Shown here in pieces: positions 1-64,000 of a stretch of 64,000 bases of DNA (its first letter is position 1; each line of letters opens with the position of its first letter). This DNA is from Spartobacteria bacterium (GTDB lineage: Bacteria > Verrucomicrobiota > Verrucomicrobiia > Chthoniobacterales > UBA10450): NCBI GenBank assembly GCA_003167555.1, contig PMSN01000014.1, forward strand, positions 248,001 to 312,000. The letters are read 5' to 3'. The translations under genes were made by a program, and so were the position numbers. A model generated the notes under the pieces. That model searched no databases. It was not told the origin of the DNA and worked only from the letters and a program-made list of their open reading frames with translations.

Positions 1-44
1 GAGCGGGGAATACCGTGGAAACCGTTTATGGAGGAGTGGAAGAA

Positions 45-518
45 ATGAAGGAAGTCGAGTTGACGGTTATCAGTTTATGGCAGCCGTGGGCGTCGTGGGT
101 CGCTTGGGGCTGGAAGTCCGTCGAGACGCGGACGCATTGCCGTTTCTCCTCTTTGGTCGGACAGCGGATTGGTATTCACGCAGCTAAGAAGTGGGACCAC
201 GATGCGCTTAAAATTGCTGAGAGATATTTAGGCACGGGCCAGGTCAAGCAAACCGTCTCGCTCGGTTACGAGCCGCCGCAGGGTATCCTCTGCACGGTTT
301 TCGTTTTGGCGCATAAGCATTGCGAAATGTCCGACGGTGAAAATGCTTTAATCGAATGCGAGACTTCGCGCTATGGCTTATTTCTTGAGGCGATTCATCG
401 AATCCAGCCGCCGCTGCGCTGCAATGGGCGGCAAGGAATATGGAGGGAAATCTGTCCGGCTCGCGTTCATGGCTCTTACGTGGGTGGAATTTCGTATTCT
501 CAACCAGCCCTCTTATGA
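45..518 (+). CDS. ASCH-domain protein (PUA-like fold)
   Basis: A 157-residue protein. The N-terminus has the hallmark ASCH pattern SLWQPWA followed by a short helix and VETR (residues 10-29), then GQRIGIHA, a central GILCTVF strand and a closing block ending in GRQGIW. ASCH domains are RNA- or nucleotide-binding PUA-like modules, and phages often carry them. The precise substrate is unknown. I chose the ATG at 45 because a GGAG lies about ten bases upstream; an in-frame start at 15 has no such support. The stop codon overlaps the ATG of the ParB-like gene (ATGA at 515-518), so the two are probably translationally coupled. They are the only phage genes here on the plus strand. Confidence 0.75.
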   Translation: MKEVELTVISLWQPWASWVAWGWKSVETRTHCRFSSLVGQRIGIHAAKKWDHDALKIAERYLGTGQVKQTVSLGYEPPQGILCTVFVLAHKHCEMSDGENALIECETSRYGLFLEAIHRIQPPLRCNGRQGIWREICPARVHGSYVGGISYSQPALL

Positions 519-1480
519 CCACCGCCCCAAAGCAGAAGTGGCGCGAGGTAGCGATCTCGCTGATCGATGTCCCAAAAGAATACGTCCGCAAACAGCCGAA
601 TGAAGACGCGGATAAATCGCTCTCGGCCTCGGTAAAACTCTCGGGGATCATCCAGCCGCTCGCCGTTGTCCCGAACGGGAAGGGCGGATTCGATCTCGTT
701 GATGGAACCCGCCGTATGGTCGCCGCGGAAGAGAACGGGCTGGGAACAGTTCCGATCATCGTGAATCACCCGCCAAAGGGAACGACCGGCAAAGCCCTGA
801 AAGCCTACCGGGACCGGCTCCGCCAATTCCTCAATACGAAGCGGCAAGACTTAACCCCCTCGCAATGGGTAGAGGTAGTGGCCGAAGCGCAAAGGATGTT
901 CAAGCTCAACAACAAAGAGATGGCCGCACTCCTCCAGGTTGACCCGGCGACGATCACGAATCGGAACCGAATCAAGAATTACGCAGCACCGATCGTGGCT
1001 GCGATTGACCGGGGCGACATTACGTTGCACCACGCGCAAGCCCTGGATGGTTTGAAGCCGGGCGCGCAAGTGAAGGTATTTGAGAAGATGCGGAATGATT
1101 TTGTTAGGGTAAGCGGGCGCGTGTTAAAGGGGCTCGTGCGGGAACAGTTCAATCCGAAATATTACCCGAGAATGTGGGCGGATCCGGAGAAAAGCACAAA
1201 ACGGATTCGGGGGAGCAAGGCAAAACGAGAGCGCCTTATCGAAGCCCGCGCGCCATCCTTGAAAACACGGGCTGAACTCGACCGGCTATTAAACGACGTG
1301 GAGATGTGGCAGACGGAGTTTGAGGAGAACCGAAAAGAGATCGAGCGCGCGAATCTATTGATCCGGTTGGTTGGACCGATTCACCGGGCCGTTTCCAATG
1401 ATGAGACGTTGCTCGATTATGTGGCGAAGAAGTGGCCGATGCACCTCCCGGCGTTGGAGAGGTTCAGTGAGTTAGTTTAG
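515..1480 (+). CDS. ParB/Spo0J-like nuclease-fold protein
   Basis: A 321-residue protein. Residues 10-85 fit a ParB N-terminal domain: a VPKEYVRK strand, the LSASVKLSGIIQPL helix, then GGFDLVDGTRRMVAAEENG, which corresponds to the GxRR nucleotide (CTP) box of ParB proteins. A helix-turn-helix-like segment follows (MAALLQVDPATITNRNRI), and the C-terminal third is charged and helical. Such proteins in phages act as partition factors, transcription regulators or DNA-modification partners. No ParA is nearby, so a segregation role is unproven. The start at 515 overlaps the ASCH stop. The 3' end overlaps the convergent methyltransferase by four bases, leaving no room for a terminator between them. 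Confidence 0.78.
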   Translation: MTTAPKQKWREVAISLIDVPKEYVRKQPNEDADKSLSASVKLSGIIQPLAVVPNGKGGFDLVDGTRRMVAAEENGLGTVPIIVNHPPKGTTGKALKAYRDRLRQFLNTKRQDLTPSQWVEVVAEAQRMFKLNNKEMAALLQVDPATITNRNRIKNYAAPIVAAIDRGDITLHHAQALDGLKPGAQVKVFEKMRNDFVRVSGRVLKGLVREQFNPKYYPRMWADPEKSTKRIRGSKAKRERLIEARAPSLKTRAELDRLLNDVEMWQTEFEENRKEIERANLLIRLVGPIHRAVSNDETLLDYVAKKWPMHLPALERFSELV

Positions 1481-2565
1481 GCGAGCGCCAGTCCCGGAGT
1501 CACGTCGCACCGCGTTTCGATCAGTTTCACGTATTCGGAGTTGAGTTCGATCAGCACGGCCTTGCGGCCCAATTCCAGCGCCACCATGCCGGTTGTGCCG
1601 CTGCCGCCGAAGGGGTCTAGGATTGTGTCGCCCGCCTTGCTACCGGCGAGGATGCAGGGCTTTATTAGGTCGGGTGGGAATGTCGCGAAGTGAGCGTCTG
1701 GAAATGAATATGTCGGAACCGTCCAAACGCTTCGCTTGTTGCGCGTCAGGGATTCAGTTTCCGTGTACTCAACTTCCTGCGCGCGACCGTCGCGTTGAAT
1801 AGTCCCGTGAGCCCCTTCGCTTGTGTCCCATCCTGCGGGCTTGCGTTGTTTCTTTCGCGCGTTCTCGATGATGCGGGTTTTCACGCTCGAAGGATTCTGC
1901 ACGCCGGCGGTTGCATAATCTTTCAAGCCCAGCCCATCGTAACCCTCCTCGATTTGCTGCATCATTGAATCGCTTACCGGCTCCGCTATCGCCTCTGCAT
2001 CGTAATAATACCGCTGGCTCTTGGTGAGCAGGAAGAGGTATTCGTGCGACTTAGTTGGCCTATCTGTGACGCTCTCCGGCATGGGATTCGGCTTGTGCCA
2101 GATGATGTCGCTTCGGAGATACCAGCCGTCAGCGCGGAGGGCGAATGCGACCATCCACGGGATACCAACCAAGTCCTTCGATTTACACATACCGTTTGCT
2201 CCACCCCGGCAATTAGCGCCAAGATTTTCACCACGCCTTGTTGCCAGAGATCCGCGATTCGTTCCCTGCTTATCGCCATCTCGGATTGCGCCCGAATTTC
2301 CCTTGTTGCCTTGATTGTAGGTGTCCCCCAGATTCAACCAAAGCGTCCCATCATCCTTGAGGACCCGACGCACTTCGCGGAACACCTGAACCATGTTGCA
2401 AACGTATTCTTCCGGCGTCTTTTCGAGGCCGAGTTGTCCGGCGCATCCGTAATCACGCAGACCCCAATAGGGTGGACTGGTCACGCAGCACTGAACGGAG
2501 CGATCTGGCAGCTTGGTCAACTGCGTTATCGCATCGCCATTCAAGACTGTGAGGAGCGGCTCCAT
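1477..2565 (-). CDS. DNA methyltransferase (N4-cytosine/N6-adenine, beta class)
   Basis: A 362-residue S-adenosylmethionine-dependent DNA methylase of the N6_N4 family. The catalytic motif TSPPYWGLRDYG is at residues 29-40 and comes before the SAM-binding motif DPFGGSGTTG near residue 318, an order seen in beta-class enzymes. The middle (residues 90-280) is the variable target-recognition region. There is no cognate restriction enzyme beside it, so it is probably an orphan phage methylase that protects phage DNA or changes its regulation. The ATG at 2565 is directly preceded by GAATTGAGAT rather than by a Shine-Dalgarno box; this sequence recurs at other phage gene junctions. Confidence 0.9.
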   Translation of the reverse strand: MEPLLTVLNGDAITQLTKLPDRSVQCCVTSPPYWGLRDYGCAGQLGLEKTPEEYVCNMVQVFREVRRVLKDDGTLWLNLGDTYNQGNKGNSGAIRDGDKQGTNRGSLATRRGENLGANCRGGANGMCKSKDLVGIPWMVAFALRADGWYLRSDIIWHKPNPMPESVTDRPTKSHEYLFLLTKSQRYYYDAEAIAEPVSDSMMQQIEEGYDGLGLKDYATAGVQNPSSVKTRIIENARKKQRKPAGWDTSEGAHGTIQRDGRAQEVEYTETESLTRNKRSVWTVPTYSFPDAHFATFPPDLIKPCILAGSKAGDTILDPFGGSGTTGMVALELGRKAVLIELNSEYVKLIETRCDVTPGLALA

Positions 2566-2580
2566 ATCTCAATTCACCCG

Positions 2581-3120
2581 TCAAACGGGAAACACGTCAT
2601 AGATGGTGGTCGGCGCGAGCAGGCCCCATTCGCGAGCCTGTTTCTTGTTATCGTGCGGCCAATTCCGGCAACCGTAGCAGCTCGGCCGGAACCCTGGCAC
2701 CCAGCAGAGGAGCCGTCCAAGGCGCCCGCGGTGATGATGAATTTCTGTGGCACAGTTAATCTGGATGTTTTCGGAATGCTCCCTCCGCACTTTGCAAATC
2801 TCGCAGAGCGAATTTTCCGGCCGCAACAGGAACGCGGTCGTCAACGCGAAGTAAACCTTGAACCGGCCCCGCAGTGCGCGACTGACTTTCTTCAATGGCT
2901 TTCGCTTCAACTCTCTTCCGCCTTCACGCTTGCCGTTCCATGCAAACCGCGTCCCCTGCTTTTTCAGCTTCCGAATGTAGGAATCTCGGATGGAAGTTTT
3001 TCGGTTGGGTCCGGTTCGCTCCCGATCGTGTGGTGGGAAATGTGGTCGCGTGATTGGTAGTGCGCTCGGAAGTAGCATCGAATCGCTCTCCGCCAGCGTT
3101 GTAGCGATTCGCGTAGCCAT
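2581..3120 (-). CDS. HNH-like zinc-binding phage protein
   Basis: A 179-residue protein with a basic N-terminal half. The C-terminal half is a Cys/His cluster: CEIC, then TEIHHHRGRLGRLLC, then PSCYGC and WPHDN. A HHxRGR block followed by a distant HxN and an ARExGLL tail is, from memory, the pattern of a family of HNH-fold proteins found beside phage lysis or packaging genes. The second His of HHH is the best candidate for the catalytic residue. It could nick DNA or could be a structural zinc protein; the sequence alone does not decide. It starts two bases after the endolysin stop and is probably co-transcribed with it. Confidence 0.55.
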   Translation of the reverse strand: MATRIATTLAESDSMLLPSALPITRPHFPPHDRERTGPNRKTSIRDSYIRKLKKQGTRFAWNGKREGGRELKRKPLKKVSRALRGRFKVYFALTTAFLLRPENSLCEICKVRREHSENIQINCATEIHHHRGRLGRLLCWVPGFRPSCYGCRNWPHDNKKQAREWGLLAPTTIYDVFPV

Positions 3121-3121
3121 T

Positions 3122-3628
3122 TCACGCTGCGATTGCCTTGCGGAGATCGGACACCCTTGCGAGCCAGCCCTTCAAATACCGCTGGCGTAACGTTAACCGG
3201 AGCGAGCGGTAGTGGCTCTCCCGGGCAATCAGGTAACGCTCTACGCCGACGATAGAGGATGCTTTGACTGCCGCGATGCTCTTCGGACCTATGAACCCAT
3301 CAGCCGTCACGCCTACCACCCCCTGCAGCGCAGGGACGGCCCACCCTTTGCCGAGATTCACCGCGGCATCGAACACCGCCAGATCCCATGGCGCCCCAAG
3401 ATCATCGCACCGGCAGCGCGTCCACTCGTCGTCGTGGTAAATCTGTCGAGCCTGTTCGAGCGTTAGGTCGCAAACTTTGATGTGCGGATGTGAACGCTGG
3501 TCGATTCCATATTTTGTATCCCCGCCCGGGTCGTTCGGATCGTGCTCGCAACGGGCTTGACCGTGCGCGTCGTATTCCGTCTCGTGCTCGAGAACGAAGG
3601 CGATGCAGGTCTGGAAACGATCCGTCAT
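3122..3628 (-). CDS. Endolysin, glycoside hydrolase family 108-like
   Basis: A 168-residue lysozyme-type muramidase expected to cut the glycan strands of peptidoglycan at the end of infection. Residues 1-90 match the GH108 module: a helix ending in FVLEHETEY where the catalytic Glu sits, DPNDPGGDTKYGI, then LTLEQARQIYHDDEW and WDLAVFDAAVNLG. Residues 95-168 match the linked peptidoglycan-binding module (GVTADGFIGPKSIAAV). The usual EGG at the active site is replaced by EHE. There is no signal peptide, so it should need a holin, and several tiny membrane proteins upstream could serve. The ATG at 3628 overlaps the previous stop (ATGA); an upstream TTG is unlikely. Confidence 0.85.
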   Translation of the reverse strand: MTDRFQTCIAFVLEHETEYDAHGQARCEHDPNDPGGDTKYGIDQRSHPHIKVCDLTLEQARQIYHDDEWTRCRCDDLGAPWDLAVFDAAVNLGKGWAVPALQGVVGVTADGFIGPKSIAAVKASSIVGVERYLIARESHYRSLRLTLRQRYLKGWLARVSDLRKAIAA

Positions 3629-3831
3629 GCGCAAAGCTGGTTCGAATCGAAATACACCTTCTTGATGAGATACGCGCTCGGTCCGGTGGAGAGTCCGCTA
3701 ATCAGGCCGATGCGATCCCCAGGCTTGATCGGCAATCGCTCCGGTTCTCCGTCGTGATGGATTGGAGGAAATGTTACCCCACAACACGCGCAGTCTCCAT
3801 TTTCGGAAACGATGTGACTTTCGATTTTCAT
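3625..3831 (-). CDS. Small phage protein with a CxxC pair
   Basis: A 68-residue protein not recognised. It has a single CACC cluster near residue 14 and a GDRIGLI segment; the rest is mixed strand and coil. It overlaps the gene on each side by four bases (ATGA), so it belongs to the lysis operon. No membrane segment is present. Its function is unknown. Confidence 0.6.
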   Translation of the reverse strand: MKIESHIVSENGDCACCGVTFPPIHHDGEPERLPIKPGDRIGLISGLSTGPSAYLIKKVYFDSNQLCA

Positions 3832-3938
3832 TGTTCGCCTTGAAAATTCCCGGTTGACGCGGCCAGAATAATGAACCCGACCAGCAAGGCAAACACAGTG
3901 AAGATGCCGATTTTGAATAGGGTGAGGAAGATGTTCAT
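3828..3938 (-). CDS. 36-residue single-pass membrane protein (holin candidate)
   Basis: A very short reading frame: ATG at 3938, TGA at 3828, with the stop overlapping the next ATG. Almost the whole protein is one hydrophobic helix (FKIGIFTVFALLVGFIILAA) followed by a short polar tail. Its size, single membrane span and position just upstream of the endolysin fit a small holin or a lysis-regulating peptide. Two further candidate membrane proteins lie upstream, so which one is the holin is open. The tail-in-membrane design and exact operon overlap argue that it is a real gene. Confidence 0.55.
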   Translation of the reverse strand: MNIFLTLFKIGIFTVFALLVGFIILAASTGNFQGEQ

Positions 3939-3963
3939 TTATGTAAATTCGAGCGCGCCTGTT

Positions 3964-4377
3964 TTATGAAGCTTCTTGGATAGAACTCGGATTCCATCGC
4001 TGCATGTTGAAATGCAATCGCTCGACTGGCAGCTGCGGTTCGCCCGCCCGCTTCAATCGTTGTCTAAGGTTCTTGATCTTGCGCATCAAATCATCGTGTT
4101 CACTTTGCGCGATGCGCCGCTGAATTTCGATTGTCTTAAGGCCGTTCATGCGTCGATCACCCTCCTTGGCCCATTCTGCGAGATAAGTGAAAGGATCGAC
4201 GGTGAATTTACAGTGCTCGCACGTCACCGTTCGTTTCACGGAATCGACAATGACTTGCTTGTGGACTCCGAAACACGGGAACAATTCGGCATCTTGTTCC
4301 TCCCCCCTGATGCACACTACGTTATCCATGCTCGGGTCGATTGGAATAATGTTGTCAACGTCGATTATCATTACCAT
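3964..4377 (-). CDS. Hypothetical phage protein with CxxC and C-terminal coiled coil
   Basis: About 137 residues, not recognised. The N-terminal half is beta-rich and contains a CEHC pair; the C-terminal half (from about residue 75) is a long charged helix (QSEHDDLMRKIKNLRQRLK) likely to form a coiled coil. Two ATGs lie close together (4377 and 4371), with AAGGA just upstream, and either may be used. It follows the 64-residue protein after a short gap and is probably in the same transcript. Confidence 0.55.
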   Translation of the reverse strand: MVMIIDVDNIIPIDPSMDNVVCIRGEEQDAELFPCFGVHKQVIVDSVKRTVTCEHCKFTVDPFTYLAEWAKEGDRRMNGLKTIEIQRRIAQSEHDDLMRKIKNLRQRLKRAGEPQLPVERLHFNMQRWNPSSIQEAS

Positions 4378-4402
4378 TGTTCCTTGAAATGATCGTGCTT
4401 GT

Positions 4403-4597
4403 TTAAGCTGGTTCCTTGCTACCGCCGCCACCTGCTTTTCTTGCTCCCGGAAATATACTTCCGTTATCTCGTCCTACGGCTACGGGGCCGAAACTTCCTC
4501 GTCCCGGCCACCGGCCATTTCTGGAGACTGGGTTGTCCCGATAAAATTGACGGCACTTCCGTTGCATCCGCCAGCGTTCAATAAATCCGATTTTCAT
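4403..4597 (-). CDS. Small basic phage protein
   Basis: A 64-residue Arg- and Gly-rich protein of unknown function. It has no membrane segment and no recognisable domain. The ATG at 4597 overlaps the stop of the lipoprotein upstream (ATGA), which is the main support for it being expressed. Confidence 0.45.
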   Translation of the reverse strand: MKIGFIERWRMQRKCRQFYRDNPVSRNGRWPGRGSFGPVAVGRDNGSIFPGARKAGGGGSKEPA

Positions 4598-4779
4598 TCG
4601 CCTTCCTCGTTGTAATTGTTCCGCATCGTGGGAGATGGGCCGTCCCAAACGCTACCGTGCGGTTTGTTGACGTGGCTCGGGCCGGATGATGGCGCATTGT
4701 AGTTGAATTGACGGAAGCCTTCTATCACCCCGCAGGATGAGAAGAGGAAGGCGGTTGCGATGATGTAAAGAATCTTCAT
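4594..4779 (-). CDS. Small lipoprotein (possible outer spanin)
   Basis: A 61-residue protein with a type II signal peptide: MKILYIIATAFLF followed by the lipobox FSSC, the Cys at position 16 being the lipidation site. The mature part is about 45 polar residues rich in Asn, Pro and Ser. Short phage lipoproteins beside an endolysin are often outer-membrane spanins (Rz1-like). No clear inner-membrane partner overlaps it here, so the role is a guess. The start overlaps the stop of the gene upstream, and its stop overlaps the start of the next gene. Confidence 0.6.
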   Translation of the reverse strand: MKILYIIATAFLFSSCGVIEGFRQFNYNAPSSGPSHVNKPHGSVWDGPSPTMRNNYNEEGE

Positions 4780-5096
4780 GCTGGCGCTGAAACACCCGCT
4801 GCGCTATCGGACTTCAACCCGCTGGGGGCAGAATAAGGTTTGAGGAACTTACGTGCCCGCTTTACGGCTTTCCACCATTTGCTTCCGTCGATGCAGTAAT
4901 GATCGCAATGACCTGCAACCGCTTCGGCTTCGTCATTCGTTACGGCGCGAAGATGAGCGAGTAAATCCTTAATTTCCAACCGCCGATCTTCGCATAGCAT
5001 TTCCAAGCAGCGTTTACTGGACGACAACGCGCAATATCTCGCCGCCAGTGAATTGCTTTTGCGCTCCTTCTGTCCCTTGCGGGTGTTTGGTATCAC
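4776..5096 (-). CDS. Hypothetical phage protein
   Basis: A 106-residue mostly helical protein with six Cys in total, not recognised. A GTG start at 5096 is the only in-frame start near the 5' end and has no strong ribosome-binding site, so the true start is uncertain. The stop overlaps the lipoprotein ATG, which places the gene in the operon. Confidence 0.45.
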   Translation of the reverse strand: MIPNTRKGQKERKSNSLAARYCALSSSKRCLEMLCEDRRLEIKDLLAHLRAVTNDEAEAVAGHCDHYCIDGSKWWKAVKRARKFLKPYSAPSGLKSDSAAGVSAPA

Positions 5097-5139
5097 GGCT
5101 CTCGGTTCCCCTGAATAATTTTTATCCCCTTCGCGAGTA

Positions 5140-5304
5140 TCAGGATAGCGATCCCAAGCGCAACCTGCCCTGAATTAATCTCAAACAACCACGGGCCAAG
5201 GTAGGCAAGCACAGTTGATTCCTTTTATCGCGCCATACGCAGACCAGCGCGAAGATGACGGCAAGCGCGACGCACCCGAAGATTTCGTAAACGATGCCGT
5301 CCAT
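5140..5304 (-). CDS. Small membrane protein (holin candidate)
   Basis: A 54-residue protein with one strong hydrophobic helix at residues 8-24 (FGCVALAVIFALVCVW) followed by a basic segment. The ATG overlaps the stop of the exported protein upstream (TAATG). One membrane span, a positive tail and a location in the lysis region fit a holin or a small phage membrane protein, but several such proteins compete for that role here. Confidence 0.5.
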   Translation of the reverse strand: MDGIVYEIFGCVALAVIFALVCVWRDKRNQLCLPTLARGCLRLIQGRLRLGSLS

Positions 5305-5870
5305 TATCGTGCGGCCACAATCTCGAAAACCGGATGTAGTTCGACGCATGTCGCGCGCCAATTATTTTTCCCGCCCGGATTCGTATTCTCCGCGTTCTGC
5401 TTGTGCTCTTCGTCGAAAAAGATGTCCCCGGTTACCGTCACTTTTTTGTGCAACAGCGCTTTCAAACTCGCTTGATTAATACCTGCCTTGCGTGTGTGCG
5501 GCGTCACTTCCACGATCACGTAGCGCCGTCCATTCCCGAAGTCTTTCGGGTCGGCCACGAGTGCGATGTGCGTGTCACGATTCGGTAAATCTGCCGCGTG
5601 ACAGTTGCAGCTTTCAAGACCGCCCGGTTTCACTTCCGCTACGTAGCCCGTGACTGTAGCGCCCTTCGCTGTCGAGAATCTTTGCGCGTCGGTTCCAGGC
5701 TTCAGGATCGCCGCCAGCGTGATGGATGAATCAACCGCTAGAACTGAGCCCTGCCGGTTCTTGAGCACGTCCAGAGCCGATACGCGCGCGTTCTTGGCGT
5801 CACCTTGTGGTGGACATGGCGCGGCGAGAATGCGGGTCGCCAATAGGCAGAAAAGAATTGCGCGGTTCAT
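5304..5870 (-). CDS. Exported protein of unknown function
   Basis: A 188-residue protein with a Sec-type signal peptide (MNRAILFCLLATRILA, cleavage after a small residue near position 16-17). The mature part has two beta-rich blocks, a CNCHAA segment near residue 88, and a long KVTVTGDIFFDEEH block. The pattern suggests a periplasmic or extracellular beta-barrel such as an OB fold, but I do not recognise a family. An exported non-lysis protein is unusual in a phage late operon; it could be a lysogenic-conversion gene. It overlaps the next gene upstream by four bases. Confidence 0.6.
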   Translation of the reverse strand: MNRAILFCLLATRILAAPCPPQGDAKNARVSALDVLKNRQGSVLAVDSSITLAAILKPGTDAQRFSTAKGATVTGYVAEVKPGGLESCNCHAADLPNRDTHIALVADPKDFGNGRRYVIVEVTPHTRKAGINQASLKALLHKKVTVTGDIFFDEEHKQNAENTNPGGKNNWRATCVELHPVFEIVAAR

Positions 5871-6091
5871 GTCTTTTCGATCTCTGCCATTTTTGTTCCG
5901 GGTTGTGGAAGCTTGATTGTGATGACTGCCACGACCTGCGCTCCGTCGATTCGATCGAGCGCGGCCTCGACAATCCCGTTCACGCTTTTCAAAGAGGCTT
6001 GCACTATTCCATCCACGCGATCCTCGAGTTGTTGCAGAACCGGCTCAAGCGCGCTCGCAATCTCTGGCGGAAGTTTTTCGAGTCCGAACAT
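5867..6091 (-). CDS. Small helical phage protein
   Basis: A 74-residue, highly helical acidic protein (EIASALEPVLQQLEDRVDG) with heptad-like spacing, probably a short coiled coil. No membrane segment is predicted. The function is unknown. Its stop overlaps the start of the exported protein (ATGA). Confidence 0.5.
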   Translation of the reverse strand: MFGLEKLPPEIASALEPVLQQLEDRVDGIVQASLKSVNGIVEAALDRIDGAQVVAVITIKLPQPGTKMAEIEKT

Positions 6092-6094
6092 GGC

Positions 6095-6229
6095 TCACAG
6101 GGTTCCAAATTGTCTGGTCACGCGGAACAAACTGCGGAGAGTTGATCCGAGGCCGAACTTTTTGATGATCCCGCGCAGTGATTCGTCCAGGCTCGGAGCT
6201 TTGCGTAACTTCGGGTTCGACTTTTTCAC
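6095..6229 (-). CDS. 44-residue basic phage peptide
   Basis: The reading frame begins at a GTG one base after the TAA of the gene upstream, giving a 44-residue Lys/Arg-rich peptide (SLDESLRGIIKKFGLGSTLR) that could form an amphipathic helix. The longer frame open to 6379 has an implausible Arg/Ser-rich N-terminus that only reads through the upstream gene. Its function is unknown. Confidence 0.35.
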   Translation of the reverse strand: MKKSNPKLRKAPSLDESLRGIIKKFGLGSTLRSLFRVTRQFGTL

Positions 6230-6230
6230 T

Positions 6231-6425
6231 TTAGAAATCCGAGTGTCCACCAATCCCGACCGTCTCGATTCGCTTCCCGGTTTTCTTGTCTGTCTCGAGC
6301 GAGGCCGTGGGTCGGATGCTGCTGAATAATCGTTTCCAGAACGGCCGCGGATCTTCTGCCGGCGGGTCCGGTGAATCATCCTTTGGCATTGGCGTCACCG
6401 TGTCGAATTTCAATGGATCGCCCAT
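6231..6425 (-). CDS. Small Pro/Asp-rich phage protein
   Basis: A 64-residue protein with a disordered acidic N-terminus (KDDSPDPPAEDPRP) and a basic C-terminal half. It is not recognised. It lies directly between the lipoprotein and the 44-residue peptide with almost no spacing. Confidence 0.4.
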   Translation of the reverse strand: MGDPLKFDTVTPMPKDDSPDPPAEDPRPFWKRLFSSIRPTASLETDKKTGKRIETVGIGGHSDF

Positions 6426-6428
6426 CGG

Positions 6429-6848
6429 CTACGGGCCGTTAGATACCGTTGATGGTGAAGGCGTGGGGACCGGCATAAGATCGGCCCCTTTCAAAGCAGC
6501 GGCGATAGCAGCCGCGCGGTTCACCATGTCCACAGTCTTTTGTGAGATGGGCGTTTTAGAAGGAATCTGCGCGGCGATCGCGGCCCCTACGCCTGCGATG
6601 CCAGGGCTGTTCTGCACAACGGCCGTAGGCACTTTCATACCGACGTATCCTTGCAGGACGGCTGCGAGCCCGGAGAGGCCTGCGCTGGCGAGTGCTCCGG
6701 CTTGTGGGCCACCGTAATAAGTCGCGGCGGCTGTCCCGGCGATGCTGGCGAGAGTTTCGGCACTGGTAATGAATGCCTGTTGCTGCGGTGTAACGTTCGC
6801 GCAGCCGAAAGCGATCAAGCAAAGAATGGAGAGTGCGATGTTTTTCAT
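6429..6848 (-). CDS. Phage lipoprotein, Ala/Gly-rich
   Basis: A 139-residue protein with a lipoprotein signal (MKNIALSILCLIAFGC; lipidated Cys at 16). The mature part is small-residue rich and helical (ETLASIAGTAAATYY, GALASAGLSGLAAVLQGYVG), with a Pro/Ser/Thr tail. I placed the start at 6848 because the longer frame only adds an Arg/Ser-rich stretch with no signal. A membrane-anchored lipoprotein in this place could take part in superinfection exclusion or lysis; there is no direct evidence. Confidence 0.55.
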   Translation of the reverse strand: MKNIALSILCLIAFGCANVTPQQQAFITSAETLASIAGTAAATYYGGPQAGALASAGLSGLAAVLQGYVGMKVPTAVVQNSPGIAGVGAAIAAQIPSKTPISQKTVDMVNRAAAIAAALKGADLMPVPTPSPSTVSNGP

Positions 6849-6858
6849 AGTGGATTTC

Positions 6859-7179
6859 TTAGACGTTGATGTTGACCGGGAATTGTTGCGCCGCCCGTCT
6901 CTGCTCAGGCGGCGGCTCAACAGCGGCGGACGGGGTCGCCAATGCGACTTTCGTCACGTCGGAACTAACGGTGGCGATATTGGCGGATTGGGTATCGAGG
7001 CGGTTCGCTTGCGCTTGCTGGCGCCCTTTGAGTGATTCGATCGCTTCGCGGACCTGGGCCATGAATGGCGAGAGTTTGGCAACGGCCACTGTGACGACGC
7101 CGGCCACAACTACAATCGCTCCCACCCATCCTATTGCGGCTGCTTGAAATTGCTCAGGGGTCATAGCGAGGAAAGTCAT
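6859..7179 (-). CDS. Single-span membrane protein with coiled-coil tail
   Basis: A 106-residue protein: a membrane helix at about residues 12-34 (AIGWVGAIVVVAGVVTVAVA), then a charged helix (VREAIESLKGRQQAQANRLD) and a Pro-rich tail. The layout resembles phage XhlA- or holin-like membrane proteins. The ATG is directly preceded by GATTGAGAC, a junction sequence shared with other genes of this prophage, and there is no clear Shine-Dalgarno sequence. Confidence 0.5.
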   Translation of the reverse strand: MTFLAMTPEQFQAAAIGWVGAIVVVAGVVTVAVAKLSPFMAQVREAIESLKGRQQAQANRLDTQSANIATVSSDVTKVALATPSAAVEPPPEQRRAAQQFPVNINV

Positions 7180-7234
7180 GTCTCAATCTGCCGTCCCGTT
7201 GAAGGGAAGGCAAGCACTAAATTATGTCTCAATC
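7180..7234 (-). promoter_or_regulatory. Gene junction with two GATTGAGAC boxes
   Basis: The 49-bp gap between the lipoprotein stop and the next start carries GATTGAGAC twice in the same direction (7180-7188 and 7226-7234). The upstream copy contains the lipoprotein's own TGA stop and continues as CATAATTT, a 16-base string found once more at 31686-31701. The downstream copy abuts the next ATG. It may be a promoter/operator of the phage; this is inference from repetition. Confidence 0.4.
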
Positions 7235-7453
7235 TTTCGGGTTCAATTCCTTCGCTCGTCTCCGCAGCGGATCGCTCGGGGTTGCGGTCGGCGGCGGCGT
7301 TGGAGTCGCGACTACTGGCGGGTCAGGCTCATCTGCTTCGTCGATCGGAAATGTGGTGGGAGAATGATAGTGGCGAACGTGATGATGTCTTTTCGGCTTT
7401 GGCGTTTCGCAGCCGGCAAAGGCAAGTGCAACCAAAAGTAGCGCGCGGATCAT
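7229..7453 (-). CDS. Small His/Pro-rich lipoprotein
   Basis: A 74-residue lipoprotein. The signal MIRALLLVALAFAGC gives the lipidated Cys at 15. The mature part has a His-rich stretch (RHHHVRHYH) and a Pro/Thr-rich region typical of Rz1-like outer spanins, which are short and proline-rich. It overlaps the two-span membrane protein upstream by four bases, so an i-spanin/o-spanin-like pairing is possible. Confidence 0.55.
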   Translation of the reverse strand: MIRALLLVALAFAGCETPKPKRHHHVRHYHSPTTFPIDEADEPDPPVVATPTPPPTATPSDPLRRRAKELNPKD

Positions 7454-7932
7454 TGCTTGGGATGCGCTTGGTTTTCCAGAATCAGGTGGCTGAGATTGTC
7501 GCTCGTTTTTTGGGCCACTAGCGCAGTCGCTTTCGCCTCTTCGGCTGCCTTTTCAATCCGGTTGATCGCGTCTTTCAATGTTGATCCTGAATCGCTCTTG
7601 AATTGCTTTGCCATGTCGAGAATTACGCTGTGATATTCTGAGATGTCTGCGACGAGCTTGGACGCCTTGATGAGCAATTTCGAAATCGCTACCAGCGCCC
7701 CGAGCCCTATCGCGACAGAAGTGATCCATGCCAGTGAAATGGAAATCGGAAGGTTGAAGCTGACTGGAACCGGATTCTCATGGATCGGGACGACCGTGGG
7801 AGGCACAACGTCTGCGGAGGTCATGGCAGCGAAAATGGCGATACAAAAAGCCGCGCCCATCACCATACCGATGAGATCGCCCCAGGGTGGAACGTATTTC
7901 CGCAACGCTGAGATTATGGAAGGGGAGAGCAT
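7450..7932 (-). CDS. Two-span membrane protein with cytoplasmic-type coiled coil
   Basis: A 160-residue protein. Hydrophobic segments are at about residues 18-38 (DLIGMVMGAAFCIAIFAAM) and 62-86 (LPISISLAWITSVAIGLG). The rest is a long helix (ISEYHSVILDMAKQFKSD, then DAINRIEKAAEEAKATA), likely a coiled coil. It could be a holin or an inner-membrane spanin partner of the Pro-rich lipoprotein that overlaps its stop. It lies directly downstream of the fibre genes. Confidence 0.5.
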   Translation of the reverse strand: MLSPSIISALRKYVPPWGDLIGMVMGAAFCIAIFAAMTSADVVPPTVVPIHENPVPVSFNLPISISLAWITSVAIGLGALVAISKLLIKASKLVADISEYHSVILDMAKQFKSDSGSTLKDAINRIEKAAEEAKATALVAQKTSDNLSHLILENQAHPKQ

Positions 7933-7934
7933 AA

Positions 7935-10640
7935 TTAGCGGGTGCGCAGCGTGATGATGCGGAAGTCGATGGAGCTGCCGTTTTTGTTTTGAAGCGTCAG
8001 CGTGCCTGCACTGTTATAAATGTTCACCTTGCCCGATGTGTTGATAGCTGCGGAGAACGCATTTTCTCCGCTTTGAAATCCGATAACAGGTGCGCCGCCC
8101 CCACCAGGACAACCGATAACGGCAAATCCTCCAGTCACTGTAGTGTCGCTTATTATCAAAAGCCCCCCGAAGGCAACTCCGGTAAGCGCAGTTGTTACAT
8201 TGTTCGCCACAGTGAGGACCGATCCGGTGCTTGAATCCAACGTTACCCCGGAGCCATTGCTCGGCACGTAAACAGGGCCAGTCATTGTGCCACCGGCTTT
8301 CGGCAGCGCGTTGTCGGCAGTTGTGCCTTGCGTGGAAGTCGCGTAAGCGGTCGAAGCGGTGTAGGCAGCCGTTCCGAATGATCCACCGGCGGCGCTCGTA
8401 AGACTGCTCCCCGTCACTCCACTTGCCAAGGATGATCCAGTAAGAGTTCCGGCCGGGGCCACCACCGCAGCAGTCGTGATTCCTGTGGTGCGCCCTTTCA
8501 CATCAATCGTAATCACTGGTATGGCCGTCGAAGAACCCGTTGTGCCCGCCGTAGCTACGCTGGGAAGTGTCCCCGCTGCGGTGACGTTCCCGGACCCGTC
8601 GAACGAAGGTGAAGTCCATGCCAGGTCGCCAGTGATCGCTAAAGTCCTACTGGTCGCGAGAGTTGCCGCGCTGCCCGTGGTGCTTTGATTGAGAGTAGGG
8701 AAATCTCCCGCAACCGCGATTGAAAGCACGCCAGTTGTGGTCGTGTTTTTTACGATGCCCGTGCCAAGGGCTCCCAAGAACTGCGCCGAAGAGAGTCCTG
8801 TATCAGCGGTGCCTTGGACAACAAACTTGTTTGCGAAAGCAACGTTCGCGGAGCCGTCAACGGAATTGCCAGCAATATTTCTCGCAGTCGTCCATTTAGC
8901 TGCACTGCCCGTGATGCTGGTAATGTCCGTGTTCGCACCACTGGCGGCGTAGCTTCCGCTGGCCTGTGCGCCGATGTCACTCAAAACTTGCGCGGGAGTG
9001 CGAAAACTAACCGTGTTATCAGCCGCGACTTTCGGGAAGCTGATCGCACTCGGGTTGGCAGCACTGAACAAATTCCAGCCGACAGTTGTTTCATCGGTCA
9101 ATAGTGCCTTGAAATTCGCCATTGTCGGAGTGGCCGTGAAAGTGTCGTATCCACTCGCGCGGGTTATCGCCGCCCATGAAGCAAGGGTAGCTGCATGTGC
9201 TTCGACATTCGTGCCGATAACCAACCCGAGCGTCGTGGGAGTCACCGCTGCGGCTGCCCCGGCTGCGTCATACGCACTTGATGCGGTGGTAGCTGCCGTG
9301 CCAAGTCCGAGCGCGGTGCGCGTGCCGGATTGGTCGGTAAAGATCGGAGCTACTGTAAACGTTTGCGCCAGCGCCCATGTGTGAGCGGCTGGTTGCGCAG
9401 TCGCGAGAGTAAGAGCGGTCGCGCCAGTCACGTCGCCGGTGTGGGTGGCGTTGCTCACCAGGCCTGAGTAAAGCGAATTGACGGCGTTATCACCCGTGTT
9501 TGTGCCGCTGCTTGTGCCGCTGAAATTTGAGGCGCCAAACGTGCCTGGGATCGTAGCGTTCCCTGTTTGGTCAACGTCGAGGAAGGGCGTAAGCGTCGCT
9601 GGATTCGAAGACGCTGGAGCATGGTAAAGCGTGAAGTGCCCTGTGCTGGCCGACGAGTTCATAAGAAGCAGCCAGCCAGGCAAAGTTACATCCTCAAGAT
9701 TCCAGTTGCCGCCCGAGAAAAGTAAATTCTGCGTCAGATCCGTTGAATTGTTAGCGGAGGACCAATGGGCGCTTGTTGAGCCCGAGGAATTAGTTACGAT
9801 GCCGGTGAAAGTAGGAGCGGCCAGATTCGCTTTGAGATTGAGCGCGGTTTGTTGCGCGGTCGAGACAGGCTTGTTTGCGTCGGTCGTGTTGTTCGCGTTT
9901 CCCAAACCCACATCCGATGCTGTGACAGAGACGTTTCCGCTCAAGGCGTGTCCGTTGACGGTAGTTGTTTTGGGAACTAAACCGCTCAGGTCTTGGTCGC
10001 CAGTGTTCGTGCCGGTGCTGGTTCCCGAGCCGGACGGAGCACTAACATCGGCTGCCGTCACCGCGACATTGCCGGAAAGAGCATGGCCGTTTACGGTGGT
10101 GGTTTTAGGCACCAACCCGCTCAAATCCTGATCGCCGCTATTCGTTCCGCTCGTGTTCCCAATCACGGTGCGCTGCGCATCCGTAACGTATCTCTTATCC
10201 GTGGAATCCGCGATATCCGCAGTGGTAGCATCCGTGCCGGCAGTGACCAGTCCTTTTGTGTCGTAAGTGATTTTCGTTTTCGTTGAGGAAACAATCGTGC
10301 CGTTCGCGTTAACTTTGAGGTTGAGGGCCGTCTGTTGGGCAGTGGAAACGGGCTTATTCGCGTCCGAAGTGTTATCGGCATTCCCAAGTCCGGTTTGCGT
10401 CTTGGTGACGGAGTGGGGGTTGTCTGTGCGGGCCGCATGGGTGGCGGCGATGGGCTCGGTAACATCTGCCTTCCCTGCCAATGAGCTGTCCACCGCGAGC
10501 CCGTTACTGAACAGCTTCCCATTGCCGAACTTTACGTCGCCCGTATTCATCACGTTCCGGGTCATGCTGTTGATGGTGAGCGATTCCTGCGCGAACGCGG
10601 AAGAGAGACCGAAGAGGAAAATAAGGAAGAGCTTTTTCAT
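7935..10640 (-). CDS. Large fibre-like protein with Sec signal peptide and internal repeats
   Basis: A 901-residue protein. Residues 1-17 form a signal peptide (MKKLFLIFLFGLSSAFA). Next comes a head of NNxTSDAxKPVS-type repeats (GLGNADNTSDANKPVS), two copies of the unit GTNTGDQDLSGLVPKTTTVN, and then long Ser/Thr/Ala/Gly repeats of the kind found in phage tail fibres and collar fibres. The last 93 residues are closely similar to the end of the next gene upstream (LTVANN to ITLRTR). Known tail-fibre families supply the adhesin-like reading; the export signal is unexpected for a virion part. The start overlaps the stop of the upstream fibre gene (ATGA), so both should be made together. Confidence 0.75.
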   Translation of the reverse strand: MKKLFLIFLFGLSSAFAQESLTINSMTRNVMNTGDVKFGNGKLFSNGLAVDSSLAGKADVTEPIAATHAARTDNPHSVTKTQTGLGNADNTSDANKPVSTAQQTALNLKVNANGTIVSSTKTKITYDTKGLVTAGTDATTADIADSTDKRYVTDAQRTVIGNTSGTNSGDQDLSGLVPKTTTVNGHALSGNVAVTAADVSAPSGSGTSTGTNTGDQDLSGLVPKTTTVNGHALSGNVSVTASDVGLGNANNTTDANKPVSTAQQTALNLKANLAAPTFTGIVTNSSGSTSAHWSSANNSTDLTQNLLFSGGNWNLEDVTLPGWLLLMNSSASTGHFTLYHAPASSNPATLTPFLDVDQTGNATIPGTFGASNFSGTSSGTNTGDNAVNSLYSGLVSNATHTGDVTGATALTLATAQPAAHTWALAQTFTVAPIFTDQSGTRTALGLGTAATTASSAYDAAGAAAAVTPTTLGLVIGTNVEAHAATLASWAAITRASGYDTFTATPTMANFKALLTDETTVGWNLFSAANPSAISFPKVAADNTVSFRTPAQVLSDIGAQASGSYAASGANTDITSITGSAAKWTTARNIAGNSVDGSANVAFANKFVVQGTADTGLSSAQFLGALGTGIVKNTTTTGVLSIAVAGDFPTLNQSTTGSAATLATSRTLAITGDLAWTSPSFDGSGNVTAAGTLPSVATAGTTGSSTAIPVITIDVKGRTTGITTAAVVAPAGTLTGSSLASGVTGSSLTSAAGGSFGTAAYTASTAYATSTQGTTADNALPKAGGTMTGPVYVPSNGSGVTLDSSTGSVLTVANNVTTALTGVAFGGLLIISDTTVTGGFAVIGCPGGGGAPVIGFQSGENAFSAAINTSGKVNIYNSAGTLTLQNKNGSSIDFRIITLRTR

Positions 10641-12511
10641 CTGGTCCGCAAAGTGATGATACGGAAATCGATTGAATTGCCTTGCTTGTTTTGGAGAGTG
10701 AGCGCGCCGCTGTTATTATAGATGTTCACGGTCCCGGAATTGTTTAACGTGTTAGAGAAACTGGAGGCAGTCTGTGAAACTAGGACGGGCGAACCGCCGC
10801 CGCCGGCGCAAAGATAAATCGCGCTATCACCCGTGACTGTGACGGCGTGGACGATGAGCAGACCTCCAAATGCCACGCCCGTCAGCACACTCGATGCATT
10901 GTTAGCCACCGTGAGGGGGGCGCCCGCGCTCGCGTCCATTGATATGCTCGAACCGTTAGCTGGCACCCAGTTTGAAATCCCGAGCAAGAATGGATTCGGA
11001 TAGTTTAGCGACCAACCAGCCGGCAACTCACTCGAGGAACGCGGGACGCGGTGCGGCCCATCATTCGCGAGTTGAATGAGCGGTGAATTTCCCGCGCCCA
11101 TTGGATCAATCCTGTTGCCCGTAAAATCGAGAGTGGAAGTAGCTCCCGCGCTTCCATTCTCCACGTAGAGCAGTGGCTGCCCATAATCGCCGCCACCGTC
11201 CTTGTTCCCACGGCAAATAGAATTCCCTTCAAGGATAAGATGATTGACCGAGCCGTTAGAGCCAGTCATGTGGAACATGCTGACATCGTGCGTAGTGTTG
11301 CTGTCTTCTATGGAGCTGTTAGTGACGCTCAGAAGCGGACTCCGGCCGGATTCCCCGGCGCTATCAAATGCCAGAATACAAAATGAATAATTCGATGGAC
11401 TGGCACCAAGGAGGGAATTGGCAACATATGTTTGCCCTCCGGTGAGATTAAAGCCAACCCCCGAAGTCGCGCCTGAAATAGCATCGTCAAACGAAATGAA
11501 CCAGCAATTGCTGAAAAATGTTTTCCCGGTGTTAATCGAGATGCCGTGGGTCTGATCAAAGACCGTGTTGGAGACGTAAACCGTCCCTTGCGCAACATTC
11601 GCAGCACCCTTATTCCGAATGAAGTTTCCGTTATAAAAGAGCGAGTTGGAAATGGTAAGCCCGTCAGCTTGCCCGATGACGAAGATGTTATAGGAAGCGT
11701 TGTAGGCAATCGCTCCGTTTTGATTATTGGTTCCTCCGAATATCCAGCCCTTGACGCCATCAACCGCGATGCAATTTGCGGTGTAATCGACGTTAATTCC
11801 TCTGTTGAAGGCAGAGAACCAAAGCCCATTGAAAGAGCCGCCACCGGATCGATAACTGGCGTTCAGGTTCGCTGTCCCCATCGTGTTGGTAACGGCGTTC
11901 CAAGCACGCTCGATCGTGACATCCTTGATGCTGACAAGGCCGGTGCAATCGAAATAGATCGCGTCTGGATAATGACGCATGTCGGCAATATGCGGCGAAT
12001 CCGGCTGGTCGAATAGAATCGACAAATCCTCCACTGAATATTGGCGCCGCGCAGTGTCTGGGAGCGCCGTTGTTCCGATGAACTGGAACACTCCATTGCC
12101 GGAAGTGGTAAAGGTATTCGGAATATGGATTCGGGTGATGTCCCTACCGGCCCCGCGAACCGTAATATGTTTGTTCGTGACAGTTACCGGCGACAGAAGG
12201 GTCCAATCACCGGCCGGGATGAAAACTACTCCGTCTGAAGCTATCGCCGCGACAGTCGCGTTGTAGGCTGCGGTGATGTCGGTGCTAATCAGCGAGAGAT
12301 CGCCGTAAGCTGTGATGTCATAGACCTGCTGGCCTTTGTCCCTGACCTTGCCCATGAACTTCAAGGAGGGCGCAATCTCAAGAAGCAGGCTGCCGTCCTC
12401 TAGGTTTACGGTGTGGTCCTTGGTGTTGAACTGGACTTTGCCGCTGCCGGCCGCGAAAGCGGGCTTCACACAAAGGATGCAAAGGATCACAACAGTGAGG
12501 AGTTTTTTCAT
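10637..12511 (-). CDS. Beta-helix fibre/depolymerase-like protein with Sec signal peptide
   Basis: A 624-residue protein. Residues 1-21 form a signal peptide (MKKLLTVVILCILCVKPAFA). Residues 60-150 have the start of a pectate-lyase-type parallel beta-helix: VYDITAYGD, a VFIPAGDWTL turn, and ITVRGAG. Repeated N- and G-rich rungs follow (SNSLFYNGNFIRN, VSNTVF, FSNCWF). Phage beta-helix proteins of this kind bind or cut surface polysaccharides. The last 92 residues match the end of the 901-residue fibre, suggesting a shared trimerisation or attachment module. No catalytic residues can be assigned with confidence. Confidence 0.75.
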   Translation of the reverse strand: MKKLLTVVILCILCVKPAFAAGSGKVQFNTKDHTVNLEDGSLLLEIAPSLKFMGKVRDKGQQVYDITAYGDLSLISTDITAAYNATVAAIASDGVVFIPAGDWTLLSPVTVTNKHITVRGAGRDITRIHIPNTFTTSGNGVFQFIGTTALPDTARRQYSVEDLSILFDQPDSPHIADMRHYPDAIYFDCTGLVSIKDVTIERAWNAVTNTMGTANLNASYRSGGGSFNGLWFSAFNRGINVDYTANCIAVDGVKGWIFGGTNNQNGAIAYNASYNIFVIGQADGLTISNSLFYNGNFIRNKGAANVAQGTVYVSNTVFDQTHGISINTGKTFFSNCWFISFDDAISGATSGVGFNLTGGQTYVANSLLGASPSNYSFCILAFDSAGESGRSPLLSVTNSSIEDSNTTHDVSMFHMTGSNGSVNHLILEGNSICRGNKDGGGDYGQPLLYVENGSAGATSTLDFTGNRIDPMGAGNSPLIQLANDGPHRVPRSSSELPAGWSLNYPNPFLLGISNWVPANGSSISMDASAGAPLTVANNASSVLTGVAFGGLLIVHAVTVTGDSAIYLCAGGGGSPVLVSQTASSFSNTLNNSGTVNIYNNSGALTLQNKQGNSIDFRIITLRTR

Positions 12512-13428
12512 CCTTGCCGCTCCCAGTGTTTGTTATTCGTTCCGGCGTCGTAATCAAAGCCCGCTACCTGGCCGGTCGGATCGTCCACGTCTGCCGCGTC
12601 AGCCTTGAGCACGAAAGTGTTGAGCACGTCGTTCAAATCGAAGTCGTAGCGATACCCGAGGGATTTTTCTGCCATCGTGATTCCGCTCAAAGGGTTGATG
12701 CCGGTAGTCAATCCTGAGATGGTATTGCTCCAGGTGAATTGCGCGGCGCCGAGTAGCGCGCTCACCGATGTCTGATAGCCAAGCAGTGTAGACGAGAGAA
12801 GCGTCGCGGTGTTGATGATGTTCCGAGAGACTTCCACTTCGTCGGCAAAGATCGTCCGCGGATCTTCACCGGGGAATTGCAGTTGCACCTGGAAAGGCAA
12901 CGTCAGCACCTTTTTCGTGTTCCCGACAAACGCGAGATAGATGCCGCGCACGTTGAGCGCGAGCGTGCCTTCCACGCCCATCGGCACGACCAGTTGCGCC
13001 GGGTCGATAGTGATCGGATTAACCGCGCCGTTTGCGATCTTCTTGAGCGTCCACGAGTTGTTAGCTTTCTTCGCGGCGACGTAATTCGCGCCGACCAGCG
13101 TTTGCAAATCCTTCGTGGAAATGTCGAACGGAACTTCCGTGAAGGTTACGCCGTCGTACGTCAAGTTGAACTCCCCGTCGTAAGGGAGCGGGTCGAGCGT
13201 GAACCGTTGAACGCTCTGCAATCCGCTCGTGCCGACTTGCACTTGTTCGACCGCGTATCCCGGCGACGGGAGCGGGTTCGCAGGATTACTGAAAGCGTAG
13301 GGGTTCTGGGTGAACTGAATTAGCTCGATTTGTTGGAGATCGTCCGTCCCTGTCTGAATAAGCGACACCGTCCCAACCGATGGAGGGGACAGCCGCCCCG
13401 GATGAACTTTAATGGATGCGGTTGCCAT
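12508..13428 (-). CDS. Virion beta-sandwich protein
   Basis: A 306-residue protein. From about residue 60 it has a module also seen in the 481-residue protein: QSVQRFTLDPLPYDGEFNL, an FDISTKDLQTLVG helix and closing strands. The start at 13428 (MATASIKV) follows the upstream stop by one base; the longer frame to 13548 is Arg/Ser-rich and only overlaps the neighbour. The C-terminal part is helical (LNDVLNTFVLKADA). It is a likely baseplate, collar or tail protein by position between the tape measure and the fibres; the exact role is unknown. Confidence 0.6.
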   Translation of the reverse strand: MATASIKVHPGRLSPPSVGTVSLIQTGTDDLQQIELIQFTQNPYAFSNPANPLPSPGYAVEQVQVGTSGLQSVQRFTLDPLPYDGEFNLTYDGVTFTEVPFDISTKDLQTLVGANYVAAKKANNSWTLKKIANGAVNPITIDPAQLVVPMGVEGTLALNVRGIYLAFVGNTKKVLTLPFQVQLQFPGEDPRTIFADEVEVSRNIINTATLLSSTLLGYQTSVSALLGAAQFTWSNTISGLTTGINPLSGITMAEKSLGYRYDFDLNDVLNTFVLKADAADVDDPTGQVAGFDYDAGTNNKHWERQG

Positions 13429-13429
13429 C

Positions 13430-14125
13430 TTAGAGCCCCTCCACGCGCACGAGGTTGACCGCGTTGAGCACCGGATCGTAGTCGGTGGTGCGGATGACTC
13501 CCACGTCGATATTAGTGATGGCCGTGCCAGCCTCAAGCCGACATACATCCATCACGCCGCCGATGACAAAAACGAAAAGCGAGTTGAGCGCCGCGCCGAT
13601 CGTCGCCGTGCCATCCGCTTTCGTGGCGCCCCCGCCGGTGTAACCCGTCACAAGTGGCATCGGGTAAATCCTCGGGGTAGTCGAGCGGAGCAAAGTCGCC
13701 GGGATACTGCCTTGCGTGCCTGCCTCGTTCCACGTCACTTGCACGAGACCGGGGCCGGGAATCTCCACCGTCACGCCGCCCTGTGCGATAACGCCGGGGA
13801 GTAGGTTCAAAGCCGTCTCAATCGCCGCGGCATCGTCAATCGCGACCGCGGCTGTTACGTCCGAGCCCACCTGGAAGAACGCCGTCCCTTTATCTGGCAC
13901 TTGATCTGGCAACCCCATTGCCGCACGGACTGAGGCCGTCGAGATGTCCACTTCCGTGAACTCGACCGCGCCCGCATCGGACGGATCAGCCACGCGGATC
14001 GTGAGCGGTTCGCCGTCGTTACGTATCAATCGATCGAGCCGCGCCGTGGACGCCACGAGCCGCCCGCCGATCTGGGCGAGCAGTCCCCGCTTGCTCGGGT
14101 CTTTGCGGTTGATGATGAGTTCCAT
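13430..14125 (-). CDS. Virion structural protein (tail region)
   Basis: A 231-residue protein. The middle (residues 80-150) has the DVTAAVAIDDAAAIETALN helix and GLVQVTWNEAG strand order of the beta-sandwich repeat shared with neighbouring virion proteins; the N-terminus starts ELIINRKDPSKRG. The gene sits alone behind its own promoter: a TTGTCA box, 16 bases, then CATAAT lies just upstream, giving only about six bases of leader. Three palindromic operator-like sites cover this promoter. Confidence 0.55.
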   Translation of the reverse strand: MELIINRKDPSKRGLLAQIGGRLVASTARLDRLIRNDGEPLTIRVADPSDAGAVEFTEVDISTASVRAAMGLPDQVPDKGTAFFQVGSDVTAAVAIDDAAAIETALNLLPGVIAQGGVTVEIPGPGLVQVTWNEAGTQGSIPATLLRSTTPRIYPMPLVTGYTGGGATKADGTATIGAALNSLFVFVIGGVMDVCRLEAGTAITNIDVGVIRTTDYDPVLNAVNLVRVEGL

Positions 14126-14131
14126 CGGTCT

Positions 14132-14186
14132 GTCGCAATTATGCGAGAAATTTCAAAAATGACAAGACTCGTCTCAATTCTGCGAA
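14132..14186. promoter_or_regulatory. Three-site palindromic operator array A
   Basis: Three 16-bp sites of the form TTCKCA-N4-TGMGAA: GTCGCAATTATGCGAG at 14132-14147, a weaker ATTTCAAAAATGACAA at 14150-14165, and GTCTCAATTCTGCGAA at 14171-14186. The start-to-start steps are 18 and 21 bp, the same as in array B near 19.2 kb. The first two overlap the -10 and -35 boxes of the predicted promoter. Confidence 0.6.
14138..14165 (-). promoter_or_regulatory. Predicted sigma70-type promoter for the 14,125 gene
   Basis: On the minus strand TTGTCA (14165-14160) and CATAAT (14143-14138) are 16 bases apart. Transcription would begin about seven bases further, near 14131, and leave a leader of only about six bases before the ATG at 14125, so the message would be almost leaderless. 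The -10 lies inside one palindromic site and the -35 inside a second, as expected for a repressible promoter. Confidence 0.5.
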
Positions 14187-14188
14187 AA

Positions 14189-14629
14189 CTATGGCTTGGG
14201 CGCGTTCACATTCACTATGCAAAGGGTCGCGTAATTCGCACCGATGCCGACGAGGACGATGGTGAGATAAGCCCCGGATGGCAGTCCAGCAATGTCAGCC
14301 AATTTTCCCACCTGACCGGCTGCCCCCCACGACAGGACCGCGATCTCATGCACCGCGAGCGTGAACCCCGGCTTGAATTTCGTGTCGGAGCGGACAAAGG
14401 AAAAATCCTGCCCCGGAGCAGCGTCGTTCAATGCCCATGCAATCGATTTGTATGCTGGCGCCGCTCCATTGGCTATCGCCGGCTGCCAAGTGCCGTCCGG
14501 GAGTTGGTAAATAAGTGGAGCGGTCCTGGCAATCGCAACTGGCGATCCAGAGGAACTGACGATGCCCGTTTCGAGCGTTGAGTTATTCGAGCGAAGGACG
14601 TTTGCAGCGGTAATGGAGTAATCGGCCAT
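14189..14629 (-). CDS. Phage decoration/fibre-associated small beta protein
   Basis: A 146-residue beta-rich protein. MADYSITAANV followed by an early SGSPVA turn and a repeated hydrophobic strand pattern (YKSIAWALNDAAPG, GFTLAVHEIAVLSWG) resembles small capsid-decoration or tail-fibre-base proteins with the same opening. The assignment is from pattern memory only. It ends just before operator array A, so it is probably the last gene of the operon starting at 19,143. Confidence 0.5.
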   Translation of the reverse strand: MADYSITAANVLRSNNSTLETGIVSSSGSPVAIARTAPLIYQLPDGTWQPAIANGAAPAYKSIAWALNDAAPGQDFSFVRSDTKFKPGFTLAVHEIAVLSWGAAGQVGKLADIAGLPSGAYLTIVLVGIGANYATLCIVNVNAPKP

Positions 14630-14636
14630 AGGATTT

Positions 14637-15233
14637 CTAAGGAACGTTTGTTCCTGGTGGTTGGTAGTCTGGAGGCGGTGTGCTTCCGCTTCCGCCTGTG
14701 TCTGCGGAGGCGGATGTCGTTGCCTTGTTGTTTATCAGTGCGTCAGCACAAAAAAGCTTCCATTGCGCCTGTCGCGCGGCAGTGTCGGCGTCGGACCAAG
14801 CAAGATAGGCAGGGAAAGCGTAATAAATTTCGTATGCGTTAACTGCGGTTATCACATCTGGACTACGGAGTCTTGCCAGCATGTCATCCGTTGGGTGATC
14901 CAGATAGGTCTGTAACTGCGCTAGTTCGTAGGAATTGAACAAGCTTGAATCGGGAGGCAACAATGAGATTTGCGATGAGTGAGTCCAGGTCGTCGGAGTC
15001 GTTCCGGTCGCGACGAATATCACTCCGGTCGTATTCGAAGCAGCTCCGACGTTCGTGAAGCTGTCCCCCGAGACAAATAGGAGAATCGAATAGCGCTGTC
15101 CAACAACTAATGGCCCGGCAGTTTGCACTGGGGCAGGCGGTGAGACATGCCGAAACCACGCCGGCGCTATGGATATTTCCTGTGCGGCGTTGTATTGACG
15201 CTCGTAAAGTGTCGCGGTGAGGTTCGTTGCCAT
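14637..15233 (-). CDS. Phage tail-region protein
   Basis: A 198-residue protein. Residues 38-90 contain a motif very common in phage structural proteins: VGQRYSILLFVSGDSFTNVG followed by a GVIFVATGTTPTTW block. After it comes a helical region rich in Trp and Tyr and a Pro/Gly/Ser tail. It is a probable minor tail or fibre-attachment protein; the precise role is unknown. Confidence 0.55.
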   Translation of the reverse strand: MATNLTATLYERQYNAAQEISIAPAWFRHVSPPAPVQTAGPLVVGQRYSILLFVSGDSFTNVGAASNTTGVIFVATGTTPTTWTHSSQISLLPPDSSLFNSYELAQLQTYLDHPTDDMLARLRSPDVITAVNAYEIYYAFPAYLAWSDADTAARQAQWKLFCADALINNKATTSASADTGGSGSTPPPDYQPPGTNVP

Positions 15234-15234
15234 A

Positions 15235-15450
15235 TCACAAGATCGTTAAGTCGATTCCCTTTCGTGCTAGCGCAGCGACCAACCCGGAGCAATCGGCTAC
15301 CCATCCGCCGCCGTTCACGTAAACGTTTATCAAATGCGGATGAGATGAAGTGGCTTGGTAAAGCGTTTCCACATCGTCAATGAGATTATCGGTCCGTCGC
15401 CATTCCGTCCTTATGTCGTCTGGAGGAGCGCCCAGCTTTTCTGCTTTCAT
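15235..15450 (-). CDS. Small phage protein in the tail operon
   Basis: A 71-residue protein, not recognised. The ATG at 15450 overlaps the TAA of the large virion gene upstream (TAATG), and the stop is two bases before the next start, so it is clearly placed within the operon. It has a single Cys and no membrane segment. Confidence 0.55.
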   Translation of the reverse strand: MKAEKLGAPPDDIRTEWRRTDNLIDDVETLYQATSSHPHLINVYVNGGGWVADCSGLVAALARKGIDLTIL

Positions 15451-16895
15451 TATATTTTGATCTCCCAATGGGTTTTCATCCAGATGTTGCCCATCCAACG
15501 AGTGAGTAAATCATCTCGGGCTATGGTGGTGGTGCCATAGGCGAGATTCACGTAGCCATCAAAAAGCGTGAAACCTCCTCCGAAGACCACAGCACGCGGC
15601 AAGCGAGACAATGAAATCAATTGAGGAGCAGTGGTGCGGATAAAGGTGCGTGTTCTTGTCGCGGTGCGATTTAAGGGATAGCTCGCAATTGCAGCCTGCC
15701 CCCCGATGGTGCCCGTGATCTGCCAGACGTAGTTGATCTCTTCGTAGTCAACTAACGTGGGCGGAACCTGTGCCCAGATCAGTTCGAAATTCACCAAGTC
15801 TGCCCCGCCAACGTCTTGATCCGGTCCTATTCCCACGATACCCGCGGAGCTGTCTCTCGGACACGCTGCGTCTAGTTCCCAAATTTGACGAACGGTGCGC
15901 AAAGCACGCCAGGGCTGCCGATAAACTATTACGTCTAACGCCTCTTCAAACGGGTGTTCGGTCTTCAACACAGCTATAGGCCATCCGTAGGGTGCAGTGT
16001 GATCCCCGTCATAAATGATTCCGGCGGAACTTGAAGGCGGTGGTATCGGGGGAGTTCCTGCAGTCCCGACAGATCCCGGTCCACTGCCGTCTGTAGAAGT
16101 AAGTTGGAATTGCGCGGCGTAACTGCCGTTAATTAGAACCTCCAAATATGCAGGAGCGTTCGCGGTAAGGAATAGGTCTGTGAAACTTCCGTTAGTCAGC
16201 GGCACCGAGACATTCCATCCGAAAGCATAGTGGATATTCGATGCGTTGACGACGGTCAGTGGGATTGGTCCCTTGTTCGGGCTTCCTTGTTGGAATTTAA
16301 TGGAGAAATCGGTTAGATCGCTTCCGGTAACAAACAGATAGACCGAAAAATCACCCGTTACCGGAATGGGAGTACTGGGATTGTAGTTATAGAAAGGGAG
16401 CGCTCGAATCGCGGCTTGAACGTCCGCTATCGAACAATTCCAAGGCAAGGTTACCGTTCCCTTCGGACCGACTTTTTGACTGTTTCCACCTGGCCCGTCA
16501 AAGGTAAGCGTGAAGTATCCCGTGAACGGGACCGACGGGAACTGAATACGTTGGATTTCTTCAATGCCTCCCCCGCTTTGAGTGCGTGTTACGGTAGGAG
16601 CAGTAGCAGCCGGAGCTATTTCGGAAGATGAATCGCCAGTAGCGTAGATGGTTGAGTCACCAACCGCGCGCAATCGAACTGTAGTAGTTGAACCGGCAAA
16701 CCTTTCTCCCAGAAAAGGGAAAGCCCCGCTGCCGTCGTATAAATAAAATACTTGAAGCGCTAAAGTGTCGCCCGCATTCAAGGCGGGAATAGCCGGAGTG
16801 CCGCCGAGCGTGCCGTAGAGCAGTCGATTATGAGTGCTATCCAGCGGATCTCCGCCTTGATACCTGACGTAAAGATTGGCGTTTACCGTTGCCAT
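15450..16895 (-). CDS. Large virion protein with beta-sandwich modules
   Basis: A 481-residue protein. A module at about residues 115-165 (IQRIQFPSVPFTGYFTLTFD, then a WNCSIADVQAAIRALPFYN helix) is shared with the 306-residue protein downstream. Two further beta-rich regions follow, with many aromatic and Pro residues and no membrane segment. It directly follows the tape-measure gene, where distal-tail or baseplate proteins are usually encoded, so a tail-tip or baseplate role is likely but unproven. Confidence 0.6.
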   Translation of the reverse strand: MATVNANLYVRYQGGDPLDSTHNRLLYGTLGGTPAIPALNAGDTLALQVFYLYDGSGAFPFLGERFAGSTTTVRLRAVGDSTIYATGDSSSEIAPAATAPTVTRTQSGGGIEEIQRIQFPSVPFTGYFTLTFDGPGGNSQKVGPKGTVTLPWNCSIADVQAAIRALPFYNYNPSTPIPVTGDFSVYLFVTGSDLTDFSIKFQQGSPNKGPIPLTVVNASNIHYAFGWNVSVPLTNGSFTDLFLTANAPAYLEVLINGSYAAQFQLTSTDGSGPGSVGTAGTPPIPPPSSSAGIIYDGDHTAPYGWPIAVLKTEHPFEEALDVIVYRQPWRALRTVRQIWELDAACPRDSSAGIVGIGPDQDVGGADLVNFELIWAQVPPTLVDYEEINYVWQITGTIGGQAAIASYPLNRTATRTRTFIRTTAPQLISLSRLPRAVVFGGGFTLFDGYVNLAYGTTTIARDDLLTRWMGNIWMKTHWEIKI

Positions 16896-18152
16896 TTATC
16901 TTCCTTTGAAATTGATGTTCCGAATCGCTTCCAACTGGTCTTTGTAGATTTGAGCGCGCTCGATCGCGTTCAGATAATCCTTCTCCGTGTCCCTCAATGG
17001 GACGATCTGGTTTTTGAGCGCGTCGGCATTCGCCTGATGCCGGAAAGCCTCTGGGTAGTGCTCCGCGAGCATTTCCTTTTTCGCGAGTTCTTCTTCTTTC
17101 AACGCGCGTTTGGCGAGCTTGCCTGCGCCGGCCTGCGAATCATCGCCCGACGCCGTGTCCCTGCCTTTCTTCGCAAGTTCTGCCAATGTGAATTGCAGCC
17201 CTTCTAACTGCTTACCGGCTACCCCAGACAACCTACCAGACTCTCCGGCTAGCCCGGACATGGCCTCATCCCCCGGCTTCCCAACTCTCCCTGTTAGTCG
17301 AATTCTCGCATCCTCGTCAGCTCGTCGTTTTTCCCCCAGGATCCTTTGCCGTTCGGCCTCATCCTCGTTAATTTTCTTTTGCAACGCATCTGGATCATCC
17401 GGCCCCATCTGTTTGCTCCAGCTTTTGTCGCGAGTTTCATCGATCGGGATGGAACCCATTATTCTCATGTCCTGATCTCTGGGATCAAGACTTAGGCTTA
17501 GCCATTTGTCTCTCCTAGTTTTCTGTAGCGGCCCAGAATTTGCAACCGAACCATCCGGGTTTATCAATGGCGTTGCTGCTTCGTCAACGGTTCGGCCCAC
17601 ACTTCCTGTCAACTTCTCCACTAACCCGGCGAAAGCGCCGAAAGTGTTGTTGAGCAGGCCTTCCACGTGTTCTTGGAATGTCTTGCTCGCACGACTCTCC
17701 GCAATGATCTTCCCGGTGGCGGCTGTTTGCTCTTTGGTTGGCGGTGGGGCGCCCGGTTCCGGCGGTTTACCGGCCTTCGATAGCTCTTCGTTTAATTTTA
17801 CGGCATCCGAATGCGCTTTCGATATTTTCGAGATGAGTGCCCCGACGACTTCCAAACCGATCAAGGCCGGCAGGCTGACATTGGTTGCCATTGCCAAAGC
17901 CTGCATCGCGGCCCCGGCGTCAGTGAGCGCATTTCCGCTGGCAATAGCGTTCGCGGTCAATCCACGCATCGCCGCGGCAACGCGGTGATCGCTTCGCAAA
18001 AGGGCGTTGTGGCTTGTCGTGACGCCATCGATGTCGTGCATCAGCTTGCCCGTGCTTTTATTGACACTGGCCGCAAGTCCTTCCATGTCGGAGCGCACCT
18101 GGGACGAATCCGAGGTGATCTTCATTTCGATAACGCCGCTTTCGCCAGCCAT
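16896..18152 (-). CDS. Tape-measure-like protein (short)
   Basis: A 418-residue, almost wholly helical protein. Residues 10-70 have the SDSSQVRSDMEGLAASVNKS opening of tail tape-measure proteins, and residues 88-112 are hydrophobic (ATNVSLPALIGLEVVGALIS). A Pro-rich linker and long charged helices follow (INEDEAERQRILGEKRRADE). It lies directly after the putative tail chaperone, the normal place. It is short for a tape measure, implying a short tail if that is its role. Confidence 0.65.
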   Translation of the reverse strand: MAGESGVIEMKITSDSSQVRSDMEGLAASVNKSTGKLMHDIDGVTTSHNALLRSDHRVAAAMRGLTANAIASGNALTDAGAAMQALAMATNVSLPALIGLEVVGALISKISKAHSDAVKLNEELSKAGKPPEPGAPPPTKEQTAATGKIIAESRASKTFQEHVEGLLNNTFGAFAGLVEKLTGSVGRTVDEAATPLINPDGSVANSGPLQKTRRDKWLSLSLDPRDQDMRIMGSIPIDETRDKSWSKQMGPDDPDALQKKINEDEAERQRILGEKRRADEDARIRLTGRVGKPGDEAMSGLAGESGRLSGVAGKQLEGLQFTLAELAKKGRDTASGDDSQAGAGKLAKRALKEEELAKKEMLAEHYPEAFRHQANADALKNQIVPLRDTEKDYLNAIERAQIYKDQLEAIRNINFKGR

Positions 18153-18153
18153 A

Positions 18154-18756
18154 TCAGTCTTTCCTCCCGTAGTAATCGATCATGCGAACCTGGAGAGGAT
18201 CGAATTGAGGTATGTCTGGATTGATCTCAATCCATTTGATGTATTGATAGAGCGCCGCCATTCGCTCGCGAATGATCTGTTCTTTCGGCCACCCGTAGGC
18301 ACCGGCGACCTTGTTGATGATCGACGCCGCCGTGCATGTGCCGACGCGAATCCCGCTGGTTGGCGCGGGCGGAATGTCCATTAGCGATTTCACCCACAGG
18401 AATCGGTAAATCGCCCGGTAGAAAATACGGAACTGAGGAGTTGCGTATTCCTCGAAAAGGATTCGCAAAAACTCGCGCCGAAGTTCGCGATTATTGCGAT
18501 TATAGTGCGGGCTCAAAATCCAAAGGAACAGCCCCACGTCTTCCGGTTGCGTTCCCATGCCCGCGGTGAGGAACGGAGATTCGACGCGTTCGAGTTCCTG
18601 AATGTGCCAGAGCGTCAACGGCAGCACGTTCCATCCGTTGATGCGTTGCAGTTCCGGTTCGCGTAACGCTTCCTCGCGCCAACGATCTTCCACGCGCTTG
18701 ACCCGCGCGATGTTTTTAGCGAGGCCGGGGATTTGGCTGAGTTCCGGTGAACTCAT
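18154..18756 (-). CDS. Tail assembly chaperone-like protein
   Basis: A 200-residue protein with a helical N-terminus, a LFLWILSPHYNRNNRELRRE segment, and a C-terminus with YGWPKEQIIRERMAALYQYI, which recalls proteins encoded between tail tube and tape measure in siphophages. In many phages a programmed frameshift makes two forms of this chaperone; no overlapping second frame is evident here. The ATG at 18756 is directly preceded by GGGGGATTGAGAC, so GGGGG may serve as ribosome-binding site. Confidence 0.6.
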   Translation of the reverse strand: MSSPELSQIPGLAKNIARVKRVEDRWREEALREPELQRINGWNVLPLTLWHIQELERVESPFLTAGMGTQPEDVGLFLWILSPHYNRNNRELRREFLRILFEEYATPQFRIFYRAIYRFLWVKSLMDIPPAPTSGIRVGTCTAASIINKVAGAYGWPKEQIIRERMAALYQYIKWIEINPDIPQFDPLQVRMIDYYGRKD

Positions 18757-18771
18757 GTCTCAATCCCCCCG

Positions 18772-19143
18772 TTACGGATTCAATACCTCGACGATATCGA
18801 CCGGAATCTTCGTGATGCCGCTTTGGGTGAACGCCTGATGCTCGGAAATCGCCATCACCTTCCGTGGCGTCCCACCGCCGTTCGGAACGAAGGTGCATGT
18901 CTCGCCGCGGGTGACAGAAACGGTGCTGCTTGAAAGAATTTGACAGACGCAACTCCCGCGACCCTTGATCGGGATGTATGCCGCCTTATTCGGATTGCCA
19001 ACTTCATCCTCGGAATCGAGTTCCCGCATCCCGAAAGTCATCTGAAACTCTTCGGCGATGAGCTGACCGGCGGTTGACCAAGTGACTTTTTGCGCACCGA
19101 ACTTCAGCGTTTGCGCCGATGGAGCGTCAACGAATGTTGCCAT
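18772..19143 (-). CDS. Tail-tube-like protein
   Basis: A 123-residue beta-rich protein (MATFVDAPSAQTLKFGAQKV) of the size of small tail-tube subunits and in the right place ahead of the chaperone and tape measure. The GETCTFVPNGGG and IPVDIVEVLNP strands fit a tube fold, but no family signature is decisive. It is the first gene behind operator array B and so probably starts an operon that runs to 14,189. Confidence 0.5.
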   Translation of the reverse strand: MATFVDAPSAQTLKFGAQKVTWSTAGQLIAEEFQMTFGMRELDSEDEVGNPNKAAYIPIKGRGSCVCQILSSSTVSVTRGETCTFVPNGGGTPRKVMAISEHQAFTQSGITKIPVDIVEVLNP

Positions 19144-19158
19144 GAATCACTTTTTACC

Positions 19159-19213
19159 GTCTCAATCCTGCGAATGCAAGCAGAATTGAGAATATTTTTC
19201 GCACGGATGCGAA
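19159..19213. promoter_or_regulatory. Three-site palindromic operator array B
   Basis: Sites at 19159-19174 (GTCTCAATCCTGCGAA), 19177-19192 (CAAGCAGAATTGAGAA, only the right half good) and 19198-19213 (TTCGCACGGATGCGAA, perfect palindrome). Steps of 18 and 21 bp repeat array A exactly. A weak promoter, TTCTCA-N16-CAGGAT on the minus strand, falls at the same relative place as in array A. The array fills the 79-bp gap ahead of the tail-tube-like gene. Confidence 0.6.
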
Positions 19214-19222
19214 AGTCTCTAC

Positions 19223-19705
19223 TTAAATTCCGTCCCAAGCGTCGTCCCGTACCACGATCAACATCTCGTGGCTGATCTCCGTCCGGTCGGTCAATCCGTC
19301 CGTTGTCTCAACTAGCCCGCTCTGTTTCATGTCGAGCACGGCGTGGAAGGGGAGTGTCGCGGGATTGAAGCGCATTCGGAACCGGGCTGACTCCACCGTG
19401 ACGAGCCCGACCATCGGAACGTGTTTGTCGCTGTTCGTGTTTCGGTTCGTGACGACGCGCGTAATCATCGTGCCGCTCCATGAAGTGTAGAGAAGTTCTT
19501 CCTCGCTCGTGCCGGATTGGTAGGGGTGTTGCTGCGGTTTATCCGAGACGCGCAGATTCGCCAAGGTGCATTCGATGTAGGGCGTGATCTTGCTTTCCTC
19601 GAGACTGAACACCGGGAAAACATTCGCGTTCGCTTTTTTCAAGATCGCCGTCCAGCCGTCTTCGACCTGCTGTTTCGGATTCAGGATTTCGTTGAGCGTG
19701 CTCAT
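19223..19705 (-). CDS. Tail terminator-like or minor tail protein
   Basis: A 160-residue protein. A helical start (LNEILNPKQQVEDGWTAILK) is followed by strands with repeated aromatic ends and an ISHEMLIVVRDDAWDGI end. Its position between neck and tube genes suggests a tail-completion or terminator protein. I do not recognise a family. Confidence 0.5.
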   Translation of the reverse strand: MSTLNEILNPKQQVEDGWTAILKKANANVFPVFSLEESKITPYIECTLANLRVSDKPQQHPYQSGTSEEELLYTSWSGTMITRVVTNRNTNSDKHVPMVGLVTVESARFRMRFNPATLPFHAVLDMKQSGLVETTDGLTDRTEISHEMLIVVRDDAWDGI

Positions 19706-19924
19706 CTAAGTGCGGACTCCGTTCCGGCGAAATGGAAAATCGAGTCTCCAATCATCCCCGTCTGGCTCGATTTGCCACTGCTCGATGCGATCTTTGAATT
19801 TCAGGAAGACGGTCGTGCAGGCGTCAACCCTTTGGCGAATCCTGATTTTCAGAACGCCTTGTGGCATGTTGGTGATTGGCCGGATTTCTCCGGTTCCCCA
19901 AATTATCGCGCCGTCTGTTATCAT
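19706..19924 (-). CDS. Small neck-region phage protein
   Basis: A 72-residue beta-rich protein (ITNMPQGVLKIRIRQRVDAC, FLKFKDRIEQWQI). No family is recognised. It overlaps the gene upstream by four bases and ends one base before the following gene begins. Confidence 0.5.
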   Translation of the reverse strand: MITDGAIIWGTGEIRPITNMPQGVLKIRIRQRVDACTTVFLKFKDRIEQWQIEPDGDDWRLDFPFRRNGVRT

Positions 19925-20697
19925 CTGACAAATACTCCCGGGTAAAGTCTCGCACGCTCCGCGTAATTCTCAAAGACGCCCTTTCTAAAGCGGACGCTGA
20001 ATACCTTGATGCGCCCATTGACGGCGACTTGCAAAATCCGGTTCCCGTCGATCGTCCCGAGCAGGACTGGCGCCGAATTTATCAGACGCAATTCCAATCC
20101 GTTCGTAGTCTCGGTCTTGATCGAACGCCCATTGACGTGCGCCGTCCCTTTGAAGGGTGGAGCGTTCCGCACGTAAGCTGGCGGTGGCGGGGAAAGTTCT
20201 ATGCCGAGGGAATTCCCGATCTGCACCCATGATTGACCAGCGCGACCGAGCACAGCTTTTACGTCAATCTGTTTGTCCATCAATTCTTGCTTTAAAACTT
20301 CGTATTTCCCGAATCGAGGATCGCCATATCGCCAAAACTCCGTCATTGGATGGAATGTTCCTCCGGCCACCAGGCCGCGTGCGCCCATTGCCTTCCCTTC
20401 GTTTCCGGGGCCGGGCGGATCCCAAAACCAACCGACTCCACCGACTTCGTTTTTCTTATCCTTCGTGAAGTAAAGAACCGGCGGCTCCGACGTGCCGAAA
20501 CGCAGTGTGCGATTCTTGAACTCAACGCTCGTCTTGATCTTGTCGAATTTATCCTCGGTAGTGAGCTGGACGCACCGGCCAAGGATGTGGCCGACTTCCG
20601 ATAGAATCACCGGCCACAGCGGCGTTCCGCTCCCTTTCGACAATTCCTTGCAGACCGCGTTAAACCGAGAGAGATCGATCGTGGTCCGGTAGCCCAT
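19921..20697 (-). CDS. HK97 gp10-like neck protein
   Basis: A 258-residue protein whose N-terminal helix (LSRFNAVCKELSKGS, VILSEVGHILGRCVQLTTED) recalls tail-completion proteins of the gp10 type, encoded between head and tail genes. The C-terminus has several short strands. The fit is by position and general pattern rather than a strong motif. Confidence 0.45.
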   Translation of the reverse strand: MGYRTTIDLSRFNAVCKELSKGSGTPLWPVILSEVGHILGRCVQLTTEDKFDKIKTSVEFKNRTLRFGTSEPPVLYFTKDKKNEVGGVGWFWDPPGPGNEGKAMGARGLVAGGTFHPMTEFWRYGDPRFGKYEVLKQELMDKQIDVKAVLGRAGQSWVQIGNSLGIELSPPPPAYVRNAPPFKGTAHVNGRSIKTETTNGLELRLINSAPVLLGTIDGNRILQVAVNGRIKVFSVRFRKGVFENYAERARLYPGVFVR

Positions 20698-21021
20698 TTA
20701 TTTCGGCGGCGACAAGAACAGATGAACAACTGCCGACATCGGATGAACGTCGTTTTGCACGTAGGTGAGCGGATCGCCTCCGTTGACACTCACTAGGCTC
20801 TTCAAATCCTTCAATCCGTTCTCAACCCATGTCGCAAAATCCTCGTTCAGCATCGAAATCGACGTGCTCCCATCGATGAGATAGGAATGAAGTTGCTGAA
20901 TCCGTTTGATCGAGAGCGTTTCCGCAACGCACTTTACTTTGATGCCGTTGAAATCCGCCTCGCCCGGCATGACCCGATAGAGCGCCAGCCACGCCGACCG
21001 GCTACGATCGATGAGCGACAT
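20698..21021 (-). CDS. Head-tail joining region protein
   Basis: A 107-residue alpha/beta protein, not recognised (SIKRIQQLHSYLIDGSTSIS in the middle). It lies directly upstream of the gp10-like gene with no gap and downstream of the 49-residue peptide, so it belongs to the neck operon. Confidence 0.5.
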   Translation of the reverse strand: MSLIDRSRSAWLALYRVMPGEADFNGIKVKCVAETLSIKRIQQLHSYLIDGSTSISMLNEDFATWVENGLKDLKSLVSVNGGDPLTYVQNDVHPMSAVVHLFLSPPK

Positions 21022-21034
21022 ACCGTAGGAACTT

Positions 21035-21184
21035 CTACGTGCCGGCCGGTTTCTTTTTCGCTTTCGCAGCGTCGGGTTTCTCGGTTGCGCCTGTGCGCGG
21101 AAGATGGATAATCTTGCCCTCCGCGGCCTGCTCTTTTTCCCAAGCCTCGTGCCGGTCCTTCGCTTCCTGTTCGGCTTTGTTCAT
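21035..21184 (-). CDS. 49-residue charged phage peptide
   Basis: ATG at 21184, TAG at 21035. The peptide is highly charged: KAEQEAKDRHEAWEKEQAAE, then a TGATEKPDAAKAKKKP tail. It follows a terminator and precedes the neck genes in the same direction, so it seems to open a new transcript. Similar short Lys/Ala-rich peptides lie beside capsid genes in other phages. Its function is unknown. Confidence 0.5.
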   Translation of the reverse strand: MNKAEQEAKDRHEAWEKEQAAEGKIIHLPRTGATEKPDAAKAKKKPAGT

Positions 21185-21204
21185 GTCTGCGACCTTACCG
21201 CCGC

Positions 21205-21220
21205 GTCTCAATCACCGCAA
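21205..21220 (-). promoter_or_regulatory. GATTGAGAC-type site between terminator and neck operon
   Basis: GTCTCAATCACCGCAA on the plus strand: the left half matches the palindrome consensus, the right half only partly. It lies between a terminator hairpin and the first gene of the next transcript, a natural place for a promoter or operator. Confidence 0.35.
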
Positions 21221-21224
21221 GACA

Positions 21225-21261
21225 AAACCGCCCGGCGACCTATGTGGAGGCAGGGCGGTTT
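21225..21261 (-). terminator. Rho-independent-type hairpin ending the head operon
   Basis: A 9-bp perfect inverted repeat (AAACCGCCC / GGGCGGTTT, 21225-21233 and 21253-21261) is followed on the minus strand by TTTTGTCTT. The loop is 19 bases, longer than usual. It lies just after the last head-operon gene (stop at 21275) and before a new transcript, which fits termination. Confidence 0.55.
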
Positions 21262-21274
21262 CGGAGCAAAGAAA

Positions 21275-21526
21275 TTATTTCGCTGACTTTTTCGCGCGAG
21301 TATGTCGCTTGGGCATCGCGGCTTCGCGATTTTCGGGAGCAGCGTTCCCCGCGGCGGTCGGAGCTTTCTTGGAAGATCCTATCAAGGCTATCGCGCCGTC
21401 GTATTTCTCGGCGGTTGCCTGGTCGATTTCATGGCCCGCTTTCACGAGTAAGAATTTTGCTTCGGGGCCGGCGGCGACAGCGGTCTTTCGGTCTGCGGCG
21501 AGATAAACGGTTTTGCTGGCAATCAT
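21275..21526 (-). CDS. Small phage head-region protein
   Basis: An 83-residue protein (MIASKTVYLAADRKTAVAAG, then an EIDQATAEKYDGAIA helix and a Lys-rich tail). The first half resembles a family of small proteins encoded after capsid genes. It has no membrane segment. The gene is followed by the hairpin at 21225-21261, so it ends the head operon. Confidence 0.5.
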   Translation of the reverse strand: MIASKTVYLAADRKTAVAAGPEAKFLLVKAGHEIDQATAEKYDGAIALIGSSKKAPTAAGNAAPENREAAMPKRHTRAKKSAK

Positions 21527-21532
21527 AGGTCT

Positions 21533-22501
21533 TTAGGCTGAAACGGCTCCGTTGAGCGCGAGGATAAACCAACCGCGAGTCGTGGCGTATTGGAGAGTTG
21601 CCGTCTGGCCGACGTTCGTAAATGTGATGGTAGAAAATCCAGTCTTGGTGGTCGGCGTAAGGACTGCGCTTCCGCCGTATACGTCATGGATGATCGTGAT
21701 GATCTGTCCGTCAACGCCATTGGCTAAACTAATGGCTTGAGATGCGCCGGTCGTAGTCAGCTTGGTTGTTCCTTTCACGACGCTGGCTGCTCCTGCGCCA
21801 CTTAGCGCCGCGGTTGAGAGGACCGCGCCGCCGGAAATAGTCGTTAAACCAGTGGAAGTTTTGAACGTGCCGGTCGAGCCGGAGAAATCATTGGAAGCCG
21901 AACCGCTGGCCGTAAGTCCACCAGTGAATACCGAAAGGCCCGCAAACGCCGTCCATGTCGGGGCTCCCGCAGTCGTGCTCGTGTTTTGATATAGCGTGCC
22001 ATCTACCGAATCAATGATGAGCGTGCCGGTCGGCGCGTTCCTGAATGTCGCTTTGACGCCAGGAGTTGTCGTGGTAATTGTCGGGGCCGCCCCGCCCGTC
22101 AGTGAATTTGTGCCGATGCTGAGCAAAGGGAAATCCTGTGCGGCATTCTTGCCCGTAAACGTCAGCGTGTAAGTTCCGATGCCGCTAGATCCTGTTCCGG
22201 CTGCCACGGTGCACCCGTTCACTCCGACCTCGCTCAATGCTTCTACCGCAGCTTTGATGTTCGCGATAAGCGTAGCATCGGTCGCGCTCCACGCGATTGC
22301 CCTCGTGGTCCTACCGCTCGCTATCGTGAGCGTGAACGTTCCGGCTGACGTGCTGGTTTGAATTGTCAGCGTATCAACTTCGCTCGTCCCGCTGGCCGGG
22401 ATGCCGGCGTAAGCGTAAACCGCCGATGTTGGCACTGTATTGTCCTGCGCGAATGCGGTCGTGAGCGCGATACACGCGATGAGTGAGAGGGCTGTTTTCA
22501 T
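21533..22501 (-). CDS. Exported beta-sandwich repeat protein in the head operon
   Basis: About 322 residues with a signal peptide MKTALSLIACIALTTAFA (an upstream ATG would add five residues). The mature part has a repeat unit: TFTLTIASGRTTRAIAWSAT, a helix of the LIANIKAAVEALSEVG type, and a TYTLTFTGKNAAQDFPLL strand pair. This is the virion beta-sandwich seen in several other genes here. The C-terminus resembles surface-fibre tips (GFSTITFTNVGQTATLQYAT). It directly follows the capsid gene, so a head fibre or decoration is possible, but the Sec signal is at odds with that. Confidence 0.6.
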   Translation of the reverse strand: MKTALSLIACIALTTAFAQDNTVPTSAVYAYAGIPASGTSEVDTLTIQTSTSAGTFTLTIASGRTTRAIAWSATDATLIANIKAAVEALSEVGVNGCTVAAGTGSSGIGTYTLTFTGKNAAQDFPLLSIGTNSLTGGAAPTITTTTPGVKATFRNAPTGTLIIDSVDGTLYQNTSTTAGAPTWTAFAGLSVFTGGLTASGSASNDFSGSTGTFKTSTGLTTISGGAVLSTAALSGAGAASVVKGTTKLTTTGASQAISLANGVDGQIITIIHDVYGGSAVLTPTTKTGFSTITFTNVGQTATLQYATTRGWFILALNGAVSA

Positions 22502-22526
22502 TTTTCGATTTGTCATGTTGGTGAAC

Positions 22527-24485
22527 TTAACCGCGGGCTGGGAATCCGGTGAACTCCAAAAATGCGACCGGGCGATAGCAGGCGAGCGCGAGCCGATGTT
22601 CGGCGCGGAGCGCGATCAAGTTGCGCTTGAAATCGTCTTCGTTCGCATTTGTCATCTCGATCCGCATACCTTCGCGAAGGAAATACTGCGCACCGAGTTT
22701 GCCCGCTCCCGCGATCGGCTGGCCGTAGGTGATCGATGTGCTGACCACGACCGGCTTACCCCAGAACGTGTGCAGTTCCATGAAAGCACCACCAGTGTAG
22801 GGGATATAATAAGGGCCGCCGGCCAGGAACCGGCCGTTCGTGTCCTTCAAGAGTTGCGCGGTTTCCCAGTCAAACGGGTGGAACCCGAAAAAGTCCGGCT
22901 CGAATTGCGCGTTGACCTGAATGTCCGTTAATCCTTGACGCAGTGAAGCGGCAATCGTCGCGTCACTCGTGAGAGTGATCGCACGGGTCTGGACGTTCGC
23001 GAACGTCATAATGCCCTTGAGGTTGTTGTTCAGGCCGTCTCCGTAGAGGAGTTGAAACTCGGTCTCGAGGTCCACCATGTAGGGCAACCGCTCGTCGATG
23101 TAGCTTCGAGCCGCGGGGAAATCGGCCATGAATTCATCGGGGACTTTCGTCACCGCGGCGATCTTGCGGACATTCGCGGTGACGGTCGTTAGGTCAGGAT
23201 CCCAATTTGGCTTGAGACCGCGTTCCCCTGTCGCCTTACCGCGCGGGTAGGTTCCGGCCGCAAAAGTTACGCCGTCGATCGTTCCGAAGCTGTTTTCCTG
23301 AGCATAAATGATTGCCGCCGCGCCGGTCGTGCCGGGCGAGATAACATCCATGATAGTCAGTTTTTGGACACCCAGAACAACGATGCCTGGCAGAACTTGA
23401 ATGTTGACGGCGGATAGATCGCCCGAAGTGAATCCGGCGCGTTGCGCCAGAGCCGCTTTGCCGCGGATTCCAAGCATTGAACAGTCCGGCAATTCCAAAC
23501 CGACTGTTTTACCGCGCTCCAGTCGCCCGCCGCACGACTTGTAATCTTTCGAGCTCACGAATCGCTCGCCGACGCTGCCCTGGACGCGCTCACCTATCAC
23601 GCGAATGTTTTCAGCCGGAGGGTCAATTTTCGTCTCGGTCGTCAAATAAGGGAGCAGCTCGCCGTGGAACGAAATGAAATCCGCTTCGCCGTCCTTGTGC
23701 TTTTGCGCGATCTCAACGGCCTTCGCTTTCCAAGCTTCGTTTTTGATTGCGCCGACAAAATCATCGATTTTTTTGCAGCGCGTCTTAAATTCGGTGATCG
23801 CTTCCGAGCGTTCCTTTTTCGCGTCAACGGCGGGTTGAGGAAGAATGGCGGGAGTTGGAGCAGCGGGAATTGTTTCCATATTGTTTTCTCGTATTTGAGA
23901 ATCTTTCTCACTTTTGCGAATATCGTCAAGACTTTTTATTTCAATCTCGACAAGTTTTTCGTCAGGCAAATGTTTACGCTGGCGACCGACTCCTACCGAC
24001 GCATCGGCGGGAATCGTGACGAGGCTGCCTTCAAAAACTTTGAAGTGGAATTTGTAAATTGGAAGTTCATCCTTCGCACCGACACAAATCCCGTCGCCCA
24101 CGAGTTCGTATCCGACGCTGGTATCAATCAGCACGCCGGTTCTCACTTCGCCCAGCTTCTCCTGCGCGAACGGTGACTCTGAAAACTTCGCTTCCACTGT
24201 TATCTTGTGCCCGTCGTTCACGAAAGAAACGCTCCGGCCTAACAAGGAGTCGCGATCGTGATTGTAGAGAATTGGGAGACCGGATTTCAGGCGCTCTTCG
24301 TCAACCCCGCCGGGACCGTGGTCGAGCACTTCCCAGTAATCTTCGTCGTCCATCCAATCATATCTCAAGTAAGGCTCATCACTCGAAATGCTCATCTTGA
24401 CCGTCTTAGATTCTCCGTCCATCGCGGCCATTGTGGAAGCGGTTCGGGTGAGCCTCTGCGGGACTTTGATGCTTTTTACTGGCAT
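22527..24485 (-). CDS. Fused prohead protease and HK97-type major capsid protein
   Basis: A 652-residue protein. Residues 1-180 are a prohead-protease domain: GLPILYNHDRDSLLGRSV with the catalytic-type His, then a VRTGVLIDTSVGYEL block with the candidate Ser and an FEGSLVTIPAD ending. Residues 200-300 are a helical scaffold-like segment, and about 330-652 the HK97-fold capsid protein (SYIDERLPYMVDLETEFQLL, ending FLEFTGFPARG). The protease would cut away the delta-type segment during head maturation. An internal Met at 206 (ATG at 23879) opens at the junction just behind two operator-like palindromes, so separate capsid synthesis is possible. An AAGG seven bases before the first ATG is the ribosome-binding site. 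Confidence 0.85.
   Translation of the reverse strand: MPVKSIKVPQRLTRTASTMAAMDGESKTVKMSISSDEPYLRYDWMDDEDYWEVLDHGPGGVDEERLKSGLPILYNHDRDSLLGRSVSFVNDGHKITVEAKFSESPFAQEKLGEVRTGVLIDTSVGYELVGDGICVGAKDELPIYKFHFKVFEGSLVTIPADASVGVGRQRKHLPDEKLVEIEIKSLDDIRKSEKDSQIRENNMETIPAAPTPAILPQPAVDAKKERSEAITEFKTRCKKIDDFVGAIKNEAWKAKAVEIAQKHKDGEADFISFHGELLPYLTTETKIDPPAENIRVIGERVQGSVGERFVSSKDYKSCGGRLERGKTVGLELPDCSMLGIRGKAALAQRAGFTSGDLSAVNIQVLPGIVVLGVQKLTIMDVISPGTTGAAAIIYAQENSFGTIDGVTFAAGTYPRGKATGERGLKPNWDPDLTTVTANVRKIAAVTKVPDEFMADFPAARSYIDERLPYMVDLETEFQLLYGDGLNNNLKGIMTFANVQTRAITLTSDATIAASLRQGLTDIQVNAQFEPDFFGFHPFDWETAQLLKDTNGRFLAGGPYYIPYTGGAFMELHTFWGKPVVVSTSITYGQPIAGAGKLGAQYFLREGMRIEMTNANEDDFKRNLIALRAEHRLALACYRPVAFLEFTGFPARG
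23886..23920. promoter_or_regulatory. Pair of palindromic sites inside the protease-capsid gene
   Basis: TTCTCGTATTTGAGAA (23886-23901) and TTCTCACTTTTGCGAA (23905-23920) both fit TTCKCA-N4-TGMGAA with at most one deviation per half-site. They are inside coding sequence, just upstream of the internal ATG at 23879, and encode the polar linker between protease and capsid parts. Confidence 0.5.
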
Positions 24486-24500
24486 GGGATTACCTTCGTT

Positions 24501-24516
24501 TTCTCATTTCTGAGAA
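24501..24516. promoter_or_regulatory. Palindromic site upstream of protease-capsid gene
   Basis: TTCTCATTTCTGAGAA has perfect 6-bp arms and lies 16 bases upstream of the ATG at 24485. A further perfect half-site, TTCTCA, is at 24531-24536. The 114-bp gap up to the portal stop holds no other recognised element. Confidence 0.5.
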
Positions 24517-24599
24517 TTGTTGCAACTCATTTCTCAAATCGCGTCGGCCATCCGCGAGTGAGTCTTGGATTTGCCGGTGCCATTGCTCGCGGGAACAGT

Positions 24600-26348
24600 T
24601 TACTTTGGAGTGCCGTCCGGGTTTGTCCCGTCAACCGAATCGTCAACGCCTGCATCGGGCTTGATTGGCTTCACTCCTTCGGTGCTCGTTTCGGTAGTGA
24701 GTCCGAGTTCGTTCAGCAACATTTCTTCCTCCGCCAACTCAAGGGCATTGGCTTCGAAGTCGAATCCCTCTTCCGCACACTCTTTGTTTCGACTGCTCAA
24801 TTTGTTCGCGATCCGAAGGGCGGCGGCGTTCGCGTCTTTGACCTCATCGATTCCCTTCCATCGGCGCCCCTGGAAAACTTTCGCGTTGAACTTGCTGTAT
24901 TTCTTTGGCGGCAACGGAACCACCTGCATGATAAGCGCCATTTCCAGACCGTTTTCAAAGATGCTGTTCTCGGCTGTTTCGATATGCCAGCGTTGCAGCA
25001 TTTTAATATTTTCTTGGCTGTCCAGCCGGGTTGTGCGCCCGCTCGAAAACGACATGTTCCCGTCGTTGAAAATCTGATAGTAATTCGCGCCCGGCAATCC
25101 AGCGCTGGCCGCCTGTCCCATCCCTTGCCGGAATTTTTCGAAGTTTGCGCTCGGATATTTCGGATCATTGCCCTTGAACTTCACTCCGTAAGGCAACCCA
25201 TAAAGACCGCCCGGCGTAATCTTGATAGTGCCGGCGAGTTGCCGGATTGAATCCGAGGTTGGAAGTAGTTCCTGCGGAACACCGCCCTCTGGAACTATAT
25301 CTGATTCGAGCCACCCCGTTTTGCACGCTTCGGCGCGGGCCGCCACGACGGATGCAATCTCGTATTGGTCAAGCTGTCGAATTTTCCCGAGAATGCTGAT
25401 GCCCCACGGCGCTGGGCGCGTCGATTCGGTATCCATGAATCGCGCGTAGTGAATAATTTCCTCGGCCATCACGCGATCTCGCGCGGAATATGAATTGTTC
25501 ATCCCGCCGCCGTAGCGCGCCGCGGTCTGCCAGTCCCGCGGAATTCTGCGAATAAAATGATATGCGACCGGCTGCCCGATGCCCCACGGCGTAAAGGGAT
25601 ATTCAATCCCCATGCGGACGACGTTCCCGTTGTCGAGCGTGGTGTTATAGAAATGGTCGCACCATTCATCGTTCACGAGCTGGATTGCGTATCCCATCTT
25701 GTTGACACGAGTGTCTTTGATATGCCGAATGAAATGTCCGCCGTCTCTGGCTGAACTCCAAAGCATGATCTGCCTCAACATGTTCATCGTCCGTCGGCCG
25801 CGGATGTCGATAAATTCTGCTCGCTGCAATTCTTCCCACCATGCCTCAATCCGCTGGCGCGCGTAGAGATCCGGTGCGCCAACTTCGATGAGCGCGGCGC
25901 CGCGAATCACGTCGCTCGATTTTGCGCGATCAAGGCCGTCCGCAAGTTTGAAGGCGTTGTATTGCGCGATGCTTTTCCCGCTTTGCTTTTCGGCCCATAC
26001 TCGCAGGCGGTTTATCCGTTTCTCATGCTCAATCAACGCCCATTTTTCTTTCGCGGCGTAAACAACGCGGTCTTCGGTTTCTTTCACTCGCGAGCGCAAC
26101 ATAATGCCGTGCTCGCCGAAAGTGTCAGAACTGATTTGCTCGGCGTATTTCGCCATGTAGGGATTCGTTAGCCACGCATCCCGCATCGCGGCCCGCATGG
26201 AAAACACGGTCTGGAAAACTTCGGCATCGATTTGAAGACCGCTGGAAATCCAGCCGTCCTGGTTCACTGCCGAAATGATTTCCGAAAGACTGCGCTCCGC
26301 TAACTTCGGTTTCTTCCGATTTCGCCGTTTCTTTTTTAGTGCGGCCAT
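24600..26348 (-). CDS. Phage portal protein, lambda family
   Basis: A 582-residue protein that would form the dodecameric portal at one head vertex. It has the expected features of lambda-type portals: a basic N-terminus, MRDAWLTNPYMAKYAEQISS near residue 55, an RDGGHFIRHI block, ARFMDTESTRPAPWGISI and an acidic C-terminal tail. Its length is normal for the family. The gene overlaps the joining-protein gene upstream by 13 bases, and a possible internal start would not alter the fold. Confidence 0.92.
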   Translation of the reverse strand: MAALKKKRRNRKKPKLAERSLSEIISAVNQDGWISSGLQIDAEVFQTVFSMRAAMRDAWLTNPYMAKYAEQISSDTFGEHGIMLRSRVKETEDRVVYAAKEKWALIEHEKRINRLRVWAEKQSGKSIAQYNAFKLADGLDRAKSSDVIRGAALIEVGAPDLYARQRIEAWWEELQRAEFIDIRGRRTMNMLRQIMLWSSARDGGHFIRHIKDTRVNKMGYAIQLVNDEWCDHFYNTTLDNGNVVRMGIEYPFTPWGIGQPVAYHFIRRIPRDWQTAARYGGGMNNSYSARDRVMAEEIIHYARFMDTESTRPAPWGISILGKIRQLDQYEIASVVAARAEACKTGWLESDIVPEGGVPQELLPTSDSIRQLAGTIKITPGGLYGLPYGVKFKGNDPKYPSANFEKFRQGMGQAASAGLPGANYYQIFNDGNMSFSSGRTTRLDSQENIKMLQRWHIETAENSIFENGLEMALIMQVVPLPPKKYSKFNAKVFQGRRWKGIDEVKDANAAALRIANKLSSRNKECAEEGFDFEANALELAEEEMLLNELGLTTETSTEGVKPIKPDAGVDDSVDGTNPDGTPK

Positions 26349-26950
26349 GATGCTGGATAAAGTCCAAGGGTTGCCCTCGGTCGATCAAACGTGACTCCGA
26401 TTTCGCCGCCTGTTCGGATACCGCGTAGGGCGTCAATTTTTTTCTGCTCCGAGATCACGCGCGACTGCCAGTAGACGAGTTCCTTCCGATATTCAGAAAC
26501 GTTGTCGCGCGAAAATGATTGCCCGTTGAAGCTAACGGTTTTTTCGGTGGCGGCGGCGAGCGCCTGCAGTCCCCCAAGCAAAAGTGCGACCATCGCTTGC
26601 GCTTCGGATGGTTTTGCTGTTGCCGTAATTCCCGGCAGCACATTAAGCAATCCATCTAGTCCAACAGCTTTTTCTGTCGGCGTTGCAATCGACGTGAAAA
26701 CTTCTCCCCAAGTGTAGCGTCCGGTCGCAAGTGCGGCCGTCTGGACCGCGGTCAGCGTCACGGTGAAGCCGGTCCCGGGCGAACTATCCGGCGTTGCTGT
26801 CACCAACAAGGGAGCGTCAATGCCGTTGTTGAGCGCGAACTGCATCGTCCATCCCGTTGCCGGGTAACAACTATTCGAGACCGTGAAATGATACGTCGCG
26901 CCGGATTCAATAACGGACGGGGCGCAGGTTTTTGTAGCTACTACGGACAT
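26336..26950 (-). CDS. Packaging-region protein (gpW-position) with beta domain
   Basis: A 204-residue protein in the place where lambda encodes gpW, between terminase and portal. Residues 1-110 form an Ig-like beta domain (ATYHFTVSNSCYPATGWTMQ, TGFTVTLTAVQTAAL). Residues 140-190 are helical with EYRKELVYWQSRVISEQKKI, similar to small head-joining proteins. It may be a fusion of a beta domain with a joining helix pair. One perfect palindromic site lies 13 bases upstream of its start. Confidence 0.5.
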   Translation of the reverse strand: MSVVATKTCAPSVIESGATYHFTVSNSCYPATGWTMQFALNNGIDAPLLVTATPDSSPGTGFTVTLTAVQTAALATGRYTWGEVFTSIATPTEKAVGLDGLLNVLPGITATAKPSEAQAMVALLLGGLQALAAATEKTVSFNGQSFSRDNVSEYRKELVYWQSRVISEQKKIDALRGIRTGGEIGVTFDRPRATLGLYPASWPH

Positions 26951-26962
26951 TTACGCGCGACA

Positions 26963-26978
26963 TTCTCATTTATGAGAA
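26963..26978. promoter_or_regulatory. Perfect palindromic site in the terminase-portal gap
   Basis: TTCTCATTTATGAGAA, a perfect 6+6 palindrome with a 4-bp centre, fills part of the 46-bp gap upstream of the 26950 start. On the minus strand it contains CATAAA, a possible -10 box at the same place in the site as in array A. Confidence 0.5.
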
Positions 26979-26996
26979 AGGAACGCAAGCCTCCTT

Positions 26997-28982
26997 TCAA
27001 CGCCAACCAGCTATCGTTACCGCACTCCGACCGCGCGATATACGATCCTGCGCGACTTCGGGCTTTTTCTTCGGCGTGTCACCTTTCAATTCCGCAGCGC
27101 GTGCATCCAGGTCTTTCTCGATGGTTTCAAAGTCCCAATGCCCGTGCCGGAACGCGGCCAGGTTGCCTACGAGCAAGTCAAGAGCTTCGTTCCGGTTCAT
27201 CTCGGGGTTTTTGAACGTCTCGATATTTTTCCCGTTGATGATCTTGAAAACAGGATTTTCGGAAACGGTCTGGCGAATGAACTCGTCCGAGTAGCATTTC
27301 CCGTAGTGAATGAACCCTGCGCTCGGTTTCTCTTTTGCGCTGTGCCAGTTCAACCGCTCGTATAGGAGGGATTTTGCGCACCACGTCCCGATGTGAACGC
27401 CTTTCGCTCGGTCTTTGATCGTTCCCCAGCGGCGGTAAACCACCGATTGCCATTGCGGTACGCCCTTTGAAATCCTAATCTTGCCACTGACTCCCGGCAC
27501 GTTCACAACCGCAAGCTTGCGCAAGGTAGCGATCACGGGATCGGTGCGCCATCCTCCGTCAACGAATGCCATCGAAAGCCTCAACTCGGCGCCGCTGGCG
27601 TGCGGGAATGTGCGCTGCAAATGTTTTGTCCAGTCGTCCCATACTTCGATTCGGTTCGTGTCGCCGAACAAAACGAAATGGCCGCAGCCCCAATTCTCTT
27701 CCGTCTTCGCCCATGCGCGCCACTCGATCTCGAGCCGGTCCGCGTGCAAGTCGGTCATGGAGGTCAAGACAATTCCCGGCAAAGGGACGAGAACTTTTTC
27801 GTCGGTGGCGTAATCTTCGCGTCCGTCCAGGATCGGCTGGTAAGGCGGTGGTGGGGTCTTGTCTTCGTCGAGCAAGATGGGTTCGGTTTTGACTTCGTTG
27901 GTCCAGACCTGTTTTTCTTCGGGTGTGCCGTTGAGAGCGCGATCTCCTTCGGCTTTGAACTGGTGAAGCTTGCTCGTGAATCCTTTGCCGGTCGGGAGCA
28001 GCGAATTGAACCCGTTGATGAAGTAGCCGCGGACGCCGTTGATGAACGGAGCGGTGGGCATCCAGAGGCCGCTCAATACCATCCGGCGCCATTGCCGTTC
28101 GTTGTGGTCGGCATCGCAGTCTTCGCAGATGTAGTAAAACAGATCGCCGCTCTTCCGCTTGATTGCGCGGATCTGCTCCCACTTCAACCAATGTCGTGCG
28201 CCGCATGATCGGCATGGGCAAAACCATTTCTGTTGATCACTCCGGTCATACCACATCTCAATATTCGAATTGTAAATCTTGTTCCCGGTATCGGGATCGA
28301 TCTCAGTGGCGTAGGTGGGCGTGCTCTCGATAATCTTGATGGCCTCGAAGCCTTCCGCGCGTCCGAACAATTTCGAGATGGGATCGCCTTCTCCCTGCGA
28401 TGAGACAGGGTAAGCATCAACCTCGTGCGCCATGACGACGCCGGCCGCCATGCCTTTGGTCTGCGACTTCGATCCGGCGTAATTGATGATGAGCGAGCCG
28501 CCGTGGAATTTCTTAAAGTTGATCGTACGCCCGCTGTCCCGGCTTTTCTTTTCCACGAACCGATCGCGCAACTCCGGCGTGGCCTCGATGGTTTTCTCCA
28601 CCACGTCGCGACTGAACCGATCCGCGGAATCTTCCACGGGCCACATTGAAATCATGTTCGTCGGCGCATCGGTGACGCCCCGGCCGATGACGTTCATGCA
28701 GATGCCTTCGGTCTTCGCGAGTCTCCGCGCCATTTTCAGTACGATGATGTTGACTGTCGGATCGTCCGCGTCGTCCATCGGCTTGACGGCATGCGGCATG
28801 ACGGCGTGATCCCATGCGATGTCTTCGCCCTCTGCCAGTGGACCGCCGGACGCGATCCTGCGCACCTGTTTCGCCCAAACACTCGGGAGCCGCTTGATCT
28901 TCGCCCGCCAAGCATCCCAAAGCGCGTAGAACTCTTCCCGCGTCTGCTCGCGGACTTCATCGCGCCATGCCAGGCGCTTCAT
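26997..28982 (-). CDS. Terminase large subunit, GpA family
   Basis: A 661-residue packaging motor and nuclease. GpA-type marks: VNIIVLKMARRLAKTEGICM (ATPase region), GGSLIINYAGSKSQTKGMAA, the acidic MAHEVDAYP, a zinc-ribbon-like CPCRSCGARHWLKWEQI with CEDCDADHNERQWRRMVLSG, and SMAFVDGGWRTDPVI in the nuclease half. The length is normal for lambda A-type proteins. The start overlaps the stop of the small subunit gene by four bases, as is usual. Confidence 0.93.
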   Translation of the reverse strand: MKRLAWRDEVREQTREEFYALWDAWRAKIKRLPSVWAKQVRRIASGGPLAEGEDIAWDHAVMPHAVKPMDDADDPTVNIIVLKMARRLAKTEGICMNVIGRGVTDAPTNMISMWPVEDSADRFSRDVVEKTIEATPELRDRFVEKKSRDSGRTINFKKFHGGSLIINYAGSKSQTKGMAAGVVMAHEVDAYPVSSQGEGDPISKLFGRAEGFEAIKIIESTPTYATEIDPDTGNKIYNSNIEMWYDRSDQQKWFCPCRSCGARHWLKWEQIRAIKRKSGDLFYYICEDCDADHNERQWRRMVLSGLWMPTAPFINGVRGYFINGFNSLLPTGKGFTSKLHQFKAEGDRALNGTPEEKQVWTNEVKTEPILLDEDKTPPPPYQPILDGREDYATDEKVLVPLPGIVLTSMTDLHADRLEIEWRAWAKTEENWGCGHFVLFGDTNRIEVWDDWTKHLQRTFPHASGAELRLSMAFVDGGWRTDPVIATLRKLAVVNVPGVSGKIRISKGVPQWQSVVYRRWGTIKDRAKGVHIGTWCAKSLLYERLNWHSAKEKPSAGFIHYGKCYSDEFIRQTVSENPVFKIINGKNIETFKNPEMNRNEALDLLVGNLAAFRHGHWDFETIEKDLDARAAELKGDTPKKKPEVAQDRISRGRSAVTIAGWR

Positions 28983-29452
28983 TCTGCCTCGATCTTGGCG
29001 AGTTTTACGTCACGAATCGCAGTGAAAACGTCCGCCTTCTGCTTCGCGGTAAGCGTTTTCAATTTTGAAATGTTCCGCACTCCCTGCGCGATCGCGTCCG
29101 CGTAGCAGTGCCGGAAATCGGACTTGAGCACAATCGCCCCGATCGCCTTCCCTCGGTCAATGTCGCTTTGGTCTGCCTCGTTCGCCGTGATCCTGGCCCG
29201 GTTCTTCTTCGCTTCCGCCGCCGATTTGTCGCCCTCCACGTCCGGCGGCGCGCTCCGCTGGTCCCGGAGCCATCGGATGTATCCAACCGTGACGACGAAG
29301 GGATTGTAACGGCCGCGCTTGACCTTTTCGATGATGCCTTCTTCCACGAGTTGCGCGAGCCGGCGCGGGCTCACGTCGATAAACTTCGACATCCGCTCCG
29401 CCGGCCATGTGAGATCAGCGGTAATTCGAGTCTTGGGCAGGGAAGCTGACAT
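28979..29452 (-). CDS. Terminase small subunit, Nu1-like
   Basis: A 157-residue DNA-recognition subunit. A winged helix-turn-helix at residues 20-60 (MSKFIDVSPRRLAQLVEEGI, then KRGRYNPFVVTVGYIRWLRD) matches Nu1-type proteins, and a helical C-terminus would contact the large subunit. Its stop overlaps the start of the terminase large gene (ATGA), giving coupled expression. Confidence 0.85.
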   Translation of the reverse strand: MSASLPKTRITADLTWPAERMSKFIDVSPRRLAQLVEEGIIEKVKRGRYNPFVVTVGYIRWLRDQRSAPPDVEGDKSAAEAKKNRARITANEADQSDIDRGKAIGAIVLKSDFRHCYADAIAQGVRNISKLKTLTAKQKADVFTAIRDVKLAKIEAE

Positions 29453-29486
29453 CTTACGTTTGGTCGCTAACTAGGATTTGTGGGCA

Positions 29487-29750
29487 CTACGGAATTTGCG
29501 TATCGGGCAAACCTTCCCGGAAGAACCTAACGCACGTATCATAGTCTCGAATCTTCTCCATTGCGTGATGCAATCCCTCTTCGCTTGTCAGATCGATGAT
29601 TGCCTTGCGTGTCTTGCCGCGCTTCGTGGTGGGATGGCGCGTCTTCACTTCCTTCTTTAACGCTGAGACCGTCAGGTTCTCGCTCTCTGCCACGATCGTG
29701 GGGATCGTGAGTGCTGCTGTTCCTGATTCGTCTGATGGTAATTTGCTCAT
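29487..29750 (-). CDS. Hypothetical phage protein
   Basis: An 87-residue protein (TVSALKKEVKTRHPTTKRGK), basic in the middle and acidic at the C-terminus. Its start overlaps the stop of the frameshifted gene upstream by four bases. No domain is recognised. Confidence 0.5.
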   Translation of the reverse strand: MSKLPSDESGTAALTIPTIVAESENLTVSALKKEVKTRHPTTKRGKTRKAIIDLTSEEGLHHAMEKIRDYDTCVRFFREGLPDTQIP

Positions 29751-30100
29751 GGTGATGTTTTCTCTGGTAACAGTCCTGCGAAATTCGATTCCTTAAGAGC
29801 TTGGTAATACGTGCGGCGTCCGTCGAACACGTAGGGAAGAAAGACCTGAATCAGATCGGCCTGTTTTAGTTGGATCATCGACATCTGAACTTCGACCCAA
29901 TCCTGAACGATTTTCCACGCCGTTCGCGAAGCCTGGTCGGTGAAGTCTTTTTTCTTCTTCTTTTTCCGACTGTAATAATTGCAGCAGTTCACATCGGTAT
30001 TGGAAATGTCGGCCCCGGCGTAATCCAGCCAGAGTGCTTCCAGTGCACGCTCTTCTTCAACAGGGAGACGAATTGTGATTTTCCCGCCAAGGACTATCAA
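29747..30100 (-). CDS. Conserved phage protein, 3' part of a frameshifted gene
   Basis: A 117-residue frame with VEEERALEALWLDYAG, a KKKKKK stretch and the block SRTAWKIVQDWVEVQMSMIQ followed by VFLPYVFDGRRTYYQALKES. This is the C-terminal two-thirds of a family common in phage genomes, whose N-terminus normally reads as a KNYTSxVPxxxTIxRIE block. That block is encoded in the overlapping gene at 30057-30245 in another frame. The join would be near the AGTCCTTGGCGG (minus strand) at about 30085-30096. So this is probably not an independent gene. Confidence 0.75.
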   Translation of the reverse strand: MIVLGGKITIRLPVEEERALEALWLDYAGADISNTDVNCCNYYSRKKKKKKDFTDQASRTAWKIVQDWVEVQMSMIQLKQADLIQVFLPYVFDGRRTYYQALKESNFAGLLPEKTSP

Positions 30101-30245
30101 CCTGGAATGTGACAGCGACGACCTTTTGGTTGAGGCCGTATTCCTTCATGATGCCCGATACGCCGCAGAGAATCAGCACTTTCTCTATCCGATGGATTGT
30201 ATCGTTTATCGGCACCGTGGACGTGTAGTTTTTCAGGAAGATCAT
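30057..30245 (-). CDS. Conserved phage protein, 5' part of a frameshifted gene
   Basis: A 62-residue frame beginning MIFLKNYTSTVPINDTIHRI with VLILCGVSGIMKEYG and VVAVTFQVDSP, the normal N-terminus of the family completed in the next frame downstream. A +1 shift (one inserted or two lost bases) between residue 52 and the end joins the two. The ribosome-binding cassette AAAGGATTGAGAT directly precedes the ATG. Whether this is a mutation, a sequencing or assembly error, or a programmed shift cannot be told from the sequence. Confidence 0.7.
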   Translation of the reverse strand: MIFLKNYTSTVPINDTIHRIEKVLILCGVSGIMKEYGLNQKVVAVTFQVDSPWRENHNSSPC

Positions 30246-30264
30246 ATCTCAATCCTTTCTCCGG

Positions 30265-30528
30265 CTAATCTTGCATCTGGCCATGCAACGCTCGTAGCGC
30301 GCCGATCAGTTCGGCCAACTGAGATTTGTTAAACGTCAATCCAAAAGCTCGGTCGCAAGCCTCTTCGATGACAATTCCTCGCTTGTCGGAAGTCATACCA
30401 AGCGCAGAAATGATGCAGCTCTCTTCCAAAAATTCGAGGATTGGCTGGCCAGGAGTTCGCGCTGACCAAAATTTCTTTAGCCTCGGAGCGTAATCTTCAT
30501 CTAGCCATTCCTGATCTTCGACGGTCAT
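30265..30528 (-). CDS. Hypothetical phage protein
   Basis: An 87-residue acidic alpha/beta protein (MTVEDQEWLDEDYAPRLKKF), not recognised. AAAGGATTGAGG directly precedes the ATG at 30528, a leader shared with three nearby genes. The longer frame to 30633 reads through the membrane-protein gene upstream and is not needed. Confidence 0.55.
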   Translation of the reverse strand: MTVEDQEWLDEDYAPRLKKFWSARTPGQPILEFLEESCIISALGMTSDKRGIVIEEACDRAFGLTFNKSQLAELIGALRALHGQMQD

Positions 30529-30530
30529 CC

Positions 30531-30758
30531 TCAATCCTTTCTCCCTTCGCCGGGAAAGTGAGTCCAAGGGAAATATATCCCGACCAAGATAGTGGCAGCA
30601 GTTAGACCAATCGCGACTAAGGAAATTATCCAAGCCAGACCAAATGTTGCGGCGGTGGCACCGGGAATTATGGGATACATCACATCATGCCATAGCGAGA
30701 CGGCCATCCCCCAAAATGAAATCGCAAGACCTGCTGGGATTATGGCTAAAAACTTCAT
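30531..30758 (-). CDS. Small two-span membrane protein
   Basis: A 75-residue protein with two hydrophobic helices (FLAIIPAGLAISFWGMAVSL and FGLAWIISLVAIGLTAATIL), the ends being polar. The ATG at 30758 overlaps the stop upstream (ATGA); a GTG six bases earlier is less likely. Such proteins in early regions may serve superinfection exclusion, but there is no evidence here. Confidence 0.5.
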   Translation of the reverse strand: MKFLAIIPAGLAISFWGMAVSLWHDVMYPIIPGATAATFGLAWIISLVAIGLTAATILVGIYFPWTHFPGEGRKD

Positions 30759-31111
30759 CTCCACTCCACCGCAACCGCATCATGCCGCAATGCTCGGTAT
30801 GCTTTGAACTCAGCCGCGATCTCAGATTGGTGGCCGGGAGAGAATCCGATTCCGATAAGAAACAAGGCCGTCAAGATCAACAGCGTAAACCCGAGCCCCA
30901 TCCAAGCAAACATCGCGTCAACCTTTTGCGTTGCTGTCAGTGGAGGGCGCGGCGGCGGGTTGGGTCTGCTCCCCGGCGAAGGGCCGTTGAACCCTATCGG
31001 CAATCTATCGCTCCAACACATTCTCGGTTTGCCGCTGCCCAAAGTTCCGCATCTCACCCTTTGACGGGAGCGGCGAGACATCAATGCACGGTCGATTCGC
31101 TCGATGCTCAT
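30755..31111 (-). CDS. Single-span membrane protein
   Basis: A 118-residue protein: a basic Arg- and Pro-rich N-terminal half, a membrane helix (AWMGLGFTLLILTALFLIGI) near residues 68-90 and a short polar end. The ATG at 31111 follows AAAGGACATTGAGT. Its function is unknown. The stop overlaps the next gene start. Confidence 0.45.
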   Translation of the reverse strand: MSIERIDRALMSRRSRQRVRCGTLGSGKPRMCWSDRLPIGFNGPSPGSRPNPPPRPPLTATQKVDAMFAWMGLGFTLLILTALFLIGIGFSPGHQSEIAAEFKAYRALRHDAVAVEWR

Positions 31112-31113
31112 AC

Positions 31114-31362
31114 TCAATGTCCTTTCTCTGATTGGCGAACCACCGCGTCTATTTCGCCTTGCGTTAGAAGTCCTTCACCCATGGTTGTTGTAGAAATCAA
31201 TTCACATAACGCGAGATATTCTTTATCTGTTTCCAGGGTCGAAACGGCGGGTTTGTTTACCACAAGTTTAGGAACTCGGTTTGACTTTCGCTTTACCATC
31301 ACCCTAACGATTTGTCCGTCGCTCAGTCGGTGTTCAAAGATAAGTGGTTGAAGTCGCGCCAT
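31114..31362 (-). CDS. Hypothetical phage protein
   Basis: An 82-residue protein (MARLQPLIFEHRLSDGQIVR, VMVKRKSNRVPKLVV), not recognised. AAAGGACGTTGAGGAC directly precedes the ATG at 31362. The longer frame to 31440 reads into the gene upstream. Confidence 0.5.
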   Translation of the reverse strand: MARLQPLIFEHRLSDGQIVRVMVKRKSNRVPKLVVNKPAVSTLETDKEYLALCELISTTTMGEGLLTQGEIDAVVRQSEKGH

Positions 31363-31366
31363 GTCC

Positions 31367-31645
31367 TCAACGTCCTTTCTTCGCTCTCGCCCGCTTTTTT
31401 GGGAACGCGATCGTGCTGTATACCCAAGATTTTCGGACACGGATGCGAGCTACCAAGCCGCAGGCTCGCAGACATTCGAGACGATTGTTGACCGCGTTTA
31501 CGGTTATTTGCGCGTCTAGTCTTTTCAGCACTTCTCGGGCTGTCGCGCCGCGACATATCGCTTGCAGCGTCGCAAATAATTCATCGTTGACTGGCACTGC
31601 ACCTGATCCGTGGCAATACTCACATTCAATGTCTGGCCGTTTCAT
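31367..31645 (-). CDS. Winged-helix-like regulator with CxxC start
   Basis: A 92-residue protein. CEYCHGSG (residues 8-15) recalls a DnaJ-type zinc half-site; then come a helix (LFATLQAICRGATAREVLKR) and INAVNNRLECLRACGLVARI with RVRKSWVYS, the usual order of a winged helix with a wing. It could be a small phage transcription factor, and the nearest early operators lie just upstream at 31668-31701. Confidence 0.5.
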   Translation of the reverse strand: MKRPDIECEYCHGSGAVPVNDELFATLQAICRGATAREVLKRLDAQITVNAVNNRLECLRACGLVARIRVRKSWVYSTIAFPKKRARAKKGR

Positions 31646-31667
31646 TGAATCACAGTTTCATGTAATC

Positions 31668-31701
31668 GTCTCAATCGGTCAAGACAAATTATGTCTCAAT
31701 C
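31668..31701 (-). promoter_or_regulatory. Two GATTGAGAC boxes upstream of the winged-helix gene
   Basis: GATTGAGAC occurs at 31668-31676 and 31693-31701, both in the direction of transcription, in the 43-bp gap between two genes. The second is followed by ATAATTT, as at 7219-7234. It could be the control region of the winged-helix protein; this is inference. Confidence 0.4.
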
Positions 31702-31931
31702 CGCGCCCAGACAATCTCCACGGTGGTCCGGTCTTTGATCGCTTTCTTGGCGAGGAGGAAGTCGGCGTATTCTTTCGTGCGAATCGTGACGCGATCGGGT
31801 TCAACCTTCACGTCGCAATGCACGCCGCTGTTGGCGAAGATCGCGTCTTGCAATACGTCGCGCGCTCGGGTGCTCCGGTCATGGTTGCCCTGGAAAACTT
31901 GCGCTGCGTTTTTGCGGCCTGAGATGCTCAT
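31689..31931 (-). CDS. Hypothetical phage protein
   Basis: An 80-residue alpha/beta protein (VLQDAIFANSGVHCDVKVEP, DRVTIRTKEYADFLLAKKAI), not recognised. It follows the loader gene after a 41-bp gap that contains GATTGAGAC-like GTCTCAAAA at 31970-31978. Confidence 0.5.
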   Translation of the reverse strand: MSISGRKNAAQVFQGNHDRSTRARDVLQDAIFANSGVHCDVKVEPDRVTIRTKEYADFLLAKKAIKDRTTVEIVWARIET

Positions 31932-31972
31932 TGGGTTTTCGTGTCTAAGAAATTAGAGGAATGCGTCATGTC

Positions 31973-32653
31973 TCAAAATGGAAGGGCTGGTTCAAGCGGT
32001 CGGACACGGAACGATTCCCAGTTGCATTCGATTATCCGTCCGTGCTCGCGCATCCTCGAAATAATGCTTTCGTCCGTGTCATCCTCAAACTCGCGCGGCG
32101 TCTGGTTCGTAATTAAAAGTGTGTCGTTCCTCGCCGCATATCGCCGATCAAGAATGTCGATCATCACCCGATCCTTTGACTTCTGCTCTTCGCATTCGTG
32201 GATCTCGTCAATCACGAGCAACGGGAATCTCGCGTAATCTTCCCGGCGTTGAATCAGCTTCTCGGTGTTGCGGCTCCCGTAATCGGAATAGAGCGGTTTG
32301 AAGAGCGCGACCACATCCGACATTTTGCGGTAGGGCGGCTGACGCGCGGCCGGCGTGAGCGACGCATCACATGCCCGCTCGATTATCAGTTGCGCCGCAA
32401 TCGTGGTCTTGCCTACTCCGCGCGGACCTACCAGCACCACGATTGCACCCGTGCCCGTCAAAATGGATTTGCATTGTTCGAATACGAAAAACTGCGGAGT
32501 TCCTCCCCATTCCAGCGGACGGCAAAATCGTTTTGGAAGCTTCGTCGCCGTTACCCGCGGTCTGAGGTCATGCTTCCAATTCCACTTGTCTGATTCTTCG
32601 TCGCTCACGCGCGGGATGCTCGCCATAAGCTTTTCGATCTGTTCTGCAATCAT
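31973..32653 (-). CDS. DnaC/IstB-like helicase loader ATPase
   Basis: A 226-residue AAA+ ATPase. Walker A is VGPRGVGKTT near residue 72, Walker B is LLVIDEIHE near residue 142, and an ILDRRYAARNDTLLITNQTP sensor-1 segment and SRMREHGRIIEC follow. Proteins of this kind load the replicative helicase at the phage origin. The ATG at 32653 overlaps the stop of the replisome-organiser gene (ATGA), the usual partner order. Confidence 0.85.
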   Translation of the reverse strand: MIAEQIEKLMASIPRVSDEESDKWNWKHDLRPRVTATKLPKRFCRPLEWGGTPQFFVFEQCKSILTGTGAIVVLVGPRGVGKTTIAAQLIIERACDASLTPAARQPPYRKMSDVVALFKPLYSDYGSRNTEKLIQRREDYARFPLLVIDEIHECEEQKSKDRVMIDILDRRYAARNDTLLITNQTPREFEDDTDESIISRMREHGRIIECNWESFRVRPLEPALPF

Positions 32654-33516
32654 ATCTTTTTCACTCCAGGTGGGCGCCACACGAGGCTGTCGTCATGCGG
32701 TGGCTCGGGATATTCGCCGCTCCGTTTCTTGGCGCGGACACCGGCCACTCCGTTGCTGCTCGGTTTCCATGTTGAAGGGTCGTCGTTGAAACGTTCCTGA
32801 TTGAACCACGTCGCCGGGTGCGGAACGAAGTCGAGATTGCCGGCGCGGGCCACAGCGAAGGCTTTCGTCTTTTCGAGCAGCAATGGCGCTCCGAATTTGG
32901 AGATGGCTTTGCTTATGGCCTTCAGCGCGTCTGGACGACCTACCTTCTTTGGGTATTCCGCATAAATCGATTCGGAATCCTTCGGGTCGGAGAACAGTGG
33001 CACTGTTTCTTCTTTCCTCTGCTTCTGCTTCTGCTTCTGCTTCTGCTTCTGCTTCTGCTTCTGCTTCTGCTTCTGCTTCTGCTTCTGCTTCTGCATTGGT
33101 TCACTGTGGTCAACTGTGTTCACCAACTGTTCACCACGACCGTAAGAAGGGTCTTTTTTGCGCTTCTCGGCCATCCACTCCCGTCGATATTCGCGCCTGG
33201 CCTCCTCGTCGCGCAAAAGCCGGAACTTCTCATAATTCACGATCATCCAGCCCCAATCTCGATGATCGTCTAACCGTTTTATGCGGGCTCCAGCAAAGTC
33301 CTTTGTGCGACTACGGGGATCCGGCCCCTCAAGTTCGATAATCGTCTCGCGAATAATGCGCAGAGGACGATTCGTGCGCCGCGCAATGGCCTCGTGTGTC
33401 ATGTCAACAACGCCGTTGATGTCGCAGAGCGTAAGTAGGTCGGTAAAAGTGAACCGGACATCTGGCTTTTCGACAATACTACTGTCGAAGATTTGAGTGA
33501 AAACCTTAGCGAACAT
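32650..33516 (-). CDS. Replication initiator/organiser-like protein with (QK)12 tract
   Basis: A 288-residue protein. Residues 1-110 have a winged-helix DNA-binding pattern (FTFTDLLTLCDINGVVDMTH, then EAIARRTNRPLRIIRETI). A low-complexity linker follows, holding twelve perfect CAGAAG repeats (33022-33093) that encode Gln-Lys twelve times. The C-terminal part (YPKKVGRPDALKAISKAIS, HPATWFNQERFNDD) is common in phage replication proteins. Together with the DnaC-like gene that follows it would open and load the phage origin. The start at 33516 (MFAKVFTQI) is set by homology pattern; the frame is open to 33594. Confidence 0.7.
   Translation of the reverse strand: MFAKVFTQIFDSSIVEKPDVRFTFTDLLTLCDINGVVDMTHEAIARRTNRPLRIIRETIIELEGPDPRSRTKDFAGARIKRLDDHRDWGWMIVNYEKFRLLRDEEARREYRREWMAEKRKKDPSYGRGEQLVNTVDHSEPMQKQKQKQKQKQKQKQKQKQKQKQKQRKEETVPLFSDPKDSESIYAEYPKKVGRPDALKAISKAISKFGAPLLLEKTKAFAVARAGNLDFVPHPATWFNQERFNDDPSTWKPSSNGVAGVRAKKRSGEYPEPPHDDSLVWRPPGVKKI
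33022..33093. repeat. Hexanucleotide microsatellite (CTTCTG)12
   Basis: Twelve perfect tandem copies of CTTCTG on the plus strand, preceded by one CTG. On the coding strand this gives (CAGAAG)12. Such repeats change length by slippage; here changes stay in frame and alter only the linker length. Confidence 0.95.
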
Positions 33517-33524
33517 CTGGCCTC

Positions 33525-33625
33525 CCTGTGCCGGCCCCGAACAGTCTGGCGGACGTGCCCGACCCGACGAAGGGAAGAGCTTCGGAACCGGCACAGGAAA
33601 GCCGGAAGTGTGTTTGCCAGACTGT
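33525..33625. promoter_or_regulatory. Interleaved inverted repeats in the leader of the replication gene
   Basis: Two 10-bp perfect inverted repeats are interwoven. Repeat one pairs 33525-33534 with 33588-33597, and imperfect pairing extends it to 17 bp (33525-33541 with 33581-33597). Repeat two pairs 33541-33550 with 33616-33625. Their order is 1-left, 2-left, 1-right, 2-right, so both hairpins cannot form as simple stem-loops together, but a pseudoknot or alternative folds can. The element lies between the RusA stop and the ATG at 33516. Confidence 0.6.
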
Positions 33626-33638
33626 CATATTTGCTACT

Positions 33639-33654
33639 CTCTCAGTATTGCGAA
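33639..33654. promoter_or_regulatory. Palindromic site upstream of the replication gene
   Basis: CTCTCAGTATTGCGAA fits TTCKCA-N4-TGMGAA with one mismatch. A weaker copy (CTGTCATATTTGCTAC) is at 33622-33637, and a GATTGAGAC-type box (GTCTCAATT) at 33682-33690 inside the end of the RusA gene. All lie upstream of the 33516 start. Confidence 0.45.
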
Positions 33655-33673
33655 AAGCGGATGGCATTGCAAA

Positions 33674-34135
33674 CTAATTCTGTCTCAATTCCCGAATGAC
33701 AATCCATGCTCCGACTTGATCGCTATAGAATTTCTCGATCGTTTCCTTCACAATCTGGCAATCGTCGGAATAGCAAATGGCCGACATCGCATCTTCTGTG
33801 CTCCTGGCCAACTTGAGACAGTCCGGCCTAATGACGTGGTATGACGGCGCACCTGGACGCAGCGTTACCCCGTCAGATCGGTAGTGCGACTTCGGCCGCG
33901 GCATCTGGAATATCATCTCAAACTCAATCGCTCCCGTCAAAGGGGCGCGGTTCGCGTTCTGCATGGCCGTGAATGCAGTCGCCGCTACCGCTTGCCGCCA
34001 CTGCTTTGTTTTCTCTCCCCCGGCGTCCACCACCACAGCCCGTCCCGTGTAAACGCCGTCCTTTTTCAAGCAGAACGCCGACTTTGACCCGCCTGGGCTC
34101 GGGATTCCGGTGACGAAAAACCGAAGTTCAGTCAT
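33674..34135 (-). CDS. rusA: RusA-type Holliday junction resolvase
   Basis: A 153-residue endonuclease that cuts four-way junctions formed in phage recombination and replication. Family marks: FFVTGIPSPGGSKSAF at the start, AVAATAFTAM, RPDCLKLARSTEDAMSAICY and DDCQIVKETI, which carry the Asp residues of the active site. The usual RPDxDKL has Cys-Leu in place of the xD (RPDCLKL), so the first metal-binding Asp motif is slightly altered. The start overlaps the stop of the gene upstream (ATGA). Confidence 0.82.
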   Translation of the reverse strand: MTELRFFVTGIPSPGGSKSAFCLKKDGVYTGRAVVVDAGGEKTKQWRQAVAATAFTAMQNANRAPLTGAIEFEMIFQMPRPKSHYRSDGVTLRPGAPSYHVIRPDCLKLARSTEDAMSAICYSDDCQIVKETIEKFYSDQVGAWIVIRELRQN

Positions 34136-34788
34136 GTCTCTCCCAAAGGTTCCATGGCGGCGTCAATGGATTTCCGTGCTCTTTCGAGATCGCAAGTGTC
34201 CGATACAAAGAACGAGACATGTCCTCTGTTCATCAGCCAATCCAACCGCCTCGTGTCAGCCTCTCCCGCTGCGAGTGCAACGCCAATAGCGGGACACAAA
34301 TCATCGAGCGTTAGTCCAACTTCATATAGCCATCTTTTCAGGCCGGAAAGTTCTTCGTCGAGTTGCTGCACGCTTTCAAATTCCTTTTCGCAAGCTCTGG
34401 TCAGTCTTTCGTTTTCTCGACGTAAAGAAGAAAGAGAGGCGTTGGCGTGTTCTACAATGTATTCGGCTTTATCGGAAGGCACGTCGATAATTCGGCCCCG
34501 CAGCGTTTGAATATCTCGCACTCCGATTCCACCAACATCGTAGACCGTCCACTCTTCGGATACCGGCGCCGCAACTTTGTCCGCAGGCGGCTCAGATTCC
34601 CCTAAGAAAGTGTTTAGATTCTTCCACGCGCAAGTGGCGCAAACCGAAGAAAACTTGGCGAGTTGTTCCAGCCATCTGGGAGTAAAATGATTGCCACATT
34701 TGCATTGCAGTTTCTGTGTAAACTCTCCTTCTGAATTTCCGAAGCGAAAGTAAAACGACTTCTTCTCGCTCTGGTTGTCATCGCTCAT
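34132..34788 (-). CDS. Phage protein with zinc-ribbon start and coiled coil
   Basis: A 218-residue protein. Cys pairs at residues 28-55 (KCKCGNHF, CATCAW) suggest a zinc ribbon; a central coiled coil (SLRRENERLTRACEKEFESV) follows; the end has ADTRRLDWLMNRG and RKSIDAAM, a motif shared by many phage proteins of unknown function. The start at 34788 overlaps the stop of the ABA-sandwich gene (ATGA). Confidence 0.55.
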   Translation of the reverse strand: MSDDNQSEKKSFYFRFGNSEGEFTQKLQCKCGNHFTPRWLEQLAKFSSVCATCAWKNLNTFLGESEPPADKVAAPVSEEWTVYDVGGIGVRDIQTLRGRIIDVPSDKAEYIVEHANASLSSLRRENERLTRACEKEFESVQQLDEELSGLKRWLYEVGLTLDDLCPAIGVALAAGEADTRRLDWLMNRGHVSFFVSDTCDLERARKSIDAAMEPLGET

Positions 34789-35075
34789 AGGACAGAAGCT
34801 CCTTTCATTGTAGCTACAAAAGCGAGGCAGCGTTGTTCGGCGGTGGCGAAGATGTGATAGTCCGTTGCGCCCGTGCCGCACTCATTGGATAGAATATTGC
34901 AATATCTGTATCGCTGGTCTGGAGTCATAGTTTTCTTAAACTCTGCGCAGGCGTTGAGGTCGTTCGGATAGTCGGGAATTTGGCGAGAATGTTGATCGAA
35001 TCCGGTAGAGCCAACACGAAGTCCACACAACTCCGCGACCTTGATTCGCAACTGCTGTTTTTCGTTGTCGCTCAT
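34785..35075 (-). CDS. Phage ABA-sandwich domain protein
   Basis: A 96-residue protein with the pattern of the phage ABA-sandwich family: IKVAELCGL near the start, QIPDYPNDLNACAEF in the middle, and IFATAEQRCLAFVATM at the end. The family is widespread in phage early regions, and its function is unknown. Its ATG overlaps the stop of the Cys-rich peptide upstream. Confidence 0.7.
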   Translation of the reverse strand: MSDNEKQQLRIKVAELCGLRVGSTGFDQHSRQIPDYPNDLNACAEFKKTMTPDQRYRYCNILSNECGTGATDYHIFATAEQRCLAFVATMKGASVL

Positions 35076-35218
35076 TTGAATTGAAGGTTAACTTTGGGGC
35101 GTGGGTACGGGCATGATTTCGAAACACAAACCGTGACTGGCTTCTTGAGTTTGCGAAAGTAGGTTCCACCACCCGTGATTCGATGTAGTCCAGCACCACA
35201 TTTGCAACGTTTGCTCAT
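35072..35218 (-). CDS. 48-residue Cys-rich phage peptide
   Basis: Start 35218, stop TGA at 35072, which overlaps the next ATG. It has CKCGAGLHRITGGG at the start and CVSKSCPYPRP near the end, a likely small zinc ribbon. AAAGGAGAACAAGAA directly precedes the ATG, the same string as in front of the next gene upstream. Confidence 0.6.
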   Translation of the reverse strand: MSKRCKCGAGLHRITGGGTYFRKLKKPVTVCVSKSCPYPRPKVNLQFK

Positions 35219-35237
35219 TTCTTGTTCTCCTTTCACG

Positions 35238-35375
35238 CTATCTCCAATTTTCGTAATTGTGGCTTGAGGTCTGCCATTTAAGGCAGTGACGACATTGACG
35301 CTTACTCCCGGTATAGCACTCCAAATAATACCACCACTCGTGGATGCCGAATAACAAACAAAGCAGTGCTCTCAT
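35238..35375 (-). CDS. 45-residue Cys/Trp-rich phage peptide
   Basis: Start 35375, TAG at 35238. The peptide has a hydrophobic start (RALLCLLFGIHEWWYYLECY) and a basic Cys/His cluster (KRQCRHCLKWQ). It could be a small membrane-associated or zinc peptide. The strong AAAGGAGAACAAGAA leader supports translation. Confidence 0.5.
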   Translation of the reverse strand: MRALLCLLFGIHEWWYYLECYTGSKRQCRHCLKWQTSSHNYENWR

Positions 35376-35388
35376 TTCTTGTTCTCCT

Positions 35389-35583
35389 TTAATAGCGCGG
35401 CGGACCTTGTTCTAGGCGTTCCATTCGCTTACGAAGGTCTTGGATTTTTTCATCGGTCGTTTTTGCGTTCCATTCGGCTGTGCGTTCCCGATACTCTCGC
35501 TCCGCGCACACGTTACATTTGGTGTTCGTGTGCGTCGTTATCTGCTCGCATTTGCGGCAGTATTCATCTCTTACTAGTGCCAT
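35389..35583 (-). CDS. Small zinc-ribbon phage protein
   Basis: A 64-residue protein: YCRKCEQITTHTNTKCNVC at residues 8-26 is a classic two-pair zinc ribbon, and a charged helix follows (KTTDEKIQDLRKRMERLEQG). AAAGGAGAACAA directly precedes the ATG at 35583. The longer frame to 35631 adds nothing recognisable. Confidence 0.6.
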   Translation of the reverse strand: MALVRDEYCRKCEQITTHTNTKCNVCAEREYRERTAEWNAKTTDEKIQDLRKRMERLEQGPPRY

Positions 35584-35924
35584 TTGTTCTCCTTTAGGAT
35601 GGCGGTGATGTCTAACAAGCATTGGCCGCAAGGAAAGCGCGGATCATCAGTTATGTCTCTTATCAGGTCTATCGTCCTGCGCAGCGCCTTTATGAGCAAG
35701 GGAACGTCAACATCCGTTACCCGATCGAGCTTCGCCTTGTATCCCGGCTTCCCCCAAGCCGCCGACGCAGCTTCGGCGCGGTTATCGATCTCATCGAGTA
35801 TCGAGGCAAGCTCGTCCTGTCCTGTTGGTGTCGATGCCTTAAATGGTGGAGGGGCTTCGTAGAAAACTCCGCATTTGGTGCATCTACGAGTAACGCTATC
35901 GTAAAAGTGTTTACAGTTGCTCAT
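35574..35924 (-). CDS. Phage protein with N-terminal zinc ribbon
   Basis: A 116-residue protein. CKHFYDSVTRRCTKCGVFYE at the start has Cys/His spacing of a treble-clef or ribbon; the rest is helical (LLIKALRRTIDLIRDI). Its function is unknown. It overlaps the next gene by ten bases and the gene upstream by four. Confidence 0.55.
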   Translation of the reverse strand: MSNCKHFYDSVTRRCTKCGVFYEAPPPFKASTPTGQDELASILDEIDNRAEAASAAWGKPGYKAKLDRVTDVDVPLLIKALRRTIDLIRDITDDPRFPCGQCLLDITAILKENKWH

Positions 35925-36472
35925 TTCCCATCCTCAGTTTGTTCAGGCTGCGTTGCCTCGGATACGGAAGCACGTTTGTTCCACGCATTTATTGCCCAAC
36001 TCTTAGCAGGCTCTTCTTCGTTGCAACCGATACCCATGACTGAGCCACCGCAACTAACTATGTTGATGCAGTTGATGGACGCGAAGTAGATGTCGCCATC
36101 TGCTTCATCTCGATGCTCAATGTCTACATCAGTTGCTTTACCACCACAAAAAGGACATGGTAGAAGCTCCTTCTGTCCGAGCACTGCAACTTTGTCCGAT
36201 GGCGGTTCGGGTTCCGCCGGAGGCGCAAGTCCGCGGATCGCTCGCATTTTTGTTGAGTATTCGGCCCGTTTATTAACGGGGATTTCTCCGTCACGCACAA
36301 AATCACACATCAACTCCCGCAAACTTGACACGTCTGGACTCTGTTGCTCCCACTCTGTTAGGGCTGAGACAACTCGTTTTGTCATTACCTCAAAGTGTCC
36401 TTTGTTGAAAGGAATGTTCAGCCCGCCGAAACTTTCTACTGCCTCTCTCGCTATTGCTTCCTTGTCTTTCAT
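35921..36472 (-). CDS. Lar-like (restriction alleviation) zinc protein
   Basis: A 183-residue protein whose middle has the Lar-family pattern: LLPCPFCGGKATDVDIEH, a second pair SINCINIVSCGGSVMG, and AWNKR at the end. Lar-type proteins in prophages may weaken host type I restriction, but most members are untested. The N-terminal 75 residues are helical and not part of the family core. AAAGGAG lies ten bases before the ATG. Confidence 0.65.
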   Translation of the reverse strand: MKDKEAIAREAVESFGGLNIPFNKGHFEVMTKRVVSALTEWEQQSPDVSSLRELMCDFVRDGEIPVNKRAEYSTKMRAIRGLAPPAEPEPPSDKVAVLGQKELLPCPFCGGKATDVDIEHRDEADGDIYFASINCINIVSCGGSVMGIGCNEEEPAKSWAINAWNKRASVSEATQPEQTEDGK

Positions 36473-36476
36473 GGAA

Positions 36477-36635
36477 TCAAATCTCCTTTATCTTAAGCTT
36501 TTTCTTCACTCGCTCCCAAATATCAGGACGGCGTTGGCGATACCTCTTCGCAAATGCGCTATCCCCGAGCATCATAAATCCGGGGCCACGATAGACGCTG
36601 AATCTCAATTCGACGGGCACTTCCATTTTTTTCAT
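36477..36635 (-). CDS. 52-residue basic phage peptide
   Basis: Start 36635 (or Met 36626), TGA at 36477. The peptide is basic (KRYRQRRPDIWERVKKKLKI). It overlaps the zinc protein upstream by four bases and is followed at five bases by the Lar-like gene. It is not recognised; the operon fit supports it. Confidence 0.5.
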   Translation of the reverse strand: MKKMEVPVELRFSVYRGPGFMMLGDSAFAKRYRQRRPDIWERVKKKLKIKEI

Positions 36636-36886
36636 AAAGCTGGTTTTCGTTTAAGTGAATGGATGGAATTATACAAGAAGGCGCTTGCGGGATACTTGGT
36701 CGCCAGTGGGCGATAGTTTTTATCGCCCTTTTTGCCGCATTGCTCGCACGACATCTCGGGGATTACCCAGCGATGGAAGTAATCATCGTCATAGCCGCAC
36801 GATTTCTTCGTGGCCCCGCAATGCTCGCACTCGTAAATAGCGGTGAAGTCACGGCGATATTGGGAAATGATTTCCTTGATTTTCAT
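36632..36886 (-). CDS. Zinc-finger-like phage protein
   Basis: An 84-residue protein. CEHCGATKKSCGYDDDYFH followed by IPEMSCEQCGKKG gives two Cys pairs about 25 residues apart, a pattern frequent in small phage proteins. The start at 36886 (MKIKEIISQYRRDF) overlaps the stop of the gene upstream. Its function is unknown. Confidence 0.6.
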   Translation of the reverse strand: MKIKEIISQYRRDFTAIYECEHCGATKKSCGYDDDYFHRWVIPEMSCEQCGKKGDKNYRPLATKYPASAFLYNSIHSLKRKPAL

Positions 36887-37185
36887 GTTTCGGTAATTCT
36901 GTCGTGTTGGTTGGTTTGTTCTTGTGGGGCTAGGGTTTCTGATTCCAAATACTTTCGATGGAACGGAGTGAGCCGGCACGTCTGGCTCGGCCCTACATCG
37001 ATCGTTGCGTAAACCAATTGCACCGTTCCCCTATATTCTACCTCGTCATGGCCGAGATCGTATTTGGGATATACCGTGCGGCATGTCTCAATCTCTTTGT
37101 AAATGGGTAACGGCCCGGGGTATGCGTAGACCTCACCAATCTGCGGAGGAATCCAGAACTTCATCTTGCGCGGGTCAGTTTCCAT
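36883..37185 (-). CDS. Hypothetical phage protein
   Basis: A 100-residue protein with a strand-rich start (FWIPPQIGEVYAYPGPLP) and many Tyr. It is not recognised. The ATG overlaps the last base of the stop codon of the upstream ASCH-like gene. A GATTGAGAC string at 37085 is inside its coding sequence. Confidence 0.5.
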   Translation of the reverse strand: METDPRKMKFWIPPQIGEVYAYPGPLPIYKEIETCRTVYPKYDLGHDEVEYRGTVQLVYATIDVGPSQTCRLTPFHRKYLESETLAPQEQTNQHDRITET

Positions 37186-37769
37186 TACGCTATCCTCTTA
37201 AATTCCAAGACCCAAACCCACGGGTTCTTGTCCCACGCGCCTGCTCCGTTGATCGAGTCCCAAAGATCAAAGTAGGCTCCGCGTGAAGGCGGCTGACACC
37301 CCTCTGCCATTGCGTCCTCTTGGCTGATTTCCTTCAACCGCTCGACTCGCACTTTTGTTATCTCCAGCGTGATACGTGAGAACTTTCTCGGCATGAAGAT
37401 CGGGGGCTTCCAGTTACCATCGCTCTCGTAATTATTGGCGTCATCAGCGCGGTAATAACCAATTGGCGGTTTCAGATCATCATGCAGCGCGAAAGTCTCC
37501 CTCACCCAAAGCCGATCGCCAGACGTGCCATATCGGCATCGAAAAACGGGGCTTCCAGTAGCGGCCGTCAAAACAGCTTTCTGGTTCTTGTGTCGGAACG
37601 CCCATTCCGTGTAGCGAATCTCGATTGGTTCATATCCCGGATGATCCCAAAACGCGCCATGCGGATAAATCGTGCGGCTCTCCACTAATCTCCGCGTCTG
37701 AGTCTTGCGCCCGTCCAAGATGGCGCGAACCATCGCGGCTTTGAAAATAATTGGGCGCTCAGTTTCCAA
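37185..37769 (-). CDS. ASCH-like phage protein
   Basis: About 194 residues. IIFKAAMVRAILDGRKTQTR at the start, GDRLWVRETFA in the middle, ITLEITKVRVERLKEISQED and the VLEFKRI end are typical of ASCH/PUA-like phage proteins. I chose a TTG at 37769 because GGGAGG lies eight bases upstream; the frame is open to 37802. Substrate unknown. It overlaps the gene upstream by a few bases. Confidence 0.65.
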   Translation of the reverse strand: METERPIIFKAAMVRAILDGRKTQTRRLVESRTIYPHGAFWDHPGYEPIEIRYTEWAFRHKNQKAVLTAATGSPVFRCRYGTSGDRLWVRETFALHDDLKPPIGYYRADDANNYESDGNWKPPIFMPRKFSRITLEITKVRVERLKEISQEDAMAEGCQPPSRGAYFDLWDSINGAGAWDKNPWVWVLEFKRIA

Positions 37770-37935
37770 GATCAATACCTCCCGATGAGTTTTCGCCGTC
37801 AAAGAAAGGTTCGACTTCGCGCTTTGCGATCAGCGACGCCGTGGTCTCGTCGAATTCCTCTTCGGGAGTGTAATCACGAAGCCGCTCTGCCCGCTCCGTT
37901 ACTGCGTTCAGCATCTCGTGATTGATGTGCCTCAT
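37759..37935 (-). CDS. 58-residue acidic phage peptide
   Basis: Start 37935, TGA at 37759. The peptide is acidic and helical (LNAVTERAERLRDYTPEEEF) with a GENSSGG tail. It overlaps the stop of the annealing protein upstream (ATGA) and the start of the ASCH-like gene downstream. Confidence 0.55.
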   Translation of the reverse strand: MRHINHEMLNAVTERAERLRDYTPEEEFDETTASLIAKREVEPFFDGENSSGGIDLGN

Positions 37936-38780
37936 GCTGCGTTCAGCTTTTGCAATCCGATGTCCACGGCCGCCTTTAGCCGATCGTCTTTAGGCGTTGG
38001 AGGATTTCCCCACCGAGTCCCTTCGCCAGGGCCGAAATGTTTTTGTAACCAATCCAAAATCTTGGGGTGAATGTCGCTCACCTTTTTACTGAGCATGTCG
38101 CCTTGTGCTTTCCCGATGTGGCAGATCACTTCGCCGTAATTCTCTTCCGTCACTTCGTTAATCTCAGGGATGATCTCGGCATCTACCGTGCTCGGTTGCG
38201 CGTTCGAGGTCGCTTGCTTGACGCGATCTTCTGCCGTTGTCATTTCGGGCACCGCGCCCGGTTCCATCTCGATCTCGTCGAACATCCCGAGCCCGCAGAT
38301 GCTCAGAGTCACGCGCCGCTTCGCTTTCGTCTCCGCCTTCATCATTGCGTTTGCCTTGGCCTCTCCCGCCGAAGGGAGCGGCACCGAGCCCACGGACTCA
38401 TCTTGTCGGCCATTCGGCATTAGTGCCCGGGCAGTGACGGTGATTAAACCGTCTGCGATCTCGCGAGAGAGGATCGTGAGTGAAATGCCATAATTGCGGC
38501 GAAGTTGTTCCGTGCAATCCTTTCGCGGATAAAGCGTCAACTTCCCGTTGAGCACGATGTATTCGAACGGCTTTGTCAGCGGATTCAACCCGAGAGATCG
38601 ACATACCGACTCGTAATAATTGAGGCGCTGCGGCGGCGTGAGGTTTGCGAGGTCGCCGGTAATCAACACCTTCTCCATTACGTCGGGTGACGGGGAAGTG
38701 TAGGTGGCGATTGACTGATCGGCAGCGGGAGGGACCGCATGAATAATTCGTTGTAACCAGTTCTTTTTTTCTTTTGCCAT
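37932..38780 (-). CDS. Putative single-strand annealing (RecT-like) protein
   Basis: A 282-residue protein. Marks: LTPPQRLNYYESVCRSLGLN, KPFEYIVLNGKLTLYPRKDC, a DGLITVTARALMPNGRQDES strand region, and KANAMMKAETKAKRRVTLSI with CGLGMFDE. A cited GLNP, then a nucleic-acid barrel and the KAETKAKRR helix recall RecT/Bet annealing proteins, and this family is frequent in phage early regions. There is no neighbouring exonuclease, so the annealing role is an inference. Confidence 0.5.
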   Translation of the reverse strand: MAKEKKNWLQRIIHAVPPAADQSIATYTSPSPDVMEKVLITGDLANLTPPQRLNYYESVCRSLGLNPLTKPFEYIVLNGKLTLYPRKDCTEQLRRNYGISLTILSREIADGLITVTARALMPNGRQDESVGSVPLPSAGEAKANAMMKAETKAKRRVTLSICGLGMFDEIEMEPGAVPEMTTAEDRVKQATSNAQPSTVDAEIIPEINEVTEENYGEVICHIGKAQGDMLSKKVSDIHPKILDWLQKHFGPGEGTRWGNPPTPKDDRLKAAVDIGLQKLNAA

Positions 38781-38790
38781 AATTGTTTTC

Positions 38791-39603
38791 CTATCGGACG
38801 TGACTCTTCGTTTCCACGAAAACCCTCATGCCCGCAGGCCGGACAATCCTCGAATCTTTTTTCTCTGGCAGCTCTTCGGGAAAGTGGGTGAGATGGAAAC
38901 GGCCCTTGCAATCCTCGCGATTTAGTTCCTCTAGGATCTCGCGCCGCTTCAACTTCAACGTCTCCGTCTCCGCATTCCAGGTGAAGAACTCCGCGAACCC
39001 CTGGCAGAACACGATCGCGTCCGTGATTTGGAAATTGAGCTGCGACCGGACGACCAATCCTCTCGGCTTCGCGATCGCCACGGTCGCGCCGGCCAGTTCA
39101 CCGGACATCTGCGCGTCGAGAGCTTTCGCTTCCAGCACCGTAGCCTCTTTCCTCAATGCCGGATCATTCGCACGCTCGGCCTCTTCGCGTTTTCGTTGCG
39201 CCTCGTCTGCCAACCGTTGAGCTTCCGCCTGCTCGCGACGAATGCGTTCCTCCTCTGCTCGTGCGGCCTCTAGTTGTTTTCGCTGAAAATGATTGATGAG
39301 CCCTTGCAGCCGCATCTCTTCCCGGTTCGCGTCCACGAGGAAATCGTTCGCAGCCGAATCAATCCGTTTCCCAAGATCGATCACCGGCGCCTTTACCGAT
39401 TTACGCGCCGCCTCGATCCCGGTTCTGATCGACTTCAAATCCCGGAGTGCCGCCACAGCCGCGGCCTGCTCCTTTTCCGTCTCGACTTTGGTAATCGGGA
39501 TTGCCAACGCGAGCGCCCGCTTTTTCAGCGTCAGCGCATCCGGCGCAATCTCCAAAGTTCCCGAAAAATTCCTGAGTGCCAAAAACGAAGATGTGTCGCT
39601 CAT
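38791..39603 (-). CDS. Coiled-coil protein linked to the annealing protein
   Basis: A 270-residue protein. A long charged coiled coil covers residues 90-165 (RKQLEAARAEEERIRREQAE, DEAQRKREEAERAND), with a helical front part (EKEQAAAVAALRDLKSIRTG) and a mixed C-terminus. Such proteins often precede RecT-like genes. The start at 39603 (MSDTSSFLALRNF) is chosen because the frame beyond it runs into tRNA and has no homologous look. It is the first gene of the early operon as seen here. Confidence 0.6.
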   Translation of the reverse strand: MSDTSSFLALRNFSGTLEIAPDALTLKKRALALAIPITKVETEKEQAAAVAALRDLKSIRTGIEAARKSVKAPVIDLGKRIDSAANDFLVDANREEMRLQGLINHFQRKQLEAARAEEERIRREQAEAQRLADEAQRKREEAERANDPALRKEATVLEAKALDAQMSGELAGATVAIAKPRGLVVRSQLNFQITDAIVFCQGFAEFFTWNAETETLKLKRREILEELNREDCKGRFHLTHFPEELPEKKDSRIVRPAGMRVFVETKSHVR

Positions 39604-39961
39604 ACCGCCGCTGCCTTTCTGTTGTAGTGGGGAGATAAATTTTTGAGCGGGCGGGGCGCTACTCCCGCTATTGCTGGCCTTCAGCACCACGTCCGCAGCC
39701 AGTCCTTCGTCCGACGACACATCTTTCGATGCGGATACAGAACCGTCGTCTCCAGCCCGATGAATCTGCGTCTCGTCGGCACGCAGAACGGTTACGGGTT
39801 TAAGTGCACGTCTGCTTTCCGTGCTGCCGCTCAAATTAACAAAACTGTGTCCTGTTCCGTGTCCGGTCGCCCGTTGCCCTTTGGCCCAGGCTGCGCTACG
39901 GTTTAGGAAGTCGAAATGTGAGACTTTTGTGAGACTCGCTCGATTTACCGAGGGGAAACCC
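39604..39961. other. Prophage-chromosome border region without a clear gene
   Basis: This 358-bp stretch between the first early gene and the tRNA holds no gene I can support. Frames on both strands are open but lack start signals and recognisable motifs. TGTGAGACT occurs twice, at 39917-39925 and 39928-39936, an 11-bp step. The early promoter and the attachment junction should lie here. No integrase is present. Confidence 0.6.
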
Positions 39962-40035
39962 TGCCTCGTAGTGTAACGGTAGCACCAGAGATTCTGGATC
40001 TCTTTGTCAAGGTTCGAATCCTTGCGAGGCAGCCA
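39962..40035 (+). tRNA. tRNA-Gln (CUG)
   Basis: A 7-bp acceptor stem (TGCCTCG / CGAGGCA), an anticodon stem AGAGA/TCTCT with loop TTCTGGA giving anticodon CTG, a T-arm with GGTTCGAATCC, and an encoded CCA at 40033-40035. It reads CAG. It is the border of the chromosome, but the prophage is on its 5' side, whereas phages usually insert at the 3' end. Confidence 0.93.
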
Positions 40036-40156
40036 TTCCAAGTTTGCATTGGGAGGGCCACGCCAATCGCCCTGCTTGTGTCAGGGCATGAAACAACGCT
40101 TGCCGGACTGGAGCAAACCAGTCGGCCAGTCACCTTGGGTTAGCTCGCCAGCGCGC

Positions 40157-40387
40157 TTAGCGCGCGGCTCTCTCGCCTGCTTCCACCTCAGCGATGGCTC
40201 GGTTCACCAGCTCGATCGCGCGCTCGCGATGACCAGCTTTGTTCGGAACAGCTCTCTCCAGCGAGGCGCGCGCATCGCGCAAATGCCGAAGCGCTGCTTC
40301 CATGTGTGGCTGGCCCGCGAAGGCCGGCGCAAACGACATAGCTGTCAAAACGACCAGTGCGACCGACACAGTTTTGATTGTCTTCAT
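40157..40387 (-). CDS. Small exported helical protein
   Basis: A 76-residue protein with signal peptide MKTIKTVSVALVVLTAMSFA and a mature helix-pair (HMEAALRHLRDARASLERAV, HRERAIELVNRAIAEVEAGE). Similar short periplasmic proteins with an LRxARxxLxxA pattern occur in several phyla; their role is unknown. The start at 40387 leads straight into the signal. Confidence 0.65.
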   Translation of the reverse strand: MKTIKTVSVALVVLTAMSFAPAFAGQPHMEAALRHLRDARASLERAVPNKAGHRERAIELVNRAIAEVEAGERAAR

Positions 40388-40465
40388 GGCTGGCGAGTGT
40401 CTCTCGGAAGAAGAATCGATGTCAAGGCAACACCGTTCGTCCAATTCGGATTCCCCGCGAACGTG

Positions 40466-40876
40466 CTAAGGCATGAAGAGCGCTCTGCGCACCGGGACAC
40501 TGAGATAACCGGTGACCCGCTGAGCATGGTTCTTTTGCACGCGCGCGATGGCTTCGGTCACTTGGTCAGACATGATGCCGTCGATCGGGCCGCAATAATA
40601 TCCGCGGCTGCGGAGGACCACCTGAAGCGCGCCGACATACGCCGGATCAGTGAGCAGCTCTCTTCCGGATTTGAAATAGTAGAAGATGCGGGCGTTGTGG
40701 CGGTGCGCAAAATCGGTCGGATACAGATTCGTGCTTTGATGGAGAACGCCCCATTCGTCCCTGGGCGCGAGCGGATCGGTCGAATGGAAAAGCGGATCGT
40801 CCAGGGCCCACGCCGAGCTGGCAAACAGCGCCAGGAACAAAGCGACAACGAAGCGGCGAACAGCAACGGCAACCAT
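40466..40876 (-). CDS. Exported peptidoglycan-binding-domain protein
   Basis: A 136-residue protein. Residues 1-24 are a signal peptide (VAVRRFVVALFLALFASSAWA), and residues 80-130 a PG_binding_1-type module: VGALQVVLRSRGYYCGPIDG followed by QVTEAIARVQ and GYLSVPVRRAL. It would bind cell-wall peptidoglycan in the periplasm. No catalytic domain is attached. Confidence 0.75.
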   Translation of the reverse strand: MVAVAVRRFVVALFLALFASSAWALDDPLFHSTDPLAPRDEWGVLHQSTNLYPTDFAHRHNARIFYYFKSGRELLTDPAYVGALQVVLRSRGYYCGPIDGIMSDQVTEAIARVQKNHAQRVTGYLSVPVRRALFMP

Positions 40877-40963
40877 AAGACTCCCAAACTAAATCACGCC
40901 TCGCGCGCGCGAGCGAGCGCAAAAATTACGCCGCTTGCGTCTCGGCGACGAAGTCGCGGGAGT

Positions 40964-41220
40964 TCACGGCTGCTTTCCTTCACAGAGCTTCTGAAAGCGC
41001 GGATCGTTTCGCAACGGGTCGAACTCAGATTGACGCGCAACGTGGCCAGCGTCACTGGGGGACGGCCGCCGGGCAACTTCAGTAGACGCTCCAAACCGGG
41101 AATGCCACGGTCGGCATCGCCGAAGCGGACGCAGATGAGTGCGAGCGTCATTTCGGCGACCCGGCCGGCGAGCGCGTCCTTTGATGTCGGCATCAAGCTC
41201 ACGGGGAAGATAGAAGGGAT
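40964..41220 (-). pseudogene. Frameshifted remnant of a TolB/TPR protein C-terminus
   Basis: Two frames together read like the C-termini of the two TPR proteins nearby. One frame has KDALAGRVAEMTLALICVRF then GDADRGIPGLERLLKLPGG; near 41,025 the match moves to another frame with EFDPLRNDPRFQKLCEGKQP and a stop at 40964. The intact paralogue at 44919 ends WDPLRNDPRFQKLL. There is no N-terminal part, so this is a decayed duplicate, not a gene. Confidence 0.7.
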
Positions 41221-41264
41221 CAGGCTGTGAATCTCGCTGTGTCTCCAGGTCCGAAAAGGGGGAC

Positions 41265-43985
41265 TTACTTCTCGTTGTTCTTCGGCGCGAGGCTGGTGAT
41301 GATTTTTTCGAAGCAAGGTTCGCCGCGCAAAGGGTCCCAGTAGGGATGCAGGCGCAGCTCCCCGTAGCTCACGGACGCGGGAAGCTGGAGCGTGGTCGAG
41401 AGTTGCTGGCAGGCCAGCTCTTTCTCGCCCGTCAACCCATAAATAATCGCGAGGAACTCGCGCACGCGCACTCCATTGAGCGCGTCTTTCTCGAGCGGCA
41501 GTAGCTCGACGGCGCGCCGGCCTTCGCGTAACGCGTCTTCTTTTCGTCCGAGGCCGGCATCGATCAGGCCCAGCACGCATAGGGCCGGGCCATACTCGCC
41601 TTGCGAGCGGATCGCCTCTTCCTGTTGCGCGCGCGCGGCGGTGAAAGCGGCTTTCGCGGCCGCGGCATCTCCCTGCATTCGCGCGACGAGACCTTCGCCG
41701 AACTTGCGGGTAAAGAGGATCGCGTCGGGACCGAAAGTATTATTGCCCAAAGCAGTGAGGGCGCGGCCGGCGGCGGTGGGATCGCGCTCGCACAAGGCGA
41801 GGTAAAGCCAGTTATCCGCTGCGGCATCCGCCGCGGCGGGATTTTCCGCGAGTATTTTCTCGATGACCGCATGCAGTGGGCGGGTATCGGCCTGCCAGTC
41901 CAGGTTTACCTGAGCCCGGGCGACCTTCGTCTCCTCTGCGACGTCGGCCGGGACGATCGCGAGCGCGCGATCGAAAAATTCTGCTGTCTCCGCGTAACGG
42001 CGAAAGGACTCATAGCTCAAGGCAATCTGCTGGAGAAGTCCGAAGTTTCTCGGATCGAGTTCGAGGGCGCGCTCGAGATTTTCCAGACCTTGCTTCTGTC
42101 GTCCTTCCCGGCGGTCGATGTAACCCGTCAGCTCGAGCACGCGCGGATCGTTCGGCAAAGTCTGGCGCGCGATGGCCAGCTCGGCGCGCGCGCCATCGTA
42201 ATTGAAGTAGCCGCGATAAAGATGTTGCGCCTTCGTCAGGTGAGCCTCGCCGCTGTCGGGCTGGAGCTTGAGCGCGCTTTGCACGGCTGCTTCCGCGAGA
42301 GCCAGGCGGGCCGGGGTGTGGTCCGCGCCGTAGAAGTAAATGTAGTCATGAACGCCCGCTAGCTCGCAGTAGGCCACCATGAATTGCGGATCGAGCGCGA
42401 CTGCTTCATCGAGCGAACGCGCTGCGCGCGAAAGATCATCCACGAACCGCCCGCCGAACGCGCTCGTGGCGATGAAGGCCTTGGCCCGGTTATAAAGGTC
42501 GTAGGCCGCGACATTCGTCGTGGGCGGTTTTTCGATCGCCGCTTTTTCCGTGGGCGAAATGCGCGCGCGCAACTGTTCGACGATCGCCTTGGCGATTTCG
42601 CTTTGGATGGCGAAGACGTCGTCGAGAGGACGATCGTAATGTTCGGCCCAAAGCTGCGAGTCGGCGCGCGCGTCGATGAGCTGCACGGCCACGCGCACGC
42701 GGTTCGACGCACGTTGCACACTGCCTTCGAGAACGTGCGTCACCTTCAACGTCTGTGCGATCTCCGGCAGATTGCGCGCGGCGGTGGTCTTGTATTGCAT
42801 CACGCTCGTGCGGCTGATCACTTTCAAATCGGCCACCTTCGCCAGGTCGGTGCGGATTTCGTCCTGCACGCCATCGGTGAAGAAGGCGTTCTCCTCGTTC
42901 GCGCTCCGATTCTCGAAGGGCAGGACCGCAATCGATTTCCCGGGTGGCGCCTGGGCGGTTGCGACCTCAGTGGATGACGGATTTTTCGCAAGCTTCGTGC
43001 GCACGTAGGGGAACAAAAAAAATCCCAGGGCAATCAGAGCAACGGCTCCGAGATAGACTGGCAGTTTGCGGCGCGCCTTCCGGAAGAGGTGCGAAGTCCG
43101 CCGGCCCACAATCGGCTGGTCGTCGAGATATCTTTGGAGATCATCGGCGAAGGCCGCGGCGCTCGGGTAACGCTCGCCCGGTTCCTTGGCGAGACATTTG
43201 AGGCAGATCGTCTCGAGATCGCGCGGAATTCCCGGCTTGTGCCATGCCGGCGAGACGGGCGTTTCCGTGATGACGCGGACGGTGATCGAAGTATCGCTTT
43301 CGTCCGGCAAAAACGGCGGACGTCCGGCCAGCATTTCGTAGAGGATCGCGCCGAGCGAATAGATGTCCGCCGCGGCGCCGACATCGCGGCTCGTCCCGCG
43401 CGCTTGTTCCGGCGCCATGTACACCGGCGTTCCGATGATGGCGCCGGAAAGCGTCATGGCGCTCTCCGCGGAGAGTCGCTTCGCGATTCCGAAATCGGTC
43501 ACCTTCGGGATGCCCTGGGGATCGAGCAGGATGTTGGCGGGTTTCATGTCGCGGTGGACGACGTGGTTTTGATGCGCAAACTCGAGGGCGCGCGCCACGC
43601 TGATCAACAACTGTGCGATCTCCCGAGGCGGCAGCGCGCCCGCACGCAAGCGGTCTGCCAGCGAACCGCCTTCGACGAATTCCATCGCGAAAAACGGCGC
43701 GCCTTCGTGCTCCCCCACATCATAAATGTGGACCATGTTCGTGTGATGCAGACCGGCGGCGGTTTCTGCTTCCGCGAAAAAGCGTTTCAATTCGACCGGG
43801 CCGTAGTAGCCGCTCAGCATTTTCAGCGCGACGACGCGGTTGAGCTTTCTCTGCCACGCGCGATAAACGACACCCATTCCGCCGCGGCCCAGTTCCCCTT
43901 CGATCTCGTAGCCGCCGACGGTGCGGACGCCGGCGCGTGATAATGGCGTTGTCGGATCGGAAGAAGTGGAATCGGAGTTCGCCAA
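41265..43985 (-). CDS. Ser/Thr protein kinase with TolB-like and TPR domains
   Basis: About 906 residues. Residues 25-285 are an eukaryotic-type kinase: Gly-rich GELGRGGMGVVYRAW, the Lys in VVALKML, HRDMKPANILL, DFGIAK and GTPVYMAPEQARG are all present, so it should be active. A membrane helix (LPVYLGAVALIALGFFLFPY) follows, then a periplasmic-side TolB-like block (SIAVLPFENRSANEENAFFT, LKVISRTSVMQYK) and TPR repeats to the end. It probably senses something outside and phosphorylates cytoplasmic targets. TTG at 43985 is my choice; the frame is open to 44099 and no ATG is available. Confidence 0.85.
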   Translation of the reverse strand: MANSDSTSSDPTTPLSRAGVRTVGGYEIEGELGRGGMGVVYRAWQRKLNRVVALKMLSGYYGPVELKRFFAEAETAAGLHHTNMVHIYDVGEHEGAPFFAMEFVEGGSLADRLRAGALPPREIAQLLISVARALEFAHQNHVVHRDMKPANILLDPQGIPKVTDFGIAKRLSAESAMTLSGAIIGTPVYMAPEQARGTSRDVGAAADIYSLGAILYEMLAGRPPFLPDESDTSITVRVITETPVSPAWHKPGIPRDLETICLKCLAKEPGERYPSAAAFADDLQRYLDDQPIVGRRTSHLFRKARRKLPVYLGAVALIALGFFLFPYVRTKLAKNPSSTEVATAQAPPGKSIAVLPFENRSANEENAFFTDGVQDEIRTDLAKVADLKVISRTSVMQYKTTAARNLPEIAQTLKVTHVLEGSVQRASNRVRVAVQLIDARADSQLWAEHYDRPLDDVFAIQSEIAKAIVEQLRARISPTEKAAIEKPPTTNVAAYDLYNRAKAFIATSAFGGRFVDDLSRAARSLDEAVALDPQFMVAYCELAGVHDYIYFYGADHTPARLALAEAAVQSALKLQPDSGEAHLTKAQHLYRGYFNYDGARAELAIARQTLPNDPRVLELTGYIDRREGRQKQGLENLERALELDPRNFGLLQQIALSYESFRRYAETAEFFDRALAIVPADVAEETKVARAQVNLDWQADTRPLHAVIEKILAENPAAADAAADNWLYLALCERDPTAAGRALTALGNNTFGPDAILFTRKFGEGLVARMQGDAAAAKAAFTAARAQQEEAIRSQGEYGPALCVLGLIDAGLGRKEDALREGRRAVELLPLEKDALNGVRVREFLAIIYGLTGEKELACQQLSTTLQLPASVSYGELRLHPYWDPLRGEPCFEKIITSLAPKNNEK

Positions 43986-44046
43986 GGAACGTATTTTGGT
44001 CGCTTTCCGAGCGTTGCTCAAGCGCTCGTTGCCGAGGCAGCGGTTG

Positions 44047-44625
44047 CTACGGTTTTCCCAGCGGTCCGTACGTCTGCAAGAGACGCCGTAGTTGCGCAAG
44101 AATCTCAGGTTGCTCTTTGAGTGCGGCGAGCGGCTCCAGTTCTTCGATGATCAGATCGGTGTTCAGCTTTTCGCCCTGCCGCTGAATGATGTGCTCGACG
44201 TCCACCCAATCCTGGCCGCGTGCGGCAAAGGATTTGTGGACGATAAGGTCCTCGGCGCAACACGTGCGCAGATCACAACCATCAGTCACGTGCCAAAGCG
44301 AACTGCGCTCGACGGTGCGAGCTTCAAAGGGAAGACCGCCCAGAGCTATGTCGAATGGAATGCCGTTTGGGTGTCGAAGCAGGAGCACGCGGGCTCGAAG
44401 CGCGAAGGCCGCCGCGTTTGGCATTCGCTCCGGAAAAGCTTTCAAGAGCACATCGATGAATTGCTTCTCCGCACCGAAGTCTGTGAAGAGGGTGATGTCG
44501 ACGTCGTCGGTATAGCGCGGTTCACCCCAGCGTTGAAGGGCAAGGCCGCCAATGAAACAGAAGGGCCAGCGATTTCGAAGGCACAATTCCTGGAGTTCCA
44601 GGGCGGCGCGAAAGAGAGGAATCAC
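44047..44625 (-). CDS. AbiEii-like nucleotidyltransferase (possible toxin)
   Basis: A 192-residue protein. FCFIGGLALQRWGEPRYTDD followed by VDITLF gives the nucleotidyltransferase signature: GG in the first strand and two Asp of the hDhD metal site. The HPNGIPFDIALGGLPFEART block adds the third Asp. Many such enzymes are toxins that modify tRNA or proteins. The GTG at 44625 overlaps the stop of the small gene upstream (GTGA), so the two are coupled like a toxin-antitoxin pair. The longer frame reads through that gene and is rejected. Confidence 0.7.
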   Translation of the reverse strand: MIPLFRAALELQELCLRNRWPFCFIGGLALQRWGEPRYTDDVDITLFTDFGAEKQFIDVLLKAFPERMPNAAAFALRARVLLLRHPNGIPFDIALGGLPFEARTVERSSLWHVTDGCDLRTCCAEDLIVHKSFAARGQDWVDVEHIIQRQGEKLNTDLIIEELEPLAALKEQPEILAQLRRLLQTYGPLGKP

Positions 44626-44858
44626 GATTTCCGCGCCAATCCAAACAACCGCTGTTGCTCCACCAAGCCTGAGCTGCGCGGCGCGGGCGACCAATCGTGT
44701 GGACTGGGAGCGGCACTCAAGAGTCTTTCCGAGATCACGCGGCTTTCCTCTTCGGTCATTGTTCTCAATCGTTCGACTCGGATTTGTTCGAGGAGTGGAC
44801 CGGTCACGCGCCACTGTTCCACCCACCGCCGATTAGCTGCCGTTTCGTCGCGTTCCAT
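44622..44858 (-). CDS. Small partner of the nucleotidyltransferase (antitoxin candidate)
   Basis: A 78-residue protein (RRWVEQWRVTGPLLEQIRVE, EEESRVISERLLSA) with a helical front and a disordered tail. Short proteins of this kind, with WRxxGPxLxxIRxxxLR, often precede nucleotidyltransferases. Its stop codon overlaps the start of the enzyme gene. Antitoxin function is inferred only from the pairing. Confidence 0.6.
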   Translation of the reverse strand: MERDETAANRRWVEQWRVTGPLLEQIRVERLRTMTEEESRVISERLLSAAPSPHDWSPAPRSSGLVEQQRLFGLARKS

Positions 44859-44918
44859 CCATCTTGATTATCGCAAAATGCGGCAACCAGAGCAAGCCGC
44901 GCGCTGTCTCCACAGTTC

Positions 44919-46976
44919 TTATTTCGGAGCGGGTTTGGATTCGGATTGAGCGAGAAGCTTCTGGAAACGCGGATCGTTCCGCAACGGGTCCCATTGCCAG
45001 CGGTGGCGCAGGTCGTTGTAAGAGATGGAACAGTTCGTGTTATCGACCTGGCTGGGAGAAGTGAGGAGCGACTCGAGCAATCCAAGGGAGGCGTTCGCTT
45101 CGCCCACTCGCGCGTAAATTATCGCCAGAAAACCTCGCATCCAAGGAGCGTTCAAGATGTCCTTCGATTCCGGCTCGAGCTCGACGGCGCGGCGGCCTTC
45201 GCGAATCGCATCGTCCTTTCGGCCCATGAACGCAAAGAGAAGTCCGAGATTGGCATGACGCAGCCCGGTGGCGGGCGATTCGCGGACCGCGGCTTCGAAA
45301 AGAGGCAGCGCGACGTCGAAATTCGCTTTCGCAGTGGATGAATCGCCCCGCGCGAGTGCGACACAGCCGCGAAAAAAACTCTTGGGCATCGGCTGCCCGT
45401 CGGAATGAAATTCTTCGACCGCACTCTCGGAGAGGGCGCGATCGGCGGCAGCGTAGTCGCGTTGGATCATCGCCACGTCCCAGCGCGCCCGGGTCACGAG
45501 GCCCGATGGATCGACGCTGGACGGCACCACCGCCAGGATTCTCGCCAACGGCGCGGTATCTCCGGCCGACCAGAAGTCGACATAGGCGCGATTAATTTTC
45601 GCGTTGGTCGAATTGGGGGCCAGCGCCACAAGGCGATCCCGCGCGCGCGCCGTTTCCGGCCAATCATGGAGAAAGCTGTAGGTGAAGGCCAACTCTTCCA
45701 TCACGTTCGCGTTTCCCGGATCGATCGTCTGACATTTCTTCAACAGATCGAGGTGCTCGTTCCATCTGCCCTGGCGGCGCCGGATGGCCGCCGAGAAGTA
45801 GTCATTCTCAATATCATTGGGCAGAGCGTTCCCCGCGGTCGCGAATTCCTGGAGCGCTCGTTCGTAGTTCGATTCCGTCCAATAATAATAGAGGCCGAGG
45901 GCGAGGTGCCCTTCGCCGAGATCGGGATTGAGCTGCAAAGCTTTTTCGGCTTCCGATTTTATCCGCGCCTTGCGCGCACCGGTGGGATCGAACCAGTGAT
46001 AAATCCGGGCGAGCGTCGCGGAAAGGCGCGCATGGGCAAGCGCGAACGACGGGTCATGTTGGATCGCCTCGTCATAGAGTTGCTCGGCTACTTTGTAATC
46101 CTCGAACAAACGGTCCGGGCTCAACTCGTATCCCCGCGCCTTGAGATAGATCACGTAAGCGTCCGGATTCCCCGTCGGCTTGGTTTCCACGCGGTCCTTT
46201 TCCGCGGGGCTGAGCGTAGCGCGCAGCTCGGCCGCAATCTCCTCGGCCAGCTCGCCCTGCAATCCGAGGGAATCGGCCAGCGGCCGGTCGTAGCGCTTTC
46301 CCCAAAGGTGCCGATCGTTGAGCGCATCGATCAACTGCACGCTCACGATCACGCGGTTTTCGCCGCGCCGCACGCTGCCTTCGAGCACGTTTGCGACTCC
46401 CAGGGCCAGGGCGATTTGCGGCAGATTGCCTTTTGCTGCACCGCGGTACGGCAGCACTGAAGTGCGGCTGATGACCTTCAGCTCGCGGATCTTCGCGAGA
46501 CTGGTCAGGATATCGTCCTGAATGCCATCCGCGAAAAAGGCGTTCTCCTTGTCGTCGCTCATGTTTTCGAAGGGAAGGACGGCAATGCTTTTCTCCGGCA
46601 AAGTTGTAGCCGCCGGCGGGTGGCCGCCGCGGAACCGCTGGAAAAGAAGAAATGCAATCGCGCAAAGCAGAACGCCGATAATCAGGAAGTCGAGCTTGCG
46701 GCTGGCGTGGTGCGCCGCGGATTTCTCCGGAGACACTTCGTCGGCGCGCTTGATTCCTTCCGGCGTGAGCTCGTAGGCCCACGCCAGAATCACGGCAATC
46801 GGAAAACCCAGAAGAACAAGAACAACCACGAGCCGCACGCACCAAGTCGGAATTTCAAAAAATGGAAATACCTGGGTCGCGATTTGGATTAGCAGCCAGG
46901 CGGCGATGCCGTAGGCGACAGCGACTTTGTAAACGTTGCGCCGCTTGAGTTCGGCGAAAAAATTTCCGAAGTTCAT
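44919..46976 (-). CDS. Membrane-anchored TolB-like/TPR protein
   Basis: A 685-residue protein. The N-terminus (FFAELKRRNVYKVAVAYGIA) has three membrane helices up to about residue 125. A TolB/FlgO-like domain follows (SIAVLPFENMSDDKENAFFA, LKVISRTSVLPYR, VANVLEGSVRR), then about ten TPR repeats to the end. It is a paralogue of the C-terminal half of the kinase at 41265, without a kinase domain. In relatives this unit is joined to cyclases or winged-helix regulators; here it has none. The start at 46976 is set by the family's usual MNFGNFF-type opening. Confidence 0.8.
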   Translation of the reverse strand: MNFGNFFAELKRRNVYKVAVAYGIAAWLLIQIATQVFPFFEIPTWCVRLVVVLVLLGFPIAVILAWAYELTPEGIKRADEVSPEKSAAHHASRKLDFLIIGVLLCAIAFLLFQRFRGGHPPAATTLPEKSIAVLPFENMSDDKENAFFADGIQDDILTSLAKIRELKVISRTSVLPYRGAAKGNLPQIALALGVANVLEGSVRRGENRVIVSVQLIDALNDRHLWGKRYDRPLADSLGLQGELAEEIAAELRATLSPAEKDRVETKPTGNPDAYVIYLKARGYELSPDRLFEDYKVAEQLYDEAIQHDPSFALAHARLSATLARIYHWFDPTGARKARIKSEAEKALQLNPDLGEGHLALGLYYYWTESNYERALQEFATAGNALPNDIENDYFSAAIRRRQGRWNEHLDLLKKCQTIDPGNANVMEELAFTYSFLHDWPETARARDRLVALAPNSTNAKINRAYVDFWSAGDTAPLARILAVVPSSVDPSGLVTRARWDVAMIQRDYAAADRALSESAVEEFHSDGQPMPKSFFRGCVALARGDSSTAKANFDVALPLFEAAVRESPATGLRHANLGLLFAFMGRKDDAIREGRRAVELEPESKDILNAPWMRGFLAIIYARVGEANASLGLLESLLTSPSQVDNTNCSISYNDLRHRWQWDPLRNDPRFQKLLAQSESKPAPK

Positions 46977-47257
46977 GCGCTTCCGCCTTGATAAGTACCG
47001 GCCTTGACCAAGGTGGCGAGCCAAAAGCGAAGCGAGCCTGAGTTGAGCCGCGAATGCGAACTTCTGGGGAGCGCAGGCTGCCAGCCTGTTCGTCTCGGCA
47101 GCTTGCCGAGACGCTGTTTGGTTCGACCACCTTCAAGAGCTTGTTTCGTCGCTCGATGTTGCCGGCAAGCTGCCGGCAACTGCAGGCTGGCAGCCTGCGC
47201 TCCCCAAGGCAGAGCGATCCCACCATGACACTCGCGTCCTGAATGCTATTTTGATCG
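46977..47257. other. Divergent gap between TPR protein and uvrB
   Basis: The 281-bp gap must hold the promoters of both genes. Half of it (47066-47205) is a palindromic element listed separately. No SOS-type box that I can recognise is present upstream of uvrB. Confidence 0.5.
47066..47205. repeat. Palindromic repeat element with nested hairpins
   Basis: Outer arms 47066-47088 and 47183-47205 are perfect 23-bp inverted copies. Inside are two more perfect hairpins, 47092-47112 (9-bp arms) and 47158-47180 (10-bp arms). It may be a mobilised REP-like or miniature element. It lies inside the shared promoter region of uvrB and the TPR gene. Confidence 0.75.
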
Positions 47258-49501
47258 ATGGCGTTTGAACTCGAATCCAACTACAAGCCGCGCGGCGACC
47301 AGAGCCAGGCGATCGCGAAGCTCTTGAAGTCCATCGAGGCCGGTAATCGCCATCAAACGCTCCTCGGTGTGACCGGCTCGGGCAAGACGTTCACGATGGC
47401 GAACGTCATCCGCGAGCTCGATCGGCCCGCGCTCGTCATCTCGCATAACAAGACGCTCGCGGCCCAGCTCTACTCGGAGTTCAAACAATTCTTCCCGCGC
47501 AACGCTGTCGAATATTTCGTGAGCTACTTCGATTACTACCAGCCGGAAGCCTACATTCCGCGCTCCGACACCTACATCGAGAAGGATTCGTCGATCAACG
47601 AAGAGATCGAGCGGCTGCGGCTCTCGGCTACGAGCGCGCTGCTGTCGCGGCGGGACACGATCGTGGTCGCGAGCGTCTCGTGCATTTACGGCGTCACGTC
47701 GCCGGAGGATTATCTGCGCATGCTGCTGACGGTAAAACGCGGCCAGCAAATCACGCGCGAAGCCGCGCTCGGCCGGCTCGTCGACATGCTTTACGAGCGC
47801 AACGACATGAATTTCTCGCGCGGCAAGTTCCGCGTGCGCGGCGATGTCGTCGAAGTTTATCCCGCCACCGCCGACGAAGAAGCGATCCGCCTCGAGTTTT
47901 TCGGCGACGAGATCGATGCGATCACGCGCTTCGATCCGCTTACGGGCCACGCGCACGAAGGCCTGAGCGTGATCACGTTTTATCCCGCGAAGCAATTCGT
48001 CACGCCGGCCGACAAGCTGAATCGCGCTCTCGCGTCGATCCGCAATGAGCTGGATCATCGCATCGTCGAGCTGGAATCGCAGAGCAGATTGCTGGAGGCG
48101 CAACGGCTCAAGATGCGGACTGAGTACGACCTCGAGATGTTGCAGGAGATGGGTTTTTGCAACGGCATCGAGAATTATTCCCGGCATCTCTCCGGCCGCA
48201 TGCCGGGATCGAAGCCATTTACGCTCCTCGATTTTTTCCCGAAGGATTATCTGCTCGTCGTTGATGAATCGCACGCCACGATCCCGCAGATCGGCGGAAT
48301 GTATGAAGGCGACAAATCACGCAAGACAGTCCTGGTGGAGTACGGCTTCCGTTTGCCGAGCGCGCTCGATAACCGGCCGTTGAACTTCAAGGAGTTCATG
48401 GGAATGGCTAATCAGTTGACGTATGTGAGCGCGACGCCGGCGGAGTTTGAGATCAAGAACAGCATCGTCGGGAACAGGGAATATTTTCCGCACAAGCGGG
48501 AGCGGATCGGGGAGGCGGAGCTGGTGCCGTTTGTGGTGGCGGGGGAAGGGGCGGACGGAAAACACCGAACGCCGAACGCCGAACGCCCAACGCCGAATGG
48601 AAAGACAATCGTCAGCCGGACCGATCAGCCGCCAGAAGATTTCGATGTGCATACGCCGGGAGCACCGCTCGTCGTCGAGCAGATTATTCGGCCGACGGGT
48701 TTGCTCGATCCAAAGATCACGCTCAAACCGTTGAAGAATCAGATCGATGAGACGATCGATCTTTGCCGGCTACGCGTTGAAAAGCAGGAACGCGTTCTGA
48801 TTACCACGTTGACGAAACGCACCGCCGAGGATCTCTCGGATTACTTGCGCGATGTCGGCTTGAAAGTGCGTTACCTGCACAGCGATATCGATACCATTGA
48901 GCGCGTGGAAATTCTCCGTGGCCTGCGCGCGGGGGACTTCGATATTCTCGTTGGCATCAATCTCCTTCGCGAAGGCCTGGACCTTCCGGAAGTTTCGCTC
49001 GTCTGCATTCTCGACGCGGACAAGGAAGGTTTCCTGCGCAGCCAGACTTCGCTCATTCAAACGGCGGGCCGCGCCGCACGTCACATCAACGGCGAGGTCG
49101 TCCTCTTCGCCGACACGGTGACGGCGAGCATGCAGGCGCTGATATCGATCTCGGATTATCGCCGCACGAAGCAGATGGAGTACAACGAGAAACACGGGAT
49201 CACGCCGCAGACGGTACGGCGCGCCGTGCAGGAAAGTCTGCACACGATTCTGCGCGGGCGCGAGATCGCCGCCTCTGTCATCCAGGAAGCCGGCGGCGAT
49301 TTCAATCTCACCGAATTGTTGCGCGAGCTCGAAGAGGAAATGCAAACCGCCTCCGCGAATTTGGAATTCGAGCGCGCCGCGTTGCTGCGCGACCAGATCA
49401 TGGAAGTAAAAAGCGGCACCGGCCTGACGAAGATCGAGCCGCGGCGAAAGCCCGTGAAATACTCACGCGGCGGCGCGCAACGGCGGCGATCGCGGGTGTG
49501 A
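47258..49501 (+). CDS. uvrB: Excinuclease ABC subunit B
   Basis: A 747-residue damage-verification helicase of nucleotide excision repair. It has Walker A GVTGSGKT (about residues 37-44), the beta-hairpin YYQPEAYIPRSDTYIEKDSS, the helicase motifs HSDIDTIERVEILRGLRAGD and QTAGRAARHINGEV, and the C-terminal UVR helix pair. It is longer than the usual 660-680 residues: about 65-70 extra residues lie between YVSATPAEFE (about 390) and VVEQIIRPTGLLDP (about 471). Part of this insert is encoded by the short repeat at 48560-48600. Confidence 0.97.
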   Translation: MAFELESNYKPRGDQSQAIAKLLKSIEAGNRHQTLLGVTGSGKTFTMANVIRELDRPALVISHNKTLAAQLYSEFKQFFPRNAVEYFVSYFDYYQPEAYIPRSDTYIEKDSSINEEIERLRLSATSALLSRRDTIVVASVSCIYGVTSPEDYLRMLLTVKRGQQITREAALGRLVDMLYERNDMNFSRGKFRVRGDVVEVYPATADEEAIRLEFFGDEIDAITRFDPLTGHAHEGLSVITFYPAKQFVTPADKLNRALASIRNELDHRIVELESQSRLLEAQRLKMRTEYDLEMLQEMGFCNGIENYSRHLSGRMPGSKPFTLLDFFPKDYLLVVDESHATIPQIGGMYEGDKSRKTVLVEYGFRLPSALDNRPLNFKEFMGMANQLTYVSATPAEFEIKNSIVGNREYFPHKRERIGEAELVPFVVAGEGADGKHRTPNAERPTPNGKTIVSRTDQPPEDFDVHTPGAPLVVEQIIRPTGLLDPKITLKPLKNQIDETIDLCRLRVEKQERVLITTLTKRTAEDLSDYLRDVGLKVRYLHSDIDTIERVEILRGLRAGDFDILVGINLLREGLDLPEVSLVCILDADKEGFLRSQTSLIQTAGRAARHINGEVVLFADTVTASMQALISISDYRRTKQMEYNEKHGITPQTVRRAVQESLHTILRGREIAASVIQEAGGDFNLTELLRELEEEMQTASANLEFERAALLRDQIMEVKSGTGLTKIEPRRKPVKYSRGGAQRRRSRV
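48560..48600 (+). repeat. Short tandem repeat inside uvrB
   Basis: A run of near-identical 9-bp units of the type CGCCGAACG, encoding HRTPNAERPTPNG in frame. Such strings are usually intergenic in related genomes; here one is within a coding insert, and the flanking helicase domains stay intact. Confidence 0.75.
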
Positions 49502-49506
49502 TTGGT

Positions 49507-49662
49507 TGTCATCCCGAGCCGCGCAGACGGCGAGGGACCTCGCACGTGCAAACAGCACCACCTTATTAAGACAGCGCGCAACTTGACGTAGAGGCTCCGA
49601 GTTGCGCGAAAGCGTAAGAGCGCTTGCGAGATCCCTCGCCGTCTGCGCGGCTCGGGATGACA
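49507..49662. repeat. Inverted repeat element, GTCATCCCGAG family, copy 1
   Basis: Arms 49507-49544 and 49625-49662 are 38-bp inverted copies with about one mismatch, starting TGTCATCCCGAGCCGCGCAG. The same arms recur at 61539. It occupies the gap between uvrB and the peptidase gene; it may act as a terminator or be a mobilised repeat. Confidence 0.85.
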
Positions 49663-49721
49663 GCCGCTACTTGAGAGCAAAACGCATGTCGGCTCTCGCA
49701 CGCTACTAGCTTCATTCCGGG

Positions 49722-50645
49722 ATGATGCGACTCCCTTCAAAATTTGTTCCCGCCTCATTGCTACTCACCATCGCGCTCGCGCCGCTCGCTTTCGCCCAGG
49801 CGCCGTCGCCCGGCCTAAACGCGTTGCCCGAAGTGGAGTTTTCCCGACTGAGCCAACGCGATCCGAATCCCCTCGGCGAAAAGGCGCTCGCCATTCATCC
49901 GGAGCAATGGAAGCACGGCGAAACCGAGCATTTCATTTATCATTTCGTCGACAGCTTCGTCGTCACGCCGCTCTCGGTGGAAGCGGAGTTTCATTATCGC
50001 GTGGTGGCGAAGGAGCTTCAGCGCGAGCCGCCCGCCGGCGATACCAAGTCGCACATCTATATTTTTCAACAGCCGGCCGATTGGCGGCAATTTCAAACGA
50101 TTGGAAAGCTCGAGCCGTGGACCGGTGGAATCCATTCGCAGGGGAGCCTTTTTATTCTGCGCGACCCCGCCTACAAATTCAGCGGCAACGTTCTGGGCCA
50201 CGAGATTGCTCACCTCGTGATGCATCGCTATTACCCGGATGGAATCCCGTGCTGGCTGGACGAGGGATTTGCGCAATATGTCTCCAAGGGCGCGCGGGCC
50301 AGTTACCAGCGCGCGCGTAACTACATCTCGAAGGCGCATTCGCAGGCGATCGCGGCGGAAAATCTGATTCCGCTGACGGCGCTTACCGCCATGACTTCTC
50401 CGCCTTCCGATCGGGTGGAAACGTTCTATGATGAATCGGAGAGGCTCGTGCGCTTCCTCGCGTCGACCGACAAGGAGAGCTTCCTTACGTTCCTGGATGC
50501 GGTCGCCCGGCATCAACCGATCGATTCCGCGCTCGTGCAGAGCTACAACGAAAAATTTCCCACACTGACCGCGCTCGAGGAGCAATTCCGCCAGTACGCC
50601 ACGACGGAGTTTGGAACCTCTTTGCAACAGGCGGGTGGCGGCTAA
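49722..50645 (+). CDS. Exported gluzincin-like metallopeptidase
   Basis: A 307-residue protein. A signal peptide (LLLTIALAPLAFA) ends near residue 25. The zinc site is GHEIAHLVMHRY (HExxH) with the third ligand in WLDEGFAQY about 20 residues later, the peptidase-MA-like pattern. It probably cuts proteins in the periplasm; the substrate is unknown. Starts at 49722 and 49725 are both possible. Confidence 0.8.
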   Translation: MMRLPSKFVPASLLLTIALAPLAFAQAPSPGLNALPEVEFSRLSQRDPNPLGEKALAIHPEQWKHGETEHFIYHFVDSFVVTPLSVEAEFHYRVVAKELQREPPAGDTKSHIYIFQQPADWRQFQTIGKLEPWTGGIHSQGSLFILRDPAYKFSGNVLGHEIAHLVMHRYYPDGIPCWLDEGFAQYVSKGARASYQRARNYISKAHSQAIAAENLIPLTALTAMTSPPSDRVETFYDESERLVRFLASTDKESFLTFLDAVARHQPIDSALVQSYNEKFPTLTALEEQFRQYATTEFGTSLQQAGGG

Positions 50646-50659
50646 GATTGCCGCCACCA

Positions 50660-51784
50660 ATGCCGAAGGCGAAAGCGAAGACAGCCCAAGCAGAATCGAA
50701 CATCCACGCCGTCGTCGGATCGGACGAGAGCGAGGTGAAACGCGTCGCGGCGGAGCTCGCCGCGAAATTGGCGCCGCCCGATGCGGGCGAATTCGGCGTG
50801 GAAGTGATCGATGCTTGCGCGGATAACGTCGATCAAGCCGTTTCGAAAATCAGGTTGGCGATCGAGGCGTTGCAGACGCTCCCGTTTTTCGGTGGCGGAA
50901 AACTGGTCTGGTTCAAGAACGCAAACTGTCTCGCCGACAGTCCCATTGGCCGCTCCGCAAGCGTGCTGTCTGCACTGGAGGATCTCGCGGAACTGCTCGA
51001 CGCGGGCCTGGGCGCGGACGTGACCTTTCTGATCAGCGCGACCGAGACCGACAAGCGGCGCTCATTTTACAAGACGCTGGGCAAGCGCGCGGAGTTGGAA
51101 GTGATCGACCGGCTCGACTCGTCGCGCGCGGGCTGGGAAGAGGAAGCGACCGAGATTGTGCGGCGGCGGGCGAAGGCGAGAAAATTGCAGTTCGAAGAAG
51201 AAGCGCTCGATCTCTTCGTGCTGCTGACCGGCGGCGATACGCGCCAGATCGAAAACGAACTGGAGAAGATCGATCTTTATCTGGGCGCAGAACGGCGCGT
51301 GAATGTTGACCAGGTGCGCGAGCTGGTGCCGCTCTCTCGCACCGGCGTGATTTTCGAATTGGGAAACGCGCTCGCAGCTCGCGATCTCGAACGCGCGCTC
51401 ACTCTCGTAAAGCGTTTGCTCGATCAAGGCGAAACGGCCATCGGCATTTTGCTCGTGGCGATTTTGCCCACGATCCGAAATTTACTTCTGGCCAAAGATT
51501 TGATGGAACGAAACCGGATCCCGCGTCCGCACGCGCCGTTCTCCTTCATCTCCGCGCTGAATCGTCTCCCGGCCGAAGCGACCGAGCATTTGCCGCGGAA
51601 AAAAGATGGCTCGATCAATGGTTACGCGCTCGGGATCGCGGCGCAGCAAGCGCACCGATTCGAGACGCCGAAATTAGTAGCGGGCCTCGAAGCCTGCCTC
51701 GAGGCGAACGTCCGCCTTGTCACCAGCCAGCTCGACCACGAATTGGTGCTGACCGAGATCGTGGTGAAACTGCTCGCGTGTTGA
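50660..51784 (+). CDS. holA: DNA polymerase III subunit delta
   Basis: A 374-residue clamp-loader subunit that opens the sliding clamp. Its three-part structure is visible: an AAA+-like front lacking Walker A (VVGSDESEVKRVAAELAAKL), LPFFGGGKLVWFKNAN, the TGGDTRQIENELEKIDLYLG block and RTGVIFELGNALAARDLERA of the C-terminal domain. The ATG at 50660 is preferred over the TTG at 50648. The gene begins 14 bases after the peptidase stop. Confidence 0.88.
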   Translation: MPKAKAKTAQAESNIHAVVGSDESEVKRVAAELAAKLAPPDAGEFGVEVIDACADNVDQAVSKIRLAIEALQTLPFFGGGKLVWFKNANCLADSPIGRSASVLSALEDLAELLDAGLGADVTFLISATETDKRRSFYKTLGKRAELEVIDRLDSSRAGWEEEATEIVRRRAKARKLQFEEEALDLFVLLTGGDTRQIENELEKIDLYLGAERRVNVDQVRELVPLSRTGVIFELGNALAARDLERALTLVKRLLDQGETAIGILLVAILPTIRNLLLAKDLMERNRIPRPHAPFSFISALNRLPAEATEHLPRKKDGSINGYALGIAAQQAHRFETPKLVAGLEACLEANVRLVTSQLDHELVLTEIVVKLLAC

Positions 51785-51790
51785 TCAGAC

Positions 51791-51881
51791 GACGGGGCGA
51801 GACTCTGTCGAGGCCGCACACGTGGACGGCTCCGCAGAGCGTCGCCCTACCGACAGTCCCCGGGCGAGCGGAAGCTCGTCC
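51791..51881. repeat. Inverted repeat region, GGTAGGGCGA family, copy 1
   Basis: Imperfect arms at about 51791-51817 and 51828-51851 end in GTCGCCCTACC, as in copy 2 at 53467. A second hairpin, GGGCGAGCGGAAGCTCGTCCC, follows at about 51861-51881. It lies between two convergent genes and may stop transcription from both sides. Confidence 0.65.
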
Positions 51882-51889
51882 CTCTGGGA

Positions 51890-52333
51890 TCAGGCGACGG
51901 GCGTTTCGCCCATCTGCTTGCGCGCGAGCGGGCCAACGTACGGAATTTCCCAGCGCACGCCGGTGAACGCTTTCACCATCGCGATCACCGTGAGGACGAA
52001 AAAGCCCAGATGGATTAGCTCGGCCCCGAAGGACCAAAGTCTCGCAAAAAATTCTCCGATCACCGGCACCGACCAAAAGAGGTCGTGGAGAATGTGGGCG
52101 ATGAAATGGAACAGAAACCAGATGCCGCCGAAGATGATCGATTGCATCGCATAAAAGCGAACGAACTGATCGTGCTTCTCCCAGATGTAAAAAACCAAGC
52201 CGCCCACGAGCGGAATGCAGGCGAGCGCCGCCGCTATATTCGCGGGCAAGCCGGTCGAGGTCGACGCGGTGGATGGCGCCGGAGCTGGTGAGATCGGAGG
52301 CGGCGTTGGCGCTGGATCGATGGGCTTCGGCAT
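51890..52333 (-). CDS. DUF4870-type membrane protein
   Basis: A 147-residue protein. A Pro/Ala/Ser-rich N-terminus (residues 1-30) is followed by NIAAALACIPLVGGLVFYIW, the FVRFYAMQSIIFGGIWFLFH segment and FFVLTVIAMVKAF, giving three membrane helices with the KHDQFVRFYAMQS motif of the DUF4870 family. Its function is unknown. Confidence 0.78.
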   Translation of the reverse strand: MPKPIDPAPTPPPISPAPAPSTASTSTGLPANIAAALACIPLVGGLVFYIWEKHDQFVRFYAMQSIIFGGIWFLFHFIAHILHDLFWSVPVIGEFFARLWSFGAELIHLGFFVLTVIAMVKAFTGVRWEIPYVGPLARKQMGETPVA

Positions 52334-52399
52334 GTGACTAGTGTAGTGGAGTTTGGCGGCCGCTTGTCAAGGCAACATACTTTCTGATCCCATCAGCCC

Positions 52400-53464
52400 G
52401 TGACACCAATTGTCATTCAAGCCGGTAGCCAGAAATACGAAGCGCTGGTCGGTTCGCGACTGCTCGAAAAAATCGGCGCGTTGCTCGCGGAAAAATTCCG
52501 GGGACCGGCATGCGCGATCGTTTCGGATGGGAACGTGGCCCCGCTTTTCGCGCCGACGGTCGTGCGAAGTCTCACGGAAGCGGGTTTCAGGCCGGTGCTC
52601 ATCACAGTTCCCGCAGGCGAACCATCGAAGTCGTTGCGCCAGGCCGAAAAGATTTGCGATCAGATGATCGCGGCGGGTCTGGATCGTTCCTCGTTTGTTG
52701 TCGCGCTGGGTGGCGGAGTGGTCGGCGACCTGGCGGGATTTGTCGCGGCGATTTATCATCGCGGAATTCCACATGTCCAGGTGCCGACGACGTTGCTCGC
52801 GCAAGTCGATAGCTCGATTGGCGGAAAAACCGGCGTGAACACGGTGGCCGGCAAAAATTTAATCGGCGTTTTTCATCAACCCACGCTTGTGATCTCAGAT
52901 GTGGATTCGCTAGCCACGTTGCCGCCGCGAGAGTGGAAGCAAGGCTTCGCGGAGATGATCAAGCACGCGATCATTCGGGATGCGGCGATGTTTGAAACGC
53001 TTCAGCATTTTGATCGCAAAGAAATCGCGGCGCTTGTCCGCCGGAATGTTGAAATCAAGGCGGCCATCGTGGCGGCCGACGAGCGCGAGACGACGGGGGA
53101 AAGAGCGTTGCTCAACTTCGGTCACACTGTCGGCCACGCGATCGAACGGGCAGGGGAATATCGCGATTTCCTGCATGGCGAGGCGGTCAGCCTCGGCATT
53201 GTGGCGGCCTGCGAAATCTCGACCCGGAGAGCGGGGTTGTCGGAAACGGCGCGCGGAAAAATTGTACGGACTCTCGAGGCGTTCGATTTGCCGACGCGTC
53301 TGCCGGCGAATTTTCCGCGCGAGAAAATTATCGAGGCGATTCAGTTCGACAAGAAATTCGAGCGCGGGGCGGTGCGCTTTGTCGTGACGCCGGCGATTGG
53401 TTCGGCGTGCGTCGCGACGGATGTAACGATGGAGGATGTCGAAACGGCAATCGCTGCGCTCTAA
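52400..53464 (+). CDS. aroB: 3-dehydroquinate synthase
   Basis: A 354-residue NAD- and zinc-dependent enzyme of the shikimate pathway that closes DAHP to 3-dehydroquinate. It has GGGVVGDLAGFVAA (NAD binding), PTTLLAQVDSSIGGKTGVN, the zinc ligands in GFAEMIKHAII, NFGHTVGHAIE and LHGEAVSLG, and the DKKFERGAVRFV substrate block. The start is a GTG at 52400, with no ATG near the conserved beginning. It is a single gene between two repeat-bearing convergent gaps. Confidence 0.96.
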   Translation: MTPIVIQAGSQKYEALVGSRLLEKIGALLAEKFRGPACAIVSDGNVAPLFAPTVVRSLTEAGFRPVLITVPAGEPSKSLRQAEKICDQMIAAGLDRSSFVVALGGGVVGDLAGFVAAIYHRGIPHVQVPTTLLAQVDSSIGGKTGVNTVAGKNLIGVFHQPTLVISDVDSLATLPPREWKQGFAEMIKHAIIRDAAMFETLQHFDRKEIAALVRRNVEIKAAIVAADERETTGERALLNFGHTVGHAIERAGEYRDFLHGEAVSLGIVAACEISTRRAGLSETARGKIVRTLEAFDLPTRLPANFPREKIIEAIQFDKKFERGAVRFVVTPAIGSACVATDVTMEDVETAIAAL

Positions 53465-53466
53465 GT

Positions 53467-53526
53467 GGTAGGGCGAGACTCCGTCGAGCCGCGCGAGTTG
53501 GCGGCTCCGCAGAGCGTCGCCCTACC
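53467..53526. repeat. Inverted repeat, GGTAGGGCGA family, copy 2
   Basis: Arms of 26 bp at 53467-53492 and 53501-53526 with about four mismatches and an 8-bp loop. It begins two bases after the aroB stop and ends five bases before the convergent amidase stop, the place of a two-way terminator. Confidence 0.8.
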
Positions 53527-53531
53527 AAGGA

Positions 53532-54806
53532 TCATCTGCGCGCTGCGCGATAATATTCGACGAGACCTTCCACCACGCTGTCGACGTACTCGCGATAAAT
53601 GCTCGGCCGTTCCACGCCGTTGATTGGGCGCGTCCCGTCGTAATCTCCCGCCTGAATGCGCGCGAAGACTTCACGGCTGTTCATCACGTAGGGCTCGAAG
53701 TAAACCACCGGGCATTGATAAAGCCGCGTCGCGACGAGATTGCGCGCGTAGACATAACCGCTCGTGCCGACTTTGGTGACGTTGTCCGGGTGGGTGTATT
53801 CGTAAGGAGGAAGCTGGGTTTTCTTCGCCATTACGGCAGCTGCCGTGTCAGCGATCTTCAGCTCTTCGTCATAGGCGCGACGCAAAAGGCGCCGCAGCAT
53901 CTCGAAACGAACGTCATCGGATTGCAGCTCGGCCGGGACATAGGCGCCGTTGACGAGAAGATGAAGATGATTCTCGTCGCTGAGGGTGGGGTTCTGCTCG
54001 TCGCCCCAGGCTTCGGCATTGAAATGCAGACAGAGAACAAGATCAGGTTTGAGTTTCGAGTTCACGAGGCGGGCGCGCTGACGAATCTCGCTGTTGCGGT
54101 AGAAAAGAATTTCGCTTTGCCAACGAACGGTCTGGTCTTTGAGGGGATCGTCCGGTCCCGCAAAATCATCGCGCGGGTTTTCGATTCCGCTGGTTCGGAG
54201 AACTTCTCGCGCTACCTCCTTCAGATCGTCGGGGCGCAACGATGTCACCGGTTCCGTCTTGTCGCGCACGAACGAAACACGCGCGCCCAATTCCCGAAGT
54301 TTCGGCGCCAGCATTTGGGCGACATGCAAAGTCATTTCGCCTTCCTCAACCGGCGGCGCGTCGCCGACCTTGAACCAGCGCTCTTCCATCTTCGCCCACG
54401 CGCCCCCAATGTGGCCGGGATCGAGCGCGATCTTCAGTCCCGAAAGAATCTTTTTTTCGCGTTTCGGCCGTGGCAATGACGGCGCCGTCCGCCAGGGCGG
54501 CGCGGCCGGTCTGCGCGTCCGCTCGTTTTTCGCAAACCGGAGCGTGAACCACGTCTGCGCGTCCCGGTCCATCAGAATGCACGCAAACTCCGGCTCGACC
54601 CGGATGAGTTCGTCGCCGATCCCGTGGCTGCAATAAACGCCGCGAAGCAATCGCTCGAATTCATCGTGCGTGATCGTCTTCTGATATTTCGCGAGCGTTT
54701 CCCACGCGGGCGGATCGGCGATGGGGTTGCTGAGACGATCAGCCGCGAGGGCGGAATGGAGCAGAACGAAGAGGGCAAGGAAGAGGAAGAGCGGGCGAAA
54801 GATCAC
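53532..54806 (-). CDS. N-acetylmuramoyl-L-alanine amidase (amidase_3)
   Basis: A 424-residue exported cell-wall hydrolase with a signal peptide (FRPLFLFLALFVLLHSALAA). The zinc site of the AmiC family is visible: LKIALDPGHIGG, GEMTLHVAQM with the Glu, and LVLCLHFNAEAWG with the third ligand. It would release peptide stems during wall turnover or cell separation. The N-terminal 120 residues are a separate, unrecognised region. The last part reads RPSIYREYVDSVVEGLVEYY. Confidence 0.85.
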   Translation of the reverse strand: MIFRPLFLFLALFVLLHSALAADRLSNPIADPPAWETLAKYQKTITHDEFERLLRGVYCSHGIGDELIRVEPEFACILMDRDAQTWFTLRFAKNERTRRPAAPPWRTAPSLPRPKREKKILSGLKIALDPGHIGGAWAKMEERWFKVGDAPPVEEGEMTLHVAQMLAPKLRELGARVSFVRDKTEPVTSLRPDDLKEVAREVLRTSGIENPRDDFAGPDDPLKDQTVRWQSEILFYRNSEIRQRARLVNSKLKPDLVLCLHFNAEAWGDEQNPTLSDENHLHLLVNGAYVPAELQSDDVRFEMLRRLLRRAYDEELKIADTAAAVMAKKTQLPPYEYTHPDNVTKVGTSGYVYARNLVATRLYQCPVVYFEPYVMNSREVFARIQAGDYDGTRPINGVERPSIYREYVDSVVEGLVEYYRAARR

Positions 54807-54844
54807 GGTTTGGATTTCGGTCTTTTCAATACGATGGTCGCCGG

Positions 54845-55648
54845 ATGCTGACGATTCTTTTTCTGGGCGACGTGGTGGGCGAGCCGGGCCGCAACGCCGT
54901 CATCGCGCAATTGCCGCGCTTGAAAGAATCGCACGCGCTCGATTTCATCATCGTGAATGGCGAAAACGCGGCGGGCGGCCGCGGCATCACGCCGAAAATC
55001 ACGATCGATTTATTGCGCGCCGGAGTTTCGGTCATCACGACTGGTGACCACATCTGGGACCAGAAAGAAATTTTCGCGTTCATCGACACGGAACCGCGTT
55101 TGTTGCGCCCGGTGAATTATCCCGCGGGCGCGCCGGGCAACGGCTCGATCGTCCTCGAAACGGCGAAAGGGAAAGTGGGCGTCACCATTGTCCAGGGACG
55201 CACGTTCATGCAGCCGATTCTCGAAAATCCTTTTCGCGCGGTCGCGGCCGCGGTCGAACAGATGCGCGCGGAGACGCCTGTGATTTTCGTGGACGCGCAC
55301 GCCGAGACGACGAGCGAGAAAATCGCGCTCGGCCGTTTTCTCGATGGAAAAGTTTCCGCCGTCATCGGCACTCACACCCATGTGCAAACCGCCGACGAAC
55401 AGATTTTCCCCGGAGGCACCGCGTTTCTTTGCGATGCGGGAATGTGCGGCCCGGCCAATTCCATTCTGGGCCGGGCGATCGATCCGATCGTGAATCGTTT
55501 CGTCTCGAATCTCCCCGCGCTGTTTCCCGTGGCGAAAGGCGATGTCCGCTTGTGCGGCGTAGTTGTTTCCATCGATGAAACGACGGGTCGCGCGCTGAGC
55601 ATTAAGCGAGTGAACGAATTGATCTCCGAAACGCAGCCGCCGGTGTAG
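54845..55648 (+). CDS. YmdB-family metallophosphoesterase
   Basis: A 267-residue protein of the TIGR00282/YmdB family, phosphodiesterases that cut 2',3'-cyclic nucleotides in tested members. Metal-binding motifs: LGDVVGEPGR, NGENAAGG, GDHIWD, VDAHAETTSEK, GTHTHVQTADE and DAGMCGP, all intact. It starts 38 bases from the divergent amidase gene; the end overlaps the repeat at 55640. Confidence 0.92.
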   Translation: MLTILFLGDVVGEPGRNAVIAQLPRLKESHALDFIIVNGENAAGGRGITPKITIDLLRAGVSVITTGDHIWDQKEIFAFIDTEPRLLRPVNYPAGAPGNGSIVLETAKGKVGVTIVQGRTFMQPILENPFRAVAAAVEQMRAETPVIFVDAHAETTSEKIALGRFLDGKVSAVIGTHTHVQTADEQIFPGGTAFLCDAGMCGPANSILGRAIDPIVNRFVSNLPALFPVAKGDVRLCGVVVSIDETTGRALSIKRVNELISETQPPV

Positions 55649-55724
55649 CCACGGCCCTGCGGGCCGTCCATCGAAACGCCAGAAGCAAGAAACCTGACGG
55701 CCCACAGGGCCGTGGCTACACCGG
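55640..55724. repeat. Inverted repeat, GTGTAGCCACGGC family
   Basis: Arms of 29 bp at 55640-55668 and 55696-55724, nearly perfect. The left arm covers the last codons of the YmdB-type gene, and the right arm ends two bases before the convergent infC stop. A terminator role for both genes is likely. Confidence 0.85.
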
Positions 55725-55725
55725 A

Positions 55726-56319
55726 CTATTCCTGCATCGCCGCGGCGCTCTTCTCCGCAGCTTCCTCTTCCGCGTCGTCAGCTTGCACGGAGAAGCGGCG
55801 TTTTCTGCGTGCGGCCGGCAGCGGCGAGAGAGTCATCGTCACGTTGCGACCGGCGATCTTCGGTTCCATTTCCACCTGCGACATGCCGGCAAGATCGTCG
55901 CGCACCTTTTCCATCAGCTGCATTCCAAATTCCTGGTGGGCCATTTCGCGGCCGCGGAATTGCAATTGCACCCGCACCTTGTTTCCCTTGTCGAGAAATC
56001 CTTCGCCGTGCCGGATTTTCGTCAGGTAATCGTGATCGTCGATGTTCACGCGAAACTTGATTTCCTTCAGTTTCGTCCCGGAAGTCCTCTTGTCTTTTTC
56101 CTGCTTGGAGATGTCGTAACGGAACTTTCCGAAATCGACGATTTTGCAGACCGGTGGATTTGCCGTGGGCGCCACCTCGACGAGATCGAGGCCGACACTC
56201 TGAGCTTTGCGCAACGCGTCCGAAAGCTTCATGACGCCGAGTTGCTCGCTGGTGGATCCGAGAATGACCCGTACTTCGCGGGCGCGAATCCGACCGTTTA
56301 CACGAATTTGTGGTTGCAG
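55726..56319 (-). CDS. infC: Translation initiation factor IF-3
   Basis: About 197 residues. The conserved core is complete: IRVNGRIRAREVRVI, SDALRKAQSVGLDLVEVAPT, CKIVDFGKFRYD, the VKEIKFR-type block KLKEIKFRVNIDDHDY and RGREMAHQEFG. The ATG at 56232 lies after the conserved N-terminus, so it cannot be the start. The frame opens after a TGA, and the only plausible starts are CTG at 56319 or ATT at 56307. AGGAG lies 12 bases before the CTG. A non-AUG start is a known device for IF-3 autoregulation. There is no rpmI or rplT after it. The C-terminus has an extra acidic tail. Confidence 0.93.
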   Translation of the reverse strand: MQPQIRVNGRIRAREVRVILGSTSEQLGVMKLSDALRKAQSVGLDLVEVAPTANPPVCKIVDFGKFRYDISKQEKDKRTSGTKLKEIKFRVNIDDHDYLTKIRHGEGFLDKGNKVRVQLQFRGREMAHQEFGMQLMEKVRDDLAGMSQVEMEPKIAGRNVTMTLSPLPAARRKRRFSVQADDAEEEAAEKSAAAMQE

Positions 56320-56530
56320 ATTAAATCAAAGCTCCTGGCCGGCGACTCGGGAAGTGAACCGCGCCGCCGTATTTTTTTCCCCGCACTTCTTCCGGGCTCA
56401 TTGCTGAGGGCCGGAACACTTCTGCCTCACCGCGGCTGCGGACCGTCGCGGTGACGGGCCTGCGCTTTTCGCAAGCCGACTGCAAGATGTAAGCAACATT
56501 CGTGCGGTGGCAAGGCTAATCTCACGGCAG
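56320..56530 (-). promoter_or_regulatory. infC leader region
   Basis: A 211-bp gap between the DsbA-like gene stop and infC. On the minus strand it carries an 8-bp hairpin TCACCGCG/CGCGGTGA. No promoter could be assigned with confidence. infC leaders elsewhere bind L20; nothing here identifies that. Confidence 0.35.
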
Positions 56531-57190
56531 TCAGGCGTTCGGCGGCTCGCCGAAATGCGCGGCGTGCGATTCGTACGCGGCGAGGTCGTCGAGCATCGAG
56601 TCGATCGTGGCCGCGAGCGGTCCCACTTTGGCGAAGCCGGAGAAGATGGCGCGGTCGCCGATCTCGCTGTCGATGACGAAGGTGGGACGTTGCGTGACTT
56701 GAAGAGCGTGGAATTCCGCCGTGCTCGCCCGCGCCCGCGCTTCCACCTCGGGCGAACGCGCGCGCTCGAGCAGTTTCGTTTTATCGAGATTGGCCGCGCG
56801 CGCGCCGATCTCGACGGCGAGTTCCCACTGGCCGGTCGGCAATCCTTCGCGCTCGGTCGCATGCGCGAGCGCCATTCGGACGCGGTCGTCCGTGATTCCA
56901 AAATCTCGCGCGGCTTCGGCCACGAGATTGGGCGCGAGACATTCCTGGAGGTTCGGTTCGAACCAGCCCGGCTTCAGCATGAACGGCGAACGCATCATCA
57001 TTCCGCTGCGGCGATAAAACCATTCCGCTTGTTCGATCGATTTCGGAAAACCCGACGCGTCCATCAGCGCGATCTTCCAGGCAAAATCCACGCGGTCGGC
57101 GTAGCGCTTCTTTAATTCCTCCCAGGCGGGCTGGGCCCAAAAGCACCAGGAGGAAATCACATCGAGGTAGATGGTCACTTTCATTTTCAT
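56531..57190 (-). CDS. DsbA-family oxidoreductase-like protein (FrnE/HCCA type)
   Basis: A 219-residue thioredoxin-fold protein: VTIYLDVISSWCFWAQPAWE, then a long helical insert (LAPNLVAEAARDFG) and a VTQRPTFVIDSEIG cis-Pro region. The usual CxxC is reduced to one Cys (SSWCFWA), as in isomerase- or glutathione-using members, so it is not a normal disulphide exchanger. It is cytoplasmic, having no signal. Confidence 0.78.
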   Translation of the reverse strand: MKMKVTIYLDVISSWCFWAQPAWEELKKRYADRVDFAWKIALMDASGFPKSIEQAEWFYRRSGMMMRSPFMLKPGWFEPNLQECLAPNLVAEAARDFGITDDRVRMALAHATEREGLPTGQWELAVEIGARAANLDKTKLLERARSPEVEARARASTAEFHALQVTQRPTFVIDSEIGDRAIFSGFAKVGPLAATIDSMLDDLAAYESHAAHFGEPPNA

Positions 57191-57260
57191 ATGTTGAAGC
57201 GTTGAAGCGGTTGAATCTTGCTACTCGCAAGAATCCATCAAACATCAAGACACTCGTTCC

Positions 57261-58829
57261 GTGCTCGATCTCAATCACATTCTTCTTTTCCTGGCGTGCG
57301 TTTCGCCGCTCGTCCTGCTCGGGCAAACGTGGCGGCGCGGCGGCTTGGATCGCGGCTGGCGGCTCGCGGCGTTCGCGGTGCTGATCGTGACCGGGGTTTC
57401 GTGGATTGTGCGGCCGGCAACGGCGGGATTCATAGGGGGCGGCGCGTGGTTCGCGTTGTTGCTTTTGCCCGCGGTCGGATTGCGCAAGACAGCGGAGCTT
57501 GCCGTCACGCAACGCTTCGCGAGCGCGCGGCGGCTCGCGCGTCTCCTGCGCCTTTTGCATCCCGCGGATGGATTGCTCGAGCAATCCATCTTGCTGCAAG
57601 CGCTCGAGCTGGCGCAACGCGGCGACTCCGCGTCCGCGCTCGCGCTTCTTGCGCCTTTGCGGAACAATCATACCACCCTCGGCCGCCAGGCGATCGCGGC
57701 CTCTTTCCGCATCCAGGGAGACTGGGAGAGTTTGCTACGCTGGACTCGCAGCGAGTTGTCACCGGGAATCATGCAGACGGACAACGCAGTAATCCCGCTC
57801 TATCTGCGCGCGCTGGGTGAGACGGGTTCGAGTGACGAACTCGTGGTGGAATTCGCGGCGAATGTCGCGAGCCTGACCGCGGGACAGCCCCCGCTCTGGA
57901 GTTATTATTCGAGTTTACTGGCGGTCCTGGCCTTTTGCGGTCGCGTCGAGTCTCTCGGAAATCTGCTCGAAACAAAGCTGCGCAAACTTCCGCGCCACGT
58001 GAAGGAGTGTTGGATCGGAACGAGCGAGATCGCCGCGGGCGCCGTGGCGGCCGGCCGGGCTCGCCTCGAGAAGGGGCTCGCCGGTACGAACGACCATCTG
58101 ATTCGATCCGACATCAGGCGACGTCTCCAAGTGGCGAGCGAATTTCCGCTCGCGCCGCTTTCACCGGGAAGCGACGCGTTTCTCCGCCGTATCGAGCGAA
58201 ACGATCGCGCGTCCGGCCGTGCCTTCGCTTCCGAAACAATGCGGCCCACCACGGCCGTGCTGATTCTGATCGCGCTGAATGTCGCGATGTTCGCCGCGGA
58301 GATCGGCAACGGCGGCTCGATGAATGGGTGGACGCTGCATCGGCTCGGCGCTCTCGAATTGGTGGCCGTGCGAGTCGACGGGGAATATTGGCGATTGCTC
58401 ACCTCGCTCTTTCTCCACTTCGGACCGCTTCATTTGCTCTTTAATTTATATGCGCTTTTTATCATCGGGCCGGGTCTGGAGCGGGCGCTCGGAGCGATTC
58501 GATTTGGCATTTGCTATCTGCTCTCCGGACTTGGCTCGGGTCTGGGCGTTTTGTTCTTGCGGCTGATTGGCTTGAATAGCGCGGAACAATTGGTCGGCGC
58601 ATCCGGTTGCGTCATGGGACTGGTCGGTGCGTGGGCCGGACTGCTTCTGCGGCATCGGGATTCGCCGCTCGCCGGACGCCGCTTGAAGAACATTCTCATG
58701 ATCGTCGCGATCCAAACCGCCTTCGATCTTTCCACGCCGCAAATCAGCATGGCGGCGCACATGAGTGGATTGGTAAGCGGCTTCGCGCTCGGGCTTCTCT
58801 TCGTGCCGCGGCGCGGCGTTGCCTGGTAG
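57261..58829 (+). CDS. Rhomboid intramembrane protease with long N-terminal part
   Basis: A 522-residue protein. Residues 325-515 are a rhomboid domain: TAVLILIALNVAMFAAEI, LTSLFLHFGPLHLLFNLYAL, VGASGCVMGLVGAW with the catalytic Ser, and MAAHMSGLVSGFALG with the catalytic His. The front 320 residues contain two hydrophobic helices at the beginning and a helical repeat-like region (LLEQSILLQALELAQRGDSA) that resembles TPR packing. The start is a GTG at 57261. The stop codon lies in the repeat at 58825. Confidence 0.85.
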   Translation: MLDLNHILLFLACVSPLVLLGQTWRRGGLDRGWRLAAFAVLIVTGVSWIVRPATAGFIGGGAWFALLLLPAVGLRKTAELAVTQRFASARRLARLLRLLHPADGLLEQSILLQALELAQRGDSASALALLAPLRNNHTTLGRQAIAASFRIQGDWESLLRWTRSELSPGIMQTDNAVIPLYLRALGETGSSDELVVEFAANVASLTAGQPPLWSYYSSLLAVLAFCGRVESLGNLLETKLRKLPRHVKECWIGTSEIAAGAVAAGRARLEKGLAGTNDHLIRSDIRRRLQVASEFPLAPLSPGSDAFLRRIERNDRASGRAFASETMRPTTAVLILIALNVAMFAAEIGNGGSMNGWTLHRLGALELVAVRVDGEYWRLLTSLFLHFGPLHLLFNLYALFIIGPGLERALGAIRFGICYLLSGLGSGLGVLFLRLIGLNSAEQLVGASGCVMGLVGAWAGLLLRHRDSPLAGRRLKNILMIVAIQTAFDLSTPQISMAAHMSGLVSGFALGLLFVPRRGVAW

Positions 58830-58877
58830 GGACAGCGCGCTGCCTGTCCGCGGACGCCGCAGCGCGGCGTCCCTACC
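58825..58877. repeat. Inverted repeat, GGTAGGGAC family
   Basis: Arms of 19 bp at 58825-58843 and 58859-58877 with about two mismatches. The left arm contains the TAG stop of the rhomboid gene. It is probably a terminator made from a mobilised repeat. Confidence 0.8.
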
Positions 58878-58951
58878 CGCGATGGAATGCTTGATGCTAA
58901 AGCTTTTCCTGTCAGATTCACGCTTCTCTTTTATCCAGGCCGCACTTCTCC

Positions 58952-61507
58952 ATGCCGACCTATCACACCTATAACGTGATCCCCACGCTCCCGGCCGCGC
59001 TCGAGCCGTTGCGCGAGATGGTTCTCAATCTCTGGTGGACGTGGGAACCTTCCGCCCGCCGCCTCTTCCGCCATCTCGATCACGAGCTCTGGGATCGAAC
59101 GAATCACAATCCCGTCCGGATGCTGCAACTTTCCCGGCAAGCCCGGCTCGTCGAAGTGGCCCAGGACAAAAATTTTCTGCGCGAGTTGAAGGAAGTGCAC
59201 GACGATTTCCGCCAGTATCTCGCGCGTCAGGACACGTACGGCAAAACCGGCGCCGGCAGCGCCATTACAAAACCGGTCGCCTATTTTTCCGCCGAGTTCG
59301 GCTTCCACGAATCGATTCCAAATTATTCCGGCGGCCTCGGCATTCTGGCCGGCGACCATTGCAAATCCGCCAGCGATCTTGATTTGAATTTCGTCGCGAT
59401 CGGGTTGCTCTACCGGCACGGCTACTTCAAACAGCAGATCGACAAGGAAGGCATCCAGCACGCCGTCAGCTTGAACCAGAATTTTCATCATCTGCCGATC
59501 ACGGAAGTGCGGCGCGGCGATGCCAAGCTGCTCATCTCCGTCCAGCTTCTCGATCGCGAAGTTTGGGCGAAGATTTGGCGCTTGCATGTGGGACGCGTCG
59601 ATCTCTACCTGCTCGATACCGACATCGCGGAGAACAACGCGGACGATCGCCGCATCACGGCCCAGCTTTACGGCGGTGATCTCGAAATGCGCATGCGCCA
59701 GGAAATGGTGCTCGGCGTTGGCGGCGTGAAAGCGCTCACTGCGCTCGGGATCGAGGCGGAAGTTTTTCACATGAACGAAGGTCACTCGGCTTTCCTCGCC
59801 CTCGAGCGGATTCGGCGGAACGTCCTCGAGAAAAATCTCGATTTTTATTCCGCTTTGCAGCTCGTCGCCTCCGCGAATGTCTTCACGACCCACACCCCCG
59901 TGCCGGCGGGCAACGACGCGTTCCCGCGCGAGATGATGAAGCGTTACTTCGGCGAATTCGCGACACAGCTCGGCATTCCGTTCGATGAATTTTTCCGGTT
60001 CGGCCAAACGAGCGTGAATCCAACGGACACGTTCAGCATGACGGTTCTCGCGCTGCGGGTGAGCCGGCACTCGAACGGGGTGAGCAAATTGCACGGCGAA
60101 GTGAGCCGCTCGCTTTGGAAAGACGTCTGGGCCGGCGTGCCCGGCCACGAAGTGCCGATCACGAGTATCACCAACGGCGTGCACACGAAAACCTGGATGG
60201 CGCCGGAATTTTCCGCGCTCTACCAAAAGTATCTCGGCGATTGGGAAGAACATCTGACCGAGCCGGATTTCTGGCGGCGGGTCGCCGACATTCCCGATGC
60301 GCATTTGTGGGAGACGCACCAGAAATTGAAACTGCGTCTCGTTGAATTCGTGCGCGAGCGCGTCCGCACGGCGCGAGAGCGCGCGGGTGAATCGCCGGAA
60401 TCGATTCGGAGCGTGAACCGGATTCTCGATCCGGAAATCTTGACGATCGGGTTCGCGCGCCGTTTCGCCACCTACAAGCGCGGCGCATTGCTCTTCAGCG
60501 ATCAGGAGCGCCTCAAGCGTTTGCTGAACGATGAGACGCGTCCGGTCCAATTCATCTTCGCCGGAAAAGCGCATCCGCAGGATGAAGGTGGCAAGGCGCT
60601 CATCCAGCAGGTTTACAAATTCAGCCGCGAACACGGCTTCGAGAACCGGATGGTTTTCGTGGAGGACTACGACACCTACATCGCGCGCCGCCTCGTGCAG
60701 GGCGTCGATCTTTGGCTGAACAATCCGCTCCGTCCGCTGGAAGCGAGCGGCACGAGCGGAATGAAATTGCCGCCGAACGGCGGCTTGAATTTGAGCGTGC
60801 TCGATGGCTGGTGGTGCGAAAGTTACAATGGCAACAACGGTTGGGCGATCGGCGCGGAGATCACCGGGGGCGTGGTCGATTTCCAAAGCGAAGTCGACGC
60901 GGGCAGTCTCTATCAGTTGCTCGAGAACCAGATCATCCCGCTTTATTACGCGAAGCCGGATGGGAAACTGCCGCTCGCGTGGCTTCAGCTCATGCGCGAG
61001 TCGATCCGGAGCGTCACGCCGGTTTTTAACACGCACCGGATGGTGAAGGAATACACCGAGCGGCTTTACGCGCCGGCGGCGAGAGCCCACGAGGAATTCG
61101 CGCGCGACGAATGCGCCGCTGCGACCAGGCTCAGCAAATGGAAGGCGCAGATGCGAAAGGATTGGCCGGGCGTGAACATCCTCGACGTGCAGGTCGGCAA
61201 CGAAGATCGGCAAAATATTCAGGTGGGCGAGACACTGCAGATTTCGGCCCGAGTGCATCTCGGATCGGTGGATCCCGCGCACGTGCGTGTGGAAGCGTAT
61301 CACGGTGAAGCTGACAACGGTGGTATCAAGAATCCCGCCGTGACCGTCTTGGGTGAGAGTTCGCCGGCGGAGGGCGAGGGGAATTATGTTTATCGCGGCG
61401 TCGTTCCGGCATCGGAAAGCGGCACGTATGGTTTCAGTGTCCGCGTCGTCCCGGTTCATCCGCATCTCATGCAAACACACGAGCTGCGTTTGATCACGTG
61501 GTCGTGA
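58952..61507 (+). CDS. glgP: Alpha-glucan phosphorylase
   Basis: An 851-residue PLP enzyme that releases glucose-1-phosphate from glycogen. It has the DUF3417-type N-terminus of the short bacterial/archaeal family (LREMVLNLWWTWEPSARRLF), VAYFSAEFGFHESIPNYSGG, LGILAGDHCKSASDLDL, VFHMNEGHSAFLALE and EASGTSGMKLPPNGG with the PLP Lys. A C-terminal region (about 740-851) is a beta domain also seen in the family. The start codon is ATG at 58952. A long antisense frame on the other strand is a shadow. Confidence 0.95.
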   Translation: MPTYHTYNVIPTLPAALEPLREMVLNLWWTWEPSARRLFRHLDHELWDRTNHNPVRMLQLSRQARLVEVAQDKNFLRELKEVHDDFRQYLARQDTYGKTGAGSAITKPVAYFSAEFGFHESIPNYSGGLGILAGDHCKSASDLDLNFVAIGLLYRHGYFKQQIDKEGIQHAVSLNQNFHHLPITEVRRGDAKLLISVQLLDREVWAKIWRLHVGRVDLYLLDTDIAENNADDRRITAQLYGGDLEMRMRQEMVLGVGGVKALTALGIEAEVFHMNEGHSAFLALERIRRNVLEKNLDFYSALQLVASANVFTTHTPVPAGNDAFPREMMKRYFGEFATQLGIPFDEFFRFGQTSVNPTDTFSMTVLALRVSRHSNGVSKLHGEVSRSLWKDVWAGVPGHEVPITSITNGVHTKTWMAPEFSALYQKYLGDWEEHLTEPDFWRRVADIPDAHLWETHQKLKLRLVEFVRERVRTARERAGESPESIRSVNRILDPEILTIGFARRFATYKRGALLFSDQERLKRLLNDETRPVQFIFAGKAHPQDEGGKALIQQVYKFSREHGFENRMVFVEDYDTYIARRLVQGVDLWLNNPLRPLEASGTSGMKLPPNGGLNLSVLDGWWCESYNGNNGWAIGAEITGGVVDFQSEVDAGSLYQLLENQIIPLYYAKPDGKLPLAWLQLMRESIRSVTPVFNTHRMVKEYTERLYAPAARAHEEFARDECAAATRLSKWKAQMRKDWPGVNILDVQVGNEDRQNIQVGETLQISARVHLGSVDPAHVRVEAYHGEADNGGIKNPAVTVLGESSPAEGEGNYVYRGVVPASESGTYGFSVRVVPVHPHLMQTHELRLITWS

Positions 61508-61538
61508 GAGAATTGTTCGTTATCGCGGAGGATATGCT

Positions 61539-61696
61539 TGTCATCCCGAGCCGCGCAGACGGCGAGGGATCTCGCAGGTGCCATGGCGCTTCCGCGCTAC
61601 GTCACGCGTCTACGTTGAGCTGCGCGCCGCACGACCTCCGGTAACGCAAACTGCAGTTGCGAGGTCCCTCGTCGTCTAACGCGACTCGGGATGACA
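61539..61696. repeat. Inverted repeat element, GTCATCCCGAG family, copy 2
   Basis: Left arm 61539-61576, right arm about 61658-61696; the arms match each other and those at 49507 with several changes. It fills the gap between the convergent phosphorylase and dop genes. Confidence 0.82.
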
Positions 61697-61698
61697 GC

Positions 61699-63213
61699 CT
61701 AATAACGCGCCAACCTTCCAAAGAAATCCCCCAGCTCCATCTCCTGCCTCAGGAGGTCATTGAGCTTTTCAAGCCGCGCATCGCCGGCCGGCTCTGGCAA
61801 CCTGACCAAGTGGGAACGCGCGCGATTTGAGAACGCGATTTCATCCCATTGAATCGACGTGATCGCGTCATTGTATCGCGCGACAGAACGGCCGCGGAAA
61901 AACGCGCGCGTCGTTTCTGGCGGAGCGAAAATAGCGTTCCTGATTTCCTCCTCCGTCACGATGCTGCGCATGGAGTCCTGCCGCACCAGCTCGTAAAAAA
62001 GTCCCTGCTCGGGGAAAATGTTGTGGTATTCCAGATCGATCGCCTGAAGCCACGGATCAGTCCACGAAAGCTTTTCCTCCTCGCGGAATTCGCTCAGCAA
62101 GAATTTCTTGGCCACCCAATCCACTCGATCGCGCGTCAACGCGATGTCGCGTTCGAGATCGTTCAACACCGCTTCCCATTCCTCGAGCAGCCATTTGGTT
62201 TCCGCGTCGTCGCCGCCGATCTTGTGCGCGGCGTTCAAGTACAGCCGTTGCACATCGATCGCCGAGATCTTGCGTCCGTCGCTCAGCTCGACGGTCCAAT
62301 CATAATTCTGATCGCGGCTGATTGCTTTCGTCGCCTCGATTGGCTGCGCAATCTCGATCCGCGGCGTTGTCCCGCGCTCAATCAACTCCAGCACCATCGC
62401 CGTGGTCCCGATCTTCAACGCCGTCGCCCATTCACTCATGTTCGAGTCGCCGAGGATGACGTGAAAGCGCCGGTAGCGCTTCACGTCCGCGTGCGGCTCA
62501 TCGCGCGTGTTCACGAGCGGCCGCTTGTTCATCGTGTCGATGCTCACGAGCGCGCTGAAAAAATCCGCCCGCTGCGAAATCTGAAACACGCCAGGCTGGG
62601 CGGCGCCGCTCTCCGCTTCGATCCCCATCTTGCCCGCGCCGGCGAATATTTGGCGCGTGATCAAAAACGGAAGCACGCCGGCGACCAATCGCTCCCAGGG
62701 CACATCGCGCCGCATCAGATAATTGTCGTGGCATCCGTAGCTGTGTCCGGCGAAATCGGTGTTGTTCTTGTATAACCGCACCGTCTCCGCCTCGGGCAGT
62801 TTCAGGTTCCGCCGCCGGGCGCACTCCGCCAGGATTCGCTCCCCGGCTTTCTCGTGCGCGACCATCTGCCGCAACGTCGTGCATTCCGGAGTCGAGTACT
62901 CGGGGTGGGCGTGATCGTTGTAAAACCGGGCGCCATTCGAGAGCACGAGGTCGCTCTTGATTTCCTCGTAACTCAGCGGCCGATTCTTATCGATTTCGTA
63001 ATAAGCCGATTCATCTGTGTCCTGCAGCAGCGCCCCGGCGCGAAACCCACGAGCGTCGCGATGCGGGTCTTCGAGCCCGTAATCCCACTTCATGTGCGCC
63101 CCATGTTCTGTATAAGAACGCACCAGCTCGATCGATTCCGCTACCACGTCCACCGACTCCGCGCCCTGAATCGTGATCCCGTATTCCGTCTCGATCCCAA
63201 ACACTCGCTGCAT
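61699..63213 (-). CDS. dop: Pup/UBact deamidase-depupylase (Dop)
   Basis: A 504-residue enzyme of the Pup-ligase/deamidase family. Dop rather than PafA is indicated by WDYGLEDPHRDARGF, the Dop-loop region, and NDHAHPEYSTPECT with the nucleophile Asp, where PafA has a GSHPEYATAEC-type block. GIETEYG at the start and LYKNNTDFAGHSYGCHDNYL complete the active site. It would activate or remove the small protein tag of a bacterial proteasome. No pup, proteasome, ARC/Mpa or pafA is in the window. ATG at 63213 is set by MQRVFG; the frame runs 32 codons further. Confidence 0.9.
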   Translation of the reverse strand: MQRVFGIETEYGITIQGAESVDVVAESIELVRSYTEHGAHMKWDYGLEDPHRDARGFRAGALLQDTDESAYYEIDKNRPLSYEEIKSDLVLSNGARFYNDHAHPEYSTPECTTLRQMVAHEKAGERILAECARRRNLKLPEAETVRLYKNNTDFAGHSYGCHDNYLMRRDVPWERLVAGVLPFLITRQIFAGAGKMGIEAESGAAQPGVFQISQRADFFSALVSIDTMNKRPLVNTRDEPHADVKRYRRFHVILGDSNMSEWATALKIGTTAMVLELIERGTTPRIEIAQPIEATKAISRDQNYDWTVELSDGRKISAIDVQRLYLNAAHKIGGDDAETKWLLEEWEAVLNDLERDIALTRDRVDWVAKKFLLSEFREEEKLSWTDPWLQAIDLEYHNIFPEQGLFYELVRQDSMRSIVTEEEIRNAIFAPPETTRAFFRGRSVARYNDAITSIQWDEIAFSNRARSHLVRLPEPAGDARLEKLNDLLRQEMELGDFFGRLARY

Positions 63214-63245
63214 CCTGTGCCAAGATAACCTCGGGAACGCGGCGC

Positions 63246-63352
63246 TGTCATCCCGAGTCCCGCGACTGCGGGATCGAGGGACCCCGTGGGACGTCCGATA
63301 TGGTGTCACGGGGTCCTTCGACTCCGCTGCGCTCCGCTCCGCTCAGGATGAC
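63246..63352. repeat. Inverted repeat, GTCATCCCGAG-like, divergent copy
   Basis: It begins TGTCATCCCGAGTCCCGCGA and ends GCTCAGGATGAC. An internal 8-bp pair ACCCCGTG/CACGGGGT lies at 63281-63288 and 63307-63314. It sits upstream of dop and behind the small zinc-type gene; it could separate their transcripts. Confidence 0.65.
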
Positions 63353-63580
63353 TTACGTGGCGGCGACGATCAAACGCCAAAGAGCGGCGCCTTGGGCGAG
63401 AGTGTGTTGATGGTCGCTCTCCGGCGGCAACGCGTCTCCGGTCTTACAAGCTGCCTCGCGACCGCAACCCTGGCATTTGTAAATTCCCGAGTGCGCCACG
63501 ACCGCGGCGGGCTGGTGGGTGGGATCGAATCGCGGATCGGTCGAACTCGTCAGGTAGTGAGAATATTTATACAATGCCAT
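63353..63580 (-). CDS. Small CxxC protein upstream of dop
   Basis: A 75-residue protein: SGIYKCQGCGREAACKTGDA, then PPESDHQHTLAQGAALWRLI. It has one CxxC pair plus an HQH cluster, resembling a family of small conserved proteins with a probable metal site. Its function is unknown. A divergent repeat separates it from dop, so co-transcription is uncertain. Confidence 0.6.
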   Translation of the reverse strand: MALYKYSHYLTSSTDPRFDPTHQPAAVVAHSGIYKCQGCGREAACKTGDALPPESDHQHTLAQGAALWRLIVAAT

Positions 63581-63869
63581 GGGGTTAATGCGCGGGGGTT
63601 TTGGCCGGTTCGAATTCTTTGGAATAACAACCGGCGCTCATTTGCCAGGGATTGTGCCGTGGACCGCGTGAATTCGTAAAGTGGGAGAATTCCTACACCC
63701 TCCGCAAAAGTCCGTGATCCAATGGCGTGGCTTGCGATGGCGAACGAGCTGGCTGGAGCGTTTCCCGCGCGCGGGCTCTTTCCAAGAGATCTCCTTCCGC
63801 AGAAAAATGAAGAGTCTTGGAAAAATTCGGAAACTTCAGTCCGCAAACACCGTAGTCACCCATGACCGC
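63581..63869. other. Gap before the right-edge gene
   Basis: The 289-bp stretch holds no gene I can support; a 98-residue minus-strand frame looks like chance. A plus-strand ATG at 63807 could extend the right-edge gene. Confidence 0.4.
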
Positions 63870-64000
63870 ATGTCATTGGAATCCTCCCGCGAGCAACCCC
63901 GCCCCAAGTCGGTTGACGCTTTGCGAGGGCTGCTGGTCGTATCGCCGAATGGCCTGATTCAATTCGCCACAAAACAGGCCAGGTTTTTGTTAAAGAATTT
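63870..64000 (+). CDS. Partial gene at right edge (LuxR-type regulator candidate)
   Basis: The frame runs off the window. ATG at 63870 (or 63807) gives KSVDALRGLLVVSPNGLIQF followed by ATKQARFLLK. A short GLLVVxPNGxIxFAT segment near the N-terminus is seen in PAS-like or LuxR-type regulators, but no DNA-binding domain is visible here. Confidence 0.35.
   Translation, partial: MSLESSREQPRPKSVDALRGLLVVSPNGLIQFATKQARFLLKN

Follow-up and report, generated by a model that had tools for sequence, protein, structure and literature searches.

Phased 16-bp operators ahead of the replication and structural genes of a Spartobacteria prophage, with a ParB-like pair as a possible regulator

The window is the whole 64,000-nucleotide stretch of DNA that was analyzed (C3:248001-312000), taken from a genome of 4.2 Mb. 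An integrated prophage of ~44.3 kb, spanning about window positions -4370 to 39982, is bounded by 21-bp copies of the 5' end of tRNA-Gln. The tRNA-Gln gene forms its right end (39962-40035), and at its left end the 21-bp copy at C3:243631 is followed by the integrase gene. The structural genes are on the minus strand and encode a gpA-type terminase, a portal protein, a protease-fused head protein, and a head-tail joining protein. The genes for a DnaC-like loader, a replication initiator, RusA, and Lar are all on the minus strand as well. Intergenic DNA makes up 7.5% of the prophage. The replication initiator contains a long Lys-Gln repeat (KQKQKQ...), which corresponds to a simple DNA repeat within the gene at 32940-33113.

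The palindrome TTCKCA-N4-TGMGAA has nine good copies in the 44-kb prophage. Every coordinate listed for it in the initial annotation was found to hold the described sequence. The features are given below in window positions; records with G numbers are introduced later.

1..48, plus strand: 3' end of ParB1, second candidate regulator (whole gene C3:247182-248048, window -818..48)
440..1480, plus strand: ParB2, with ParB_N and HTH_ParB, candidate regulator; orthologs in G213, G592, and G175
13430..14125, minus strand: array A gene, 231 aa, no family match; G213 and G592 orthologs likewise preceded by an operator
14132..14147: operator D of array A; its center is the -10 (CATAAT, minus strand)
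14150..14165: array A operator M, weak; the -35 hexamer (TTGTCA) is its left half as read on the minus strand
14171..14186: array A operator U; ends 5 nt upstream of the -35
18772..19143, minus strand: array B gene, 123 aa; G213 and G592 orthologs likewise preceded by an operator
19159..19174: start-proximal operator of array B
19177..19192: middle operator of array B, weak, with one half-site perfect
19198..19213: start-distal operator of array B, perfect
22527..24485, minus strand: fused head-maturation protease and major head protein gene (phrog_10, phrog_617)
23886..23901: operator 6 nt upstream of the internal head-gene start; same place in G213, G215, and G595
23905..23920: operator 19 bp upstream of the 23886 site, in the spacer of TTGACG-17-AAAGAT
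24501..24516: operator 15 nt upstream of where the protease/head gene starts
26963..26978: operator lying 12 nt ahead of 26336-26950, the head-tail joining gene; conserved in G213, G592, and G595
33639..33654: operator covering the -10 (AATACT) upstream of 32650-33594, the replication-initiation gene; conserved in G592 (41191)

At least six prophage genes carry an operator ahead of them, often as evenly spaced promoter clusters. Seven of the nine strong sites fall within the intergenic 7.5% of the prophage (P=4e-7). The other two, 23886 and 23905, lie inside an open reading frame, where an internal in-frame ATG (23879) follows them at 6 and 25 nt. A matrix that includes the window sites counted nine sites in the prophage, versus a shuffle mean of 0.75 (maximum 3). 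The initial annotation had named two refuting outcomes, matches in coding DNA as often as in intergenic gaps and loss of the 18/21-bp steps in related prophages, and neither occurred. With a matrix built from the relatives only, the nine window sites were the top nine matches (12.4 to 22.6 bits), and the next match scored 11.0. Allowing two mismatches in the pattern gave 20 window matches versus 13.7 expected, barely above chance, whereas the strict pattern is far above it.

The motif also occurs in matching places in two viral records recruited through the head protein, G213 (IMGVR_UViG_3300018429_000064) and G215 (IMGVR_UViG_3300020022_000006). G592 (IMGVR_UViG_3300044810_000026) was found independently by running a two-adjacent-site pattern over all viral contigs. 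The two-site pattern also found G595/G607, which is one phage (99.96% identical), and the structural genes of G592 and G595/G607 are homologous to those of the window. Structural proteins are mostly 30-63% identical across the phages, yet operators are found at syntenic genes. They precede the orthologs of the genes at 13430, 18772, 26336, and 32650, and the head gene or its internal start. In G215, the protease and head protein are separate open reading frames with an operator near the boundary, which fits an internal start in the fused gene of the window. At a single threshold, sites versus shuffles were 9 versus 0.75 in the window, 8 versus 0.63 in G213, 8 versus 0.68 in G592, 3 versus 0.35 in G215, and 11 versus 0.30 in G595; the window, G213, and G215 counts are partly circular since the threshold matrix contains sites of all three, and G592 and G595 were found by pattern. 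The regulon is almost certainly real.

The dispersed site set was not seen in seven more distant head-protein relatives (G442, G515, G224, G226, G361, G488, and G262), and viral contig L007, whose head protein is 64% identical to that of G213, has no motif copies. Scans of the viral contigs with TerL and with single proteins found nothing. Arrays of this palindrome, mostly one per contig, are present in about 30 more viral contigs, and several of them immediately precede terminase genes. The pattern used for the scan is itself selective for arrays; a rough estimate is that some of these matches are due to chance, while the terminase-linked ones look real.

Four related viral contigs (L144, L095, L141, and L153; G+C 0.43) have seven tandem copies of a palindrome nearly the same as this one, spaced at 15-20 bp and located inside or next to a coding region. 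Another viral contig, which lacks the ParB pair, has six copies at ~18-bp steps (L117 2873-2979). A separate observation concerns TerL: two related phages, L007 and L057, have its gene split at almost identical points (window TerL residue about 391-397). The interruption is a DNA methyltransferase gene in L007 (about 870-2590), a relative of window 1477-2565, and an HNH-like open reading frame in L057 (about 820-1360). Rfam gave no intron at the interruption.

Similar single arrays in other viral contigs, often ahead of terminase genes, would be expected if the sites were read by a host regulator that is widespread in the hosts of many phages. Host-genome-wide counts were made by pattern search. 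The strict pattern has five exact matches in 4.2 Mb, four of them in the prophage, leaving one exact site outside it, and the best other pair is near an integrase gene. The genome-wide count shows no sign of a host regulon, and we rejected this reading as very unlikely. The extra-prophage pair just mentioned (C14:88797 and 88843; L003 8797 and 8843) has its members 46 bp apart, lies ~400 bp from the integrase gene, and is perhaps the remnant of a second element.

Spacing was analyzed around 39 strong sites over the window prophage, G213, G215, G592, and G595. There were 25 neighbor pairs at 17-23 bp (~1.1 expected) and 11 pairs at 37-43 bp (~1.1 expected), and no neighboring matrix matches at 5-16 bp. 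The pairs in the window, G213, and G215 are unselected; G592 and G595 were recruited via pattern-chosen pairs, so a few pairs are selected. Promoter-like pairs, defined as TTG at -35 and 16-18 bp to a -10-like hexamer, were near 41% of sites versus 4% of random positions, a baseline of random positions rather than matched AT-rich intergenic DNA. Neighboring sites at conserved spacing over promoters, here 17-23 and 37-43 bp with 21/18 at orthologs, are the arrangement expected of a cooperative phage operator array.

Array A illustrates this geometry. On the coding strand it reads U (TTCGCAGAATTGAGAC), 5 nt, M (TTGTCATTTTTGAAAT), 2 nt, D (CTCGCATAATTGCGAC), and its G592 ortholog reads U (TTCTCAAGTTTGAGAA), 5 nt, M (TTGTCAAAATTGAGAC), 2 nt, D (GCGACATAATTGCGAA). 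Both are U-21-M-18-D, with identical steps and different letters, and G592 20062 is the counterpart of window 14171 at the orthologous promoter. The position of M (+21/-18) is thus kept in G592; in G213 it is 19 bp. The initial annotation held that the spacing is under selection. The orthologous promoter of G592 keeps the steps exactly, and the five phages together show a pile-up at 17-23 bp rather than strict 18/21 steps.

Array A had also been described as covering a -35/-10 pair, and the predicted promoter indeed has TTGTCA in M and CATAAT in D. TTGTCA differs by a single base from TTCTCA and likewise from TTGACA, and M is probably weak because its left half must double as the -35 hexamer. 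Arrays A and B had been called identical. Their starts do share the offsets 0/18/39 (14132, 14150, 14171 and 19159, 19177, 19198), but the middle sites, 14150 and 19177, are weak, each with 3 of 12 specified bases mismatched. Taken singly they are at chance level, at 5.7 and 7.2 bits, with ~20-40 such matches expected in 44 kb. They are credible only because of the spacing statistics over five phages, on which we rejected the reading of them as chance matches.

The predicted promoter layout varies. The operator is 5-7 nt before the predicted -35 at several promoters and is in the spacer or over the -10 elsewhere; the replication promoter has one site over the -10, and the internal head-gene start has one in the spacer. 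The half-sites are equal and the sites palindromic, and they lie 6-54 nt before start codons, where they could form RNA hairpins for translational control. However, the half-sites vary independently (TTCTCA with TGCGAA), which breaks the stem pair, and the sites align with -35/-10 elements and recur at 17-23 bp. We consider hairpins extremely improbable.

A second short motif was noticed near start codons. There are 18 coding-strand copies of the octamer ATTGARAY versus 3 on the other strand (expected 2.7), including minus-strand sites at window 2573, 7187, 7233, 18764, 21212, 30253, 31675, and 31700. It is often immediately before the start codon, sometimes behind a CCCG-loop-CGGG hairpin, and it overlaps the right half of operator M at some promoters. 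The strand bias is also present in G592 (17/3) and G213 (16/7). The octamer may be a translation-start or RNA element.

Repression by occlusion is probably the main form of control. It is favored because, in array A and its G592 ortholog, the left half of M is the -35 and the -10 lies in the promoter-proximal operator. Late promoters that have U only make activation possible there too. Taken further, the sites could belong to a late-gene activator made after induction, in the role of Ogr, Mu C, or Q. Its site would be centered near -49 at late promoters and would cover the -10 of the replication promoter, so that late genes are switched on and replication is switched off. At several late promoters a single strong site does end 5-7 nt ahead of a -35 that departs from consensus, and the G592 replication promoter is near-consensus with a site over its -10. 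In addition, ParB1 and ParB2 end a rightward operon that opens with a ribbon-helix-helix (RHH) gene, as would be expected of an early lytic product. Against this, an activator would get in the way of polymerase at arrays A and B and the internal head-gene promoter, since M, D, and spacer-type sites there overlap the -35 or -10. An activator of this kind is a somewhat unlikely explanation.

The initial annotation concluded that the regulator is a cooperative phage protein not encoded in the window. The first part is supported by site positions, spacing, and conservation, which suggest cooperativity. The second part is probably wrong, since ParB2 is a candidate at 440-1480 and ParB1 straddles the window start. 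The two genes are adjacent in the window prophage, G213, and G592. Both proteins have PHROG ParB matches, and the Pfam and PHROG evidence is clear for ParB2 and weak for ParB1. ParB2 matches PF02195 (ParB N-terminal, CTPase domain; E 3.9e-12) and PF17762 (HTH_ParB), both over the cut-off, while the ParB N-terminal domain match of ParB1 is below it (0.0014). Foldseek's best matches for both predicted models, whose overall confidence is modest (pLDDT 62 and 65), are ParB/Spo0J/Noc structures. The DNA-binding part of the ParB2 model matches the Noc DNA-binding domain (TMt 0.84), and the HTH of ParB1 is seen by fold only (full-chain TMt about 0.44). PDB sequence matches also support the ParB identity.

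The pair is common to all three near-complete phages with dispersed sites, at 38/37% identity in G213 and 68/66% in G592. The association rests on these three, as G215, G595, and L007 are partial records. The non-structural proteins common to the three are ParB1, ParB2, RusA, a small membrane protein, and an HNH-like protein. Since the rest of this list holds none, the ParB pair is the only shared recognizable DNA-binding regulator. The three phages are related, so gene sharing does not prove function. A winged-helix-like small protein (31367-31645) was set aside as a candidate; it has no family match and is absent from the proteins shared with G213 or G592.

Another candidate is a lysogeny repressor, either the small RHH protein of a divergent pair at window about -1757..-1250 or an unrecognized small HTH protein. 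It would act like Arc/Mnt or a stoperator-binding repressor. The divergent RHH genes, between the integrase gene and ParB1, look like an immunity switch, and RHH-like small proteins are in the same region of G213 and G592. These proteins are unlike across the three phages (no BLAST match at 1e-4), whereas the operators are alike. With phmmer there was no RHH match between the window prophage and G213, the DNA-contacting strands differ by eye, the RHH proteins have no Pfam match, and no operator lies between the divergent genes. Judged by sequence, the RHH proteins appear to vary from phage to phage as immunity proteins do, and the operators do not. We consider this repressor unlikely to be the binder.

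A partition role for the ParB pair is unlikely because a motif search found no ParA-type Walker motif in the open reading frames of the window prophage, G213, or G592. A matrix scan found no operator near the ParB genes, so no autoregulation is visible. Searches among cultured phages gave ParB1 no relative and ParB2 none of full length, and a search of plasmids with ParB2 gave no full-length relative. The pair does occur in G175 on an 8.8-kb contig without the motif (L049 5908-7722, G175:C235). There its neighbors are ordinary chromosomal genes, it follows a possible sigma-factor-like fragment, and the contig belongs to a different genus of the family. The ParB pair was not detected in the ~30 further array-bearing viral contigs. 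Either another regulator reads a similar site in those contigs, or ParB is not the regulator in the prophage. It is mainly for this reason that we put the ParB pair as binder at just short of an even chance.

The best explanation, to which as a whole we give slightly less than even confidence, is that one phage-encoded regulator, most likely ParB1/ParB2, controls the replication and structural operons of a temperate phage family. The 16-bp palindrome would be occupied by its dimers, two or three of them along each array promoter at intervals of 17-23 bp, with U just upstream of the -35, M over the -35, and D over the -10. Bound dimers would exclude RNA polymerase, and cooperative contacts would let the weak M sites fill. 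With no ParA involved, ParB1 and ParB2 would resemble KorB on RK2 or SopB on N15 in how they act. More tentatively still, an integrated temperate phage family could have as its master regulator a ParB-type pair free of ParA and of partition, presumably nucleotide-dependent clamps, which would load at phased 16-bp operators over replication and late promoters.

Lambda oL and oR have two or three near-identical operators over a promoter, bound cooperatively. The layout here may work like a lambda-type operator array multiplied over many promoters; the prophage differs in its candidate protein family and in having far more target promoters. The candidate protein and dispersed sites appear to resemble KorB of RK2 most. 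KorB has 16-bp operators 4-10 bp upstream of its target promoters, represses replication genes, and works with a partner protein acting at the -10 (PMC11790492). Shared with RK2 are a ParB-family protein (a candidate here), dispersed 16-bp palindromes on one element, and replication-gene control (predicted here). In contrast to the ParB plus KorA of RK2, the prophage is a temperate phage with two candidate ParB-like proteins, a different palindrome, and arrays at 17-23 bp.

SopB of N15 has reportedly been linked to late gene expression by Ravin et al. in 2008. PMC11652158 cites Ravin et al. 2008 on N15 SopB and dispersed centromeres. N15 is likewise a temperate phage with a ParB-type protein (a candidate in the prophage), but it is a plasmid prophage with SopA, whereas the prophage here is integrated and has no detected ParA. 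VirB of Shigella is a ParB relative that regulates transcription via parS-like palindromes (virS), as an antisilencer whose sites can be over 1 kb upstream (PMC10770331). The operators here sit on promoters, unlike the distant VirB sites. Repressors of L5-like phages use many sites spread over a temperate phage genome (PMC9283540, PMC6550527), and the stoperators of these cluster A mycobacteriophages are asymmetric and monomer-bound (PMC9283540). The prophage shares the dispersal of many sites over a temperate phage genome, but its sites are palindromes, not asymmetric, in phased promoter arrays. L5 stoperators likewise are close to gene starts.

ParB-fold proteins are common in prophages, with roles beyond segregation (recent survey, PMC12704722). 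The ParB pair is not known to have been linked to such a control role before. With these results, an uncultivated phage family gains a defined regulon, with conserved operators, target genes, and a short list of regulators. If the ParB proteins are the binders, a segregation family, to which KorB, VirB, and SopB are exceptions, would also run a prophage gene program, and the arrays would allow a direct test of ParB-type promoter regulation at close range.
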